Origin: Pseudomonadota bacterium
GTDB taxonomy: Bacteria; Pseudomonadota; Gammaproteobacteria; Burkholderiales; Burkholderiaceae_F
DNA length: 64,000 nt
Direction of reading: 5' to 3'
NCBI GenBank assembly: GCA_021842465.1
Contig: JAKBZN010000001.1
Span: 62,001-126,000, forward strand
Shown here piece after piece: positions 1 to 64,000 of this stretch. Numbering within the stretch: the first letter of the stretch is position 1; the number at the start of each line of letters is the position of its first letter. The position numbers and the translations under genes are program-made. Under the pieces are notes generated by a model. That model made no database searches. It saw only the letters and a list, made by a program, of their open reading frames with translations, and was not told the origin of the DNA.

Positions 1-879
1 GGGTTCGACGTCGCGGGGCACCGCAAGATCGACGACCAGCATCGGCCGATGGCGGCGGCTGCGGATCGCGCGCTCGACCATGCCCAGCCCAAGGATCGGC
101 AGCGAACTCGCCGTGCAGGAAATCACGATGTCGAAGTGCGCCAGGGCGTCGGGAATGTCGGAAAGCGGAATCGCGCGGCCGTGCAAATGCGATGCCAGGT
201 TGTGCGCGCGTTCGAGCGTCCGGTTGGCAACGGTGATCGTCTTGGGCCGCCGCGCGGCGAAATGCGTCGCCGTCAGTTCGATCATCTCGCCCGCGCCGAT
301 GAACAGGACATGGCAATCGGCGATGTCGCCAAAGATCCGTTCAGCCATCTTTACCGCCGCTGCGGCCATCGACACCGACCGGGACCCGATCTCGGTCGAA
401 CTGCGCACCTCCTTCGCAACCGCGAAGGTACGCTGGAACAGGTGGTTCAGCAGCAGACCGAGCCCGCCCGCCTCGCGCGCCAGCCGCTCCGCCTGCTTCA
501 TCTGCCCGAGGATCTGCGGTTCCCCCAGGACCATCGAGTCGAGACCGCTCGCAACCCGGAATGCGTGGCGGACCGCGTCGGCCGCAGGCAGCGTATACGA
601 GGAGCGCACGAAATCGCTGGCGACGACGCCCTTTTCTTCGGCAACGAATTCCGACAGGGCCGCCCCCGCCGGTTCCGGATCGTCCACCGCGCAATAGAAC
701 TCCGTACGATTGCAGGTCGAGACGATCGCCGCTTCGGTCACGGTTCCTCGCGTCACACTCGCGAAGCGCTGCCGCAACCGCGCGATCGTTCCCTCGATTT
801 CCTGCGGCAGAAACGCGACCCGCTCCCGCAAGGCGAGCGGCGCCGTTTGGTGATTCAATCCCAGGGTCAGCAGTTGCAT
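1..879 (-). CDS. hemA: glutamyl-tRNA reductase (partial, C-terminus beyond window start)
   Basis: Minus-strand reading from ATG at 879: [23 protein letters not shown]...[10 protein letters not shown]...[11 protein letters not shown]...; typical HemA motifs. Absent from the ORF track because it runs off the edge. Confidence 0.95.
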
Positions 880-1047
880 CGTCTTCCGTCGGAACGCTCC
901 GACATTTTCTCTGCGGGAATCCATCCCTACCGCAAGCAGCCGCAGATTATGACGGGAAAATGATGCATTTGAGAAGCAGGTCTGGTGCTTCGCGCCGTCT
1001 GCGGCGCCTTCACGGACCTGCACGCCCGATCAAGCCCTCTTGCCAAT

Positions 1048-1066
1048 CGAAATGAGAATCATTACC
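1048..1066. promoter_or_regulatory. putative Fur box
   Basis: cgaaatgagaatcattacc matches about 14/19 of GATAATGATAATCATTATC; lies between hemA and the outer-membrane barrel gene. Confidence 0.45.
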
Positions 1067-1189
1067 ATCTAGACGCTACCATCGGCAGCCAAGGGAAACG
1101 GCTCGCCCTATCCTTAACAAGTCTTCACAAAAGAGAGGGAATTTCATGAAGAAGCCATACACGGCCTCGTCATCGCCAAGCCACCACGA

Positions 1190-2014
1190 ATGCGGAGAGA
1201 CCGCGCGATGAAGCCCATGACCACCAGAGGTGGCGTGCCCCTCCGCTTGGATCGAGACCACGGATGGGTCCGGATCGCGGTAGCCTGCCTTTGTGCGCTC
1301 GCCGTCTGCCGTCCCGCGGAAGCCGACCCCGACGACTACGTTCAGGATCTCGACATTTCCGCCGGCCAAAAGGAAATCGCCGTCATCGCGGGCGCTGCGA
1401 CGGCGACGCCCAACGGCGCTCCCGCACTGGAAGCGACGGCGGTGCAATATGAAGTGGGGATCACCGACCACATCCTGTCGGAAACCTACCTCCAGTTCGC
1501 AAACTCGACCCCGGGGTCGAGCGGGGGCGGCGTGGATGGATTCACCGAGGAGGGCGTATTCCGGTTCACCGATCCTGGCAAGCACTGGGCGGATTTCGGC
1601 GCGATGATCGAGGTCGAGCACCCGCGCGTCTGGTCGCAAGGCTGGTACCTGACCCTGTCGCCAATGCTGCAGACCGACCTCGGTGCCCTCCAGGTGAACC
1701 TCGACCCGATGGTCACGAAAATCGTGGGCGGCCCCGCGTACGGTGCCGCCACCCAACTCGGATTCCAGTACCAGTTCAAGTACCGGACTTCCGGCCCTCT
1801 GGACTATGGCATCCAGGGGTTCGGGTATGGCAAAAGCTGGGCGGCCGAAAACATCGTATTCAACCGCTGGAACAATGTCGGGCCGGCCATCTTCGGCAGC
1901 ATCCCGCTCCGCTCGGGGCGATCGATCGACTTCGATGCCGGGCTGCTGTTCGGCACGACGAACGACGCCCCGAGCCGCACCGTGCGTGCGGAAGTGGTCT
2001 ATGCGTTCTATTGA
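1190..2014 (+). CDS. putative outer-membrane beta-barrel protein
   Basis: Signal-peptide-like N-terminus, alternating amphipathic strands, C-terminal aromatic (VVYAFY). Confidence 0.6.
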   Translation: MRRDRAMKPMTTRGGVPLRLDRDHGWVRIAVACLCALAVCRPAEADPDDYVQDLDISAGQKEIAVIAGAATATPNGAPALEATAVQYEVGITDHILSETYLQFANSTPGSSGGGVDGFTEEGVFRFTDPGKHWADFGAMIEVEHPRVWSQGWYLTLSPMLQTDLGALQVNLDPMVTKIVGGPAYGAATQLGFQYQFKYRTSGPLDYGIQGFGYGKSWAAENIVFNRWNNVGPAIFGSIPLRSGRSIDFDAGLLFGTTNDAPSRTVRAEVVYAFY

Positions 2015-2018
2015 GCGA

Positions 2019-3590
2019 TCAATATGATGCGACGTTGCTGCCGTTGCCGTTCAGTGCCACGAACCCATCGCCGCTGCTCTTCAATGCGACCGGGTTGGCG
2101 ATTCCGGCATAGCCGGTCGACGTCCAGTTCGTGCCCACGCCGGTCTCGTTCGCATAGGCGATGCCGGCGGAGTCGAGGGCAAGAAAGCGCGTCGTATAGC
2201 CGATTCCGACGATGGATGCGCCGCCGGTCACCGGGATCGAACCGAAGGCCCACGACGAGTTGGACCCGGCGCCCGAAAGAGAGGCCGTGTTTCCCTGCGC
2301 ATCGACCACCACCCACGTCTGGATGGTTTCGTTCGTGGTGTTGATCCCGACCTCGGTCGGGTTGGACGAATAGGTGTAGCCCAACGGCGAAAAGCCGCCG
2401 TAGAAAGAACTCAGCGCCGCGGCGTTGGTGGGTGTGCCGGCCCCCAACTGCAGCGTAATGGCATCGGAATTGGCGTCGTCGTTGCCATATGCGACGGCAA
2501 TCCAGTTGTTGGTCTTGCTGGTGGTCTCGGGGACCTGCCCCCAGCCAGTAAAGGGCGATGCCGTCGACATCAGGATCGCTCCGCCGTCTCCGACGGCGAC
2601 GCAGGTGTTGCTGGGCGTATCGCAATGGACCGCCCGCAGGTTGCTGGTGGTGCCGCTCGACTGGATCCCCCAATGGATGCCGTCCGTACTGGTGAGGATG
2701 GTTCCTTGATCGCCGACGACAACGAACACCGGTGTGGCAGTGTCAACGTCATACACCGAGACGCCACGCAAATTGGCGGTGACGCCGGACTGGACCTGGG
2801 TCCAGTTGACGCCGTCGGAACTTTGCAGGATGGCGCCGCCGGCGCCCACGGCGACGACGGAGTATCCCGGCGTGGCGGTATTCGCGCCGCTGGAGTTGCC
2901 CCCCGCCGCATAGAGGTCGGCCTGGAACCCCGGAGGCAGGTTGGCCGGCGTCCAGGAAAGCGGCATGTTGCCTTGGTCCGCGGTAAGAGGACCGGCGACG
3001 TCGGGCTGCAGCAGCGCCGTGTAGAGCATGCCGCCCGAACCGACCGCAACGAACAGGCCTGCCGGAGGGAAGCCGCCCGCGCCCGTGGAACCGCAGGTGG
3101 TGACGGGGACGTAGCCGAGCCCGTCCAGAGTGCCGTTGGTCACGCCAATCCCACCACCGGGCGTCCAGGGCGCCCCACTCCCCGGATACGGCCCACCGGC
3201 GGGGCGCGCGACTGCGCTCACCACCGGGCTCCCGGAACCGCCCGGCGCCGTGCCGGTACGGCCGTCCATCGTGAAATACATCGCCGGGAACTGGGTCGTG
3301 GGATTCGGATTGTTGACCTGATTGCAGAGCAGCCAGGGAGAACTGGGGTTGAGCGCGATCCCCGCGTTGAGGAGCCCGTTCACCCAGTTGCTGGTGCTCA
3401 GCGTCGGATCCTGCGCGTAGAACATCCAGTAGCTGGTCGCCGCCGAACCGCTCCAGGTCACGCTGATCATCGCGTCGCCGCCATACGCCCGAACCGAGGT
3501 CGGCGGGCTCTGCGGGCTGCCGGAGTTGCCGAGACATCCGCAAAGAGCAAGCGTGGCGAGCAGCACGGGCAGGGCGGTACGAAGCTTCAC
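2019..3590 (-). CDS. lipoprotein with BNR/Ycf48-like beta-propeller repeats
   Basis: Lipobox-like LALCGC near the N-terminus; repeats of the type VVVGDQGTILTSTDGIHW and VAVGDGGAILMS. Confidence 0.65.
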   Translation of the reverse strand: MKLRTALPVLLATLALCGCLGNSGSPQSPPTSVRAYGGDAMISVTWSGSAATSYWMFYAQDPTLSTSNWVNGLLNAGIALNPSSPWLLCNQVNNPNPTTQFPAMYFTMDGRTGTAPGGSGSPVVSAVARPAGGPYPGSGAPWTPGGGIGVTNGTLDGLGYVPVTTCGSTGAGGFPPAGLFVAVGSGGMLYTALLQPDVAGPLTADQGNMPLSWTPANLPPGFQADLYAAGGNSSGANTATPGYSVVAVGAGGAILQSSDGVNWTQVQSGVTANLRGVSVYDVDTATPVFVVVGDQGTILTSTDGIHWGIQSSGTTSNLRAVHCDTPSNTCVAVGDGGAILMSTASPFTGWGQVPETTSKTNNWIAVAYGNDDANSDAITLQLGAGTPTNAAALSSFYGGFSPLGYTYSSNPTEVGINTTNETIQTWVVVDAQGNTASLSGAGSNSSWAFGSIPVTGGASIVGIGYTTRFLALDSAGIAYANETGVGTNWTSTGYAGIANPVALKSSGDGFVALNGNGSNVASY

Positions 3591-3756
3591 GACGGTTTCC
3601 AGGAACGGAGCAAACTTTAGACTTTAGCAGATGGCGGGCGGCGATACGCCCGCCATCTGCCGGGGCCATCCGGACGGAACGGGGTCGACAAAAAAATGCA
3701 ACCCTCGCGGCGCCGGATCGGCGACGATACCCGCCAATACCCAACCGAGCCGCAAC

Positions 3757-4590
3757 ATGTCGGAACCCCACGCCGCTCCCGCCCTCCGCCAACCCGCGCT
3801 ATATATCCCGCATGGGGGCGGGCCTTGCTTCTTCATGGATCCGATGCCCGGGATGCCCCCCGACCTTTGGGACGGGATGGCCGCCTACCTGCGGGGAATC
3901 CCGGCCTCGCTGCCAGGCGTGCCGCAGGCGATCGTCGTGGTCTCCGCGCACTGGGAAGCACCGAGACCGACCATCGGCGTCGCGCCCTCGCACGCGCTCC
4001 TGTATGACTACTACGGGTTTCCCGAGCATACCTACCGACTCCAGTACCCGGCCCGCGGCGCGCCTGCGCTGGGCGCGCGACTGCAGGCGCTGCTCGCGCA
4101 AGCGGGCGTGGAAGCCGACACCGACGATCGTCGTGGTCTGGATCACGGCGTGTTCGTCCCGCTGAAGGTCATGCTTCCCGACGCAGCGCTGCCGATCGTC
4201 CCGCTATCGCTGCAACGCAACCTCGACCCCCGGTTCCATTTCTCGGTCGGAGCCGCCTTGGCTCCGTTGCGGGACGAGGGGGTATTGATCGTTGCCAGCG
4301 GAATGAGCTATCACAATCTGCGTGAGTTCTTCCAGCCCGGCCGCGGCGACGACGCGGCCCAGGCCTTCGATGACTGGCTGGCGCGGACGATCGCCGATCC
4401 GGACCCGCAGGCGCGCAACCGCGCCCTTCTCGACTGGGCGCATGCGCCGGGAGCGCGAGCATGCCACCCCCGACCAGAACACTGGATTCCCATCTTTGTC
4501 GCAGCGGGAGCCGGGGCCGCGGATCCGGCCAGCCGGCCTTACGTCGATCGACTGCTGAAAAAGCCGGTCTGTGCCGTTCGTTTCGGTTGA
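3757..4590 (+). CDS. LigB-type extradiol dioxygenase (4,5-DOPA dioxygenase-like)
   Basis: YIPHGGGPCFFMD...VVSAHWE...YDYYGFPEHTY...LDHGVFVPLKVMLPDA motifs; internal ATG at 3757 preferred. Confidence 0.88.
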   Translation: MSEPHAAPALRQPALYIPHGGGPCFFMDPMPGMPPDLWDGMAAYLRGIPASLPGVPQAIVVVSAHWEAPRPTIGVAPSHALLYDYYGFPEHTYRLQYPARGAPALGARLQALLAQAGVEADTDDRRGLDHGVFVPLKVMLPDAALPIVPLSLQRNLDPRFHFSVGAALAPLRDEGVLIVASGMSYHNLREFFQPGRGDDAAQAFDDWLARTIADPDPQARNRALLDWAHAPGARACHPRPEHWIPIFVAAGAGAADPASRPYVDRLLKKPVCAVRFG

Positions 4591-4729
4591 CCGAGGGGGA
4601 ACAGGAGCCCGAATTCCCGTATACAATGGCCGCGCATTTCGTTTCAGCCTCGTTTGCCATTGGTCCTCCGAGCCGGTCGCGCGAGATCGCGCTCCTGCGG
4701 TAGCCCCAGCTTGCGGTGCCTGATCGTTT

Positions 4730-4756
4730 GCACACCGTGTGCGTGTTTCGACGCAC
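4730..4756 (+). promoter_or_regulatory. overlapping alternative hairpins in cspA 5' UTR
   Basis: gcaca-ccg-tgtgc (4730-4742) and gtgcgt-gtttcg-acgcac (4739-4756) share nucleotides 4739-4742. Confidence 0.4.
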
Positions 4757-4790
4757 GGGGATTTTTCCAATTTGTTTTCAGGAGTTGTTT

Positions 4791-4994
4791 ATGGCGACCG
4801 GAACCGTCAAATGGTTCAACGATGCAAAAGGGTACGGGTTCATCACCCCCGACGACGGCGGGAAAGATCTCTTTGCCCACTTTTCGGAAATCCAGGGCTC
4901 GGGCTTCAAGTCCCTGCAGGAAAACCAGCGCGTTGAATTCACCGTCGCGCAAGGCAACAAGGGCCCGCAGGCCACCCAGATCCGCGTGATCTGA
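4791..4994 (+). CDS. cspA: cold-shock protein, CspA family
   Basis: [34 protein letters not shown]...; RBS aggag upstream of ATG 4791. Confidence 0.95.
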
Positions 4995-5019
4995 CGACCT
5001 GACCGGGTACTTCTGCCCA

Positions 5020-5060
5020 CGGGCGGCTCCGCAGCGATGCGGAGTCGCCCGTTTTGCTTT
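5020..5060 (+). terminator. intrinsic terminator of cspA
   Basis: cgggcggctccgcagcgatgcggagtcgcccg followed by ttttgctttt. Confidence 0.85.
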
Positions 5061-5077
5061 TCCGGGACCCGCGCCGG

Positions 5078-6295
5078 TTACGGCAAGGTCCGGACGGCCC
5101 GGAACCCGTATTCGTTCAACCGATACGAGCGCGCAACGCCGATGCGCTTGGACGTCCCGCGAAAGCCCGGATCGTAGATCCAGGATCCGCCGCGCAAGAC
5201 GCGGTAATCGCAGTCGTACTCCAGACACCCGTCGGTCCACTCCCAGACATTGCCGTTCATGTCGTAGAGGCCCAGCGCGTTGGGCTGCTTCTGCCCCACC
5301 GGATGCGTGTGTCCGCCGCTGTTGCCGGCAAACCAGGCGACATCCTGGTATCGCTGGCTGCCGCAGTATTTGGTCGGCGACCCACCGTGACAGGCAAACT
5401 GCCACTCCGCCTCCGTCGGTAAGCGATAGTGCCTGCCGGTTTTTTCGTTGAGTCTGGCCAGGAATTCCTGCACGTCGTCCCAACTCACCTGCTCCACCGG
5501 ACAATCATCTCCGCACTTCGGGAAAAAGCTGGGGTTGTTGCCCATCACATCGCGCCATTGCTTCTGGGTGACCAGATATTTTCCCATCGCATATCCGGGC
5601 GTGATGGCGACCATTTCCGGGCAATCGGGACAATCCCGGAACGTCGTTCCCAATTTCATTGCCGCGCTCGGCAGGGTCGCAACGGCACCCGCAGCGACCG
5701 CCGCCGGCTGCGCAGCGGTCACAACCGCGGGCTCCGCCGGAGCGGACGCGACCGGCGTCGGGGCAACCGGGTGCGCGTGCAGGTCGCGCATCTCGTCGCG
5801 CATTTCCTCCAGGGCGTAAATGTGATCCTGCGCCTGCCGTGCCTGGGACTTGTCGGGACCGGTCTGCAGAAATCGGTGCAGCGCCTCGATCGCCCCCGAA
5901 TAATCCTTGGCCGCTTCCTGTGCCTTGGCAAGGCTGCGGTATGCCTCGCCCCACCATGGCGCGGAAACCAGCGCGTTTTCGTAATTGCGGATCGCGCGCC
6001 GGGCGCCATACGTTCCCAGGCCGCTCGCCATCGCGGTATTCCCCCGGATGAAATCCCGTCGCGCCGGTTCGGGAATCGCCGGCGCCCGCCGACGCGCCGC
6101 GGCAATGATCCGCGCGCGCAGCGCCTCGTCATCCGGGTGCTGCTGCAGGGTCGCCACCCACTGTGCAAACGACGGGGACAAAACCTCGCTCGCCAAGGCG
6201 GGATGTACCGCGACCGTCCACACCAGCGCGCTTCCCACCCAGATCGCCTTGCGCAACGCCTTCGCCGCCTTGGCGAACCCGCCGTTCCTTTGCAT
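5078..6295 (-). CDS. formylglycine-generating-enzyme (SUMF1/FGE) family protein with signal peptide and TPR-like N-terminal region
   Basis: GNNPSFFPKCGDDCPVEQVSWDDVQEFLARLNEKTGRHYRLPTEAEWQFACHGG...GLYDMNGNVWEWTDG...RVLRGGSW...GFRAVRTLP. Confidence 0.88.
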   Translation of the reverse strand: MQRNGGFAKAAKALRKAIWVGSALVWTVAVHPALASEVLSPSFAQWVATLQQHPDDEALRARIIAAARRRAPAIPEPARRDFIRGNTAMASGLGTYGARRAIRNYENALVSAPWWGEAYRSLAKAQEAAKDYSGAIEALHRFLQTGPDKSQARQAQDHIYALEEMRDEMRDLHAHPVAPTPVASAPAEPAVVTAAQPAAVAAGAVATLPSAAMKLGTTFRDCPDCPEMVAITPGYAMGKYLVTQKQWRDVMGNNPSFFPKCGDDCPVEQVSWDDVQEFLARLNEKTGRHYRLPTEAEWQFACHGGSPTKYCGSQRYQDVAWFAGNSGGHTHPVGQKQPNALGLYDMNGNVWEWTDGCLEYDCDYRVLRGGSWIYDPGFRGTSKRIGVARSYRLNEYGFRAVRTLP

Positions 6296-6437
6296 TCCCG
6301 CTCCCTCTCGCTGATTTTCCGGTCGTTTCCCGCAGCCCGGATCGCCGCCGGGATGCGTACGCACGCCGGAGGATTCTATTTCACGATGGAGAAGGAGCGT
6401 GCCGCGCAGCCCACGTGCCCGACAAGGGGGCGGCCGC

Positions 6438-7142
6438 CTATGCGGCGTTTTGGACCGGCTGTCGCGAGTCCGGGAAACCGAACTCCATCTGCACCCCGGC
6501 AAGTTCGATCACGTCCCCGTTGTGCAGCGGATGCGCGGCCGAACCGAGATTGCGTCCGTTGACGGCAGGAAACACGTCACCCTCGACATGGGCGATGAAA
6601 TACCCGGTAGGACGCCGTGTGATGACGGCAACCTGACTGCCAGGACGCCCGACCGTGGTCAAGGCCTTGACGAGCGCCATCTCCCGCCCCGCGTTCCCGC
6701 CGGTCAGGATGCGGATCGTCGCCGGCGCCTGCGGCGCGGCGGTCGGTTCTCCGGGCGGACGCACCTGAATCGTGGCGGGCCCGGGGCTGTAGAACTCCCG
6801 CGCCAGGGGCTGCTGGGTGTCGATGTCGACGCCCGCCGGCGCATCCCCCGCCGCGGCATCGAGCAGATACCGCAGCCGGTACTTGCCGACCTCGATGGTG
6901 TCGCCGTTTCGCAGCAGGTGGCGCTTGATCGGCTGGCCGTTCACCGTGGTGCCGTTGGTCGACCCCAGATCTTCGATGTACGTGTTGTCGCCGGTCCGAA
7001 CGATGACAGCATGCTCACCGCTCACCGCAAGATTGTCGATCACCACATCGTTGTGCGAGCGGCGCCCGATCGTCTCGCGATCCTTGGTCAGGGCGACTTC
7101 GCGCAGAACGACGCCATCCAGACTCAGAATCAGCTTCGACAT
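6438..7142 (-). CDS. FHA-domain protein (canonical N-terminal FHA, second degenerate FHA-like region)
   Basis: ETIGRRSHNDVVIDNLAVSGEHAVI...YIEDLGSTNGTTVNGQPI; second block TTVGRPGSQVAVITRRPTGYFI...NGRNLG. Confidence 0.88.
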   Translation of the reverse strand: MSKLILSLDGVVLREVALTKDRETIGRRSHNDVVIDNLAVSGEHAVIVRTGDNTYIEDLGSTNGTTVNGQPIKRHLLRNGDTIEVGKYRLRYLLDAAAGDAPAGVDIDTQQPLAREFYSPGPATIQVRPPGEPTAAPQAPATIRILTGGNAGREMALVKALTTVGRPGSQVAVITRRPTGYFIAHVEGDVFPAVNGRNLGSAAHPLHNGDVIELAGVQMEFGFPDSRQPVQNAA

Positions 7143-7301
7143 ATACAGATCTCTCTGCTCGCCTGGTAAAAAAACGTCAAACGGAACTCCCCCGCGCCGA
7201 CAAGCCTACTCGATTCGGGAAACCAAAACAACCGGACCTCGGTGCCGAGGACAAAAATCCGGGCACCCTGCCGCCGGCAAGCCGGGTTGCCGCCCGGGGA
7301 A

Positions 7302-8099
7302 TCAAGAAACGCCGTGCGGGTCATCCTCGCGCGCCGCGCCGGCGCGATCAACCTGGACCAGGATCACGGAACAATTGTCCCGCCCTCCGGCGTCGTTGGC
7401 TTCGTCGATCAGCCGCCGGGCGGTGGCCGCAAGGTCACCGTCGCAAGCGCACAGCAGCGCGCGGATCCGCGCCTCGGCGACCATCTCGGTCAGGCCATCC
7501 GAACAAAGCAGCAGCAGGTCGCCGCGCTGAACGTCGTAGTCGCGAACTTCCGGGTCGCAGTTTGGCGATGTGCCGATCGCGCGGGTGACGAGGTTTTTTG
7601 CCGGCAAGGTGCGCGCCTCCTCGACGGTAATCATCCCGGCATCGAGCAATTCCTGGGAAAAGGAATGATCCTTGGTGATCTGATCCAGATTGCCATCACG
7701 CAATCGATAGAGACGGGAGTCTCCCGCGTGCGCGACCCACATCCGGCTACCCAGCAGCCATGCTGCGATGACCGTCGTCGCCATGCCTTCATACATGGTG
7801 CTCTGCAGCGCCGCGCGGAAAATTTCGCCATTCAGCGCGAACAATGTCCGGCGCAGCGCGACCGCGGGATCGTAGGTCTTGGAAAAGCAGACCGCCGCCG
7901 TCAAGCCCCGGCCCAAGTCGCCCAGCAGGCGGCTGACCGCCATGGTCGCAGCGATCTCGCCGGCGTTGTAGCCGCCCAGCCCGTCGGCAACCACGAACAG
8001 GCCGATCGCCGGGTCGGCTCCCACGGCATCCTCGTTCAGAGGCCGGACCATGCCGGGGTGGCTTTTGATCGCAAACCGCAACGCAAGGGTTCCGGGCAT
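7302..8099 (-). CDS. PP2C-type Ser/Thr protein phosphatase
   Basis: SHPGMVRPLNEDAVGAD...VVADGLGGYNAGEIA...HAGDSRLYRLRDG...LLLCSDGLTEMV...GGRDNCSVILV. Confidence 0.92.
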   Translation of the reverse strand: MPGTLALRFAIKSHPGMVRPLNEDAVGADPAIGLFVVADGLGGYNAGEIAATMAVSRLLGDLGRGLTAAVCFSKTYDPAVALRRTLFALNGEIFRAALQSTMYEGMATTVIAAWLLGSRMWVAHAGDSRLYRLRDGNLDQITKDHSFSQELLDAGMITVEEARTLPAKNLVTRAIGTSPNCDPEVRDYDVQRGDLLLLCSDGLTEMVAEARIRALLCACDGDLAATARRLIDEANDAGGRDNCSVILVQVDRAGAAREDDPHGVS

Positions 8100-8142
8100 A
8101 GTGCGTTTTTCGTCTCTTCGCCACCGGCGCGCTCCGCGCGCC

Positions 8143-9024
8143 TTACAGAACGCTTTGCAGGAGTTTTCCCAACTCGGAGGGGTTCCTGGTGGTACGGATC
8201 CCGGCCGCCTCGAGCGCATCGAGTTTTTCCTGGGCGGTTCCATGGCCGCCGGAAATGATCGCGCCGGCGTGCCCCATGCGCTTGCCCGGCGGCGCGGTGA
8301 CACCGGCGATGAAGGCGACCACGGGCTTCGTCATGTGGTCCCGGGCCCAGGCCGCCGCGATCTCCTCGTCGTTTCCCCCGATTTCGCCGATCATGATGAC
8401 GGCATCGGTTTCCGGGTCGTCGTTGAACAACCGCAGCACGTCCAGATGCTTCAGGCCGTTTACCGGATCCCCGCCGATTCCGACCGCGCTCGATTGCCCC
8501 AGCCCGAGTTCGGTCAGTTGCGCGACGGCTTCATAGGTGAGCGTCCCCGAACGCGACACCACGCCAATGCGACCGCGGCGATGGATGTGGCCGGGCATGA
8601 TGCCGATCTTGATTTCGTCCGGGGTGATGAGGCCGGGGCAGTTCGGTCCAAGCAGAACGGTCCTGGAGCCCACCTTCCGCATCCGGTCCCGCACGAGAAT
8701 CATGTCGCGCACAGGGATTCCCTCGGTGATGCAGACGACGATGTCGAGTTCCGCCTCCACCGCCTCCCAGATTGCGTCTGCCGCACCGGCGGGAGGCACA
8801 TAGATGACCGAGGCGTTGACGCCGGTCTGCTCCTTGGCTTCCCGCACCGTGCCGTAGATGGGGACGCCCTCGAAACGCTCCCCGGCTTTCCTGGGGTTGA
8901 CCCCGGCGACGAAACATTCCCGTCCGAACGCGTAGTCGCGACATCCGCGGGTATGAAACTGTCCCGTCTTGCCGGTGATCCCCTGGGTGACGACGCGGGT
9001 GTTTCGGTCGATCAGGATGCTCAT
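8143..9024 (-). CDS. sucD: succinate-CoA ligase alpha subunit
   Basis: [28 protein letters not shown]...[26 protein letters not shown]. Confidence 0.96.
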
Positions 9025-10220
9025 GCCCGCCCCCCCGCCAACGCCGTCGCGCCGGCCGCGTTCGAAACCGCTGCAACCACGCGCTGGGCCGCCTCGGCCA
9101 TAGTGTCGGCCGAAATGATCGGCAGGCCGGATTCCGCCAACATCCTGCGGCCCAGTTCCTCGTTCGTCCCCTTCATGCGAACCACCAGGGGCACTGCGAG
9201 GTGCACGGCGCGCGACGCGGCGATGACGCCCTCGGCAATGGTGTCGCACTTCATGATGCCGCCAAAGATATTGACCAGGATCGCCTTGCAATCCGGGTTG
9301 TGCAGCATGAGTTTGAACGCCTCGGTCACCTTCTCCACCGTCGCGCCGCCCCCGACGTCGAGGAAATTCGCCGGCGTGCCGCCGTAAAGCTTGATCGTAT
9401 CCATCGTCGCCATGGCGAGCCCGGCGCCGTTGACCAGACAGCCGATGTTGCCGTCCAGCTGAATGTAGGAAAGATCGAATTTCGACGCTTCGATTTCCGC
9501 CGGATCCTCCTCGTCCATGTCACGCAATGCGACCAACTCGGGATGGCGGTAGAGCGCGTTGGCATCGAAGTTGAATTTGGCGTCGAGGGCGACGACGCCG
9601 CCGTCGCCGGTCAGCACCAGCGGATTGACTTCGGCCAGCGTCGCGTCGCACTCCCAATATGCGCGGGACAGACCTTGCAGCGCCTGTCGCGCGGCCGCCT
9701 GCGAAGCGTCGGGGATCCCGATGTGACGGGCCACCGCATCCGCCTGGGCATCCGTCAGTCCGGCCACGGGGTCGATCAGCACCCGATGAATCTTCTCCGG
9801 AGCGTGCGCGGCGACCTCCTCGATTTCCACGCCCCCTTCGCTGGACGCCATGAGGCAGATCTTTTGCGCCGAACGGTCCAGGACGAGGCCGGCGTACAGT
9901 TCCTTGCGAATGTCCGCCCCCTCCTCAATGAGCAGCCGGCGAACCGTCTGGCCGTGCGCTCCCGTCTGGTGGGTAACCAGCCGCATGCCCAGGATGTCCT
10001 GCGCGTGGGCGCGCACCTCATCGAGCGAACGGGCCAGCCGCACGCCACCGCCCTTGCCGCGGCCTCCGGCATGGATCTGCGCCTTGACGACCCACACCGG
10101 GCCGCCGAGCCGGCGCGCCGCGTCGACCGCCTCGGCCACGCTGAACGCGGGCTCCCCGCGCGGCACCGGCACGCCGAAGCGCCGCAAGATCTCTTTGGCT
10201 TGATATTCGTGGATTTTCAA
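9021..10220 (-). CDS. sucC: succinate-CoA ligase beta subunit
   Basis: [27 protein letters not shown]...[20 protein letters not shown] overlap with sucD. Confidence 0.96.
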
Positions 10221-10287
10221 GAGGGATCTCCACTCCGCTCATGCGGGCAGGCCCCAATACTAAATGACGTTTGCAACCCGGAACAAT

Positions 10288-10881
10288 TCAGGTTGCTTCG
10301 TGCGCCGATCCGTTCACGATCCGACGAACGATCTCGGCATCGAAGCCGCGCGCAATGAGGAAGCGACCCTGCCGGGCACGCTCCTGCGGCGTTTCGGCCA
10401 GACGTCCGAACTTCTTCCGCCAAAGCGCCAGCGCCGCCCGTCCGTCCTCGTCGGCGGATGGCAGTGCGTCCGAGATGGTCGCATCGTCCACGCCTTTTCG
10501 CGCAAGTTCCTGGCGAAGACGCAAGCGCCCGTAGCGCGCACCGCGAGACCGCGTCCAGGCCTGCGCCATGCGGGCGTCGGAGAGAAAACCCTGGTCCCGC
10601 AATCGATCCAACGTGCGCGCGATCTCATCGGGACTCGCTGCGACGGCGGATTCCCCCTCCGACTCCGCTCCGCCCCCCAACTTCCGAAGCAGCAATCGCT
10701 CCAGTTCGGCGCGACCATATTCGCGACGAGCCAAGGCGGAGAGGGCGATCTGCCACGGCGATTGCCGAGGCTTCCGAGGCGTTACGCCCCGGTCGCCCTC
10801 CCGCTCCCGCTCCCGGGAGCGGAGGCGGGATGCATCGCCTTGCTCCGGCAACGGGGAAGATCCGGTTGCGGGGAACGGCAC
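10288..10881 (-). CDS. recX: RecX regulatory protein
   Basis: ALSALARREYGRAELERLLLRKLGG...LDRLRDQGFLSDARMAQAWTRSR...; start uncertain (GTG at 10881 or TTG nearby). Confidence 0.85.
   Translation of the reverse strand: MPFPATGSSPLPEQGDASRLRSREREREGDRGVTPRKPRQSPWQIALSALARREYGRAELERLLLRKLGGGAESEGESAVAASPDEIARTLDRLRDQGFLSDARMAQAWTRSRGARYGRLRLRQELARKGVDDATISDALPSADEDGRAALALWRKKFGRLAETPQERARQGRFLIARGFDAEIVRRIVNGSAHEAT
10799..10830 (-). other. recA-recX near-perfect 15-bp inverted repeat
   Basis: tcccgctcccgctcc-cg-ggagcggaggcggga. Confidence 0.55.
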
Positions 10882-10895
10882 CGGCAAGCCTCGCG

Positions 10896-11942
10896 CTACT
10901 GTCCGTCCGCGGCGGCCCGAGGCGTGATGCCAAGACGCTCTCGAATCTTGTTTTCGATTTCGATCGCGACGTCGGGGTTGGCACGCAAGAACTCGCGGGC
11001 GTTGTCCTTGCCTTGACCGATTCGATCCCCGCCGTAGGCATACCAGGCCCCCGACTTTTCCACCACACTCTGCTGGCTGCCGATATCGAGGATTTCGCCT
11101 TCGCGGGAAATCCCCTCGCCATAGAGAATGTCGAACTCGGCCTGCTTGAACGGCGGCGCCACCTTGTTCTTGACAACCTTGACCCGGGTTTCCGAACCGA
11201 TCACTTCGTCGCCCTTCTTGATCGAGCCGATGCGACGGATATCCAGGCGCACGGAGGCATAGAATTTCAAGGCGTTGCCCCCGGTCGTGGTCTCGGGATT
11301 GCCGAACATCACGCCGATCTTCATGCGGATCTGGTTGATGAAAATCACCAGGCAATTGCTGCGCTTGATCGTCGCCGTGAGTTTGCGCAGCGCCTGACTC
11401 ATCAGTCGCGCCTGCAGGCCGGGAAGCGCGTCGCCCATCTCCCCTTCGATTTCCGCCTTGGGTGTGAGCGCCGCCACGGAATCGACCACGATCAGGTCGA
11501 CCGAACCGGAACGCACCAATGCATCGACGATCTCCAATGCCTGTTCGCCGGTGTCGGGCTGAGAGATGAGCAGATCCTGAAGATTGACACCCAGTTTCTG
11601 CGCATACTGCGAATCGAGCGCGTGCTCGGCATCGATGAACGCACAGGTGCCGGCCATCTTCTGCATCTCGGCGATCACCTGCAGCGTGAGCGTGGTCTTG
11701 CCGGAGGATTCCGGCCCGTAGATTTCCACCACGCGCCCGCGCGGCAAGCCGCCTACGCCCAATGCGATATCCAGCCCCAGCGATCCGGTGGATACCGTCT
11801 GGATGTCTTCGACGACCTCGCCATCGGCGAGGCGCATGATCGACCCCTTGCCGAACTGTTTCTCGATTTGCGCCAGCGCAGCCGCGAGCGCCTTCTGCCG
11901 TTCCTTGTTTTCCGCCACGAGGGCGCTCCTTCCGTCGTCCAT
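10896..11942 (-). CDS. recA: recombinase RecA
   Basis: [15 protein letters not shown]...[24 protein letters not shown]...[35 protein letters not shown]. Confidence 0.98.
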
Positions 11943-11964
11943 GATTTCTCCCGCCGAGGCGATA

Positions 11965-11980
11965 CTGAATGAAAATCCAG
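11965..11980 (-). promoter_or_regulatory. LexA (SOS) box upstream of recA
   Basis: ctgaatgaaaatccag = CTG-N10-CAG. Confidence 0.8.
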
Positions 11981-12112
11981 TATTACTGTAATTTCCTTCA
12001 CGCCCGGCGTCAACCCCGTTCCCGGTAGGCGTAGTCGGCTTCCCGCACCGAACCCCGCGCCGGGCGCCGGCCGAGCGCATGCCGCGCAGTTCGGCTATAC
12101 TCCGCAGCCTTC

Positions 12113-12189
12113 GGCGGATTAGCTCAGCTGGTTAGAGCAGAGGAATCATAATCCTTGTGTCCGGGGTTCGAGTCCCTGATCCGCCACCA
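12113..12189 (+). tRNA. tRNA with CAT anticodon (elongator Met, or Ile2 with lysidine)
   Basis: GGCGGATTAGCTCAGCTGGTTAGAGCAGAGGAATCATAATCCTTGTGTCCGGGGTTCGAGTCCCTGATCCGCCACCA cloverleaf. Confidence 0.93.
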
Positions 12190-12236
12190 CCCTTCTTCTT
12201 CGCGCCCCTCGGCTCCGAGGGACGAACCTTGTCCCG

Positions 12237-13106
12237 ATGGCGTATTCCACCCAGACGGCGAACAGCTACACCTTGCGCGTGACTTGTCCGGCGACAACCG
12301 GGCTCATCGCCGCAATCACCCACCACCTGGCGATCCGGCAGTTCGACATCACGGAGTTGTCGCAGTACGACGACGCGGAAACCCGGCGATTCTTCCTGCG
12401 CTGCGTGTTCGTGGTGCCGCCGGACTTTTCCGACGCGATCCTCGATACGGATTTCCACGACACCGCAGCCCGGTTCTCGATGGACTGGACGCTCCGACGC
12501 AACGATCGGCCCTACCGGGCGCTACTGCTCGTCTCGAAAGTCGATCACTGCCTGCGCGACCTGCTCTACCGATGGGAACTGGGCGAACTGCCGATGGCCA
12601 TCGCCGGGATCGCGTCCAATCATATGGTGCTCGAGCCGGTTGCGGCCCGCGCGGGAGTCGCGTTCCATCATTTGCCGATCGTAGGCGGGGACAAGACGTC
12701 GCAGGAAGAGGCGCTGCGGCGCCTGATCGCCGAAACGGCAACCGATGTCGTCGTGCTGGCGCGATACATGCAGATCCTGAGCGACCGCTTCACGCGCGAT
12801 TTCGCCGGCCGTTGCATCAACATCCATCATTCGTTCCTGCCCAGCTTCAAGGGGGGATCGCCCTATGCCCAGGCGCACGCCCGCGGCGTCAAGCTGATCG
12901 GAGCTACGGCGCACTATGTGACCAGCGATCTCGACGAAGGGCCGATCATCGAGCAGGACGTGCGCCCGGTCGATCACCGGCACTCGGTCGCGGAAATGGA
13001 AGCGCTGGGCCGCGACATCGAGGCTGCGGTGCTGGCCCGCGCACTCCGGCATCACCTGGAGGATCGGGTGTTCATCGACGGCAACAAGACCATCGTTTTT
13101 GCATAG
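12237..13106 (+). CDS. purU: formyltetrahydrofolate deformylase
   Basis: N-terminal ACT-like region; IASNHMVLEPVA...VLARYMQILSDRFTRDFAGRCINIHHSFLPSFKGGSPYAQAHARGVKLIGATAHYVTSDLDEGPIIEQDV. Confidence 0.95.
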   Translation: MAYSTQTANSYTLRVTCPATTGLIAAITHHLAIRQFDITELSQYDDAETRRFFLRCVFVVPPDFSDAILDTDFHDTAARFSMDWTLRRNDRPYRALLLVSKVDHCLRDLLYRWELGELPMAIAGIASNHMVLEPVAARAGVAFHHLPIVGGDKTSQEEALRRLIAETATDVVVLARYMQILSDRFTRDFAGRCINIHHSFLPSFKGGSPYAQAHARGVKLIGATAHYVTSDLDEGPIIEQDVRPVDHRHSVAEMEALGRDIEAAVLARALRHHLEDRVFIDGNKTIVFA

Positions 13107-13230
13107 GGGCGGACCCCGTAACGGCCGATCGGAGCCGGCCCAGCGGCGCGCCGCAACCCCGTTCGCCACGGCGCGTGCGATCGGCCAAGTCGGGTAAAAG
13201 CGTGAACCTGCGGAGCGCACCAAAAGAAAA

Positions 13231-13256
13231 CGGGTACGTTCTTGCGAACGTACCCG
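13231..13256 (-). terminator. hairpin with minus-strand U-tract
   Basis: cgggtacgttc-ttgc-gaacgtacccg perfect 11-bp stem; minus strand then reads ttttctttt. Confidence 0.65.
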
Positions 13257-13297
13257 GAAAAGAAACGCACCCATCCAGGGCGCAGCACCACACGCAA

Positions 13298-13325
13298 CGA
13301 AAGGCCCCGTTGCCAGGGCCTTTCG
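13298..13325. other. perfect 10-bp hairpin
   Basis: cgaaaggccc-cgttgcca-gggcctttcg. Confidence 0.6.
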
Positions 13326-13512
13326 GTCCGCCCGGGAATGCGCAGATTCGCTGGCGCATCCCCTGACGAACCGCTGACGCATGGGAAGGAGCGCCAGCTG
13401 AAACCGGAAGCAACCGGTTGACTACATTGTGGCAAGCGCGGCCGGACTCGACATGACCTAGGTCAAATGGCGGCGTTACGGGAGTCCCGCACGGCACGCG
13501 GCAAGACCGGAT

Positions 13513-14826
13513 TCACACCGCGACGGCCTCGAACGTCTCTGCGAGGATCCGCAGGCCCTCATCGAGGATTGCATCGCTCGCGGTGAGCGGCACCATGATC
13601 CGCAACACGTTGGAATTCGGTCCGGCCGAAAGGAGGATCAGCCCGCGCCGCGCTGCTTCGGCGACGATCCGCGCCGTCAGTTCGGTCGCCGGAGCCTCGA
13701 GATTCCCCGAATCGAACAACTCGGCCGCGATCATCGCGCCCAAGCCGCGGACATCTCCCACGCAAGCGTGCCGGGCGGCAATGCGCTCCAGTCCGGCCCG
13801 CAGCCGTTCGCCGACGGCCTGCGCCCGCGCGAGCAGACCTTCCTGTTCGAACACGTTCAGGACTTCCAGCGCGGCGGCAGCCGCGAGGGGATTCCCGCCA
13901 TAGGTGCCCCCCAGCGCGCCCGGCCCCAGCGCATCCATGATGTCCGCACGCCCGACGACCCCGGAGATCGGGAAACCGCCCGCCATCGATTTCGCCATCG
14001 TAATCAGATCCGGCACGACGCCGGAATGCTCGATCGCGAACCAGGTTCCGGTGCGACCCGCGCCGCTCTGGATCTCGTCGGCGATCAGCACGATTCCGTG
14101 CCGGTCGCACAATTCGCGCAGCGCCCGCAAGAACGCGAACGGCGCGACGTAAAACCCGCCCTCTCCCTGCACCGGCTCGACGATGATCGCGGCCACACGC
14201 TCCGGACCGATATCGTTGCGGAAAAGGTGCTCGATCGAGGCCAGTGCCTCCTCAACGCCGATGCCGAACAACGGATTGGGAAACCGGGCGTGGTACACCT
14301 CGCCGGGAAACGGTCCGATTCCGGTCTTATACGGCGCCACCTTGCCGGTCAGGGACAAGGTCATCATCGTGCGGCCATGGAAGCCGCCGCTGAAGGCGAT
14401 CAGCCCCGGCCGGCCGGTGTAGCCCCGCGCGATCTTGACGGCGTTCTCCACCGCCTCCGCGCCCGTCGTGGCGAAGAAGGACTTTTTCGGTGCGTCCCCG
14501 GGAGCCAGCGCGTTGCAGCGCTCCGCCAGTTCGACCAAAGGCTCGTATGCGAGCAACTGAAACGCCGTGTGGGTGAAGCGGGCAAGCTGTGCCTGCACCG
14601 CAGCCACCACCTTGGGATGCCGGTGGCCGGTGTTGACCACGCAGATGCCGCCGGCGAAATCGACGTAGCGCATTCCCTCGACGTCCCAAATTTCGGCGTT
14701 TTCGGCGCGGTCGACGAATATTGCGTGCACCTGCCCCGATCCGCGCGGCATGGCGGCACGGCGGCGCGCCATCAGCTCCGCATTGGTCTTGGCGGAACGC
14801 AAGGTTTCCTGGGGGTCGCGTTTCAT
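13513..14826 (-). CDS. gabT: 4-aminobutyrate aminotransferase (class III PLP)
   Basis: FATTGAEAVENAVKIARGYTGRPGLIAFSGGFHGRTMM...LIADEIQSGAGRTGTWFAIEHSGVVPDLITMAKSMAGGFPISGVVGRADIMD. Confidence 0.93.
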   Translation of the reverse strand: MKRDPQETLRSAKTNAELMARRRAAMPRGSGQVHAIFVDRAENAEIWDVEGMRYVDFAGGICVVNTGHRHPKVVAAVQAQLARFTHTAFQLLAYEPLVELAERCNALAPGDAPKKSFFATTGAEAVENAVKIARGYTGRPGLIAFSGGFHGRTMMTLSLTGKVAPYKTGIGPFPGEVYHARFPNPLFGIGVEEALASIEHLFRNDIGPERVAAIIVEPVQGEGGFYVAPFAFLRALRELCDRHGIVLIADEIQSGAGRTGTWFAIEHSGVVPDLITMAKSMAGGFPISGVVGRADIMDALGPGALGGTYGGNPLAAAAALEVLNVFEQEGLLARAQAVGERLRAGLERIAARHACVGDVRGLGAMIAAELFDSGNLEAPATELTARIVAEAARRGLILLSAGPNSNVLRIMVPLTASDAILDEGLRILAETFEAVAV

Positions 14827-14916
14827 CTCATCTCCGCGGAGTGGGGTACCCTTCACCGCGGCATTGTAGCGAGGGCGCGCACCTCCCCGGGGAGGCGGAG
14901 CGCAGAAACGCCAGCG

Positions 14917-16197
14917 CTAGCCGCGTTGCGGGTGCGCAATGTGCGCGGCCCACAGGCGGGCAAGGTCGGCCGCCCCATCGGTGCCGCCGACGCGACGGAA
15001 TGCCGCCAGCGCCTTGGTGGCGTCACCCGCCATCCAGTATGCGATGGCGAGATGCAAGCGCCCGTCTTCCGGATGGGCGAGGCCACCCTGCTGCAACCCG
15101 CGCTCCATTCGCGGCAGTCCGGCGGCGGCATTGCCGTTGAGCACATCGTTGAACCCGATATTGAGCAGGGCCTCGCCGGTATGGGCCTTCTTCGCCTCGA
15201 CCATGTCTCCCGCGCGATCGCGCCGGTCCTCGGCCAGGTCCTTCCTCACCAATGCCTGCAAACGCCGCTCCCGCGCTGCACCGGGCCCTTTGCCGAACAC
15301 GCCATCGGCGACGGCCGCGTCCACGACCTTTTGCGCCTCCGCGGGGAACCCGGCCTGCAGATCCAGTTGCGCCATGGTCATCGCATCCGATTCCTGCGTC
15401 AGCAATCCGAGGGCGAGGCGCAGCCGCAGCAGGTCCAGCCCGAGCCGATCGGGAAATTTCGGATTGCTCTCGATCCGGGCCAACGCCAGATGCCAGTATT
15501 CCTTTTTGGGGTACGCGGCAAGCAGGCGGTCGAGGGCATCCGCGGCGCCGGCGCGATTCCCGAGGTGGTCCTCGCAGGAAAGCAGCAGTTGCAGATGCGC
15601 CTCAGACGGCGTGCGCCCGGCCGCGGCATCCGCCGCCAGGAGCTGGTGCAGGGCCTGGACCGCCGGACCATATTCCTTGCGCAGATAGCGCGAATCGATG
15701 GCGACATCCTGCATCGCCGGATCCGGGCCTCCGTCGTGCAGGACCCGATCCGCCCATTGCGCCGCCCGTCCGTAGTGTTTCTCCCGATAGTACGTCCCGG
15801 CGAGCGCCCGCATCATCCGCAGCCGGTCCGCCGGCGCGAGGAACCCGCTGCCGACCACCGCAGTCAGGGAGGTCGTCAGCGTCTTCTCATCCCCACTGCT
15901 GGCGGCGACGAATGCGCGCACGCGCTCGATGAGGAAGGATTCATAGGGACTCAGGCCGCCAACTGCGCTCGCCGCCCGGATCTTGTCACGTGCCGCGGCA
16001 AATTTCCGCTCCTTGGCGAGTTGCTGCGCGGCCCGCAACGGCTGGCCCACCTGCGCCCGAACGGCCTGCTGCACCGCCGCGGCGGATCCCGTCGCGGCAA
16101 GAGCCGGCAGCGCGAGCGGCACACCGACGAGCGCCGCCAGCAAGACCCCGGCACGAATCCAGACCCCGCGACTCTTCTTATTGCATGAATTGTTCAT
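14917..16197 (-). CDS. TPR-like periplasmic/exported protein of the TonB cluster
   Basis: Signal peptide, helical repeat composition; overlaps the 3' end of exbD. Confidence 0.65.
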   Translation of the reverse strand: MNNSCNKKSRGVWIRAGVLLAALVGVPLALPALAATGSAAAVQQAVRAQVGQPLRAAQQLAKERKFAAARDKIRAASAVGGLSPYESFLIERVRAFVAASSGDEKTLTTSLTAVVGSGFLAPADRLRMMRALAGTYYREKHYGRAAQWADRVLHDGGPDPAMQDVAIDSRYLRKEYGPAVQALHQLLAADAAAGRTPSEAHLQLLLSCEDHLGNRAGAADALDRLLAAYPKKEYWHLALARIESNPKFPDRLGLDLLRLRLALGLLTQESDAMTMAQLDLQAGFPAEAQKVVDAAVADGVFGKGPGAARERRLQALVRKDLAEDRRDRAGDMVEAKKAHTGEALLNIGFNDVLNGNAAAGLPRMERGLQQGGLAHPEDGRLHLAIAYWMAGDATKALAAFRRVGGTDGAADLARLWAAHIAHPQRG

Positions 16198-16606
16198 TGC
16201 CCACCAGTCCGATCTTCGTCAATCCGAGTCGCTGCGCCGATGCCAGCACTTCGGCCACATATTTATAGGTGGCCAGCTTGTTGGGCCGCAAGTGAATTTC
16301 CGGTTGATCCGGCTGCGCGGCCGCAGCCTGCAGCAGCGCATCCAGCGAAGGCCGGTCGGCCACCGGCTGGCCGTTCCAATAGATCGTGCCGTCGAAATCG
16401 ACATCGACATTGATCACCACCGGAGGCTTGGGCGGCGGAGGGGGCGTCCCCACCGGCATGTCGAGGTTGACCGAGTGCAACTGCACGGGGATCGTGATGA
16501 TCAGCATGATGAGCAGAACCAGCATCACGTCGATGAGCGGCGTGGTGTTGATGTCGACCATCACGTCATCATCGTCGCTGCCGCTGCCGCCAAGGTGCAT
16601 CGCCAT
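16178..16606 (-). CDS. exbD: biopolymer transport protein ExbD/TolR family (copy 2)
   Basis: VDINTTPLIDVMLVLLIMLIITIPVQLHSVNLDMP. Confidence 0.93.
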   Translation of the reverse strand: MAMHLGGSGSDDDDVMVDINTTPLIDVMLVLLIMLIITIPVQLHSVNLDMPVGTPPPPPKPPVVINVDVDFDGTIYWNGQPVADRPSLDALLQAAAAQPDQPEIHLRPNKLATYKYVAEVLASAQRLGLTKIGLVGNEQFMQ

Positions 16607-16612
16607 CTTCGC

Positions 16613-17044
16613 CTAGCCTCCATTCGCCGGCGGCTGAATCACGAACCCGACCTTGGCGATGCCTGCGCGCTGGCAATCCAGCACCACCTTGCCGATGCCT
16701 TCGTAGCGCGCGTCCATGTCGCCACGAATCTGCACGTCCGGCTGGGGAACCTTCACCGCCGCCGCCTTCAAGCGGCCAAGCAAGGCGTCGTTGTCGGCCA
16801 GTCGCTGCGCCCCCCAAAACACCTCGCCGCTGCGGTCAATCGTGATCGTCACGGTTTGCGGCTTGATCTGGCGCGGCTGGTTCCGCTCCTTGGGCAGGTG
16901 GACGGGAACCGTATGGACGACAACTGGAATGGTGATCAGAAAAATGATCAGCAATACCAGCATCACGTCGACCAGCGGCGTGGTGTTGATCGCGGAGACG
17001 ACGTCATCGCCGTCCGACCCGCCTTGCACGAGATTTATCGCCAT
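16613..17044 (-). CDS. exbD: biopolymer transport protein ExbD/TolR family (copy 1)
   Basis: SAINTTPLVDVMLVLLIIFLITIPVVVHTVPVHLPKERNQP. Confidence 0.93.
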   Translation of the reverse strand: MAINLVQGGSDGDDVVSAINTTPLVDVMLVLLIIFLITIPVVVHTVPVHLPKERNQPRQIKPQTVTITIDRSGEVFWGAQRLADNDALLGRLKAAAVKVPQPDVQIRGDMDARYEGIGKVVLDCQRAGIAKVGFVIQPPANGG

Positions 17045-17093
17045 GCCGCAATCCTGTCCGGACGAGCGCGCAACGAAACCGGGCGGAACAAGA

Positions 17094-17969
17094 TCACGCG
17101 CCCTTTCCGGATCCGCCCAGCAGGGTCAGATGCAGGTCCGCACTGAAGGCCCGTACCCGTTCGAGCGCAACCTTGTTCCGGCGCACGAGGAGGTTGTATC
17201 CCAGGACTGCGGGAACCGCGACCAGCAAACCGAACGCCGTCATGATCAGCGCCTCGCCCACCGGGCCGGCCACCTTGTCGATCGACGCCTGTCCGGCGAT
17301 CCCGATCGCGGTGAGCGCATGGTAGATCCCCCACACGGTCCCGAACAGGCCGACGAACGGAGCGGTCGATCCCACCGTCGCGAGAAACGCCAGGCCATCC
17401 TGCAGCCGGTTCTGCACGTTCATCACCGCCCGATCGATTGAAAGCGAGATCCAGGTATTGAGATCGATCCGCTCCATCAGCGGACCCGCGTGCCGGCTAT
17501 TGGCGTCGATCCCGGATTGCGCAATGAACCGGAAGGCGCTTTGCGGCTTGAGCGCCTCCAGCCCCGTCGCGATGGAATCGGCGGTCCAGAAACTTTTCTG
17601 CACGGTCGTCGCTTCGGAGAGCAGTTTGAACTGTTCCCAGAACTTGGTGAACAGGATGTACCAACTGCCGAACGACATCACCGCCAGCACGAACAGGGTG
17701 CCGCGGGCCACGAAATCGCCGTTTTTCCACAACGCGCCAAGGCCGTACGGGTTCGCCACCTCGACCTTGCCGGGCTCGCCCGCGACCGGGACGGGCATCG
17801 CTACCGGCGCCGAAACCGCCGCCGGCGCCCCGGCTGCCGGCGCGGTTTGTGCGACCGCCGGAGGCGTCCACGCCGCGGCGCCCAACACGAATGCCCCGCC
17901 CAACACGAAAATCCGCGCCGCCGACGCGGCGCGCCCAAACCGGATGCCCAACATTCCCATGCTCCCCAT
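17094..17969 (-). CDS. exbB: MotA/TolQ/ExbB proton channel family protein
   Basis: LAFLATVGSTAPFVGLFGTVWGIYHALTAIGIAGQASIDKVAGPVGEALIMTAFGLLVAVPAVLGYN. Confidence 0.95.
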   Translation of the reverse strand: MGSMGMLGIRFGRAASAARIFVLGGAFVLGAAAWTPPAVAQTAPAAGAPAAVSAPVAMPVPVAGEPGKVEVANPYGLGALWKNGDFVARGTLFVLAVMSFGSWYILFTKFWEQFKLLSEATTVQKSFWTADSIATGLEALKPQSAFRFIAQSGIDANSRHAGPLMERIDLNTWISLSIDRAVMNVQNRLQDGLAFLATVGSTAPFVGLFGTVWGIYHALTAIGIAGQASIDKVAGPVGEALIMTAFGLLVAVPAVLGYNLLVRRNKVALERVRAFSADLHLTLLGGSGKGA

Positions 17970-17973
17970 TTCC

Positions 17974-18618
17974 TCAATCCTGCAGCGTGAAGGTGTACGC
18001 CTGCGCCACCCAACTCAATACCGGCTTGCCATCGACCGTGGCCGGGCGGAACCGACAGCTTGAAATCCACTCCCGCGCCGAGACGTCCAGACGCTGATAT
18101 CCACTCGACCGCGCGATGTCCACCCGCGCCGGCAGGCCATTGGTGCCGATCTCGATGCGCAATACGACCGTCCCGGCCTCCATGTTGCGCCGCGATGACA
18201 TGGGGTAATCCGGTTCCGTGGTGGCACAGGAACTGCGATCCAGCGCCGGGCGCGTCCGTGCCGCGCGCACCGGGCGCGGCGGCGCCGGCCGAACCGCCAA
18301 CGGCTTCGGCGGCGGGGTGTGGACGACCTGGGTGATCGCGTGCGGTGGCGGCGGAACCGCGATCGGAATTTCCGGCGGCGGCACGAACGGCGGCGGCGGA
18401 ACGTCGAGCCTGGGCGGCGGCGGTGCTGCGGGAGGCGGCGGCGGTGGCGTGTTTTCCTTGACGATCACCGTCTCGATCGGCTTGCGCACCGCATCGACGA
18501 TCTTGTGCGCCAATCCATTGACGAGCGCATAGATGACCACGACATGCAGCAACGCGACGAAGGAAAGACCCAGCCAATGCCGTGCGGGATTTCGTTGCTG
18601 CTGAGCGTAGTCCATCAA
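17974..18618 (-). CDS. tonB: TonB family energy transducer
   Basis: Single N-terminal TM, proline-rich PPPPPPAAPPPPRLDVPPPPFVPPPEIP, C-terminal YPMSSRRNMEAGTVVLRIEIGTNGLPARVDIARSSGYQRLD. Confidence 0.93.
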   Translation of the reverse strand: MMDYAQQQRNPARHWLGLSFVALLHVVVIYALVNGLAHKIVDAVRKPIETVIVKENTPPPPPPAAPPPPRLDVPPPPFVPPPEIPIAVPPPPHAITQVVHTPPPKPLAVRPAPPRPVRAARTRPALDRSSCATTEPDYPMSSRRNMEAGTVVLRIEIGTNGLPARVDIARSSGYQRLDVSAREWISSCRFRPATVDGKPVLSWVAQAYTFTLQD

Positions 18619-18821
18619 GTGATTTTATGCGCGAAATATGGCAAAACGACTACATGTCATGTTCGGGGCGGCGGGACGGGATCGGGGCGACCCGGGCATC
18701 CCGTACGGCCCGCGGACGGCATCCGCGGCCGCAACGCCTCGCTTTGCGCGCGACACGCGCACCCGGCACCGAGAATCTTTGCTATCGTCGCCGTGGCCCC
18801 ACTCCTTACCAAGAAATAATC

Positions 18822-19235
18822 ATGTCTACGTCTCAGATCCTGTCTCTTCTGCAGCGGCGCGAAGAATTACTCAAGGAACTTAGCCACGTGAATGGGCAGA
18901 TCATCCGGATCGCACTGGAACACAGCGGCGACAATGAGACGATCCCGGGGCTACGGCGCGGCCGCGCCGCCAAGGGGGAAACCGTCGGGGGGGCGCGGCG
19001 CAAGTGGTTCAGCCGCGGAGAAATGCTCCAGCTCTCCCAAAAGATCCTGACGAAGCCGATGTCACAGGCCGAACTCGTCCGCAACCTGCTGGCGGCGAAA
19101 GGCTATGACAAGGATCTTCCGGCGTCGGAGCAGGCGCGATTCAAGAGTGCGGCGTATCAAGCGATTGCGGCGGCGATCAACGCCAAGCAGTTCACGCGCG
19201 GGAAAGACGGCACGATCGCGCTACGCAAGCCGTAA
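18822..19235 (+). CDS. conserved-looking small cytoplasmic protein of unknown function
   Basis: 137-aa ORF MSTSQILSLLQRREELLKELSHVNGQIIRIALEHSGD...; coding composition, no family recognised. Confidence 0.6.
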   Translation: MSTSQILSLLQRREELLKELSHVNGQIIRIALEHSGDNETIPGLRRGRAAKGETVGGARRKWFSRGEMLQLSQKILTKPMSQAELVRNLLAAKGYDKDLPASEQARFKSAAYQAIAAAINAKQFTRGKDGTIALRKP

Positions 19236-19276
19236 GGCGCACGCGCCCGGAGGCGGCTTGCGTAGGGCGGGACGCG

Positions 19277-19897
19277 TCAGAACGAGTAGGTGACGCCGCC
19301 GGACAACAGGGACAAATTGGTCGTGCCGGTGGTCGACGAATCGCCGACCTTGCCGTAATAGTCGAAAATGAGCCGGGCGGCGATGCGCCCGAAGTCGTAT
19401 TCCACGCCAATGCCTGGAACGCCCGTGCGGCTCTGCGCGCTGGCTGACGTGGACGCCGTGGGCGAACTGGCGTAAGTCTTCACCGTCGTAATGCCCAGGC
19501 CGAGACGGCCAAGCACCGAGAAACCCGCTGCGATCGGCTGCGTCCACACCAGGGTCGCATTGAATGCCGTTGGCGAGACATCCGCCGAAACCGGTGTGCC
19601 CGCCGCGACGCCCGACGCGCTGGGCTTGCCGAAATCCGTGTATCCAATCTCAAATCCGAGATGCCTGTCGAACTGATAACCGACGAGGCCGCCGACCGCC
19701 GTCGCGGAATTCGAACAGTTGAAATTGGAGGTCGAGTAGCCGATGGACTGGACCGCCTGGGAAACGCCGTTGCAGCCGTTCGATATGTGCGTTCGGCCGG
19801 CGAGGACACCAACGTACCAGGAATCGGGCTGGGCGGCGTGCGCGCCTTGCGCCAGGGCCGCGAAGAGGGATGCGATGGTGACCGCTGCTGCTCGTTT
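19277..19897 (-). CDS. OmpA/OmpW-like small outer-membrane beta-barrel
   Basis: MKRAAAVTIASLFAALAQGAHAAQPDSWYVGVLAGRTHIS...LVGYQFDRHLGFEIGYTDFG...YDFGRIAARLIFDYYGK...SGGVTYSF. Confidence 0.8.
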   Translation of the reverse strand, partial: KRAAAVTIASLFAALAQGAHAAQPDSWYVGVLAGRTHISNGCNGVSQAVQSIGYSTSNFNCSNSATAVGGLVGYQFDRHLGFEIGYTDFGKPSASGVAAGTPVSADVSPTAFNATLVWTQPIAAGFSVLGRLGLGITTVKTYASSPTASTSASAQSRTGVPGIGVEYDFGRIAARLIFDYYGKVGDSSTTGTTNLSLLSGGVTYSF

Positions 19898-20213
19898 CAT
19901 GCGCTTCCTTTCGTGTTGGGAATGCATCAGGGAGTCCTTGGATTTGCATCCGGCCAGCCCGACATCATCGCCAGATGGACGCGAGTCGCCAAACCGCGCG
20001 GATCTTGCGCCGGTACCACGCCGCGCTCATGTGACCACGTTGAACGCCAAATCCGCCCAAGACGGGGCAAGTATGCCTGCCAAGGCGACCGAGCGGGAAT
20101 CGAATCGCGGGGAACCGGTGGAGTATTTCGGAAATCGGTTTACGCCGCGCGTACCTGCCAAACCGGGAAAATCGGAGGGAACCAAGAAACCATGCGCAAC
20201 GGCTTGATTTGCT

Positions 20214-20289
20214 TGGTAGGGGCAGTAGGAGTCGAACCTACGACCTACGGATTAAGAGTCCGCTGCTCTACCAACTGAGCTATACCCCC
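20214..20289 (-). tRNA. tRNA-Lys (CTT)
   Basis: GGGGGTATAGCTCAGTTGGTAGAGCAGCGGACTCTTAATCCGTAGGTCGTAGGTTCGACTCCTACTGCCCCTACCA. Confidence 0.93.
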
Positions 20290-20320
20290 AAACCTCGATC
20301 AACCGAGGGGGGATTGTAGC

Positions 20321-20354
20321 GGAAACGGGGCCCCGCATGCGGGGCCCCGTTTCC
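20321..20354. terminator. strong palindromic hairpin (likely terminator of the gene ending at 20356)
   Basis: ggaaacggggccccgc-at-gcggggccccgtttcc. Confidence 0.7.
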
Positions 20355-20355
20355 G

Positions 20356-21180
20356 TCAGCTCCAGTCTCCGCCGTCGCCACCTCCGGCAAGGTCGCTCGA
20401 GTCGTCCCAGGAACCGGCATCGGCCACGCCAAAGTCGTTACCGCCATCGTCAAAAGCAACCGGTTGCTGACCGTTGTCGACAAACGGAGCGGAGTTGGCA
20501 GCCGCCGACCCGTGATTTCCCATCAAGTCATTGGCCAGCGCCTCCCCGGCAACCATGCCCGCACCCAGGGCCGCGCCCGTCGCAAGGCCGCTCACGATGC
20601 CGGACCCCATCCCGCCGCCACCCATGGGATATCCACCACCATATCCCGGCGGCGGATAGCCTCCCCCCATCGGCCCCATGGCGCCGCCGGGCATGCCTGG
20701 CCCCCCCTGCACCATGACCACCGGACGCGAACGCTGCCCACGGAGATACACCACCAGCAGCAACACTGCGCCACCCACGATCAGGACGACCCCCCAGGGG
20801 AAGTGCGAGGCAGGGGCCGCCGAAGACGGCGCCAGCATTCCCGGCGCGCCGCCCGTCTGGCGCGCGATCATGGCACGCAGGCTGCGCACCGAATCGGGCC
20901 GCGCGAACGGCAGCCCCGGTTTCAGGCGTTCCGCCTGGCCGAGTTGATCCTGCGCATCCGCTGCGCGGCCCATGCGGACCAGCACTTCTGCCTCGACGTA
21001 GTGCGCCTTGGCACTGTTCGGATGGTCGTGCAACACCTGCGTCATCATCGACTGGGCGTCGTTGAGCCGGCCTTCATGCACGGCCTGGTAAACCTGATGC
21101 AACGTCGGATCGGCTGCGATGGCCGCCGTGGACAGGCCGGCCGCCGCCGCGAGGACGAGCATGGCGAGAAATCGTTTCAT
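20356..21180 (-). CDS. TPR-containing membrane protein with Gly/Met/Pro-rich region
   Basis: Signal peptide, TPR-like VYQAVHEGRLNDAQSMMTQVLHDHPNSAKAHYVEAEVLVRMGR, one TM, GGYPPPGYGGGYPMGGGG tail. Confidence 0.75.
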   Translation of the reverse strand: MKRFLAMLVLAAAAGLSTAAIAADPTLHQVYQAVHEGRLNDAQSMMTQVLHDHPNSAKAHYVEAEVLVRMGRAADAQDQLGQAERLKPGLPFARPDSVRSLRAMIARQTGGAPGMLAPSSAAPASHFPWGVVLIVGGAVLLLVVYLRGQRSRPVVMVQGGPGMPGGAMGPMGGGYPPPGYGGGYPMGGGGMGSGIVSGLATGAALGAGMVAGEALANDLMGNHGSAAANSAPFVDNGQQPVAFDDGGNDFGVADAGSWDDSSDLAGGGDGGDWS

Positions 21181-21271
21181 AGCTGGGAAACTCCCTCCAG
21201 GAAAATCCCTTGCAAACCAAGGGGACGCGACATGCGCGCTCGGCAGTTAGATGGAGGCGGAGAACCGAAGT

Positions 21272-22273
21272 TCAAGCGGCGGACGCGGATCGCAGAACGC
21301 GATCCAGTTCCGCGGCTGCCCCCCGCAGGGCGACATCGTCTCCTGCGGCCATCCGCCATACCGGAATCGCCGCGAGATAGTCGGCAAAGCGACCTTTCGC
21401 TTCGAAACGCCGGCGAAATGCCGCCGCGTCGAACCGTTCCCCGAGGCGCGGAATCACCCCGCCGGTCAGGTAGACGCCGCCGCGCGCGCCGTATGTCAGA
21501 GCCAGATTGCCGGCGATGCCCCCAAGCATGGCACTGAAGACCGATAGGCACTGCGCCGCGGTCGAATCGCCGTCCGCCCGCGCCCTCCCGACGACTTCCT
21601 CGGCCGTCGCCGCCGGATCTTCCGGTGCTCCGTTGACGACACACAGCGCAGCGTGCAACAGCGGAATTCCCGTGCCCGATACGATCCGCTCGGCGGAGAC
21701 ATGCGGGAAACGTCGCCACAGCACCTCCAGAAGGCGGCACTCGGTCTCGTCCGCTGGCGCGAAACTGATGTGGCCGCCTTCGCTTGCCACCGGCATCCAG
21801 GTTCCCGGGTCGTCGTCGCCCGCGGCGTCGCGGAGCGGAACCAGGGCCCCCACCCCCAGGCCCGTTCCCGGCCCCAGCAGGACCTTGACCCCCGCGCAAA
21901 CCTCGCCGGCATCCCCCACCCTGCGCAGCTCGTCCGGTGTGAGCCGCGGCAGCGCCATCGCCATCGCGACCATGTCGTTCATCACCACCAAACGGGAAAA
22001 ATCCAACGCACGCTGCAGGCCGGACACGGAAAACGACCAGTCCCGATTGGTCATCCGCACCGCGTCCCCCGCCACCGGATTGGCAATCGCGATCGCAGCG
22101 TGGCGGACCGGCGGACTCCCCCGGTCGCGCAGATATGCGGCCAGCAACGCATCGACACCGGGAAAGTCGTCACAGGAGTGCAACGCGACCGCGTCGATCC
22201 GTCCGGGCGCAACTTCCAGACCGAGTCTTGCGCGGGTGCCCCCGATGTCAGCGAGAAGCCGTGGCGAAAACAT
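21272..22273 (-). CDS. glk: glucokinase
   Basis: LLADIGGTRARLGLE...VLLGPGTGLGVGALVPL...ASEGGHISFAP...YGARGGVYLTGGVIPRLGERFD. Confidence 0.94.
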   Translation of the reverse strand: MFSPRLLADIGGTRARLGLEVAPGRIDAVALHSCDDFPGVDALLAAYLRDRGSPPVRHAAIAIANPVAGDAVRMTNRDWSFSVSGLQRALDFSRLVVMNDMVAMAMALPRLTPDELRRVGDAGEVCAGVKVLLGPGTGLGVGALVPLRDAAGDDDPGTWMPVASEGGHISFAPADETECRLLEVLWRRFPHVSAERIVSGTGIPLLHAALCVVNGAPEDPAATAEEVVGRARADGDSTAAQCLSVFSAMLGGIAGNLALTYGARGGVYLTGGVIPRLGERFDAAAFRRRFEAKGRFADYLAAIPVWRMAAGDDVALRGAAAELDRVLRSASAA

Positions 22274-22325
22274 CGGATCCCCTCCTATGTGACGGCACTC
22301 CCCGGCCGCACCCCATGGAAATCGC

Positions 22326-22826
22326 TCAGGACCAACGGAGTCCGGTCCGGACCGTCTCGCCCTTGTACTCCACGCCGCGCCCACCATGGCCCGTGGCCAG
22401 CATATCGAGCAATCCCACGAACGTGCGCGCCTGCGCTTCGTCGAATACCGACAGCAGGTCGCGGCTCGCCTTGGTGCTGAGTTGTTCCGCACGCCCGAGC
22501 AGCAAACGCCCGGCGCTCGTGAGCGAAAGCAGTGTCTTGCGCTTGTCGCGCTCGTCGTCTGCCGCCGCGATCAGGCCGCGTTCCCGCAGAAGTCGGACGA
22601 CGAGACTGGTCGTGGCGCGATCCAGGCACGCGTACCGGCCCAGCTCATTCTGGCTCACCGGACTGCGATGACGCAGCACGAACAGCAGGGAATACTGGGT
22701 CGGCGTGAGATCCAGGTCGGCACAGGCCTCCTGGAATACGGACGTGGCGATCTGATGGGCCCGGCGAATCAGGAAGGTGGGGCCAGCGTACAAATCGTCC
22801 ATCGGTCGATGTGAATCGTCTGCCAT
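22326..22826 (-). CDS. MarR family transcriptional regulator
   Basis: DLTPTQYSLLFVLRHRSPVSQNELGRYACLDRATTSLVVRLLRERGLIAAADDERDKRKTLLSLTSAGR. Confidence 0.92.
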   Translation of the reverse strand: MADDSHRPMDDLYAGPTFLIRRAHQIATSVFQEACADLDLTPTQYSLLFVLRHRSPVSQNELGRYACLDRATTSLVVRLLRERGLIAAADDERDKRKTLLSLTSAGRLLLGRAEQLSTKASRDLLSVFDEAQARTFVGLLDMLATGHGGRGVEYKGETVRTGLRWS

Positions 22827-22971
22827 AGGTGCTCGCTATCGTCCCGAACCCGTCCGCTGAATCGGGTGCACATCCCGCCCCGCAACGCCCCGCGTGGTCT
22901 GCGGAGCACAGGTAACCGCGACTCATTCTACCGATTTTCCCCGCAATCGCTGCACAATTTGCGCGATCGCA

Positions 22972-23787
22972 TCAGGGCGATCCGTACGGGAAAAACTGCA
23001 GCGCTTCCTGCCGCAAGGTATGCACCACCCGATCCAGTTCGACCCGCGACAGGATCACCGAACGCTCGATCGAGTCCATCCCGCCATCCAGCGACGCCGC
23101 CATCGCATCCGAGAGGATTGCCAGCCGACTCGCACCGGTCCCCCGGGCGATCGCGCCCAAACGGGCCGTGGACCCGAGCGCGCCCTGTGCGTTGCCTTGG
23201 TAGACCGCCATGAGGCTACGCTGCAGCAGGTCGATGCCGCCGGCATCCATTGCGAGCGCCAAACCGAGAATCGCATGCTGCCCCCCGCCCGACTGCGGGT
23301 CGCTCGGGAAATGGGCAACGATGGATTCCCGGTCCTCGGAATGGGTATACCGGTGCAGATGCGGCCGCAACGTCCGTGCGCGCAACAGGGTTTCGTCAAG
23401 CAGATATGGGCGCACCGTGGCCGCCCCCAGGCAGGAAATGAATCCGGCGGCCAGGGCGCGTGCACGCGTTTCCGGGCAGCAACGTCGCCCGACCGCCACG
23501 ATCGGGGCGCTGCTCGCGGACCGGGACTGCTCGTGCGAACGGATCAAAGACAGGATGTCGAACCCGCTCCAACCCGGAGCGTCCAGCGGGACGCAAGCCA
23601 GCAGCACGTCCGGATCAAATACGCGGTCGACCGCGTCTTCGAGGTCGGCCGTCGACTCCGCCCGGAGACCCTGCTCGCGAAAGCCGTTCGACAAGTCGTG
23701 CTGAAGCGCGGCGTCCCCGCCGATCATCACCACAACGCGTCGCTCTGCCAACCAACCAAGGTCACGCATACCTGTCCGCCGCCGCAA
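22972..23787 (-). CDS. degenerate receiver (pseudo-REC) plus HPt-like helical protein
   Basis: RRVVVMIGGDAALQHDLSNGFREQGL...PDVLLACVPLDAPGWSGFDILSLIR...ALAAGFISCLG; C-terminal helical region SLMAVYQGNAQGALGSTARLGAIARGTGASRLAILSDAM. Confidence 0.6.
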   Translation of the reverse strand: MRRRTGMRDLGWLAERRVVVMIGGDAALQHDLSNGFREQGLRAESTADLEDAVDRVFDPDVLLACVPLDAPGWSGFDILSLIRSHEQSRSASSAPIVAVGRRCCPETRARALAAGFISCLGAATVRPYLLDETLLRARTLRPHLHRYTHSEDRESIVAHFPSDPQSGGGQHAILGLALAMDAGGIDLLQRSLMAVYQGNAQGALGSTARLGAIARGTGASRLAILSDAMAASLDGGMDSIERSVILSRVELDRVVHTLRQEALQFFPYGSP

Positions 23788-24187
23788 ACACCGGGTCGCG
23801 GGCGCCCCGCGGAATCCGCCCGTGCAAACCCGGATTTTGTACGACGTGAATCAAAATTACACACTTGCAACGCGGTTTTTTTGGCCATGCGTTCGGGGAC
23901 GGCTCTTGTTTCTGACCGGATTTCCTTGAGACCGGGAACCCATGCGCGAGGGATTGAACTCGTTGGTGAACGACCAGTTCCGAGGAATACACCCAGGAAC
24001 TCACGGGAAATGGAACTTATTCGCACCAACCGGTTCCTACCAGCGGACATCGATCGACCCCTCACCGTTCGTCCCCGACAAGCGCGGCATGAAAGACCTT
24101 GAAATCAAGGCCAGGATTCACCGTGTTGCCGATCCCGATTCCCACGGGCGAGTGGCGACCGAAATCGTTCGCTGTCGATCGAATCGA

Positions 24188-24201
24188 TTGACACAAATCA
24201 A
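24188..24201. promoter_or_regulatory. FNR/CRP-family-like site
   Basis: TTGACACAAATCAA vs TTGAT-N4-ATCAA (9/10). Confidence 0.45.
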
Positions 24202-24336
24202 CGCGGTCCCGCATGGCCGCGCTTCGTTGCAAATAGCGGCACAAAACCAGCCCAAATCGCCGAAGGACGCGCTTCCCACCCTGCACCCTGGTGCGCATCA
24301 TTGCGCCTGTCCGCCGCACCGGGTTCCCGGGAGTTC

Positions 24337-27300
24337 ATGTCGGCGCGTGAACGTCTGTTTTCGGCACACCGCGAAATGAATCCAACACCGGGGCAACCGA
24401 TGCCGCCGCACCCGATCGACCGGCGCGTCTTGCGGACCCGGCTCTGGATCTTCGTAGGGGCGGTTTTCGCGGCGGAATGGGCGATCATGGCAGTCTTCGC
24501 CCAAGTGCAGGCCGCCATCCCCGTCTGGCAGCAGGCGCTACTCGATTCCCTGCTGGCCGCGACGGTGACGACGACAGCGTGGCAGACCGTGGTCGTCGGC
24601 AGTCATCAGGTCGAAGTGCCCGACCGGCCGGTCATCGACGCCGTGGGGTGGATGATCATTGCCGCGGCCACCACTTCGTTCGAGTTCTCGATCCACCGAT
24701 ACGTCGCCGGCATGCCCTCGGCATCGCCAACCCGGGCGTCATCGCTGATCGACGCCGGCATGCTTGCGGCGCTGATGCTCCCCATGGGGGGCGGGCTTGC
24801 CGCCCTGCGGACCGCGGAATCCCATGCGACCGCGGCGCAGCCACCCAGCGACCGCCACCTCAGCCGGATCGCCCTGATCAGCGTGCTCACGGCGGCAGGC
24901 CTGATCGCCCTGCTGACCCTCGGCGCGACCGCCGGGATCCTCCGCGATGCATCGGTCATCCGCACCTCCTCGCAGATCATCAATCTCGCCGGGCGCCAAC
25001 GGATGCTCAGCCAACGGATCGGCTGGATGGCGCAACGGGCGCTGGCCACCAATGGCGCTCGGCGGGCACAGGCAATCGCCACGCTGGCCGGCGATGCCCA
25101 CACCCTGCGCCGGGACGCCGCGACCCTGGAAGACCTCGTGGCCGCTTCCACGGCGCCGTGGAGCGAGGCACGGCACACCGCGTCCTGGGCCATGATGCAA
25201 GCCGAGGGACCGCGGATACGCTTGGTCCGCCAAGCCGAAGTCGCCTGCGCTCCGGGAGCCACGACGACTGCACAGAACATCGCCCTGTCCGAATTGACGC
25301 GATCCGCGCAACAGTTCCTCCCGGCCATGGATCGGACAGTCGGCGCACTGCAATCGGTCACCGAGGAGGAACTGCGCAACCTCGTCGCCTATGCCGCCGC
25401 AGCCACCCTGCTGGTCGCCCTGAGCGCACTGGCCTACGGAGCGGGGGTTGCGCTCCCCATCCGCAACATCGTGCGCAGCCAGCAGCGCGCCCTGCTCGCG
25501 CAGACCGAGGAGTTGCACCGCCTGACGATGGTGGCGCGCAACACGAAGAACGGCGTCCTGATCTGCGACGTCGAGCGGCGCATTCTGTGGGCCAACACCG
25601 CATTCGAAGCGATGACCGGCTACTCCCTGACGGAGATTCTCGGAAAGAAGCCCGGCAGCCTGCTGCAGTTCGATCAGACCGACCCGGCTACGGTGCGCCA
25701 GCTGCACGAAGCCCTTGCTGCGGGACAGGGCGCCCATGTACAGATCCTCAATCGTTCGCGCCATGGCCGGACATACTGGCTCGACCTGGACATCCAGCCG
25801 GTGCATGATGAACGCGGCCGTCACGTCGGCTTCATCGGCGTGGAGACCGACGTGACCGAACGGGTGCTGGCCCATCGGCGCCTCGAGTCGGTACTCGACG
25901 GCACCGGCGCCGGCACCTGGGAATATGACGTGCCTTCCGCGACGACGGTCGTCGATGGACGGTGGCTGCGGATCTGCGGCGACGTACCGGCGACGACCGC
26001 GCCGGTGCGGATCGAGTCCCTGGAGTACCGCGCCCACGAGGAAGATCTCGCCCGCTATGCGGCCCAGTTCCGCGAGCACCTCGACGGCACCACCGACTCG
26101 TTCGACTGCGAGCTGCGGGTGCGCCATCGCGACGGCCGTTGGATCTGGGTGCATGACCGCGGCCGGATCGCGAGCCGCAAGCGCGATGGCACGCCGCTAC
26201 GCGTCCTGGGCATTCGCATCGACGTCACGGGGCGCAAGGAAATCGAACTGGCCGCGCTCGCGGCGGCCAACACCGACGGTGTCACCGGGCTGGCGAGCCG
26301 GAGTCTTTTCGTCCATCGCCTGGGGGGCGCCATCGACCGAACCTGCCGGCATCGCATCGCGGGGTTTTGCGTATTGCTGCTCGACCTGGACCGGTTCAAA
26401 GTCGTCAACGACACGCTGGGCCATCCGGCCGGCGATGCGGTGCTTCGCACCATCGCCGGGCGATTGCAGGCCGTGCTGTGGGAAGTCGCGACCGCATCCG
26501 GCACACGGGAATCGTTCCTCGCGGCCCGGTTCGGTGGCGACGAGTTCGCCGTCCTGCTGGAAGGCGTTCCCGACACCGGCGAGGCCGTGCGGATCGCCCA
26601 GCGCATCCTCACATCGATCAACGAGCCGTATACGATCCAGCGGCAGGAAATCCGTATGGCGGCGTCGATCGGCGTAGTCGGCAGCGAGCAATGCGACGAA
26701 AGCGCGGATGCCGTATTGCGCGACGTCGACACCGCCATGTACAACGCCAAGCGCGCGGGCCGGGGCCGCGTCGCCGCCTTCGATCCCGGAATGCGTCGCA
26801 AGGTGGCGCGGGAATTCCTGATCGAGGCCGAACTGCGCAAGGCGATCGGCACGCCGCAGCTGTCGCTCGTCTATCAGCCGATCGTATCCCTCGACACCGA
26901 GGCGATGCAGTCGGTCGAGGCGCTGGTCCGCTGGAACCACCCCGAACTGGGCGGCATCGCGCCCGCCGAATTCATCCCGATTGCGGAAGAATCCGGACTC
27001 ATCGTCGGTCTCGACGAATGGGTACAACGGCAAGCCTGTCGACAATGGCGGAAATGGCAGACCGAGGCCGCCCAGGGCGCACCGCGGGGAGTCAGCGTGA
27101 ACATCTCCCGCATCCAGATGGGATTCCCCAACGCCCTGGTGCGACACGTCGAACAGCTTCTGACCGAAAACGCCATGCCCGCCGGTGCCCTGCAGCTCGA
27201 GGTCACGGAGCGCGACGTGATGCGCGACCCCGATGCCGTGCTGGCCCTGATGCAGCGACTGCGCGAGATGGGGGTGCGGCTGGCGATGGACGATTTCGGA

Positions 27301-27636
27301 ACCGGAACGTCCTCACTGGCGTGCCTGCGCCAATATCCATTCGATTGCGTCAAGATCGACCGGTCGTTCATCGCCGATCTCGCAATCGCGCCCGACGTGC
27401 GCGCACTGACTCGGGCGAGCGTGATGCTGATCGAAAGCCTGGGCAAGCACAGCGTCGCCGAAGGGGTCGAGGATCCGCTGCAGGTGGAGATCCTGCGGTC
27501 GATCGGCTGTCGATCGGCGCAAGGCTACCTGTTCGGCGCGCCGCTGCCGCCGGACCGGATCCTGGCCTGGGCCGACTCGACGGCCGAGGAGGGCGGCACC
27601 TCCGATCCTGCGGTCGATGCCGCGGCGAAGCAGTGA
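24337..27636 (+). CDS. membrane PilJ-like/PAS/GGDEF/EAL protein
   Basis: IINLAGRQRMLSQRIGWMAQRAL (PilJ-type N-terminal domain); PAS NGVLICDVERRILWANTAFEAMTGYSLTEILGK; ARFGGDEFAVLLEG; VEALVRWNHPELG...LAMDDFGTGTSSL; start may be 24301, 24337 or 24376. Confidence 0.92.
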   Translation: MSARERLFSAHREMNPTPGQPMPPHPIDRRVLRTRLWIFVGAVFAAEWAIMAVFAQVQAAIPVWQQALLDSLLAATVTTTAWQTVVVGSHQVEVPDRPVIDAVGWMIIAAATTSFEFSIHRYVAGMPSASPTRASSLIDAGMLAALMLPMGGGLAALRTAESHATAAQPPSDRHLSRIALISVLTAAGLIALLTLGATAGILRDASVIRTSSQIINLAGRQRMLSQRIGWMAQRALATNGARRAQAIATLAGDAHTLRRDAATLEDLVAASTAPWSEARHTASWAMMQAEGPRIRLVRQAEVACAPGATTTAQNIALSELTRSAQQFLPAMDRTVGALQSVTEEELRNLVAYAAAATLLVALSALAYGAGVALPIRNIVRSQQRALLAQTEELHRLTMVARNTKNGVLICDVERRILWANTAFEAMTGYSLTEILGKKPGSLLQFDQTDPATVRQLHEALAAGQGAHVQILNRSRHGRTYWLDLDIQPVHDERGRHVGFIGVETDVTERVLAHRRLESVLDGTGAGTWEYDVPSATTVVDGRWLRICGDVPATTAPVRIESLEYRAHEEDLARYAAQFREHLDGTTDSFDCELRVRHRDGRWIWVHDRGRIASRKRDGTPLRVLGIRIDVTGRKEIELAALAAANTDGVTGLASRSLFVHRLGGAIDRTCRHRIAGFCVLLLDLDRFKVVNDTLGHPAGDAVLRTIAGRLQAVLWEVATASGTRESFLAARFGGDEFAVLLEGVPDTGEAVRIAQRILTSINEPYTIQRQEIRMAASIGVVGSEQCDESADAVLRDVDTAMYNAKRAGRGRVAAFDPGMRRKVAREFLIEAELRKAIGTPQLSLVYQPIVSLDTEAMQSVEALVRWNHPELGGIAPAEFIPIAEESGLIVGLDEWVQRQACRQWRKWQTEAAQGAPRGVSVNISRIQMGFPNALVRHVEQLLTENAMPAGALQLEVTERDVMRDPDAVLALMQRLREMGVRLAMDDFGTGTSSLACLRQYPFDCVKIDRSFIADLAIAPDVRALTRASVMLIESLGKHSVAEGVEDPLQVEILRSIGCRSAQGYLFGAPLPPDRILAWADSTAEEGGTSDPAVDAAAKQ

Positions 27637-27705
27637 ACTACGCCCGACATCCGGGGCTGTCCGCCGCGCCCCCGCTCGGGAGCGCGGCCCGTTCCCATCC
27701 CGCGG

Positions 27706-29547
27706 TCAGGCCGCTTCGCGCTGCGCGCGCTTGCGCTCGTGTTCCTTGAGGAAGCGCTTGCGGAGACGAATCGTCACCGGCGTGACCTCCACCAGTTCGT
27801 CGTCGGCGATGAACTCCACCGCGTATTCCAAGGTGAGCTTGATCGGCGGCACGAGGTCGATGTGCTCGTCCTTGCCCGACGCCCGGACGTTGGTGAGCTT
27901 CTTTTCCCGCACCGGATTGACGACGAGATCGTTGTCGCGCGAGTGGATGCCGATGATCATCCCCTCGTACAGCTTGTCGCCCGGCGAGACGAACATGCGA
28001 CCGCGCTCCTGCAGTTTCCACAGCGCGTAGGCCACGGCGTCGCCGTCATCCTGCGAGATCAGCACGCCGTTGCGCCGTTCGCCCAGATCCGGAGCGCGGA
28101 CCGGGCCATAGTCGTCGAAGACGTGACTGATCAGGCCCGTGCCGCGCGTCATCGTCAGGAATTCCCCCTGGAACCCGATCAGACCGCGCGCCGCGATCCG
28201 GTATTCCAGCCGCACCCGCCCCCGTCCGTCCGGTTGCATGTCGAGCAGATCGCCCCGACGGCGGCCGAGTTCCTCCATGACCGTTCCCTGATGCTGCTCC
28301 TCCACGTCCACCGTCAGCATCTCGTACGGCTCGCAACGCTCGCCATCGATTTCCTTGAACATGACGCGTGGCCGCGACACCGCGAGCTCATATCCCTCGC
28401 GCCGCATGTTCTCGATGAGCACCGTCAGGTGCAATTCCCCGCGACCGGCCACCTCGAACACCGTTTCATCGGCGGTCTCGCGCATGCGCAGCGCGACGTT
28501 CGACTTGAGCTCGCGTTCCAGGCGCTCGCGCAACTGGCGGCTCGTGACGAACTTCCCCTCCCGTCCGGCAAGCGGGCTCGTGTTCACGCAGAAGTTCATC
28601 ACCAGGGTCGGCTCGTCGACGCGCAGCAGCGGAAGCGCATCGGGGGCATCCGGAGCGCACACCGTCGAACCGATATTGAGTTCCTCGATGCCGTTGATGA
28701 GCACGATGTCTCCCGCAATCGCCTCGTCCACCAGTTCCCGGTCGAGTCCGCGGAACTTCAGCACCTGGTTGATCCGGCCACGCAGGGGAGCGGATCCCGG
28801 CCCGTCGAGGACCGCCACCTCCTGCCCCGCGCGGATCCGGCCGCGTCGGATCCGGCCGATGCCGATCTTGCCGACGTAGCTCGAGTAGTCGAGCGAGGAA
28901 ATCTGCAACTGCAGACCGCCGTCGGGATCCTCGTCCCGCACCGGAACATGCTGCAGGATCGCGTCGAACAGAGGCCGCATGCCGCGGCCGTCGGTGCGCG
29001 CCGCTTCGAGGTCGTCCAAGCTCGTCGTCGCATAGCCGTTGAGCGCCGAGGCGTAGACCACCGGAAAATCGAGCTGTTCTTCGGTCGCCCCCAGCTTGTC
29101 GAACAAATCGAAGGTCGCATTGACGACGTAATCGGGCCGCGCGCCGGGACGGTCGATCTTGTTTACAACCACGATCGGCTTCAATCCCTGGGCAAGCGCC
29201 TTGCGAGTGACGAACCGGGTCTGCGGCATCGGTCCCTCGACGGCGTCGACGAGGAGCAGCACGCCATCGACCATCGACAGCACGCGCTCGACCTCGCCGC
29301 CGAAATCGGCGTGCCCGGGGGTGTCGACGATGTTGATGTGCGTTCCTTCGTATTCGATCGCACAGTTCTTCGCAAGAATGGTGATGCCGCGCTCCCGCTC
29401 CAGGTCGTTGCTATCCATGACCCGCTCGGCAACCTGCTGGTTGTCCCGGAAGGTACCGGATTGCGTAAGCAGCTTGTCGACCAGCGTCGTCTTGCCGTGG
29501 TCGACGTGCGCGATGATCGCGATGTTTCGTAACGCTCTCGATGTCAT
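27706..29547 (-). CDS. typA: translational GTPase TypA/BipA
   Basis: [34 protein letters not shown]...[38 protein letters not shown]. Confidence 0.96.
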
Positions 29548-30452
29548 TTCGCTTCCTCGATATTCGAAATCAAACGTCCGGGAGCCAGCCAGCCCCCTTC
29601 GCACATTCCCAATCCCATCAGTCTGCCGCCGTCGCCGTAGACCCGGACGCGCGAACAGTCCGCATGGGCCAACGCTACGCGCTGACCATGACCGAATCGC
29701 TGCGTCGCCGCCGCATCGAGCACGATACGCGGCAATCCGGTCAGCAACGCATCCGCCGGCGCGAGCCGTTCCCGGCGGGCGGGCAGCGCCACCGCCTCCA
29801 GGTCCGCCAGCGTTGCCGCCTGAGCAAGCGTCAGCGCCCCGACCCGGGTGCGCCGCAGTGCGGCCAGATGCGCGCCGCAGCCCAACGCGCGGCCGATGTC
29901 TTCCGCCAGGACGCGCACGTACGTGCCCTTGCTGCAGGCGACCTCGACGCGGGGCCGCAGCGGGTTCCATTCGATCAGCGCCAGCCGGAAAACGGTCACG
30001 GTACGCGGCGCGCGCTCGACTTCGATGCCGGCGCGCGCCAGCGCATACAGCGCACGCCCGTCCCGCTTGAGCGCCGAATACATCGGCGGCACCTGATCGA
30101 TCTGACCCACGAACTCCGCCAGCACTTCCTCGAACCGTGCGCGCGAAACGTCCACCGGGTGGCGGGCCACCACCTCGCCCTCGGCATCGCCGCTCGTCGT
30201 GGTGACCCCGAGTTCCAGTTGGGCCTGGTACTCCTTGTCTGCATCCAGAAGGTCCGAGGAAAACTTTGTCGCCTCGCCGAACGTCAGGGGCAGCAGGCCG
30301 CTGGCCAGCGGATCGAGCGTCCCGCCATGACCGGCCTTGCGCGCGTTCATCAGGCGGCGCGCGGTCTGCAGCGCCGCATTGGACGTCATGCCGAGCGGCT
30401 TGTCCAGCATGAGCACGCCGTCGACCGGATCGGCATTGGAACGGCGCACCAT
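29544..30452 (-). CDS. truB: tRNA pseudouridine(55) synthase
   Basis: [60 protein letters not shown] overlap with typA start. Confidence 0.96.
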
Positions 30453-30491
30453 CGTTCTCTCACCCCATCCCCGACGGGAAGGGGATGGCCC

Positions 30492-30845
30492 CTATTTGCC
30501 GGTCTCCCGCATCGCCTCGTCGATCAAGGCGTCGATGCGGAACCCGCGCTCGATCGAAGTGTCCTGTACGAAATGCAGCCGGGGCACGGTATGGATGCGC
30601 AGACGCTTGAACAGCAGGTTGTGCAAATGCCCAGCCGCGGCATTGAGCCCCGCAGCGGATTCCGCCGGATCGGATCCGATCACCGTGAAATGGACCTTCG
30701 CGTGCGCGTAATCCGGCGTCAGATCGACGCCACTGATCGTCACCATGCCGACGCGCGGATCGCGCACTTCCCGCGCGATCAGCTCCGAAAGATCGCGCTG
30801 GATCTGGTCGGCGACGCGCTGGCCGCGATTTGGAGATTTCACCAT
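30492..30845 (-). CDS. rbfA: ribosome-binding factor A
   Basis: [51 protein letters not shown]. Confidence 0.95.
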
Positions 30846-30860
30846 GAGCCGGTTTCCGGA

Positions 30861-33629
30861 TCAGAGCGTCCGGGCGACCTCCTGCACTTCAAAGACCTCG
30901 AGCTGATCGCCTTCCTTGATGTCGTCGTATCCCTTGAGCGACAGACCGCACTCGAAACCGGCCTTGACTTCGCGGACGTCATCCTTGAACCGCTTGAGCG
31001 AATCGAGCTCGCCCGTCCAGATCACGACGTTGTCGCGCAACAGGCGGGCGCTCGCGGTACGCTTGATCAGACCGTCGAGCACCATGCAGCCGGCGACCGA
31101 CCCCACCTTGGAGATCCGGAACACCTGCCGGATCTCGACCAGGCCGAGGATGTTTTCGCGCTTTTCCGGAGCCAGCATTCCACCCAGGGCGGCGCGCACG
31201 TCGTCGACCGCGTCATAGATGACGTTGTAGTAGCGGATGTCGATGCCGTTGCTTTCGGCCAGCTTGCGCGCCGACTGGTCGGCTCGCACGTTGAAACCGA
31301 TGATGACCGCCTTGGACGCCATCGCGAGATTGACGTCGCTTTCGGTCACGCCGCCCACCTGCGCATGAACGACCTGCACCTTGACTTCCGCCGTCGAGAG
31401 CTTGGTGAGTGCGTGCACCAGCGCCTCCTGCGACCCCTGGACGTCCGACTTGATGATCAGCGCCAAGGTCTTGACCTCGCCCTCGCCCATGCTCTCGAAA
31501 ATATTCTCGAGCTTGGCGGCCTGCTGCTTGGCAAGCTTGGTGTCGCGGAACTTGCCTTGGCGGAACAGGGCGATCTCACGTGCCTTGCGCTCGTCGCCGA
31601 GCACGATCAGCTCGTCGCCGGCCGCCGGAACATCCGAAAGACCCTGGATCTCCACTGGAATCGACGGCCCCGCCGACGGAATCGATTTCCCGCTCTCGTC
31701 GAGCATTGCGCGCACGCGGCCGAAACAGCTTCCTGCCAGAACCACGTCACCACGCTTGAGGGTTCCGGACTGCACCAGCACGGAAGCCACCGGTCCCCGC
31801 CCCTTGTCCAGCCGGGACTCGATGATCAGCCCCTTGGCCGGAGCGTCCTTCGGCGCCTGCAGTTCCAGCACCTCGGCCTGGAGCAGAACATTCTCGAGCA
31901 GATCGTCGATCCCGGCCCCCGTCTTGGCGGACACCGGAACGAACGGCGAATCGCCGCCGTACTCCTCCGGCACGACCGAGTGCGCAACCAGTTCCTGCTT
32001 CACCCGCTCCGGGTTGGCTTCCGGCTTGTCGATCTTGTTGAGCGCGACGACGATCGGCACGCCGGCCGATTTCGCATGCGCGATCGCCTCGGCGGTCTGC
32101 GGCATCACGCCGTCGTCGGCCGCGACGACGAGGATGACGATGTCCGTCGCCTTTGCGCCGCGCGCCCGCATCGCCGTGAACGCCTCGTGACCCGGCGTAT
32201 CGAGAAAGGTGATGACGCCGCGCGGGGTTTCGACGTGATACGCGCCGATATGCTGCGTGATCCCGCCGGCTTCACCCGCGGCAACCTTGGCGCGGCGGAT
32301 GTAATCCAGCAGCGAAGTCTTGCCGTGATCGACGTGGCCCATGACGGTCACCACGGGCGGACGCGGCTCCATGGCCGCGTGCGGCGCATTCGGTTCCTGT
32401 TCCGCGAGCAGCGCCTCCGGGTCGTCGAGCTTGGCCGCGAACGCCTTGTGCCCCATCTCTTCGACGACGATCATCGCCGTTTCCTGGTCCAGGACCTGGT
32501 TGATCGTGACCATCTGGCCGAGCTTCATCAGCAACTTGATGACCTCGGACGCCTTGACCGCCATCTTGTGCGCCAAATCCGCAACCGTGATGGTTTCAGG
32601 TACCGACACCTCGCGCACGATGGCTTCCGGCGCCGCGAACTGGTTCTTATCCCGATCGTCCTGCCGGCGATGGCCCTTCGGTGCACGCCAGGAGGCTCCG
32701 GCTCCGGGGCCGGCGGAATCTCCGCGGGTCTTGATCTGCCGCCGGCGGGCCGCGTCCTCCGACCAGCTCGATGCGAGCTTGGCGGACTTGACTTCCTTGG
32801 CCCCCGCCACGGGCGCCTTCTTGTCGTCCTTGCGCTCGCCCGCGGGTTTCGCGACCGCGCCGGTCTTGGCCGGAACGACCGCCGCCGCAGGCTTGTGCAA
32901 TGTTCCTTCGGCTGCGGGTGCCCGCAACACCTTCTTGGGCGCCGCCATCATGTTCTTGATCGCCGCGACTTCCTCTTCGACCGCCCGGCGCGCGCGCTCC
33001 TGCTCCAACTGCGCAAGCCGCGCCTGTTCCGCAGCCTGCGCCTGCGCCGCCGCCGCCGCATCCCGTTCGGCCTGCGCGCGCTCCAGCTGCGCCTGCCCTT
33101 CGGCGGCCTGCGACTCCGAGGCCTCGCGCGCCGCCTGCTCCCGCCGCTGCGCCTCCTCGAGTTCGCGCTGCGCGCGTTCGGCGCGCTCGCGCGCCTCTTC
33201 CATCTGGCGGGCGATCAGTTCGGCCTGACGGCGCGCCTCCTCTTCACGACGCATCTGTTCCGTCTCGTCGATGACGGACGCGGGTGCCGCAGCCGATGGC
33301 GCCGAAACGGCCTCGCCTTCCGACTCGTCGCGCTTGACGAACACGCGCTTCTTGCGAACCTCGACCTGGATCGTGCGCGCCTTGCCGGTCGCATCCGCCT
33401 GTTTGATCGCCGAAGTCGATCGGCGCGTGAGGGTGATCTTTCGCTTGCCGGCATCCTGGCCGCCACCGTGCGCCTTGCGCAACGCTTCGAGCAGACGCGC
33501 CTTGTCGTCTTCCGACAGTTCGTCGGTTTCGACGTGCTTGTCCACGCCGGCGGAGCGCAACTGCTCCAACAGCACCGACGGCGGAAGCTTCAGTTCCGTT
33601 GCGAATTGAGCGACTGTGTTGCTGGCCAT
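30861..33629 (-). CDS. infB: translation initiation factor IF-2
   Basis: [82 protein letters not shown]. Confidence 0.98.
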
Positions 33630-33655
33630 CCTGTGTCAGACCCCTTTTCCCGAAA

Positions 33656-35134
33656 TCACTCGAACCAGTGCGCGCGCGCAGCCATGATCAGGGCGCTCGC
33701 CCGTGCCGGCTCGATCCCGGCCATGTCCACCAGTTCATCGACACCCAGATCCCCGAGCTCGTCGCGCGTGCGGATGCCTGCCGCCGCGAGCTTGATCGCC
33801 AGTTCGGCATCCACGCCGTCGAGTTCCAGCAGCGTCTTGTCCGCCTTGTCGAGGGTTTCCTCGCGCCGGATCGCCTCGGTCAGCACGGCATTGCGCGCCC
33901 GGGTGCGCAGTTCCTCGACGGTATCCGGATCGAACGCCTCAATTTCCAGCAGTTCGTTCACGGGCACGTAGGCGATCTCCTCGACGCTCGAGAACCCCTC
34001 GCCGATCAGAATGTCCGCGACCTCCTGATCGACATCCAGGCTGGCCATGAACGCGGCACGGATGTTTTCCTGCTCCTGCTGCTGCTTCTGGTCGGATTCC
34101 TCGGCCGTCATGATGTTGATCTGCCAGCCGGTCAGCTCCGACGCCAGGCGCACGTTCTGACCGCTGCGTCCGATCGCGATCGCGAGATTGTCCTCATCGA
34201 CGACGACGTCCATCGAATGCTGATCCTCGTCGACGACGATCGACGACACGTTGGCCGGCGCCAGCGCACCGATCACGAATTGCGCGGGATCATCCGACCA
34301 CAGCACGATATCGACGCGCTCGCCGCCCAGTTCATTGGTGACCGCCTGGACGCGCGAGCCGCGCATGCCGACGCAGGTTCCGATCGGATCGATGCGGCGA
34401 TCGTTCGTCCACACCGCGATCTTGGCGCGCACGCCCGGATCGCGAGCCGCGGATTTGATCTGCAGCAGCCCCTGCTCGATCTCCGGAACCTCGAGTTCGA
34501 AAAGCTTCATCAGGAACTCGGGCGACGTCCGCGTCAAAATGACCTGCGGGCCCCGCAAGTTGCGATCGATCTTCGCGACGTAGGCGCGGGCTCGGTCGCC
34601 GATGCGCAGATTCTCCTTCGGGATCATCTCGGAACGAGGAAGGCGGCCCTCGATCTTGCCAATCTCGACGATGGCATCGCCCTTGTCCATGCGCTTGATG
34701 GTGCCATTGACGATGGAATCGTTGCGCGACAGAAACTCCGCCAGCAGTTGTTCGCGCTCCGCATCGCGGATCTTCTGCAGGATCACCTGCTTCGTATCCT
34801 GCGCGAAGCGGCGGCCGAGATCCTGCCGCGGCAACGGCTCTTCGATGTACTCGTCGACCTCGACATCGGGGATCTGCTCGCGCGCATCGGTCAGGATGAC
34901 CTGATGACCCGGCTCCTGGAGACCGGCCTCATCCGGAACGACAAGCCAGCGCCGGAATGCGTCGTACTCGCCGGTTTCCCGATCGACGGCAACCCGGATC
35001 TCCACGTCATCCTCGACAAACAGCCGCTTGGTCGCCGCGGCGAGCGCGGATTCGAGCGCGCCGAAAACGACGTCCTTCGGGACGTTCTTCTCGCGCGCCA
35101 GCGCATCCACCAGCAACAGAATTTCTCGACTCAT
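33656..35134 (-). CDS. nusA: transcription termination/antitermination factor NusA
   Basis: [37 protein letters not shown]...[29 protein letters not shown]. Confidence 0.97.
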
Positions 35135-35170
35135 CGTGATCGCTCAACCCCAACGAAAACAGCCAGAACC

Positions 35171-35857
35171 CTATTTCTTCCCACGCGGACGTCCGCCACG
35201 CCGCGCCGCCTCCGGCGCGGGCGCCGCAAACTCCCACTCCGTAGCGAGGCGCGCCTTTTCGACATCCGCCAACGCAAACTCGATCGTTTCCTCCTGCACT
35301 GCCGCGCCCGCCTTCCGCGAGCCGGGCGCGCCGCGGCGCGCCCCACCTACCGGCAATGCACCCTCCGGAATCAGCGCCATGCGCACCCGATCCGCAGTCC
35401 CGTCCGCACCGGCGACGAGCCCGAGCAGCCGCCCGCGGAAACGACGCTTTCCCGCCACCGGCTCGCACAACTGCACCTTTGCCAGCGCACCGGCGAACCG
35501 CGCAAAATCGCGCGCGCTGCGCAGCGGACGATCCAGCCCGGGGGACGACACTTCCAGCCGGTCGTAATCGATCCCCTCCACGGCAAAGAGATGCGTCAAA
35601 TGCCGGCTCACCCGCTCGCAGTCGTCGATCGTGATGCGCAGGGTACCGGCCGCATCTTCCGCAGCCGCCCCCTCGGGCGGCTCGCGATCGATCGTCACCC
35701 GCAGCAAACCCCGACCGGCGCGCTCCACATCCACCAACTCGTAGCCCAGGCCGGCCACGGTGCGCGCAAGCAACTCGGCATGGCCGGGCGCCAGGGCGCC
35801 GGGCCGCTGCCGAGCCGAAACTGCCGGAATCTGCGCAGCTTGCGATTCGGTTTGCAC
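35171..35857 (-). CDS. rimP: ribosome maturation factor RimP
   Basis: [24 protein letters not shown]...[49 protein letters not shown] 35857 with upstream GGAAGAG SD, or TTG 35872. Confidence 0.93.
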
Positions 35858-35874
35858 TACGGTCTCTTCCAAGG

Positions 35875-35903
35875 AAAAAAAAATGGGCCGTTGCTAGCCC
35901 ATT
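35875..35903 (-). terminator. intrinsic terminator/attenuator immediately upstream of rimP
   Basis: Minus strand AATGGGC-TAGCAACG-GCCCATT followed by TTTTTTT and then the rimP SD. Confidence 0.75.
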
Positions 35904-36102
35904 CTCCTCATCCGCAAAAAAACAGGCGGACGCCTCACTCCCGACGACCGGAAGCCGACGCCGGGTGCCGCAACCAATTTGGCAGGACACCGGCTCCGCC
36001 GCCGGATGGCGTACCTACTCCGACAACTATTTATTATATACCGAAGCGGCGCAACACGGCAGGCGTTTCCCGATCGCCCGGTCGGCCGCCATGCCTTCCG
36101 GG

Positions 36103-37590
36103 CTAACCGCCGAATCCGCCCCCCCGGGGCTTCGTGCGCCGGAAATTGCCGCGGCCTGCACCACCACCGCCCCCGCCCCCACCACCGCCGCGCGGGGCGC
36201 GAAGCGCGCCAGTCCCATGGCCGTTGGCGATGTAGCTGACGGTGCTGGTCAGCGGGTCCGGCTGACGCGAGCCCGTCGGACGCCCCCCGGCGGGCCGGCG
36301 CGACGGCCCTTTCATGCCGGGCAGCGCGCCTTGTGCGAAGTAATGCACGGTGGTCGCCATCGGATCCGGCTGGCGGCCGCCACCTGGACGGCCGGCGTTG
36401 CCCCGGGCGCCGCCGCTGTTCGGGCGATTGCCGCGCTTGGCGCCTCCTGGCTTGCCACGTCCGGTGGGCCCCGCCCCCGACCGCATTTCGTTGATTCCGA
36501 TGCCCAGATCGCTCAGCCAGGCCTCGACCCAGGCCGGCGACAGTTCCTGGTAGCGCCCCCGGGAGAGCGCACGCGGCAACTGGACCGCGCCGAACCGGGT
36601 CCGGATCAGCCGGCTGACCGTCAGGCCGACCGCCTCGAATACCCGGCGCACCTCGCGGTTGCGACCTTCCTGGATGACCACCCGGAACCAGTGGTTCGCA
36701 CCCTGTCCGCCGGCATCCTCCAGCCGGGAAAAGCGCGCCGGACCGTCGTCCAGTTCCACGCCTTCGAGCAGGCGCGCATGGATCTCCGGTGTGAGGTCGC
36801 CCAGGATGCGCACGGCATACTCCCGCTCGACTTCGAATCGCGGATGCATCAGGCGATTGGCCAGATCTCCCGAAGTCGTCAGCACCAGCAGGCCTTCCGT
36901 ATTGAAATCCAGCCGGCCGACGGCGATCCAGCGTCCGCCGGAAATCTTGGGCAATTTGTCGAAGACCGTTGCCCGCGACTGTGGATCATCCTGCGACACG
37001 ATCTCTCCGGCGGGCTTGTGGTACAGCAGCACGCGCGGCAAGCGCCCGGGCTGCTTTCGCATCAGCAACTTGCCATTGACCCGAACCTGATCGGTCGGCA
37101 ATACCCGCTGCCCGACGTGCGCCGGCTGGCCGTTGACCGACACCCGGCCGGCGACGATGAGTTCTTCCATGTCGCGCCGCGATCCGATTCCCGCATCCGC
37201 CAGAACCTTGTGCAGCTTGTCGGACTGGGCGTTCAGCGCCTGCTTGGCCGCCCGCTTCCCACGATCCAGGACGGCGTGGTCGAGCGCCTGCTCGGCCATC
37301 GCCAACCCGGAGAAATCCTCGCCTTCCTCGGCGGGGGCGACCGGCGGCGCGACGTCGTCCGCTCCTTCCGGCGCGGCGCCCTGCACCCCGCGCTCGCCGT
37401 GGCGCGCGCCCCGGCGGCGGCGGCCGAGCAGGCCGCGCCCTCGGCGCTCCCCGGATCCGGCAGATGGATCCGCCGCCGGCGGCGCTTCGCGGCCTTCCGC
37501 CGCATCGTGCAAAGGAATGGGGTCCGACAGCCGGTCGGAATCGGGGGCGCGCCCGTCGTCGGGCAGATCCACAGATGGACTTGAGTTCAT
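36103..37590 (-). CDS. rluB: 23S rRNA pseudouridine synthase (RsuA/RluB family) with long Gly/Arg-rich C-terminal tail
   Basis: [38 protein letters not shown]...[41 protein letters not shown]. Confidence 0.93.
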
Positions 37591-38249
37591 AGAGAAGAAT
37601 TCGTTTCGGTAAGAGCTTCGGTAGTCGGAATGGCGTCGATCAAATCGGCCTGCAAACCCGGGGGACCCGCCGGCGCGGGCGTCGCGGTGATCCCTGCTCC
37701 GGAAAGCGGAAGCTCCGGTTTCGCGTCGCCGGTTTCGGAGTCGACCCCGATCGGCGGCAGTTCCTGCAGGGAGCGCAGGCCAAAATCATCCAGAAACGCG
37801 GGCGTGGTTGCGAACAGCGCAGGGCGCCCCGGCGCCTCGCGATGGCCGATCGCTTCGATCCAGCCCCGCTCCTCCAGCGTCTTGATCACCGGAGAGGAAA
37901 CACTCACTCCGCGGATCTCCTCGATGTCGCCACGCGTCACGGGCTGGCGATACGCGACGATCGCCAGCGTTTCCAGGATTGCTCGCGAGTACTTCGGCGG
38001 TTTTTCCGGATGCAGCCGATCCAGGTACGGCGTCATCGCCGCCGTACTCTGGAAACGCCACCCGCTCGCCAACGGAACCAGTTCGATTCCTCGTCCCGCC
38101 CAATCGCGACGCAGGTCCTCCAGCAGAACCCGGACGGTTTCGTCATCGAGCTCCTCCGGAAACAGCCTGCGCAACTGAGTCACGGCAAGCGGCTGCTCCG
38201 CGGTGAGCAAGGCCGCTTCCAAGACGATCTTCGCCTCTTGCGTATTCAT
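37587..38249 (-). CDS. scpB: segregation and condensation protein B
   Basis: [25 protein letters not shown]...[34 protein letters not shown]-type winged-helix signature. Confidence 0.93.
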
Positions 38250-38490
38250 GATTCGGTGCAATGTTCAAGCCGACGCAAGCACGGCGAAAGCCGTGCGCGC
38301 GTGTGTCGTCGGACAGGTAGAACGGATGGAACAAGCTTTGCGCGGGCGCAGCGCGCCGAAAACAGCCGCGCCGATTTCTCCACCACGCCGTCGCCACGAA
38401 TGGCCGCTATCGAAAACCGCCGAACGGTACAACCACGGTACGCGGCGATTTCACAAAAATCCTTGCGGGCGAGTCTATCACCGAACCCGG

Positions 38491-38519
38491 TTGACAATGG
38501 ATACTGTATATCCGTACAG
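38491..38519 (+). promoter_or_regulatory. lexA promoter region with LexA box
   Basis: TTGACA at 38491-38496; LexA box ctgtatatccgtacag (CTG-N10-CAG) at 38504-38519. Confidence 0.88.
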
Positions 38520-38544
38520 TGTGAACAAACCCAGTATCCCGCGA

Positions 38545-38588
38545 CGCCTCGCCGCCCCCGCATGAACCTGCGCGGGGGCGGCGAGGCG
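38545..38588 (+). other. perfect 17-bp GC hairpin in lexA leader
   Basis: cgcctcgccgcccccgc-atgaacctgc-gcgggggcggcgaggcg. Confidence 0.85.
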
Positions 38589-38611
38589 CCGGACCAGCCC
38601 AGGAGCTTGCC

Positions 38612-39247
38612 ATGCACCCCGACCCGACCGGCATCTTGACCGCCCGGCAACGCGAGATTCTCGAATTCATTCGTACGACGCTCACGCAAAGCGGCGCCCC
38701 GCCGACGCGCGAAGAAATCGCCCGCGCTTTCGGGTTCCGTTCGCTCAACGCCGCGGAACAGCATCTGCAGGCGCTCCAGAAGAAAGGACTGATCGAACTG
38801 ATTTCGGGAACCTCGCGCGGCATCCGTCTGCACGAATCCATCCGCGCCGAACCGGCGCGCGAGTTTGGTCTGCCCCTGATCGGCAAGGTCGCCGCAGGCA
38901 GCCCCATCCTCGCCCAGGAAAACGTTCTCCGGCATCCGGCCGTGGATCCCGCCACGTTCACCCCCCGCGCCGACTATCTGCTGGAAGTCCGCGGCATGAG
39001 CATGCGCGACGCCGGCATCCTCGACGGCGACTGGCTGGCGGTCCACCGGCAGAACCAAGCCCGCAACGGCCAGATCGTCGTGGCCCGCCTGGGCGACGAA
39101 GTCACCGTCAAGCGACTGCAGATGCAGGGCCCCCGAGCCGAACTGATCGCCGAAAACCCCGACTACGCCCCCATCCTGGTCGATCTGCGGCGCACGCCCT
39201 TGGTCATCGAGGGTCTTGCGGTCGGCGTGATCCGCCCCGCGGTATGA
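38612..39247 (+). CDS. lexA: LexA repressor
   Basis: [55 protein letters not shown]...[18 protein letters not shown]...[19 protein letters not shown]. Confidence 0.97.
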
Positions 39248-39266
39248 ATCACCCCCTGCCGTCGCC

Positions 39267-40646
39267 ATGCCTTTCTGGTTTGCCTTCCTGCTGGACCCCT
39301 TGCCGCTGCCGTCGTCTCGGCAAGGCAGCGAAACCCAGGCCATCCCCCTATCGGCATGGGCGCAGCGGTTCAGCACGCAGGTCGTCCCCCTATCCGGCCC
39401 GGACCACACGGGATTCCTGATCGAAACCGGCGGCAGCGAACGCCTGTTTGGCGGCCGCGCGCCCCTGCACCGCAAGATCCTCGACGGTCTGCGCGAACAA
39501 GGATTCGCCGCGGACCGGATCGCCGCGGCCGGCGCTCCCACCCCCGCCGCCGCCCACGCGTTTGCCCGGGCGCGCGCGCTCGGGCTGATCGCCGCCCCGG
39601 CGGCGTCGCTGGCGGTTGAACGGCACGAACTCCACGCCGCCCTGGATCGCCTTCCCCTGCGTGCGCTCGCATGGGAGGCGGCACTGCTCGAACCGCTGAG
39701 CGATCTCGGCATCGAAACGGTCGGAGACCTTCTACGCTTGCCGCGCGATGCATTCGCGCGGCGGTTCGGCGCCCAATGGCTGGCGGTCCTGGACCGGATG
39801 GTCGGAACGGCCCCGGACCCGCAAGCCTGCCTTCCCGCTCCCGAACGCCTCTGCCTGCACGAAGAGCTTTCCACTGCGGCCATCGGCGTGGAATCGCTCC
39901 AGGGTCCGCTCATGCGGCTGCTGGGGGGCGTGGAAGCATTCCTGCGCGCACGGAACCTGGGCGCCACCGCCCTGCTGCTGCGCACACATCACCCCAAGCG
40001 CCGTGGGGCGACGCCGCCGCCCAGCGCCACCCCCCTGATGCTCGCGGCACCGGAACGCGATGCCGTCCGGCTGCAATCCCTGTTCGCCGAACGGCTGACA
40101 CGCGCGCGCCTGCCCGAAGCGGTCGTCGGCCTTGAACTCGAGGTTCTCCGAGTGCATGCCTTTGCGGCGACCAGCGGCGAGTTGCTGCCGCCGACTGCCC
40201 AGGGCCTGCCCGAAGAAGGCGGCGCGGCGCGCAAAAGCACCCGTCATCTGTGCGAGATGCTGCATGCGCGCCTGGGTTCTGCCGGGGTATTCCAGTTGCA
40301 GGCCTGCGACGACCATCGCCCGGAGCGGGCCTACTGCAGCGTCCCGATCTTTTCCTCTCCCGGGCCCATGGTCCCGCCACCGGCAGCGTCGCGCCCGTTA
40401 TGGATCCTGTCCCAACCCCTGCGCGTATCTGATATCCATCATCCCCAGCCCCGCTACGGCGGCCCCCTGACCCTGCTCGCCGGACCCGAGCGGATCGAAG
40501 CGGGATGGTGGGACTCGCTTCGCCCACGAGCGCATGCCGTGCATCGGGATTACTTCGTCGCCCGCAACACCCGAGGCCAGACGCTCTGGATCTACCGCGA
40601 ACTCGCGGCGCCGCGAACCTGGTTTTTGCATGGCTTCTTTTCCTGA
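39267..40646 (+). CDS. imuB: ImuB-like Y-family polymerase homologue (shortened N-terminus)
   Basis: LIETGGSERLFGGRAPLHRKILDGLREQGF...LSDLGIETVGDLLRLPRDAFARRFG...PERIEAGWWD...RDYFVARNTRGQTLWIYRE...WFLHGFFS. Confidence 0.9.
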   Translation: MPFWFAFLLDPLPLPSSRQGSETQAIPLSAWAQRFSTQVVPLSGPDHTGFLIETGGSERLFGGRAPLHRKILDGLREQGFAADRIAAAGAPTPAAAHAFARARALGLIAAPAASLAVERHELHAALDRLPLRALAWEAALLEPLSDLGIETVGDLLRLPRDAFARRFGAQWLAVLDRMVGTAPDPQACLPAPERLCLHEELSTAAIGVESLQGPLMRLLGGVEAFLRARNLGATALLLRTHHPKRRGATPPPSATPLMLAAPERDAVRLQSLFAERLTRARLPEAVVGLELEVLRVHAFAATSGELLPPTAQGLPEEGGAARKSTRHLCEMLHARLGSAGVFQLQACDDHRPERAYCSVPIFSSPGPMVPPPAASRPLWILSQPLRVSDIHHPQPRYGGPLTLLAGPERIEAGWWDSLRPRAHAVHRDYFVARNTRGQTLWIYRELAAPRTWFLHGFFS

Positions 40647-43600
40647 GTACGCGGAACTCCACTGCGTGTCCAACTTTTCGTTTCTGCGGGGCGCATCGCA
40701 TCCGGAGGAACTGGTCGAACGCGCGCTTACCCTCGGGTATGCCGGGCTCGCCCTGACCGACGAATGTTCCTTCGCCGGCGCCGCGCGCGCCCACATCGCC
40801 CTGCGCAACGCGCGCACGACGATCCCGGCCGCGAGCCACTTCCGCCTGCTCCACGGCACCGAAATCCGCATCGCGGACGGCCCGCTGCTGGTGCTGCTGG
40901 CACAGAATCGCACCGGGTACGGCAACCTCTCCGAACTCGTCACGCGCGCACGCCGCGCCGCCAGCAAGGGTCGATACCACATCGATCGCGCGGCATTCGA
41001 CACTAACGAACCCTTGCTGCGCGACATGCTGGCGCTGCTGATCGCGGAGCCCGCACACGGCGCACCGCGCCAAGGTGGCTGCGATGCCGCCGCGCTGGAG
41101 CGGGACGCGGCCTGGCTGCGCGAACGCTTCGAAGACCGCGCAGCAATCGCCTGCGAACTGTTGCGCGCACCCGACGACACGGCACGGCTCCGCACCCTGC
41201 GGTCGATCGCCCGGCACTACGGCCTGCCACTTGCCGCCGCCGGAGGCGTGCACATGCATGTGCGCAGCCGCAAGAAACTGCAGGATGCCGTCACCGCCAT
41301 CCGGCACGGCATTCCATTGTCACGATGCGGAACGCGGCTCTTCCCGAACGCCGAACGGCATTTGCGCTCGCGGGCCCGCCTGGCGCGAATCTATCCGCCC
41401 GAACTGCTCGCGCAGTCCGTGGCCATCGCGCATCGCTGTGCATTTTCTCTCGATGCGTTGCGCTACGAGTATCCGGACGAACTCGTTCCCGCCGGAGAAA
41501 CCCCCGCCACGCATCTTCGTCGGCTCACGATCGAGGGCGCGGCGGGCCGCTACCCGCGAGGGATTCCCCGAGCCGTGCAGGGCCAGATCGAGCACGAGCT
41601 CGCGCTCATCGGCGATTTGCAGTATGAGCCCTACTTCCTGACCGTACACGACATCGTCCGGTTCGCCCGCGGCCGCGGCATCCTGTGCCAAGGACGCGGC
41701 TCCGCCGCCAACTCCGCGGTGTGCTACTGCCTCGGGATCACCGAAGTGGATCCCGCCTGCTCGAACCTGCTGTTCGAGCGTTTTCTCAGCCGGGAGCGCA
41801 ACGAACCCCCCGACATCGACGTCGATTTCGAAAACCGCCGCCGGGAAGAGGTGATGCAATACGTCTTCACCAAATACGGGCGGGAACGCACCGCCCTCGC
41901 CGCCGCCGTCCACACCTACCGGGCACGCAGCGCCGTGCGCGACCTGGGCGCGGCACTGAGTCTGCCGGCCGAGCAGATCGATCGATTCGCAAAGTCGGCA
42001 TCGCTGCGATTGCGCGAACGCGGCCTTGCACCGGACGAAGCCACTGGACGCCCCCGGAGCGCCGACGAATCGCCGCGAGCGAACGCGGCAGCCGATTGCG
42101 CGCTTTCCAAAGACTTCTACCCTCCGGCATGGGAGCCGCTTGCCGAACTCCTCCCCCAGCTGATCGGCTTTCCCCGACATCTTTCCCAGCACACCGGCGG
42201 ATTCGTCATCGCACGCGACCGCCTGTCGCGCCTGGTCCCGATCGAAAACGCCGCCATGCCGGGACGCACCGTCATCCAATGGGACAAGGACGATCTCGAC
42301 GCCCTGGGCCTGCTCAAGGTGGATGTGCTCGCACTGGGCATGCTCTCGTGCCTGCGACGCGCATTCGATCTCGTCAATGCGTTCGAACGCCGCGCCCCAT
42401 CGCCTCCGATCCCGCCGCACGCGAGCAAAACGCTTTGTCGACCGGCCGCGCTGACGCTCGCGAACATTCCCCGCGAGGACCCCGCGGTCTACGAAATGCT
42501 GAGCCGGGGCGATTCCCTCGGTGTATTCCAGGTCGAATCGCGGGCACAGATGAGCATGCTGCCGCGGCTGCGCCCGCAATGTTTTTACGACCTGGTGATT
42601 CAAACCGCCATCGTGCGTCCGGGTCCGATCCAGGGCGGCATGGTGCATCCGTATCTGCGCCGCCGCCAGGGGCTGGAGGATGCGTCCTACCCGTCTCCCG
42701 CCGTCAAGTCCGTGCTCGAGCGCACGCTCGGCGTGCCGATCTTCCAGGAGCAGGTGATGCAACTGGCCATCGTCGCCGCAGGCTTCACTCCCGGGGAAGC
42801 CGATCAGTTGCGCCGCGCCATGGCGTCCTGGAAACGCAAGGGCGGCATCGGCCCGCTTCGCGAAAAACTGGTTTCCGGCATGCTCGCGCGCGGCTATGGC
42901 GACGAATATGCCGATCGGATCGTGCGCCAGATCGAAGGGTTCGGCGAGTACGGCTTTCCCGAGAGCCATGCCGCCAGCTTCGCATGGCTGGTCTATGTAT
43001 CAGCCTGGATCAAACGCCACCACCCCGCGGCATTCTGCGCCGCGCTGCTCGATTCCCAGCCGATGGGGTTCTATGCCCCCGCGCAAATCGTGCGCAGCGC
43101 CGTCGACCACGGCGTCCACGTGCTTCCTGTCTGCGTCGCCACCAGCGACTGGACCTGTACGTTGGAACCCCACGAAGGCGATGCCGGGACCCCTTGCGTG
43201 CGCCTGGGACTCTCGCGGATCCGCGGGCTTGCGCAGGAAACCGCGCAACGCATCGTGGCGGCGCGCATGCAGGCGCCGTTCCGCAACATGACCGAGTTGG
43301 CCCGGCGCGCACAGTTGTCCCGCGCCGATCTGGAGCGGCTGGCACATGCCGATGCGCTGCGCAGCCTCGCCGGCGACCGCCGCACGGCCCTCTGGGGCGC
43401 CCTGGGCGTCGACCCGCAAGCGCCCCGCCAGGCGCCGCTGGCCGCCGAACCTCCGGCACACGAAGCCGCTCCCGCGCTCGAGGCGTCGACGGAAGAGCAG
43501 GACATCCTCGCCGATTACCGGCGCACGGGGCTGACCCTTCGACGTCATCCGCTCGCCCTGCTGCGCCCGGCGCTGCAAACGATGCGGGTGTCGAGCGCCA

Positions 43601-43908
43601 GCGAAATCGCGCGCGCGCGCGACCGCCAACTGGTCCGTGCCAGCGGCATCGTCATCTGCCGCCAGCGCCCATCTACAGCCAAGGGCGTGACCTTCGTCAC
43701 GCTGGAAGACGAAACCGGGACGATCAACATCGTCGTACGGCGCGCCATCTCCGAACGATTCGAGCGCGAATTGCTGGAATCCACCTTGCTCACCGTGTAC
43801 GGCCAACGCGACTCCGGCGGTCCGGTTCCGCACATGATCGCTGCGCGCCTGGTCAACCACTCCCACCTGTTGAACGGACTGATCGGAAAAAGCCATGATT
43901 TCCACTGA
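40630..43908 (+). CDS. dnaE2: error-prone DNA polymerase III alpha homologue
   Basis: YAELHCVSNFSFLRGASHPEELVERA...CQGRGSAANSAVCYCLGITEVDP...EPPDIDVDFENRRREEVMQYVFTKYGR; overlaps imuB by 17 bp. Confidence 0.96.
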   Translation: MASFPEYAELHCVSNFSFLRGASHPEELVERALTLGYAGLALTDECSFAGAARAHIALRNARTTIPAASHFRLLHGTEIRIADGPLLVLLAQNRTGYGNLSELVTRARRAASKGRYHIDRAAFDTNEPLLRDMLALLIAEPAHGAPRQGGCDAAALERDAAWLRERFEDRAAIACELLRAPDDTARLRTLRSIARHYGLPLAAAGGVHMHVRSRKKLQDAVTAIRHGIPLSRCGTRLFPNAERHLRSRARLARIYPPELLAQSVAIAHRCAFSLDALRYEYPDELVPAGETPATHLRRLTIEGAAGRYPRGIPRAVQGQIEHELALIGDLQYEPYFLTVHDIVRFARGRGILCQGRGSAANSAVCYCLGITEVDPACSNLLFERFLSRERNEPPDIDVDFENRRREEVMQYVFTKYGRERTALAAAVHTYRARSAVRDLGAALSLPAEQIDRFAKSASLRLRERGLAPDEATGRPRSADESPRANAAADCALSKDFYPPAWEPLAELLPQLIGFPRHLSQHTGGFVIARDRLSRLVPIENAAMPGRTVIQWDKDDLDALGLLKVDVLALGMLSCLRRAFDLVNAFERRAPSPPIPPHASKTLCRPAALTLANIPREDPAVYEMLSRGDSLGVFQVESRAQMSMLPRLRPQCFYDLVIQTAIVRPGPIQGGMVHPYLRRRQGLEDASYPSPAVKSVLERTLGVPIFQEQVMQLAIVAAGFTPGEADQLRRAMASWKRKGGIGPLREKLVSGMLARGYGDEYADRIVRQIEGFGEYGFPESHAASFAWLVYVSAWIKRHHPAAFCAALLDSQPMGFYAPAQIVRSAVDHGVHVLPVCVATSDWTCTLEPHEGDAGTPCVRLGLSRIRGLAQETAQRIVAARMQAPFRNMTELARRAQLSRADLERLAHADALRSLAGDRRTALWGALGVDPQAPRQAPLAAEPPAHEAAPALEASTEEQDILADYRRTGLTLRRHPLALLRPALQTMRVSSASEIARARDRQLVRASGIVICRQRPSTAKGVTFVTLEDETGTINIVVRRAISERFERELLESTLLTVYGQRDSGGPVPHMIAARLVNHSHLLNGLIGKSHDFH

Positions 43909-44746
43909 ACCGCTTCCCCCCGGCGTCTGGCACGCCAATGCGCTCGCGCACGACCAGCAGGAACACTGTGCATCCAGCGGCTTCGTCGCACTCGACCGGG
44001 AACTGACCGGCGGCGGCTGGCCTCAGGGTCGACTCATCGAACTGCTGGTCGACCATCCCGGGATTGGAGAACTGAGCCTGTTGCAGCCCGCCCTGGCCGC
44101 CATCACGAAGCGCGGCACCTCGTGCGCATGGGTGCTCCCCTGCGAGCGGCTTTCGGCAGCGGAACCCGCGGCACTACCGTACGCCCCCGCGCTCGCCCAG
44201 GCCGGCCTCGACCCGGCCCATCACATTTTCATCCGCCCGGATTCGCCCCGGGAAAGTCACTGGGCACTGGAGCAGTGCCTGCGCAGCGGGCAACTCGGCG
44301 CCGTGCTGGGGTGGATTCCGGATACGCCGAGCCCGGACGCCGGATTCCATGCGCTCCGGCGATTGCACCTGCTCGCGCAGCGAAGCCGGACGCTGGTGTT
44401 CATCCTGCGGTCTCCGCGCAATGCGCGCGCGCCTTCGCCGGCAGCGTTGCGCATCCGGCTTCAGGACGACGCCGGCCGGCTGTCGGCCTGCATTTTCAAA
44501 CGCCGCGGCCAACCCCTGCTCGACCCGATCCTCCTCCCGCTACACCCCGCCGAATGGCGCGATGCGATGGCGGACGCCCCCTGCGAAACCCCGTCCGCGG
44601 AACCGGCGGGACTCAAAAATGGAACGTCCAGGTCTGCACGATCGGTGGTTCGACCCCCGGCATCACATTCCCGGAGCGGGAGCAGTACGTCGAGCCGCTA
44701 CGGGTTGATGTCGTACATAGGGCTCCTCCCGGAGCTTTGTGCGTGA
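43895..44746 (+). CDS. imuA: ImuA-like (RecA/SulA-like) protein
   Basis: VWHANALAHDQQEHCASSGFVALDRELTGGGWPQGRLIELLVDHPGIGELSLLQPAL...VLPCERLSAAEPAALPYAPALAQAGLDP; overlaps dnaE2 by 14 bp. Confidence 0.87.
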   Translation: MISTEPLPPGVWHANALAHDQQEHCASSGFVALDRELTGGGWPQGRLIELLVDHPGIGELSLLQPALAAITKRGTSCAWVLPCERLSAAEPAALPYAPALAQAGLDPAHHIFIRPDSPRESHWALEQCLRSGQLGAVLGWIPDTPSPDAGFHALRRLHLLAQRSRTLVFILRSPRNARAPSPAALRIRLQDDAGRLSACIFKRRGQPLLDPILLPLHPAEWRDAMADAPCETPSAEPAGLKNGTSRSARSVVRPPASHSRSGSSTSSRYGLMSYIGLLPELCA

Positions 44747-45137
44747 TCTGCTCCGGCCGGTCCGTCCCGAGATTGCGGGTGAACACCTCATGCGCCCCGG
44801 GGCCGTGCAATCGCTCACCGAAAATCACGATCCGTCCGGCATCGGGAATGGAATTCAGGATGTTTCCCCATTGCCTGCGGGTGATCCCGCCCACCGGAAA
44901 CGCCGGATCGATCACGACGGGCTGATCCGACAGCGGCTCACGACAGCGCGCGATCACAGCCGAATTGCACTCGCCGCGCGACACCACCGGCAACGCATTG
45001 CCATCCGCCGCTGCGGCCGCCGCTGCGGCCGCCAGCCCGACCGCCAGCGCGCCTTGCGGGAGCCACCGGCCCCACCCGATTACGCGCCCAAGGATTCCGC
45101 TGTTCCCCACGTTCCGCCCGCCCATGTTTCCTGTCAT
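44613..45137 (-). CDS. small secreted protein of unknown function
   Basis: Signal-peptide-like N-terminus (LAVGLAAAAAAAAADGNALP), four mature Cys; ATG overlaps histidine kinase stop (ATGA). Confidence 0.6.
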   Translation of the reverse strand: MTGNMGGRNVGNSGILGRVIGWGRWLPQGALAVGLAAAAAAAAADGNALPVVSRGECNSAVIARCREPLSDQPVVIDPAFPVGGITRRQWGNILNSIPDAGRIVIFGERLHGPGAHEVFTRNLGTDRPEQITHKAPGGALCTTSTRSGSTYCSRSGNVMPGVEPPIVQTWTFHF

Positions 45138-46732
45138 TGCGACTCCACGCTTGTCATCGCCCGCACGGCCTTCCCCTCCTGCACGATCGGCAGGACCACC
45201 GAAAATCGGGAACCGCGCCCCGTCTCGCTCTCCACCCGAATCTCGCCCCCGTGCATGTCGACGATCATCTTCGCCAGATACAGCCCGATCCCGGTTCCGA
45301 CGATTCCTTTGACCATCGCGCCGCGGAAATGGCGCTCGAACAAACGCTCCCGATCCTCGGAAGGGATCCCCATACCCTGATCCTCGACCGCCACCCGAAC
45401 CCGCGCGGGGATGCCATCCGGCCCACACTCCACGGCACCATGCACCCGCACCCGCGCACCGCCGGGAGAATACTTGATCGCATTGGACAGCAAGTTCCCG
45501 AACGCCTGATCCAGCAGCCTGGCATCCCCCTCGATCTGCGACGGCAGACCCGACAGATCCTCGTCGATCTGCGCCCCCGCGGCGATTTCCCGATAGACCT
45601 GGCACACCTCGCGCAGGATCGCCGCCAGATCGATCGGCGCCGGATGGAAATACAGGCTACCGTGCTCCTGGACCAGCCGCGACGAATTCAACAACCGGTC
45701 CATCACATTCGTGATCCGCTGCACCGCCGCACGGATCTTTCCCGCTCGCTCCACGATCTCGTCGCCCGCCGCCTCCTTCATCTTGAGCAGGCGTTGCGCC
45801 TGCCCGTCGATCCAGGTCAGCGGGGTGCGGAACTCGTGCGACGCGACCGCGATGAAATTGCGCTGCATCGCCGCCAGTTCCCGCTCGACCTCCAACTTCT
45901 CCGCGAGCATCGATGCCTGCTGTTCGAGACCGCGCTGGCTGGCCATGAGTTCGATCGCGTTGTTGCGAAACACCACGACCGCGCGCGCCATTTCGCCGAT
46001 CTCGTCGCCCCGGCCGGTTCCTTCGATCTCCCCACCCGTGCGATTCTGCGAAAGTTCGCGCATGCGGCGGGCGAGGCCGAGGATCGGCCCCGACACCGTG
46101 CGCGCGATGTGCCATATCGACAGGACCACCCACAAGCCCGCGACCGCGATGGCGACCCCGATCCAGACGAACGCCTGATGAAAGGTTTCGTCCGCACGAT
46201 CGCTGGCCTCGTTGGCGCTGCGGACCGTGCGGTCGGTGAGGAGATCGACCGCATCGCTGGCCGCGCGGTACGCCGCCATCGACTGCGACCGATACAGTGC
46301 CTCGGCCTCCCGCAGCCGCCGCCGCCGCGCCAATGCGAACTCCCGGTCCGCCACGCCCCGGTAGGTCCTCCAGTAGCCTTCGAAATCCCGCCACAACTCC
46401 GCCTCCGTGCCGCTGTGGGGAAGCGACTCATAATTGCGCCGCGAAACCGATATGATGCGATCCAGGTTGGCGATCGCGCGATCGGCAGCGGCCGCATCGG
46501 CGGGGGTTCGGGCAAGTAGCCGGTCGGCCTCGGCGCCGCGGAAATCGGACGTGTAGTTGGTGACGTCGCCCAGGAATCGCACGCTCTGCAGCCATCGGTC
46601 GCGGATTTGCGCCGACGCCGCGTCGACCGTCCGCAGGCTCGCCACGCTGAACACCCCCAGGGCCAGCGCCAGCAAGCCGAGCAGCGCCAGCGAAAGCGAG
46701 AGCCGCGTTCGGATGGAGTAGCGTTGCGTCAC
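45134..46732 (-). CDS. membrane sensor histidine kinase (HAMP, HisKA, HATPase)
   Basis: FIAVASHEFRTPLTWIDGQAQRLL (H-box), LLSNAIKYSPGGARV, VEDQGMGIPSEDRERLFERHFRG, GTGIGLYLAKMIVDMHGGEI. Confidence 0.94.
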   Translation of the reverse strand: MTQRYSIRTRLSLSLALLGLLALALGVFSVASLRTVDAASAQIRDRWLQSVRFLGDVTNYTSDFRGAEADRLLARTPADAAAADRAIANLDRIISVSRRNYESLPHSGTEAELWRDFEGYWRTYRGVADREFALARRRRLREAEALYRSQSMAAYRAASDAVDLLTDRTVRSANEASDRADETFHQAFVWIGVAIAVAGLWVVLSIWHIARTVSGPILGLARRMRELSQNRTGGEIEGTGRGDEIGEMARAVVVFRNNAIELMASQRGLEQQASMLAEKLEVERELAAMQRNFIAVASHEFRTPLTWIDGQAQRLLKMKEAAGDEIVERAGKIRAAVQRITNVMDRLLNSSRLVQEHGSLYFHPAPIDLAAILREVCQVYREIAAGAQIDEDLSGLPSQIEGDARLLDQAFGNLLSNAIKYSPGGARVRVHGAVECGPDGIPARVRVAVEDQGMGIPSEDRERLFERHFRGAMVKGIVGTGIGLYLAKMIVDMHGGEIRVESETGRGSRFSVVLPIVQEGKAVRAMTSVESQ

Positions 46733-46766
46733 GATCGCCGCCTGCGGAGAAAGGTTGGTACACGCC

Positions 46767-47372
46767 GTGGCCGGAAGCCGGAAAACGATCCTGTGCATCG
46801 AAGACGAACGCGAAACCGCGTCGCTCGTCCAGGAAGACCTTGTCGAACGCGGCTACGAAGTCATTCTGGCATACGACGGGCATGCCGGGATGGCGGCGAT
46901 CCTCGCCTGCCAACCGGACCTCGTGTTGTGCGACGTGAGCATGCCCGGCCTGTCCGGCTTCGAGGTCCTGGAGCATCTCACGGCCATGGCGCCGCGGTTT
47001 TCGGACATACCGTTCGTGTTTCTCACGGCGCTCACCGAGCGGGAGACCGAACTCAAGGGCCGGCGACTCGGCGCCGACGACTACGTCACCAAGCCAATCG
47101 ATTTCGATGTACTCGCGGCCATCATCGCCGCACGGCTGGCGCGCGTCGCGCGCGCCGGCCCGTGGCAGCGCAACGTCGGACTCACCGACCGCGAGGCCGA
47201 AGTGCTTACCTGGTCGGCGCGCGGCAAAACCTCGGACGAAATCGCGCAGATCGTCGGCCTGAGCAAACGGACCGTGGACTTTCACATCGACAACGCCCGC
47301 GCAAAGCTGGGCGTGGCGACGCGAATCCAGGCGGTGGTGCAGGCGGTCACGGGAAAACTGATCCAGCCCTAG
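46767..47372 (+). CDS. response regulator, REC plus LuxR-type HTH
   Basis: ILCIEDERETASLVQEDL...VLCDVSMPGLSGFEVL...DDYVTKPIDF; LTDREAEVLTWSARGKTSDEIAQIVGLSKRTVDFHIDNARAKLGV; start may be TTG 46755. Confidence 0.94.
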   Translation: MAGSRKTILCIEDERETASLVQEDLVERGYEVILAYDGHAGMAAILACQPDLVLCDVSMPGLSGFEVLEHLTAMAPRFSDIPFVFLTALTERETELKGRRLGADDYVTKPIDFDVLAAIIAARLARVARAGPWQRNVGLTDREAEVLTWSARGKTSDEIAQIVGLSKRTVDFHIDNARAKLGVATRIQAVVQAVTGKLIQP

Positions 47373-47397
47373 GAGGGCGGGATCAGAGCGCCCGCCG

Positions 47398-47430
47398 CCC
47401 GCACCGCGCAGCCGGTGCGGGCCCGGTTTT
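47398..47430 (+). terminator. putative terminator after response regulator
   Basis: cccgcaccg-cgcagc-cggtgcggg then cccggtttt. Confidence 0.6.
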
Positions 47431-47456
47431 GATCGGGGCCGCCCGACGTTTATAAT
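47429..47456 (+). promoter_or_regulatory. sigma70-type promoter of rpoZ-spoT
   Basis: TTGATC-N16-TATAAT. Confidence 0.65.
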
Positions 47457-47488
47457 GCGTCCCCTGCATACTGACTGGTTGCCCGATC

Positions 47489-47692
47489 ATGGCCCGCATC
47501 ACCGTCGAAGACTGCCTCAAACAGATCCCGAACCGCTTCCAGCTCGTGCTGGCGGCGGCGTATCGCGCCCGCCAGCTTTCCCAGGGGCATACCCCCCGGA
47601 TCGAGACGAAGGACAAGCCCGCCGTCGCGGCGCTGCGCGAAATCGCCTCCGGGAAAGTGGGGCTCGAAATGCTGCGCAAGGTTCCGACCTGA
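47489..47692 (+). CDS. rpoZ: RNA polymerase omega subunit
   Basis: [58 protein letters not shown]. Confidence 0.97.
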
Positions 47693-47752
47693 CCGTTTCC
47701 CCCACCCGGCAGTCGATTGCCGATTTGAGGCCTACGCGTTAGCGTAGCGCTC

Positions 47753-50149
47753 ATGACCACCACTTCGCCGGGTGACCCGGCCTCTGCTCCCGTATCGCCG
47801 CCCGCTTCCGCTACGCCGGAAGGACCGGGGGCGCAGCCCAAGCCCGCCGGGTTCGCCCGCAGGGCGGCGGCAGCCCTGCGCAAGGCGGGGAACGCGGTGT
47901 GGCGCACCGGTGCGGACGCAACGGCACTCGACCCCAAGGTCGTACGGTTCGGCGAACTGACCGAGACGCTCAAGACCTACCTCTCCTCAAGCGACATCCA
48001 GAAAGTTCGCGACGCGTTCCGCTTCTCGGACGCCGCGCACCTCGGGCAGTTTCGCAAAAGCGGCGAGCCCTACATCACCCATCCGGTCGCCGTCGCGGGC
48101 ATCCTTGCGAAATGGCGCATGGACGTCCCGGCGCTCCAGGCCGCGCTGCTGCATGACGTCATGGAGGATTCCGGCGTATCCAAGCCGGATCTGATCGCGA
48201 AGTTCGGCCCGGTGGTCGCCGACCTGGTCGACGGCGTATCCAAGCTCGATCGCCTGAACTTCGCGAGTCAGGCGGAGGCACAGGCGGAAAACTTCCGCAA
48301 GATGCTGCTGGCGATGGCCCACGACGTCCGCGTCATCCTCATCAAGCTCGCCGACCGCCTGCACAACATTCGCACGCTCGAGGCGATGGATCGCGGACGC
48401 CAGCGGCGGATCGCCCGCGAAACGCTGGAAATCTACGTTCCGATCGCCCACCGGCTCGGCTTGAACGAAATCTACCGCGAACTGCAGGAGGCATGCTTCG
48501 CGCATCTTTACCCGATGCGCCACCGGGTGCTCGAGAAAGCGATCCTCACGGCCCGCGGCAACCGGCGCGAAGTGCTGGAGAAAATCCGCGTCGCCGTGCA
48601 GGAGACCTTGACGCGCAACAAGCTCAAGGCCGAAGTGTTCGGACGGGAAAAGACCCTCTACGGCATCTACCGCAAGATGGCCGAAAAGCACCTGTCGCTG
48701 TCCGAGGTTCTCGACATCTACGGCTTCCGCGTCATCGTCGGTTCGGTTCCCGAGTGCTACCTTGCCCTCGGCGTGCTGCACGGTCTATACAAACCCGTTC
48801 CCGGGAAGTTCAAGGACTACATCGCGATTCCCAAGCTCAACGGATATCAGTCGCTGCATACGACCCTGATCGGACCATTCGGGCAGCCCGTCGAATTCCA
48901 GATCCGCACCCGCGACATGAACCGGATTGCGGAATCGGGCGTCGCCGCGCACTGGCTGTACAAGGAAAACGCCAAGAGCTTCACCGAAATGCAGGCGCGC
49001 ACCCACGAATGGCTGCAGTCGCTCATCGAGATCCAGCAGCAGACCGGCGATTCCGCCGAATTTCTCGAGACCATCAAGGTGGATCTCTTCCCGGACAAGG
49101 TCTACGTCTTCACGCCCAAGGGGAAGATCGTGCCGCTGCCCCGCGGCGCGACCCCGGTCGATTTCGCGTATGCGATCCATACCGACATCGGCAACCGCTG
49201 CATCGCGGCGCGGATCAACGGCGACATGCAGTCGCTGCGCAGCGAACTGCACAACGGCGAGATCGTCGAAGTCATCATGGGCGCGACGGCACAGCCCAAT
49301 CCGGGTTGGCTCGGCTTCGTGCGGACCGGACGCGCGCGGTCGGAAATCCGCCACTTCCTGCGGACGATGAAGCGCCAGGAGTCGGTCGAACTCGGCCAGC
49401 GGCTGCTGGCCCAGGCGGCGCATCAGTTCACGTTCGACCTGACCGACGTGGACGCCGATCAATGGACGGAACTGCTGCGCGAGGCGCAAGCCAAGGATCG
49501 GGAAGACTTGCTGTCCGACATCGGCCTGGGCCGGCGTCTGGCTGCGGTGCTTGCGCGGCAGTTGAGCATCATCCTGTTCCGCGGCGCCGCCACGGCGGAG
49601 GGCGCCGGGGAAGGCGGGGCGCCGCTTCCAGCATTCGACATCAAGGCTGGTGGCGCGCTGCAGATCGAAGGCACCGAAGGCATGGCCCTGCAATTCGCCA
49701 ATTGCTGCACGCCGATTCCGGGCGACGAAATCATCGGCCAGTTGCGGCGGGATCTGGGCCTGGTCGTCCATCAGGCCGACTGCTCGGTCGCCAAACGGGC
49801 CCGCCGGGGCGAACCGGAGCGATGGATCGAACTGCGCTGGGCGCAGAACCCGATCGGGGTCTATGCCGTGAACATCGACGTGCGCGCGCACAACGAACGC
49901 GGCGTCCTCGGATACGTCGCCGTGGCGATCGCCGAATCGGAATCGAACATCGCCAGCGTGAACGTCGACGATGACGACGCCAGCGACGTCACGATCCACT
50001 TCAAGATCCAGGTCCACGACCGCCGGCACCTGGCCCGCGTCGTACGGACGCTGCGCCATATCCGCCAGGTGACGCGGGTCGCCCGCGCCCGGCAATCGCC
50101 GCGGGCTCAGGCCGCGGACGATTCGTCGCCGGAGTCCTCCGAGGAATAA
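47753..50149 (+). CDS. spoT: bifunctional (p)ppGpp synthetase/hydrolase
   Basis: GEPYITHPVAVAGILAKWRMD...ALLHDVMEDSGV...YGFRVIVGSVPECYLALGVLHGLYKPVPGKFKDYIAIPKLNGYQSLHTTLIGPFGQPVEFQIRT; TGS and ACT regions. Confidence 0.97.
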   Translation: MTTTSPGDPASAPVSPPASATPEGPGAQPKPAGFARRAAAALRKAGNAVWRTGADATALDPKVVRFGELTETLKTYLSSSDIQKVRDAFRFSDAAHLGQFRKSGEPYITHPVAVAGILAKWRMDVPALQAALLHDVMEDSGVSKPDLIAKFGPVVADLVDGVSKLDRLNFASQAEAQAENFRKMLLAMAHDVRVILIKLADRLHNIRTLEAMDRGRQRRIARETLEIYVPIAHRLGLNEIYRELQEACFAHLYPMRHRVLEKAILTARGNRREVLEKIRVAVQETLTRNKLKAEVFGREKTLYGIYRKMAEKHLSLSEVLDIYGFRVIVGSVPECYLALGVLHGLYKPVPGKFKDYIAIPKLNGYQSLHTTLIGPFGQPVEFQIRTRDMNRIAESGVAAHWLYKENAKSFTEMQARTHEWLQSLIEIQQQTGDSAEFLETIKVDLFPDKVYVFTPKGKIVPLPRGATPVDFAYAIHTDIGNRCIAARINGDMQSLRSELHNGEIVEVIMGATAQPNPGWLGFVRTGRARSEIRHFLRTMKRQESVELGQRLLAQAAHQFTFDLTDVDADQWTELLREAQAKDREDLLSDIGLGRRLAAVLARQLSIILFRGAATAEGAGEGGAPLPAFDIKAGGALQIEGTEGMALQFANCCTPIPGDEIIGQLRRDLGLVVHQADCSVAKRARRGEPERWIELRWAQNPIGVYAVNIDVRAHNERGVLGYVAVAIAESESNIASVNVDDDDASDVTIHFKIQVHDRRHLARVVRTLRHIRQVTRVARARQSPRAQAADDSSPESSEE

Positions 50150-50685
50150 CGTACCGAGAGGATCTCGATCGTCTCGATGCCCGCCGGGGTGCGGACCTGT
50201 ACCGTGTCGCCTTCCCGCGCCTTGAGTAGCGCGCGGGCGATGGGCGAAATCCAGCTCACGCGGCGGCGCGCAGGGTCGACTTCATCGACGCCGACGATCG
50301 TCACCGCGCTGCGCGAACCGTCGCCGGTTTCATATTCGACATGGGCGCCGAAGAACACCTGGTCGGTGGCGCCCCGCGCCGCGGGATCGACCACCTCGGC
50401 GGATTCGAGCCGCTTGGTCAGGAAGCGGATGCGCCGATCGATCTCGCGCAAGCGCCGCTTGCCATAGATGTAGTCGCCGTTTTCCGAGCGGTCGCCATTC
50501 GACGCCGCCCACGACACCGTGCGCACCACCTCGGGCCGCTCGACGTTGACGAGATGGGTCAATTCCCGACGCAGCCGCCAATAGCCGCCGACCGTCATGT
50601 AATTTTTGGCGCCGACCGGGATCGCCGGCGCCTCGAACTCCTCCTCGTCGTCACCGGCCGACTCTTTCACGAACGCCTTGCTCAT
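50107..50685 (-). CDS. greB: transcription elongation factor GreB
   Basis: YMTVGGYWRLRRELTHLVNVERPEVVRTVSWAASNGDRSENGDYIYGKRRLREIDRRIRFLTKRLESAEVVDP. Confidence 0.95.
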   Translation of the reverse strand: MSKAFVKESAGDDEEEFEAPAIPVGAKNYMTVGGYWRLRRELTHLVNVERPEVVRTVSWAASNGDRSENGDYIYGKRRLREIDRRIRFLTKRLESAEVVDPAARGATDQVFFGAHVEYETGDGSRSAVTIVGVDEVDPARRRVSWISPIARALLKAREGDTVQVRTPAGIETIEILSVRYSSEDSGDESSAA

Positions 50686-51506
50686 CGGGCGACGTCCGAA
50701 ATCCGCGCCAGGCGCTGCGCCAGCGTCGCGGCCGAGAGCGCCCCCATCCGCGCCGCCGCCAAGCGGCCCCGGGCATCGAAGAACAGGGTCGTCGGCAGCG
50801 CACGCGACCGGAAACGCGCCGCCACGGTCCCGTCGGCGTCGAGCAGGACGTTGCGGGGCGCCAAGTGCTGCGACTGGAGAAACGCGCGTACCCGCGGTGC
50901 CGCACCCTCCTGCGCGACGAAGACGAACCGGATCTCGGGATGTTCGGCCTGCGCGCGCACCAGGACCGGCAGTTCGCGGACGCAGGGCGGACACCAGGTC
51001 GCCCAGACGTTCACCACCACCGGGTTCCCGCGGAAATCGGCAAGCGAAGCGCTGCCGCCGGCGAGCGCCGGCAGGCGAATGTCCGGCAGTGCGGCGTTAT
51101 GCACCGGCGACGGCAAGGCCGCCACGGCACCGGCGCCCAAGGCCCCCGCGCAGCTTGCCGCCAGCGCCCCGGCGACGATCGGCTTGCGCAGACCGGCAAT
51201 GCCGCGGTCCAGCCAGAATGCATAACCGAGCGCGACGAGAATGCCGGCCAGGGGCGCCCAGCCGCCATCGCGGACATCCGGAATGCTCCAGGGAGACTGC
51301 AGGTAGGCGGGCCAGAATCGCAGGACGAACGCGATCCGTGCACCGAGCAGCCCGGCCAACAGCACGTGGAACAGATGCGGGCTGACATCGCGCGCACCGG
51401 CACGCCGCGACACGCGCTGCCCGACCTGAAGGCCGAGCGCGAGGGCCGCCATGCCGGTAAACCACGTGTACGGCAATACCAATGGACCGATCGCAAATGC
51501 CTTCAT
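50682..51506 (-). CDS. Lgt-like membrane region fused to TlpA-type thioredoxin
   Basis: N-terminal MKAFAIGPLVLPYTWFTGMAALALGLQVG...LLGARIAFVLRFWP...; C-terminal NVWATWCPPCVRELPVL. Confidence 0.85.
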   Translation of the reverse strand: MKAFAIGPLVLPYTWFTGMAALALGLQVGQRVSRRAGARDVSPHLFHVLLAGLLGARIAFVLRFWPAYLQSPWSIPDVRDGGWAPLAGILVALGYAFWLDRGIAGLRKPIVAGALAASCAGALGAGAVAALPSPVHNAALPDIRLPALAGGSASLADFRGNPVVVNVWATWCPPCVRELPVLVRAQAEHPEIRFVFVAQEGAAPRVRAFLQSQHLAPRNVLLDADGTVAARFRSRALPTTLFFDARGRLAAARMGALSAATLAQRLARISDVAR

Positions 51507-51539
51507 CCTTGCTTCCAAGTGTAGCGCCGGGAACTGGAC

Positions 51540-51902
51540 TCAGAACCCGTGGACGATCCGACTGCGCGCTTCGATGATCATCTCCATCGCATTGCGCGCC
51601 GCCTCCCCGAGTTCCTGGAACTGGATGCCGATCCGGTATTCCGAATGCTCCAGCACGCAATTGCGCACGTCGGCGCGGGCCTCCACCGTGACCGATCGCC
51701 CCTCGCACAGCACCGAAAACCGCGTCGCACCGCGCGTGTTGAGGGGAATCGGATGCGAAACCCGGAACGAAATCCCGCCGAGGGAAATGTCCACCAGCTC
51801 GAATTCGACCTGCACCCCCGAGGGAATCGCAATCCACCGGCCACGACCGGCGGTGCGGTAGCGCATGTGGAGGCGTCGGTCCGTCGGCCCGTTTTGCGTC
51901 AT
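51540..51902 (-). CDS. PilZ-domain protein
   Basis: RLHMR (RxxxR) and DISLGG (DxSxxG) motifs with PilZ-like barrel strands. Confidence 0.82.
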   Translation of the reverse strand: MTQNGPTDRRLHMRYRTAGRGRWIAIPSGVQVEFELVDISLGGISFRVSHPIPLNTRGATRFSVLCEGRSVTVEARADVRNCVLEHSEYRIGIQFQELGEAARNAMEMIIEARSRIVHGF

Positions 51903-52125
51903 TTCTCCGCCCCTGGGTTCCTTGGTCTACCCCGAAAAGAGAAAGAGTACCGCAGTTGCAAACCGTTCCACGGGCCCGGAGTGTTTCCCCCCGTCCGGAT
52001 CCGGATCGAATCCGCTGGACACGAATCTGCCACGGATGCAGGTGCGATGACCCGAGACTCCCGCAATCCTCTGTGCGCGCGTCGCCCCGGACTGCGGCGA
52101 CCGGGACACACTCGTCGCGGTCACA

Positions 52126-53052
52126 TCATTCCCCGCCCGACAACACCCTGATATGTGCGACGGCGCTGCGGCCCAGCGCGCTCAGTGCATACCCCCCTTC
52201 CAGGGCGGACACGATGCGCCCTCCGGCATGTTTCGCGGCAATTTCCATGATCCGGCGCGTCACCCACGCGTAATCGTCCTCCACCAATCGGAGGCTGCTC
52301 ATCTCGTCGTCCCGATGCGCGTCGAACCCGGCAGATACGAACACCATCTGCGGCGCGAAATCCTCGAGTGCTGGAACAAATCGGTCGGTAACGGCGGCGC
52401 GAAATCCCCTGCCATCGGTATACGCCGGCAAGGGCGCCGGGATCATGCGATCGCTGGCGGTCTCCGCGCCCAGATACGGATAAAAGGGATGCTGAAAGCT
52501 CGAGCAGAGCATCACGCGCGAGTCATCGTGGAAGATGTCTTCCGTGCCGTTGCCGTGATGCACGTCGAAGTCGACGATCGCCACGCGTTCGATCTTGTGG
52601 TGTTCCATGGCGTGCGCCACACCCACGGCGATGTTGTTGAAAATGCAAAAACCCATCGCTCCACTGCGGCTGGCATGGTGCCCCGGGGGCCGCACGTTGC
52701 AAAATGCGTTTTCGGCCTGACCGGACACCACCAGGTCGGTCCCGAGGACTACCGCGCCAGCGGCGCGCAACGCCGCCTCCCATGTATAGGGATTCATCGA
52801 GGTATCGGGATCGAGCATGCGTAGGCCACGCACAGGCCGCGCCGCCTCGATTTCCCGAATGTAGGCCGCGTGATGAACTCGCGCCAGTTGCGCATAGGTG
52901 GCTCGCGGGGCTTCGTGATGCTGCAGAAAGTCGTATAGGCGCGAAGCGATCAACTGATCTTCGATCGCCTGGATGCGCGCAGGGGACTCGGGGTGACCGG
53001 ACCCCATTTCGTGTCTCAGGCAGGCGGGATGCGTGATATATGCGGTCTGCAT
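52126..53052 (-). CDS. histone-deacetylase-family (class II HDAC-like) deacetylase
   Basis: HPESPARIQAIEDQL...VRPPGHHASRSGAMGFCIFNNIAVG...DFDVHHGNGTEDIFHDDSRV...VSAGFDAHRDD. Confidence 0.95.
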   Translation of the reverse strand: MQTAYITHPACLRHEMGSGHPESPARIQAIEDQLIASRLYDFLQHHEAPRATYAQLARVHHAAYIREIEAARPVRGLRMLDPDTSMNPYTWEAALRAAGAVVLGTDLVVSGQAENAFCNVRPPGHHASRSGAMGFCIFNNIAVGVAHAMEHHKIERVAIVDFDVHHGNGTEDIFHDDSRVMLCSSFQHPFYPYLGAETASDRMIPAPLPAYTDGRGFRAAVTDRFVPALEDFAPQMVFVSAGFDAHRDDEMSSLRLVEDDYAWVTRRIMEIAAKHAGGRIVSALEGGYALSALGRSAVAHIRVLSGGE

Positions 53053-53129
53053 GGTGTACGGTCAACGCGGAAGGCCTCGCCGCAGTAGCGCGATGCGTTC
53101 GCTCCCGGGTATGGTAGCCATGTTCCCGC

Positions 53130-55823
53130 ATGAGCGCCCTCACCATGAACCCGCATTATCTGGCTCCGCTCTTTGCACCGCGCTCGGTTGCCGTGATCGG
53201 CGCCAATGATCGTCCGGAATCCGCGGGCGGCGTCACCTTCCGCAACCTGTTGAAAAGCCGATACCAGGGAAAACTGTTTGCGGTCAATCCCGAATACGCC
53301 AGGGTTCAGCGGCACCACGCCTACCCCAGCATCGATGCCATTGCCCAACCGATCGACCTGGCGGTGATCGCTACGCCGGCAGCGACGGTCCCGGAAATCG
53401 TCGATGCCTGCGGCAAGCGCGACGTGAAGGCGGCCGTGATCCTTTCCGCCGGCTTCGGTGAAGGCAGTGGATCGGGCCGCGACCTGGAGCGGCAGATCCT
53501 GGAACGCGCCCGCATGTACGGGATCCGCCTGCTCGGACCGAATTGCCTGGGGGTCATGCGCCCATCGATCGGGCTCAACGCGACATTCGGCAAGGCCGGG
53601 GCGAAGCCCGGTAGCCTCGCGCTGGTTTCGCAGTCGGGCGCCTTGTGCACGGCCATTCTCGACTGGGCTCTCCCCAACGACGTCGGCTTTTCCAGCGTCG
53701 TATCCATGGGATCGACTGCCGACGTCGACTTCGGCGAAATCCTCGACTATCTGGTCTCGGACCCGCAGACGGAGAGCATCCTCCTGTACATCGAGGGCAT
53801 CCGACATGCACGCGGCTTCATGAGCGCGTTGCGCGCCGCGGCGCGCAGCAAACCCGTGTTCCTGGTCAAGGTCGGGCGACACGAAGCCGGTTCGAAAGCC
53901 GCGCATTCCCATACCGGCGCCATGGTTGGCGCGGACGACGTGTTCGACGCGGCGATCCGCCGCTCCGGTGCCGTGCGGGTCGCCAGCATCGTACAGTTGT
54001 TTTCCGCAGCCCAGGCCTTGTCGACGCGATTCCGACCGACCGGCGATCGCCTGGCAATCGTGACCAACGGGGGCGGCCCGGGCGTCATGGCGGGCGACCG
54101 GGCCGAGGATCTCGGGGTGATGCTGGCGCACCTGTCCGATGACACCCTGCAGAGGCTGGACAAGGCCCTGCCCCGGACCTGGTCGCACGGCAATCCGGTC
54201 GACATCGGCGGCGACGCGGCCGCCGAACGCTATCGCAGTGCGGTCATTGCGTGCATGGATGATCCGGCGGTCGACGGCGTGATGGTGATCCTGACCCCCC
54301 AAGCCATGACCGAACCGCTGGCCGCGGCCGAAGCGGTGATCGACATCGCAGGCCGGTTTTCCAAACCGCTGATCGCATGCTGGATGGGGGAAACGGAGGT
54401 GGCGGGCAGCCGTGCAGCCTTCGCCCGGGCCCGAATTCCCAATTTCCGGACACCGGAACCGGCGGTCGAGGTGTTTGCCTATCTCTCGGCCTACTACCGG
54501 AACCAGCAGTTGCTGATGCAGGCCCCGGGGCCGACGTCGCACGCATCCCCGCCCGATATCGACGGCGCGCGCCTGCTGATCGAAAATGCGCTGGCCGAGC
54601 ATCGCACGGTGCTGAGCGAAATCGAATCGAAGGCCGTACTCGCGGCGTTTCAAATCCCGATCGCGCGCGCCATGGTGGCGCGTTCGCCGGCCGAAGCGCT
54701 CCTCGTCGCCGAGCAACTGGGTTTGCCGGTCGCGATGAAGATCCACTCACGCGACATCCCGCACCAATCCGATGCGGGGGGCATCCGCCTGAACCTGGCC
54801 AATGCCGAGGCGGTACACGTCGCGTTCCACGAGATTCTCGAGTCCGTGCGCAAGACGCGTCCCGAGGCACGCATCGATGGCGTCGTGATCGAACCGATGG
54901 TCGACCGACCCAATCGGCGCGAACTGATGGTCGGTGTCATCAGCGACCCCTTGTTCGGACCGGTCGTGCGCTTCGGCGCGGGCGGTGTGATGGCGGAAGT
55001 GATGGGCGACCGATCCGTGGCGCTCCCACCGCTCAACCCATACCTGGTGCGCGACATGATTCAAAGCACCCGGATCGCACGGCTGCTGGGACCGTTCCGT
55101 CAAATGCCGGCAACCGACATGGCGGCGCTGGAGAACATCCTGCTCCGCGTATCCGAAATGGTGTGCGAACTCCCGCACATCCGCGAGATGGACATCAACC
55201 CGCTGGTCCTGGACGAGCAAGGCGCCGTCACGGTCGACGCACGCATCGTGGTGGATTACCCCAAGCCCGGGGGCGAGCGGTATGGGCACATGGCGATCCA
55301 CCCCTACCCCACGCACTTGGAAAGCCGCCAGATCCTGTCCGACGGTACGGAACTGATCATCCGTCCGATTCGTCCCGAGGACGCGGTCATCGAACAGGAA
55401 TTCGTGCGCGGCCTTTCGGAAGAATCACGGTATTTCCGCTTCGTCGGAACCTTGCAGGAATTGAGCCCGACGATGCTGGCGCGCTTTACGCAGATCGACT
55501 ACGACCGCGAGATGGCCCTGATCGCCGTCGTACAGGGCGCGCCGACGGAGACCGAAATCGGCGTCGCGCGCTACGTCATCCACCCGGACGGACAATCCTG
55601 CGAGTTCGCCCTGGTCGTTGCCGACGCATGGCGGCACAAGGGAATCAGCCATCGGCTAATGGACGCGCTGATGGACGTGGCGCGGGGCAAGGGACTCAAG
55701 CGCATGGAGGGCGACGTGTTGTCAAACAACCGCAACATGCTCGATCTGGTGGCGACAATGGGATTTGCGATCCACCCAACCACCGACGATCCCTCGCTCA
55801 AGCACGTCGTCAAGACGTTCTGA
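53130..55823 (+). CDS. NDP-forming acyl-CoA synthetase/GNAT fusion (Pat/YfiQ-like protein acetyltransferase)
   Basis: FAPRSVAVIGANDRPESAGG...ILLYIEGIRHARGFM...ATP-grasp region; C-terminal GNAT RPIRPEDAVIEQEFVRGLSEESRYFRF...VADAWRHKGISHRLMDALMD. Confidence 0.94.
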   Translation: MSALTMNPHYLAPLFAPRSVAVIGANDRPESAGGVTFRNLLKSRYQGKLFAVNPEYARVQRHHAYPSIDAIAQPIDLAVIATPAATVPEIVDACGKRDVKAAVILSAGFGEGSGSGRDLERQILERARMYGIRLLGPNCLGVMRPSIGLNATFGKAGAKPGSLALVSQSGALCTAILDWALPNDVGFSSVVSMGSTADVDFGEILDYLVSDPQTESILLYIEGIRHARGFMSALRAAARSKPVFLVKVGRHEAGSKAAHSHTGAMVGADDVFDAAIRRSGAVRVASIVQLFSAAQALSTRFRPTGDRLAIVTNGGGPGVMAGDRAEDLGVMLAHLSDDTLQRLDKALPRTWSHGNPVDIGGDAAAERYRSAVIACMDDPAVDGVMVILTPQAMTEPLAAAEAVIDIAGRFSKPLIACWMGETEVAGSRAAFARARIPNFRTPEPAVEVFAYLSAYYRNQQLLMQAPGPTSHASPPDIDGARLLIENALAEHRTVLSEIESKAVLAAFQIPIARAMVARSPAEALLVAEQLGLPVAMKIHSRDIPHQSDAGGIRLNLANAEAVHVAFHEILESVRKTRPEARIDGVVIEPMVDRPNRRELMVGVISDPLFGPVVRFGAGGVMAEVMGDRSVALPPLNPYLVRDMIQSTRIARLLGPFRQMPATDMAALENILLRVSEMVCELPHIREMDINPLVLDEQGAVTVDARIVVDYPKPGGERYGHMAIHPYPTHLESRQILSDGTELIIRPIRPEDAVIEQEFVRGLSEESRYFRFVGTLQELSPTMLARFTQIDYDREMALIAVVQGAPTETEIGVARYVIHPDGQSCEFALVVADAWRHKGISHRLMDALMDVARGKGLKRMEGDVLSNNRNMLDLVATMGFAIHPTTDDPSLKHVVKTF

Positions 55824-55897
55824 GCAAGCGACATGGGGGATATTCCCGGGATCCGCCGACAAAAAATCGCAGACTATCGATAAGCCATTGATTTCAA

Positions 55898-55973
55898 TGG
55901 CGTCCCCAAGGGGATTCGAACCCCTGTTACAACCGTGAAAGGGTCGTGTCCTAGGCCTCTAGACGATGGGGAC
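55898..55973 (-). tRNA. tRNA-Glu (TTC)
   Basis: GTCCCCATCGTCTAGAGGCCTAGGACACGACCCTTTCACGGTTGTAACAGGGGTTCGAATCCCCTTGGGGACGCCA. Confidence 0.96.
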
Positions 55974-56030
55974 CCGGCAAACAGTCTTTCTTCCCGCCGC
56001 TTCCGGAAACGGGATTCCGGAAACCGTGAG

Positions 56031-56106
<76 letters not shown>

Positions 56107-56151
56107 ACGCGGGAACCGCGCATTATACGCAAGGTTCGCGGGAATTGGCAA

Positions 56152-57573
56152 CTAGGATGCCAACGCTGCGCGCACGCGGCGCACCGTCGCTTCGCGCCCC
56201 AGCAGTTCCAGCACCGCGTCGATGGATGGCGTCTGCGTCCGGCCGCTCACGGCGACCCGCAGGGGGATCGCGAACTGCGGCATCTTCAGCCCGAACTCGC
56301 CGAGCACCCGCTTGATCTGTTCGCTGATCGCGGCACGCCCCCACGAGCCAGCGTCTTCGGCCGCCCGCGCAAACGCCTGCAGGGCATCGCGAACCGGCCC
56401 CTGGACATGTTCGTGCAGCAGGTCCGCATGCACCTGGGGGTCGCGGTAGAACAGCATCGCTTCGTCCGCCAGTTCGTTGAGGGTCCGGACGCGCCCTTTG
56501 TACAGCGCGACCACGGCGGCCAGCTGCGGCCCACAACCCGGCTGGGCAGCATCGATTCCGTGCGTCTGCAGTCGCCGCGCCGTCAAGGATGCCAGACGCT
56601 GGTCGTCGGCCTCCTTCAAATATTCGCCGTTCAGCCAGAGCAGCTTGTTGATGTCGTACTGCGCCGGCGCGCGATTGACGTGTTCGAGGTCAAACCACTG
56701 CACGAGATCTTCGCGCGTGAACTTCTCCGCGTCGCCGTGGCTCCAGCCCAGCCGCGCAAGATAGTTGAACAGCGCCTCGGGCAGGAACCCGTCCTCTTCG
56801 TACTGCAGCACGCTCACCGCGCCGTGGCGCTTGGAGAGCTTCTGTCCGTCCGGGCCGAGAATCATCGACAGGTGACCGAAGCGCGGCAGCGCGGCATCCT
56901 CGCCGAGGATTGCGCGGTAGATGTTGATCTGCCGCGGCGTGTTGTTGACATGGTCGTCGCCGCGCAGGACATGGGTGATTTCCATGTCGATGTCGTCGAC
57001 GACCACCGCGAAGTTGTAGGTGGGAACGCCGTCACCGCGTGCAATGACGAGATCGTCCAGCTCCGCGTTGGCGATGTGGATCGGCCCCTTGACGAGATCG
57101 TTCCACCACACCTCTCCGGTGTCGGGCGTGCGAAAGCGGATCACCGGTGCTACGCCATCCGGCGGCGTCTTCCCCTGCGCACGTTCGGGACGCCAGCGCC
57201 CGTCGTAGCGCGGCTTCTCGCCGCGCGCAGTCTGGTCGGCACGCAGCGCGTCCAATTCCTCGCGGGTCGCATAGCACTTGTATGCCTTGCCTTCCGCCAG
57301 AAGACGCTCGATCACCTCGCGGTAGCGCGGCAGGCGGTCGGTCTGGCGGAACGGTCCCTCGTCGTACTCGAGGCCGAGCCACTGCATGCTGTCGAGGATG
57401 ACCCGCACGGCCTCCTCCGTCGAGCGCTCGAGGTCCGTATCCTCGATCCGCAGGATGAAGGATCCGCCGTGGTGGCGGGCGAATGCCCAACTGAACAGCG
57501 CCGTGCGGGCCGTTCCAAGATGCAGCATGCCCGTCGGGCTGGGAGCGATCCGGGTGCGCACCGTCGATGTCAT
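56152..57573 (-). CDS. gltX: glutamate-tRNA ligase
   Basis: [47 protein letters not shown]...[40 protein letters not shown]. Confidence 0.98.
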
Positions 57574-57594
57574 GCCGGCCTGTCCTGCGCGAAG

Positions 57595-59064
57595 CTACCG
57601 GCGCACCGGTTCCGATGCCAACCCGCCGTCGTCGGCACCATCCGGTCCGACTTTGGCGACCCGCAGCAGATTGGTCGTTCCCGACTGGCCGAAGGGGACG
57701 CCCGCCGCGATCACGACGTAATCTCCGACCGACGCGAACCCTTCCTGCAACGCGGCGCGGCACGCCAGATCGGTCATCGTGATGACGTCCGGGGCTCCGG
57801 TGCTATGCAGCGAATGCACGCCCCAGACCACCGCCAGACGCTGGGCGGTGCGCGGACTGGGGGTGAGCGACAGAATGGGAGCGTCCGGACGCTGCCGGGC
57901 CGCGCGCAATGCCGATGCGCCGGAAGCGGTGTAGGTGATGACGGTCTTGGCCGAGACGATGTGGGCCATCTGCCCCAGCGCCGCGCACACGGCGTCGGCG
58001 ACGGTGGACGAGGCTTTCTGGTGGTCCGCATCGAGCAGCGCCCGGTACTGCGGATCCCCTTCCACCTGGGTGATGATCCGATCCATGATCGTCACCGCTT
58101 CGACCGGATACTTGCCGGCGGCGGATTCGGCCGACAGCATGACGGCATCGGCGCCCTGGAAGATCGCGCTGGCGACGTCGGACGCTTCCGCGCGGGTCGG
58201 GACCGGGCTGGCGGTCATCGATTCCAGCATCTGGGTCGCGACGACCACCGGCTTGCCTTCGCGGCGGCTCACCCGCACGATCAAGCGCTGCAGGATCGGC
58301 ACCCGTTCCGGCGGCATCTCCACGCCGAGGTCCCCCCGCGCGACCATGATCGCGTCGGACACCGCCACGATCTCGTCGAGCCGATCGATCGCCGAGGGCT
58401 TTTCCAGCTTGGTCATGATGAGCGCGCGATCGCCGATGAGCGCACGCGCTTCCAGGACGTCTTCCGGCCGCTGGACAAACGACAGCGCGATCCAGTCGAC
58501 GCCCAGGTCCAGCGCGTATTGCAGGTCGCGCCGATCCTTTTCCGTGAGCGGAGAAATCGGCAGCACCACGCCCGGGACATTCACGCCCTTGCGGTCGCTC
58601 AGGCGCCCGCCGACCACCACGCGGGTATTGGCGAAATCGGGGCCGTGCTCTTCGACCCGCAGTTCCAGACGGCCGTCGTCGAGCAGGAGGGTCGCATCGC
58701 GCACCAGCGCGGCGAAAATCTCGGGATGCGGGAGATTGACGCGCCGCGCATCGCCATCGGCGGAATCCAGGTCCAACCGGAAGGTCGCGTCCGGCTCGAG
58801 CATGACGGCGCCTTCGGCAAACTTGCCCACGCGCAGTTTCGGACCCTGCAGATCGCCCAGGATGGCGATCGGGCGGCCAAACTCCTGGCTGATCTTGCGG
58901 ACGATGTCGAATCGGTCCTTGTGTTCGGCGTGCGACCCGTGACTGAAATTCAGCCGGAACACGTCGACGCCGGCGACGAACAAGCTGCGGATGATCTCTT
59001 CGGAGGAACTGGCGGGGCCAAGCGTGGCGACGATCTTGGCGTTGCGATTTCTGCGCATGGACAT
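57595..59064 (-). CDS. pyk: pyruvate kinase
   Basis: RNAKIVATLGPASSSEEIIRSLFVAGVDVFRLNFSHGSHAEH...MVARGDLGVEMPPERVPILQRLIV...VVATQMLESM. Confidence 0.98.
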   Translation of the reverse strand: MSMRRNRNAKIVATLGPASSSEEIIRSLFVAGVDVFRLNFSHGSHAEHKDRFDIVRKISQEFGRPIAILGDLQGPKLRVGKFAEGAVMLEPDATFRLDLDSADGDARRVNLPHPEIFAALVRDATLLLDDGRLELRVEEHGPDFANTRVVVGGRLSDRKGVNVPGVVLPISPLTEKDRRDLQYALDLGVDWIALSFVQRPEDVLEARALIGDRALIMTKLEKPSAIDRLDEIVAVSDAIMVARGDLGVEMPPERVPILQRLIVRVSRREGKPVVVATQMLESMTASPVPTRAEASDVASAIFQGADAVMLSAESAAGKYPVEAVTIMDRIITQVEGDPQYRALLDADHQKASSTVADAVCAALGQMAHIVSAKTVITYTASGASALRAARQRPDAPILSLTPSPRTAQRLAVVWGVHSLHSTGAPDVITMTDLACRAALQEGFASVGDYVVIAAGVPFGQSGTTNLLRVAKVGPDGADDGGLASEPVRR

Positions 59065-59158
59065 TCAATTCAGAGGAAGATGCGGATTGTACGCGTCCCG
59101 GCAGTCGCGTATCGCATAATCGCCGTTTTTCGCGCGTCCGCAACCGGAAGGAGCCTCC

Positions 59159-60433
59159 GTGCAATCCGATCGATCGCCCGCTGCCGCCAACGCTCGGGCG
59201 CGGCGCCGCGCCGCCGCGCGGATCGCGCTCCCGCTGATCACGCTCCTCGCAGTGGCCGCCCCCGGCGGCCGGGCCGCCCCCCTGCCGACACCGACCCACA
59301 CCGTGATCGTCATCCTGGAGAACCATTCGGCATCCCAGGTTTACGGCAACCCGGACATGCCGTTCTACAACACGATCGCACGGCATGGCGCCCAGATGAC
59401 CGGGGCTACGTTCGGAGAAACGCCCTACGGCATCATTCCCCGGGGATTCGAGCACCCCTTGCCCGCGCGCCCCAGCCAGGCCAATTACCTGTACCTGACA
59501 TCGGGAAACAACCAAGGCGTGACACCGTCGTACTTCGAGGCGGCCGCCCCGTTTCCGGGGTACCCCTACCGGGGCATCGCCACCAACGCGCCGGACGGCG
59601 CGCATCTGCGGTTCCCGGCCTTCCACGTTCCCACCGGCATCGGCGACCGGATGATTCCCGCGAGGCTGCGCCCGTTTACGACGCCGAATCTCGGGGCGGC
59701 GGTGCGGGGGCATGGCGGAACGTTCGCGATTTTTTCCGAAACGCTGCCCTTCCCGGGATTCGACGGCGACCTGTTCGGCACCGGCATCGGGCGGTACGCG
59801 CGCAAGCACAACCCGGTGATCAACTGGATCGGGTTTTCCGCCAAGCCGATCCCGGTTGCTGTGCGGCGGTTCGTTCTACCGGAGTCGGTCAATTTGGGAT
59901 TTGGCGCCACGATCGACCCGAACACCGGCAGGCGCTACCGCGGGTTTGCCGTCGACGAGCAGGGCAAGCCGCTCGGATTCGAACACCTGCCGACGGTGAG
60001 CATCGTCATTCCCAACCTCGCCCACGACGCCCACGACGGGTCGCTGCGTGACGCCGACCAATGGCTGCGGCAACATATCCGGCCGTATGCGGACTGGGCG
60101 ATGCGGCACAACGCCCTGCTCATTCTCACCTTCGATGAAAACGGAGCCGCGAAGTACGCAATCCACGGCAATCCGTACAAGGAAGGCATCACCCCGATCC
60201 CGACCGTTTTCTACGGTCCGATGGTCAAGCCGGGGCGATATGCCGAACCATCCGATCACCTCAACGTGCTCGCGACGATGCTCGCCATGCACGCGGACCT
60301 GGGTCGGTTCCGCAAGGACTTCGCGCAGTCTTACGCCGGGGCGGAGGCGAACCGGGAACTCGCCAACCTGCGGCCGATCCGCGACATTTTCGGCGCGGGG
60401 CGGGCCCTGACCGCCAACCCTCCCACTCGCTGA
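59159..60433 (+). CDS. secreted phosphoesterase-family protein (AcpA/phospholipase C superfamily-like)
   Basis: GTG start; HTVIVILENHSASQVYGNPDMPFYNTIARHGAQM...FDENG...NHLN-like DHLNVLATM. Confidence 0.82.
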   Translation: MQSDRSPAAANARARRRAAARIALPLITLLAVAAPGGRAAPLPTPTHTVIVILENHSASQVYGNPDMPFYNTIARHGAQMTGATFGETPYGIIPRGFEHPLPARPSQANYLYLTSGNNQGVTPSYFEAAAPFPGYPYRGIATNAPDGAHLRFPAFHVPTGIGDRMIPARLRPFTTPNLGAAVRGHGGTFAIFSETLPFPGFDGDLFGTGIGRYARKHNPVINWIGFSAKPIPVAVRRFVLPESVNLGFGATIDPNTGRRYRGFAVDEQGKPLGFEHLPTVSIVIPNLAHDAHDGSLRDADQWLRQHIRPYADWAMRHNALLILTFDENGAAKYAIHGNPYKEGITPIPTVFYGPMVKPGRYAEPSDHLNVLATMLAMHADLGRFRKDFAQSYAGAEANRELANLRPIRDIFGAGRALTANPPTR

Positions 60434-60467
60434 GGGACCGCCCGCCGCCGGGAGATTCCCGCGACTT

Positions 60468-62597
60468 TCACGCGATTTTTTCGATCGCCCTCTGTTGCCG
60501 CCACTGCTGTCCGAGCAGGACCTTCAGGTCAGGGCCGGTCTGCTGAAACGCCGGGTCTGCCGCCCCCAGCGATGCCACGGCGTGATTCTCCTTGAGCAAC
60601 TCGTCGAGCGCCGTGCCATGGAGGCCGTGGTAATCGATGTAGCGTTGGACCGCGCAGGGGAAGCGGACGAAGTGTCCGACCAGTTCCGGCCAATGTTCCA
60701 GGGCCTTGTGCTGCTGCCGCCAAAGCAGATAGCCGGCAAACGCGCCCAGCGGCGTACAGGGCTGCTTCGGGTCGACGTTCCATCGGAATTGGCTCCGCCA
60801 CTGCGGAACCTCGTCCGCCGGCATCGGCCGGGCGATCGCGTACCCCTGGCCCTGCTCCGCCCCCAGCACCGCCGCCGCCTCGACCAAAGCCGGATCCTCC
60901 AAGCCCTCGACGGTGACGGTGATGCCGAAATTCTTTGCCAGCGCCGTGAGATGGCAGATGAATTCGAGTGCGCGACTCGGGTCCTCGAAGGCGCTGCGCA
61001 CCAGCCCTTGATCGATCTTCACGCCGTCGAACGGAATCGCATTCATGCGCAGCAGCGAACTGTGGCCCGAACCCAGGTCATCCTGCACCACCCGGAATCC
61101 CGCCTTGCGCAAAGCCATGATGCGGTCTTTTCGCTCGTCGAAGGAAACGCAGTCCTGCGTTTCCAGAACTTCCAGGTGGATCCGCTCCGGCGCAATGCCT
61201 GCCTTGGCGACCGTTTCGAACAGCACATCGCGATAGGCATCATCCGTGATCGCGTGGGCGGGCAGGTTGATGGATACCGACGGCTCCCATCCGCCGAAGT
61301 CGTCGCGCCACGAATGGATATCCCGACAGACGTGCCGCAAGCCCAATTCGAACAATTGCAGCAGATCGTTGTTGCCCAGGGCGGGCAGGAAATCGCCCGG
61401 AGGAATCATCGTGCCGTCGAGGGAAACCAGGCGGGCGAGCGCCTCAAGGTGGCCGACCGTTCCCGCCTGTAGATCGACGATGGGCTGATACAACATCCGG
61501 ACGGCGCCGTCGCGAAGCCGCCGGCGATAGATGTCCCGCTGGGACGCGGCGAGCACCGCGCCGTGTTCGATGCGAACCGCCGCGTGGCCGAGCAACTGCT
61601 GCACATGCCGCAACATGTCCCATCGCGCGATGGCGTTGAAAAAACTGGGCCAGCGGCTGAACATCAGCAACAAGGAAAACGACTGTCCCGATTCGTCGAT
61701 CAGCGGAACCGCCGCCACGCTGCGCAGCGACAGGTCCGCCAGCGCCGCCTGCCACGGCTCCCAGGTCGCGTCCAGGGAAATCGCCGCGCACACCTGCGGA
61801 ACCCCGTCGCGCCACGCGTGCGCGATGGTGCCGTTGGCGATCGCCCCGCGCCCGCGCACCCGCATCGGGGGGCAGCCCGCGCTTCCGATGTGATCGAGAT
61901 ACCGGATCCCGCCCGCGCCGCCGATCACCTCGACCCGCAGCAATCCCTGGGCATCCGGACGCGCCACGAGGCAGACATCCACGCCGTCGACCCGGGCGAG
62001 GGTATCGACGCACCCCTGCAGGAAATCGGCGGAATTGGCCGCTTCGCGCACCAACCGGGTCAGGCGGGAAATGATCGCGGACAGTTTGCCGTGCGCCTCG
62101 TCATGGCTGAGACTCTGCGCCTCCATGTCCAGCATGGTCCGGCGCAGCAGGGCCGAAACGAGGACTTCCCGGTGCCCGCAATGCGCATCGCCGGGGCGCC
62201 ACGTCCGCACCAGGGCGAGCACCTCATCCTGGTAGGAGTGGTACGCCTCGAGCAAGGTCGGCAGGTCCAGTCCGATCCGCTCGTGCACGAGCCCGATTTT
62301 CCGGGCCCAGGAGTAATGGGCGTATTGGGTCAGGTTGGGCGATAGCAGCATCGCGAAATGCTGCGCAAACCGGTGCTTGAGGTGCGCAACTTCCGCCGGT
62401 TCCAGTCGCGAGAGGATCTGCGACGTGCTGTCCCGGTGGAACAAGGTGTCGTAGAACCGGTCGGCGAATCGCGCCGATGCCCCCTCCACGACCCCCTGAA
62501 TCGCCGGGTCGGCAAGAATGGCCGCAACCTCCTCGCCATACGCGGAGTCATAGGAGGAAAGATTGCGCGTTTCGTCGGAATCCGCTGACACGTCCAC
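60468..62597 (-). CDS. globin-coupled sensor with GAF-like region and EAL domain
   Basis: Protoglobin-like HYSWARKIGLVHERIGLDLPTLLEAYHSY; EAL motifs LEALARL, SINLPAH, LEVLET, QDDLGSGHSS, VKID, TVEGLED. Confidence 0.9.
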   Translation of the reverse strand: MDVSADSDETRNLSSYDSAYGEEVAAILADPAIQGVVEGASARFADRFYDTLFHRDSTSQILSRLEPAEVAHLKHRFAQHFAMLLSPNLTQYAHYSWARKIGLVHERIGLDLPTLLEAYHSYQDEVLALVRTWRPGDAHCGHREVLVSALLRRTMLDMEAQSLSHDEAHGKLSAIISRLTRLVREAANSADFLQGCVDTLARVDGVDVCLVARPDAQGLLRVEVIGGAGGIRYLDHIGSAGCPPMRVRGRGAIANGTIAHAWRDGVPQVCAAISLDATWEPWQAALADLSLRSVAAVPLIDESGQSFSLLLMFSRWPSFFNAIARWDMLRHVQQLLGHAAVRIEHGAVLAASQRDIYRRRLRDGAVRMLYQPIVDLQAGTVGHLEALARLVSLDGTMIPPGDFLPALGNNDLLQLFELGLRHVCRDIHSWRDDFGGWEPSVSINLPAHAITDDAYRDVLFETVAKAGIAPERIHLEVLETQDCVSFDERKDRIMALRKAGFRVVQDDLGSGHSSLLRMNAIPFDGVKIDQGLVRSAFEDPSRALEFICHLTALAKNFGITVTVEGLEDPALVEAAAVLGAEQGQGYAIARPMPADEVPQWRSQFRWNVDPKQPCTPLGAFAGYLLWRQQHKALEHWPELVGHFVRFPCAVQRYIDYHGLHGTALDELLKENHAVASLGAADPAFQQTGPDLKVLLGQQWRQQRAIEKIA

Positions 62598-62670
62598 TTG
62601 CTGCTCCGGTCGGTCTTGTTACTCGGCTCACGGTTGCACAACGTTCGTTACGCCCTGAAAGCGCATATGG

Positions 62671-62684
62671 TTGTGTTATATCAA
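62671..62684. promoter_or_regulatory. FNR-like site 1 upstream of globin-EAL gene
   Basis: TTGTGTTATATCAA (8/10 to TTGAT-N4-ATCAA). Confidence 0.4.
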
Positions 62685-62693
62685 ACGACAGCG

Positions 62694-62707
62694 TTGTTCT
62701 AAATCAA
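62694..62707. promoter_or_regulatory. FNR-like site 2 upstream of globin-EAL gene
   Basis: TTGTTCTAAATCAA (9/10 to TTGAT-N4-ATCAA). Confidence 0.45.
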
Positions 62708-62896
62708 ATCTTTTCCAAATAATAGTCGCACAGGTTTCTCGGTCATTGCCTCGAAATTGACCGGAAGTCCCGAACAAATGGATCGATCCGGGAAGCGCGT
62801 ACGGACTCGGCACGCGACGCGCCGAAACGCGCTGCACGGCGGGGCTGGATACGTCGGGGAATTTGGGCGCGCGATCCGGCAACCCGTTGATTTTGC

Positions 62897-62971
62897 TGGT
62901 GGACGGCACAGGGTTCGAACCTGTGACCCCTGCCGTGTGAAGGCAGTGCTCTACCGCTGAGCTAGCCGTCC
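62897..62971 (-). tRNA. tRNA-Val (CAC)
   Basis: GGACGGCTAGCTCAGCGGTAGAGCACTGCCTTCACACGGCAGGGGTCACAGGTTCGAACCTGTGCCGTCCACCA. Confidence 0.95.
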
Positions 62972-63046
62972 GATGGGGGGAAGAGGCGGGATTCTAACGC
63001 AGACCTGCCACCGCTCCAATTTCCGGGCGCGACGCCGCCGTCCAGC

Positions 63047-63760
63047 CTATCCGACGGCGGAACCCGCGGCGCCGCGGCGCCATACGCAACCGGCCTTGCC
63101 TTCCTTTTCGATCGAATCGAGGACCGCCTCATGCGCCGCGATTTCCCCGGCATCGGCCCGCCGAACGATCAGGCGGTCGACGTCCACCGGCCCGAGATCG
63201 GCCTGCCGCGCCGCCGGCGCAAGGTCCATGACCAGACTGTCCTGGCCGCGGGTCATCGCCAGATATACATCGGCGAGCAGCGCCGCATCGACCAGGGCAC
63301 CGTGCAGGGTGCGATGGCGGCTGGATATGCCATAGCGCTCGCACAGGGCGTCGAGGGAATTGCGCTTTCCCGGATGGGCCTCCCGCGCCATGCGCAGGGT
63401 GTCCGTGACTTTTTCGCAATGCTGCGCGAACGGAGGCCGGTTCAATCGCGCGAGTTCGGCATCGAGAAACGAGACGTCGAAGGGCGCGTTGTGGATCAGC
63501 ACCTCCGCACCCCGCACGAAATCGAGCAGTTCATCGACGACCTCGGCAAACCGCGGCTTGTCCGCAAGGAACTCGCTGTCCAGTCCGTGGACGTTGCGCG
63601 CGCCGGCGTCGACCTCCCGGTCCGGGTTGACGTAGTGATGCACCTGCCGCTCCGGAATCACCTGGCGGCCGAAAATCTCGATCGCGCCGATTTCGATGAT
63701 GCGATGACCGTCCTTCGCTTCCAGGCCGGTGGTTTCCGTGTCGAGCACGATTTGGCGCAT
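63047..63760 (-). CDS. dnaQ: DNA polymerase III epsilon subunit
   Basis: RQIVLDTETTGLEAKDGHRIIEIGAIEIFGRQVIPERQVHHYVNPDREVD...HNAPFDVSFLDAEL. Confidence 0.96.
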   Translation of the reverse strand: MRQIVLDTETTGLEAKDGHRIIEIGAIEIFGRQVIPERQVHHYVNPDREVDAGARNVHGLDSEFLADKPRFAEVVDELLDFVRGAEVLIHNAPFDVSFLDAELARLNRPPFAQHCEKVTDTLRMAREAHPGKRNSLDALCERYGISSRHRTLHGALVDAALLADVYLAMTRGQDSLVMDLAPAARQADLGPVDVDRLIVRRADAGEIAAHEAVLDSIEKEGKAGCVWRRGAAGSAVG

Positions 63761-63763
63761 TTT

Positions 63764-64000
63764 CTAGCCCGCCCCGACCCGTCGCGCGGCCTCGACGCCG
63801 CGGTTCGCCAACGCATCGGCCCGCTCGTTGCCCGGGTCGCCGGCATGGCCGCGCACCCACTTCCACGCGACGGTATGCCGCCGCACCTGGCGGTCCAATG
63901 CCTGCCACAACTCCAGGTTCTTCACCGGCTTGCCGTCCGCCGTGCGCCAGCCGCGCCGCTCCCACTGCCGCATCCACTCGGTGATCCCGTTCTTGACGTA
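63764..64000 (-). CDS. rnhA: ribonuclease HI (partial, N-terminus beyond window end)
   Basis: [68 protein letters not shown]; continues past 64000. Confidence 0.95.

What the first reader, a model, noticed from the sequence alone, without database searches (positions are those of the whole stretch)
38545..38611. Perfect 17-bp GC hairpin in the 5' leader of the SOS mutasome operon
Between the LexA box (38504-38519) and the lexA ATG (38612) lies cgcctcgccgcccccgc-atgaacctgc-gcgggggcggcgaggcg: 17 perfect, nearly all G:C pairs with a 10-nt loop. It ends 23 nt before the start codon, just upstream of the SD caggagc, and has no U-tract. So it is unlikely to be an ordinary intrinsic terminator. It would sit in every transcript starting at the LexA-controlled promoter and could gate translation, RNA stability or RNAP passage for lexA-imuB-dnaE2-imuA. 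The loop carries an ATG that opens a 25-codon frame (38562-38639) overlapping the lexA start out of frame. I do not know of a described post-transcriptional hairpin at this operon.
Basis: partly seen in the sequence, partly recalled or inferred. Interest (0 to 1): 0.68.

Follow-up and report, generated by a model that had tools for sequence, protein, structure and literature searches.

The report
Perfect hairpin in one lexA leader
In front of a DNA-damage-response operon (lexA-imuB-dnaE2-imuA) of a betaproteobacterial genome there is a real, non-random RNA hairpin, but only three close relatives share it, in weaker and drifting form, while the adjacent promoter and LexA site are frozen, so it looks more like a tolerated recent inverted repeat than a proven regulatory switch.

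Summary
The hairpin is real and exact: 17 perfect pairs at 38545-38561 / 38572-38588 with a 10-nt loop, the longest perfect stem in 391 kb of this genome. Markov text of the same composition gave at most 14 bp. It lies downstream of a consensus promoter that overlaps the LexA box, so it should be in the mRNA (inferred). It is single-copy, has no U-tract, and leaves the Shine-Dalgarno sequence free.

The regulatory reading is not supported by comparison. Only 4 of 67 family genomes have this leader; lexA leaders elsewhere are short (median 39 nt) and unstructured. Among those four, promoter and LexA box are invariant (59/59), but the hairpin evolves at about the 4-fold-site rate. Its mid-stem is broken in the three relatives, covariation does not exceed shuffles (85/500), and the loop ATG (uORF) occurs only here. 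With four sequences, weak selection on pairing cannot be excluded: 13 of 20 pairs never vary (P about 0.05), and this genome has fewer broken pairs than my rough neutral estimate.

Best explanation: a clade-specific inverted repeat, probably made by DNA template switching when the leader lengthened, transcribed and largely tolerated. On the same branch lexA became joined to an imuB gene lacking about 60 N-terminal residues.

The parts
38491..38520 (+). Predicted sigma-70 promoter TTGACA-N18-TACAGT; the -10 overlaps the 3' half of the LexA box. Predicted TSS about 38527
   Evidence: Consensus scan 10/12, 1 found vs 0.2 expected; 38471-38529 invariant in 4 species. TSS itself is inferred.
38504..38519 (+). 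LexA box CTGTATATCCGTACAG
   Evidence: Sequence; the strict pattern occurs once in this genome and once in each of G001-G003, always at lexA
38545..38561 (+). Left arm of the hairpin CGCCTCGCCGCCCCCGC
   Evidence: identical in G003, two C>T in G001/G002
38562..38571 (+). Loop ATGAACCTGC; its ATG is not in relatives
38572..38588 (+). Right arm of the hairpin GCGGGGGCGGCGAGGCG, perfectly complementary only in this genome
38542..38591 (+). Extended inverted repeat (20 pairs, one A.C mismatch)
38601..38605 (+). Shine-Dalgarno AGGAG of lexA, outside the stem, invariant in the four species
38612..39247 (+). lexA
   Evidence: TIGR00498 220 bits, Pfam LexA_DNA_bind and Peptidase_S24
39267..40646 (+). 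imuB, lacking about 60 N-terminal residues
   Evidence: 54% identical to the ImuB of G005, which hits Pfam IMS; this one has no IMS hit
40633..43908 (+). dnaE2, error-prone polymerase (start approximate)
   Evidence: NF004225 1406 bits
43895..44746 (+). imuA
   Evidence: NF033429 179 bits, cut-off 150

Best explanation
It is a clade-specific inverted repeat in the 5' leader of the lexA-imuB-dnaE2-imuA operon. The leader became about 55-60 nt longer in the ancestor of four species, and the new segment carried a near-perfect palindrome, probably made in one step by DNA-replication template switching (inferred). It is transcribed from the LexA-controlled promoter and folds into a strong hairpin at about +18 of the mRNA (inferred). 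Because its base stays about 20 nt upstream of the start codon and the SD is free, initiation and transcription tolerate it, and its sequence drifts at about the 4-fold-site rate. Its perfection in this genome is retention or re-copying of one arm, not a conserved regulatory device.
For: The leader is found in 4 of 67 family genomes. Of 77 lexA leaders with a recognisable box, the median box-to-start distance is 39 nt, and all with a helix of 10 or more pairs belong to this clade. Promoter and box are 59/59 invariant (P 4e-11 at the 4-fold rate), whereas the hairpin has 36 of 50 invariant columns against 33.3 expected (P 0.25) and 7 changes unique to this genome against 6.6 expected. The aligned pairs broken are 1 of 20 here, 2 in G002, 3 in G001 and 5 in G003. 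Fold z-scores are -4.2 here and -2.2, -1.5, -1.4 in the relatives. Covariation is reached by 85 of 500 shuffles. As an internal contrast, a palindrome between gph and trpE is nearly unchanged between this genome and G002: all 24 stem bases are identical and one loop base differs. Template switching is a described way to make perfect stems in one mutation (PMC8794818).
Against: Only four sequences, so low power. 13 of 20 pairs never vary against 8.9 expected (P 0.051), and one pair (38550.38583) went C-G to T-A in G001/G002. This genome has 1 broken pair where the neutral branch length (0.133) predicts 4 to 5 by my rough estimate, which hints at selection or arm re-copying here. Template switching itself was not shown: the branching order of the four species is weakly resolved, so the ancestral state is unknown.
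Confidence: 0.58

Rival explanations
1. A functional 5'-leader hairpin that tunes LexA and mutasome output, for example by mRNA stability or by keeping the ribosome-binding region single-stranded, recruited when imuB-dnaE2-imuA came under the lexA promoter.
For: It lies in the predicted 5' UTR 10-12 nt from an invariant SD. Basal and apical helices are retained in all four species and 13 of 20 pairs never vary (P 0.051). Hairpin, operon joining and the short imuB all appear in the same four genomes and not in G005/G006.
Against: The mid-stem is broken in three of four species, stabilities differ by about 17 kcal/mol, covariation does not exceed shuffles, and the 4-fold-site rate holds. Hairpin and operon joining coincide on one branch only, so the association carries no statistical weight. 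With about 15-20 predicted nt of 5' tail it is not the classic 5'-terminal stabilising stem (general knowledge).
Confidence: 0.27
2. A U-less transcription terminator or attenuator inside the leader.
For: Strong U-less GC hairpins occur between genes in these genomes, e.g. between gph and trpE, so lack of a U-tract does not by itself exclude termination.
Against: No terminator-like site was found in the region. There is no upstream + strand gene to terminate, since scpB is divergent. No alternative antiterminator pairing was identified. Constitutive termination would silence lexA itself.
Confidence: 0.07
3. A REP/BIME or other mobile repeat inserted in the leader.
For: It is a palindrome in an intergenic region, and the leader was lengthened in one clade. 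REP-like stems of another type (TCCCTCTCTCCCGC...) do occur in these genomes.
Against: Whole-genome searches with the leader find no other two-armed copy in this genome or in six congeners; the second G003 match (L126) is coding-like sequence without the hairpin.
Confidence: 0.03

Closest known systems
Quasipalindromes / template-switch hairpins (perfect or near-perfect inverted repeats made and mended by DNA-replication template switching)
   Same: Long perfect stem with a small loop, imperfect versions in close relatives, differences concentrated in one arm and the loop.
   Different: No mutation event was observed; polarity of the changes is unresolved because the outgroup leader cannot be aligned here.
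Structured 5' UTRs of SOS genes in enterobacteria, such as tisB (general knowledge, not tested here)
   Same: Hairpin between a LexA-controlled promoter and a start codon.
   Different: In tisB the structure hides ribosome access and is conserved; here the SD is free, the stem drifts, and no antisense RNA or processing is known. No Rfam family matches.
Intrinsic terminator
   Same: GC-rich stem-loop.
   Different: No U-tract; in a leader, not at a gene end.
REP / BIME palindromes
   Same: Intergenic GC-rich palindrome.
   Different: Single copy.

Membership tests
Conserved cis-regulatory RNA (leader element) | Structure conserved across relatives by compensatory change | tested here: not met
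   1 pair with both sides changed; covariation score reached by 85 of 500 shuffles; mid-stem broken in 3 of 4. Low power with four sequences.
Conserved cis-regulatory RNA (leader element) | Lies in the transcript | tested here: inconclusive
   A consensus promoter upstream is invariant in 4 species; TSS not mapped.
Conserved cis-regulatory RNA (leader element) | Match to a described family | tested here: not met
   No Rfam match at E up to 1 in 36000-46000.
Intrinsic terminator | Stem followed by a run of T | tested here: not met
   Tail CCGGACCAGCCC; scan finds none on either strand.
REP / repeat element | Multiple genomic copies | tested here: not met
   No other two-armed copy in 7 genus genomes.
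Template-switch (quasipalindrome) hairpin | Arm of one lineage re-copied to be the complement of the other arm in a clustered change | tested here: inconclusive
   38578 and 38580 differ from all three relatives and both pair in this genome; clustered, but few and unpolarised.
Upstream ORF regulation | uORF conserved | tested here: not met
   Loop ATG replaced by CCG or CCA in the three relatives.

The most novel reading that the evidence does not exclude
When the mutasome genes came under the lexA promoter in this clade, a leader hairpin was added that tunes translation or stability of the joint lexA-imuB-dnaE2-imuA mRNA, a post-transcriptional layer on an SOS mutagenesis operon.
Probability: 0.13. 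Interest if true: 0.5.

Novelty: new member of a known kind. Interest (0 to 1): 0.2.

Why it matters
If it were regulatory, it would add an RNA-level control to the operon that sets damage-induced mutation rate. As the evidence stands, it is mainly a clear case of a striking perfect hairpin that comparison with close relatives does not support as a conserved device, and a caution against reading function from stem perfection alone.

Tried and rejected
uORF in the loop: rejected, loop ATG not conserved. Repeat element: no further copies. Rfam family: none. Intrinsic terminator: no T-run. General feature of lexA leaders: only this clade. Loop-SD pseudoknot: the loop CCTG could pair with CAGG of the SD (4 nt), read by eye, but the loops of G001-G003 lack CCTG, so not pursued. 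Polarising the arm changes: trees of lexA/imuB/dnaE2/nusA leave the order of the four species weakly supported (SH-aLRT/bootstrap 94/93 and 81/78 on all sites; informative sites split 47/41/33), so template switching on this branch could not be proven. Literature searches for a lexA-leader hairpin found nothing in the held library; the first attempt failed on syntax. A search on leader hairpins and mRNA stability gave nothing specific to lexA. A first version of the leader extraction ignored strand and was redone.

Full report
OBSERVATION. The element is exactly as described: arms 38545-38561 and 38572-38588, 17 Watson-Crick pairs, loop of 10 nt, extending to 38542-38591 with one A.C mismatch. 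RNA of 38528-38611 folds at -50.0 kcal/mol, z -4.2, 0 of 200 shuffles as stable. In 391 kb of this genome it is the longest perfect stem with a loop of 3-15 nt, followed by two of 16 bp. Six Markov texts of 640 kb gave at most 14 bp; 2 Mb of text with the GC-rich composition of the leader gave at most 14 bp. It is therefore not chance in the sense of random text, but long hairpins as such are not rare: 400 kb of the relative G002 contains a 19-bp and a 17-bp stem.

SETTING. lexA (TIGR00498), imuB, dnaE2 (NF004225) and imuA (NF033429) follow in order on the + strand; scpB is divergent. A consensus promoter TTGACA-N18-TACAGT at 38491-38520 overlaps the LexA box 38504-38519. The predicted start near 38527 puts the hairpin at about +18 of the mRNA; this is inferred. 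The SD AGGAG (38601-38605) is outside the stem, and the stem base is about 20 nt upstream of the start codon, so it need not block initiation. There is no T-run and no Rfam match.

DISTRIBUTION. The genus has seven genomes. The leader exists in this genome and in G001, G002 and G003 (LexA 96-99% identical), and not in G004-G006; a search of 67 family genomes finds only these four. Among 110 lexA loci examined, 77 had a recognisable box; their median box-to-start distance was 39 nt, and every leader with a helix of 10 or more pairs belongs to this clade (L033 is the same record as L005). There is no other two-armed copy in any genus genome, so it is not a repeat element.

EVOLUTION. In the four-species alignment (A1) the 59 bases 38471-38529, holding promoter and LexA box, are invariant (P 4e-11 at the 4-fold-site rate). 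The hairpin has 36 of 50 invariant columns against 33.3 expected (P 0.25), and 7 changes unique to this genome against 6.6 expected. In the aligned structure of 20 pairs, 1 is broken here, 2 in G002, 3 in G001 and 5 in G003; the breaks of the relatives lie in the middle of the stem. Fold z-scores are -4.2, -2.2, -1.5 and -1.4. There is one pair changed on both sides (38550.38583, C-G here, T-A in G001/G002), and the covariation score is reached by 85 of 500 shuffles. The loop ATG occurs only here. As a contrast, a palindrome between gph and trpE keeps all 24 stem bases between this genome and G002, with one loop base changed.

CAUTION. Four sequences give little power. 13 of 20 pairs never vary, against 8.9 expected (P 0.051), and this genome has fewer broken pairs than a neutral branch of 0.133 would predict by my rough estimate. 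Weak selection for a hairpin, or recent re-copying of one arm from the other, remain possible.

MECHANISM. The most economical account is an inverted repeat created in the ancestor of the four species when the leader lengthened, most simply by template switching, which can make a perfect stem in one event (PMC8794818), followed by drift. Shown: restriction to the clade, drift at about the 4-fold-site rate, free SD. Inferred: origin by template switching, transcription, near-neutrality of effect. The polarity of the arm differences is unresolved because the four species branch almost together.

CONTEXT WORTH KEEPING. In G005, imuB has its own LexA box and a full-length N-terminus. In the hairpin clade imuB follows lexA directly, has no box of its own, and lacks about 60 N-terminal residues including the part that Pfam recognises as IMS. 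The hairpin therefore appears in the same four genomes as the joining of lexA and the mutasome genes; as both map to one branch, no causal claim can be made.

Noticed in passing
window 39267-40646; L172, L155, L178 (G001-G003) vs L181, L182, L199: ImuB of this clade lacks about 60 N-terminal residues (the IMS/palm segment recognised by Pfam in G005 and G006) yet the rest is 54% identical and the operon is intact in four species: a naturally shortened ImuB.
   Followed up: partly
window 38504-38519; L181:7103-7120: The strict LexA box occurs once per genome in this clade (at lexA), while G005 has a second one directly before imuB: the mutasome genes apparently moved under lexA's promoter.
   Followed up: partly
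L133:2093-2119 and L159:1296-1322: Palindrome CGGGGGCCGGGCG-C/G-CGCCCGGCCCCCG between gph and trpE, strongly conserved between this genome and G002, with no T-run: candidate U-less terminator or trp leader element.
   Followed up: partly
L149:4328-4372 (G000 contig C36): Two parS-like sites TGTTTCACGTGAAACA as a 45-bp inverted pair, probably marking the origin region.
   Followed up: no
L145:7379-7410 (G000), L170:19471-19502 and L169:3987-4013 (G002): Similar REP-like palindromes of the type CCCTCTCCC...GGGAGAGGG.
   Followed up: no
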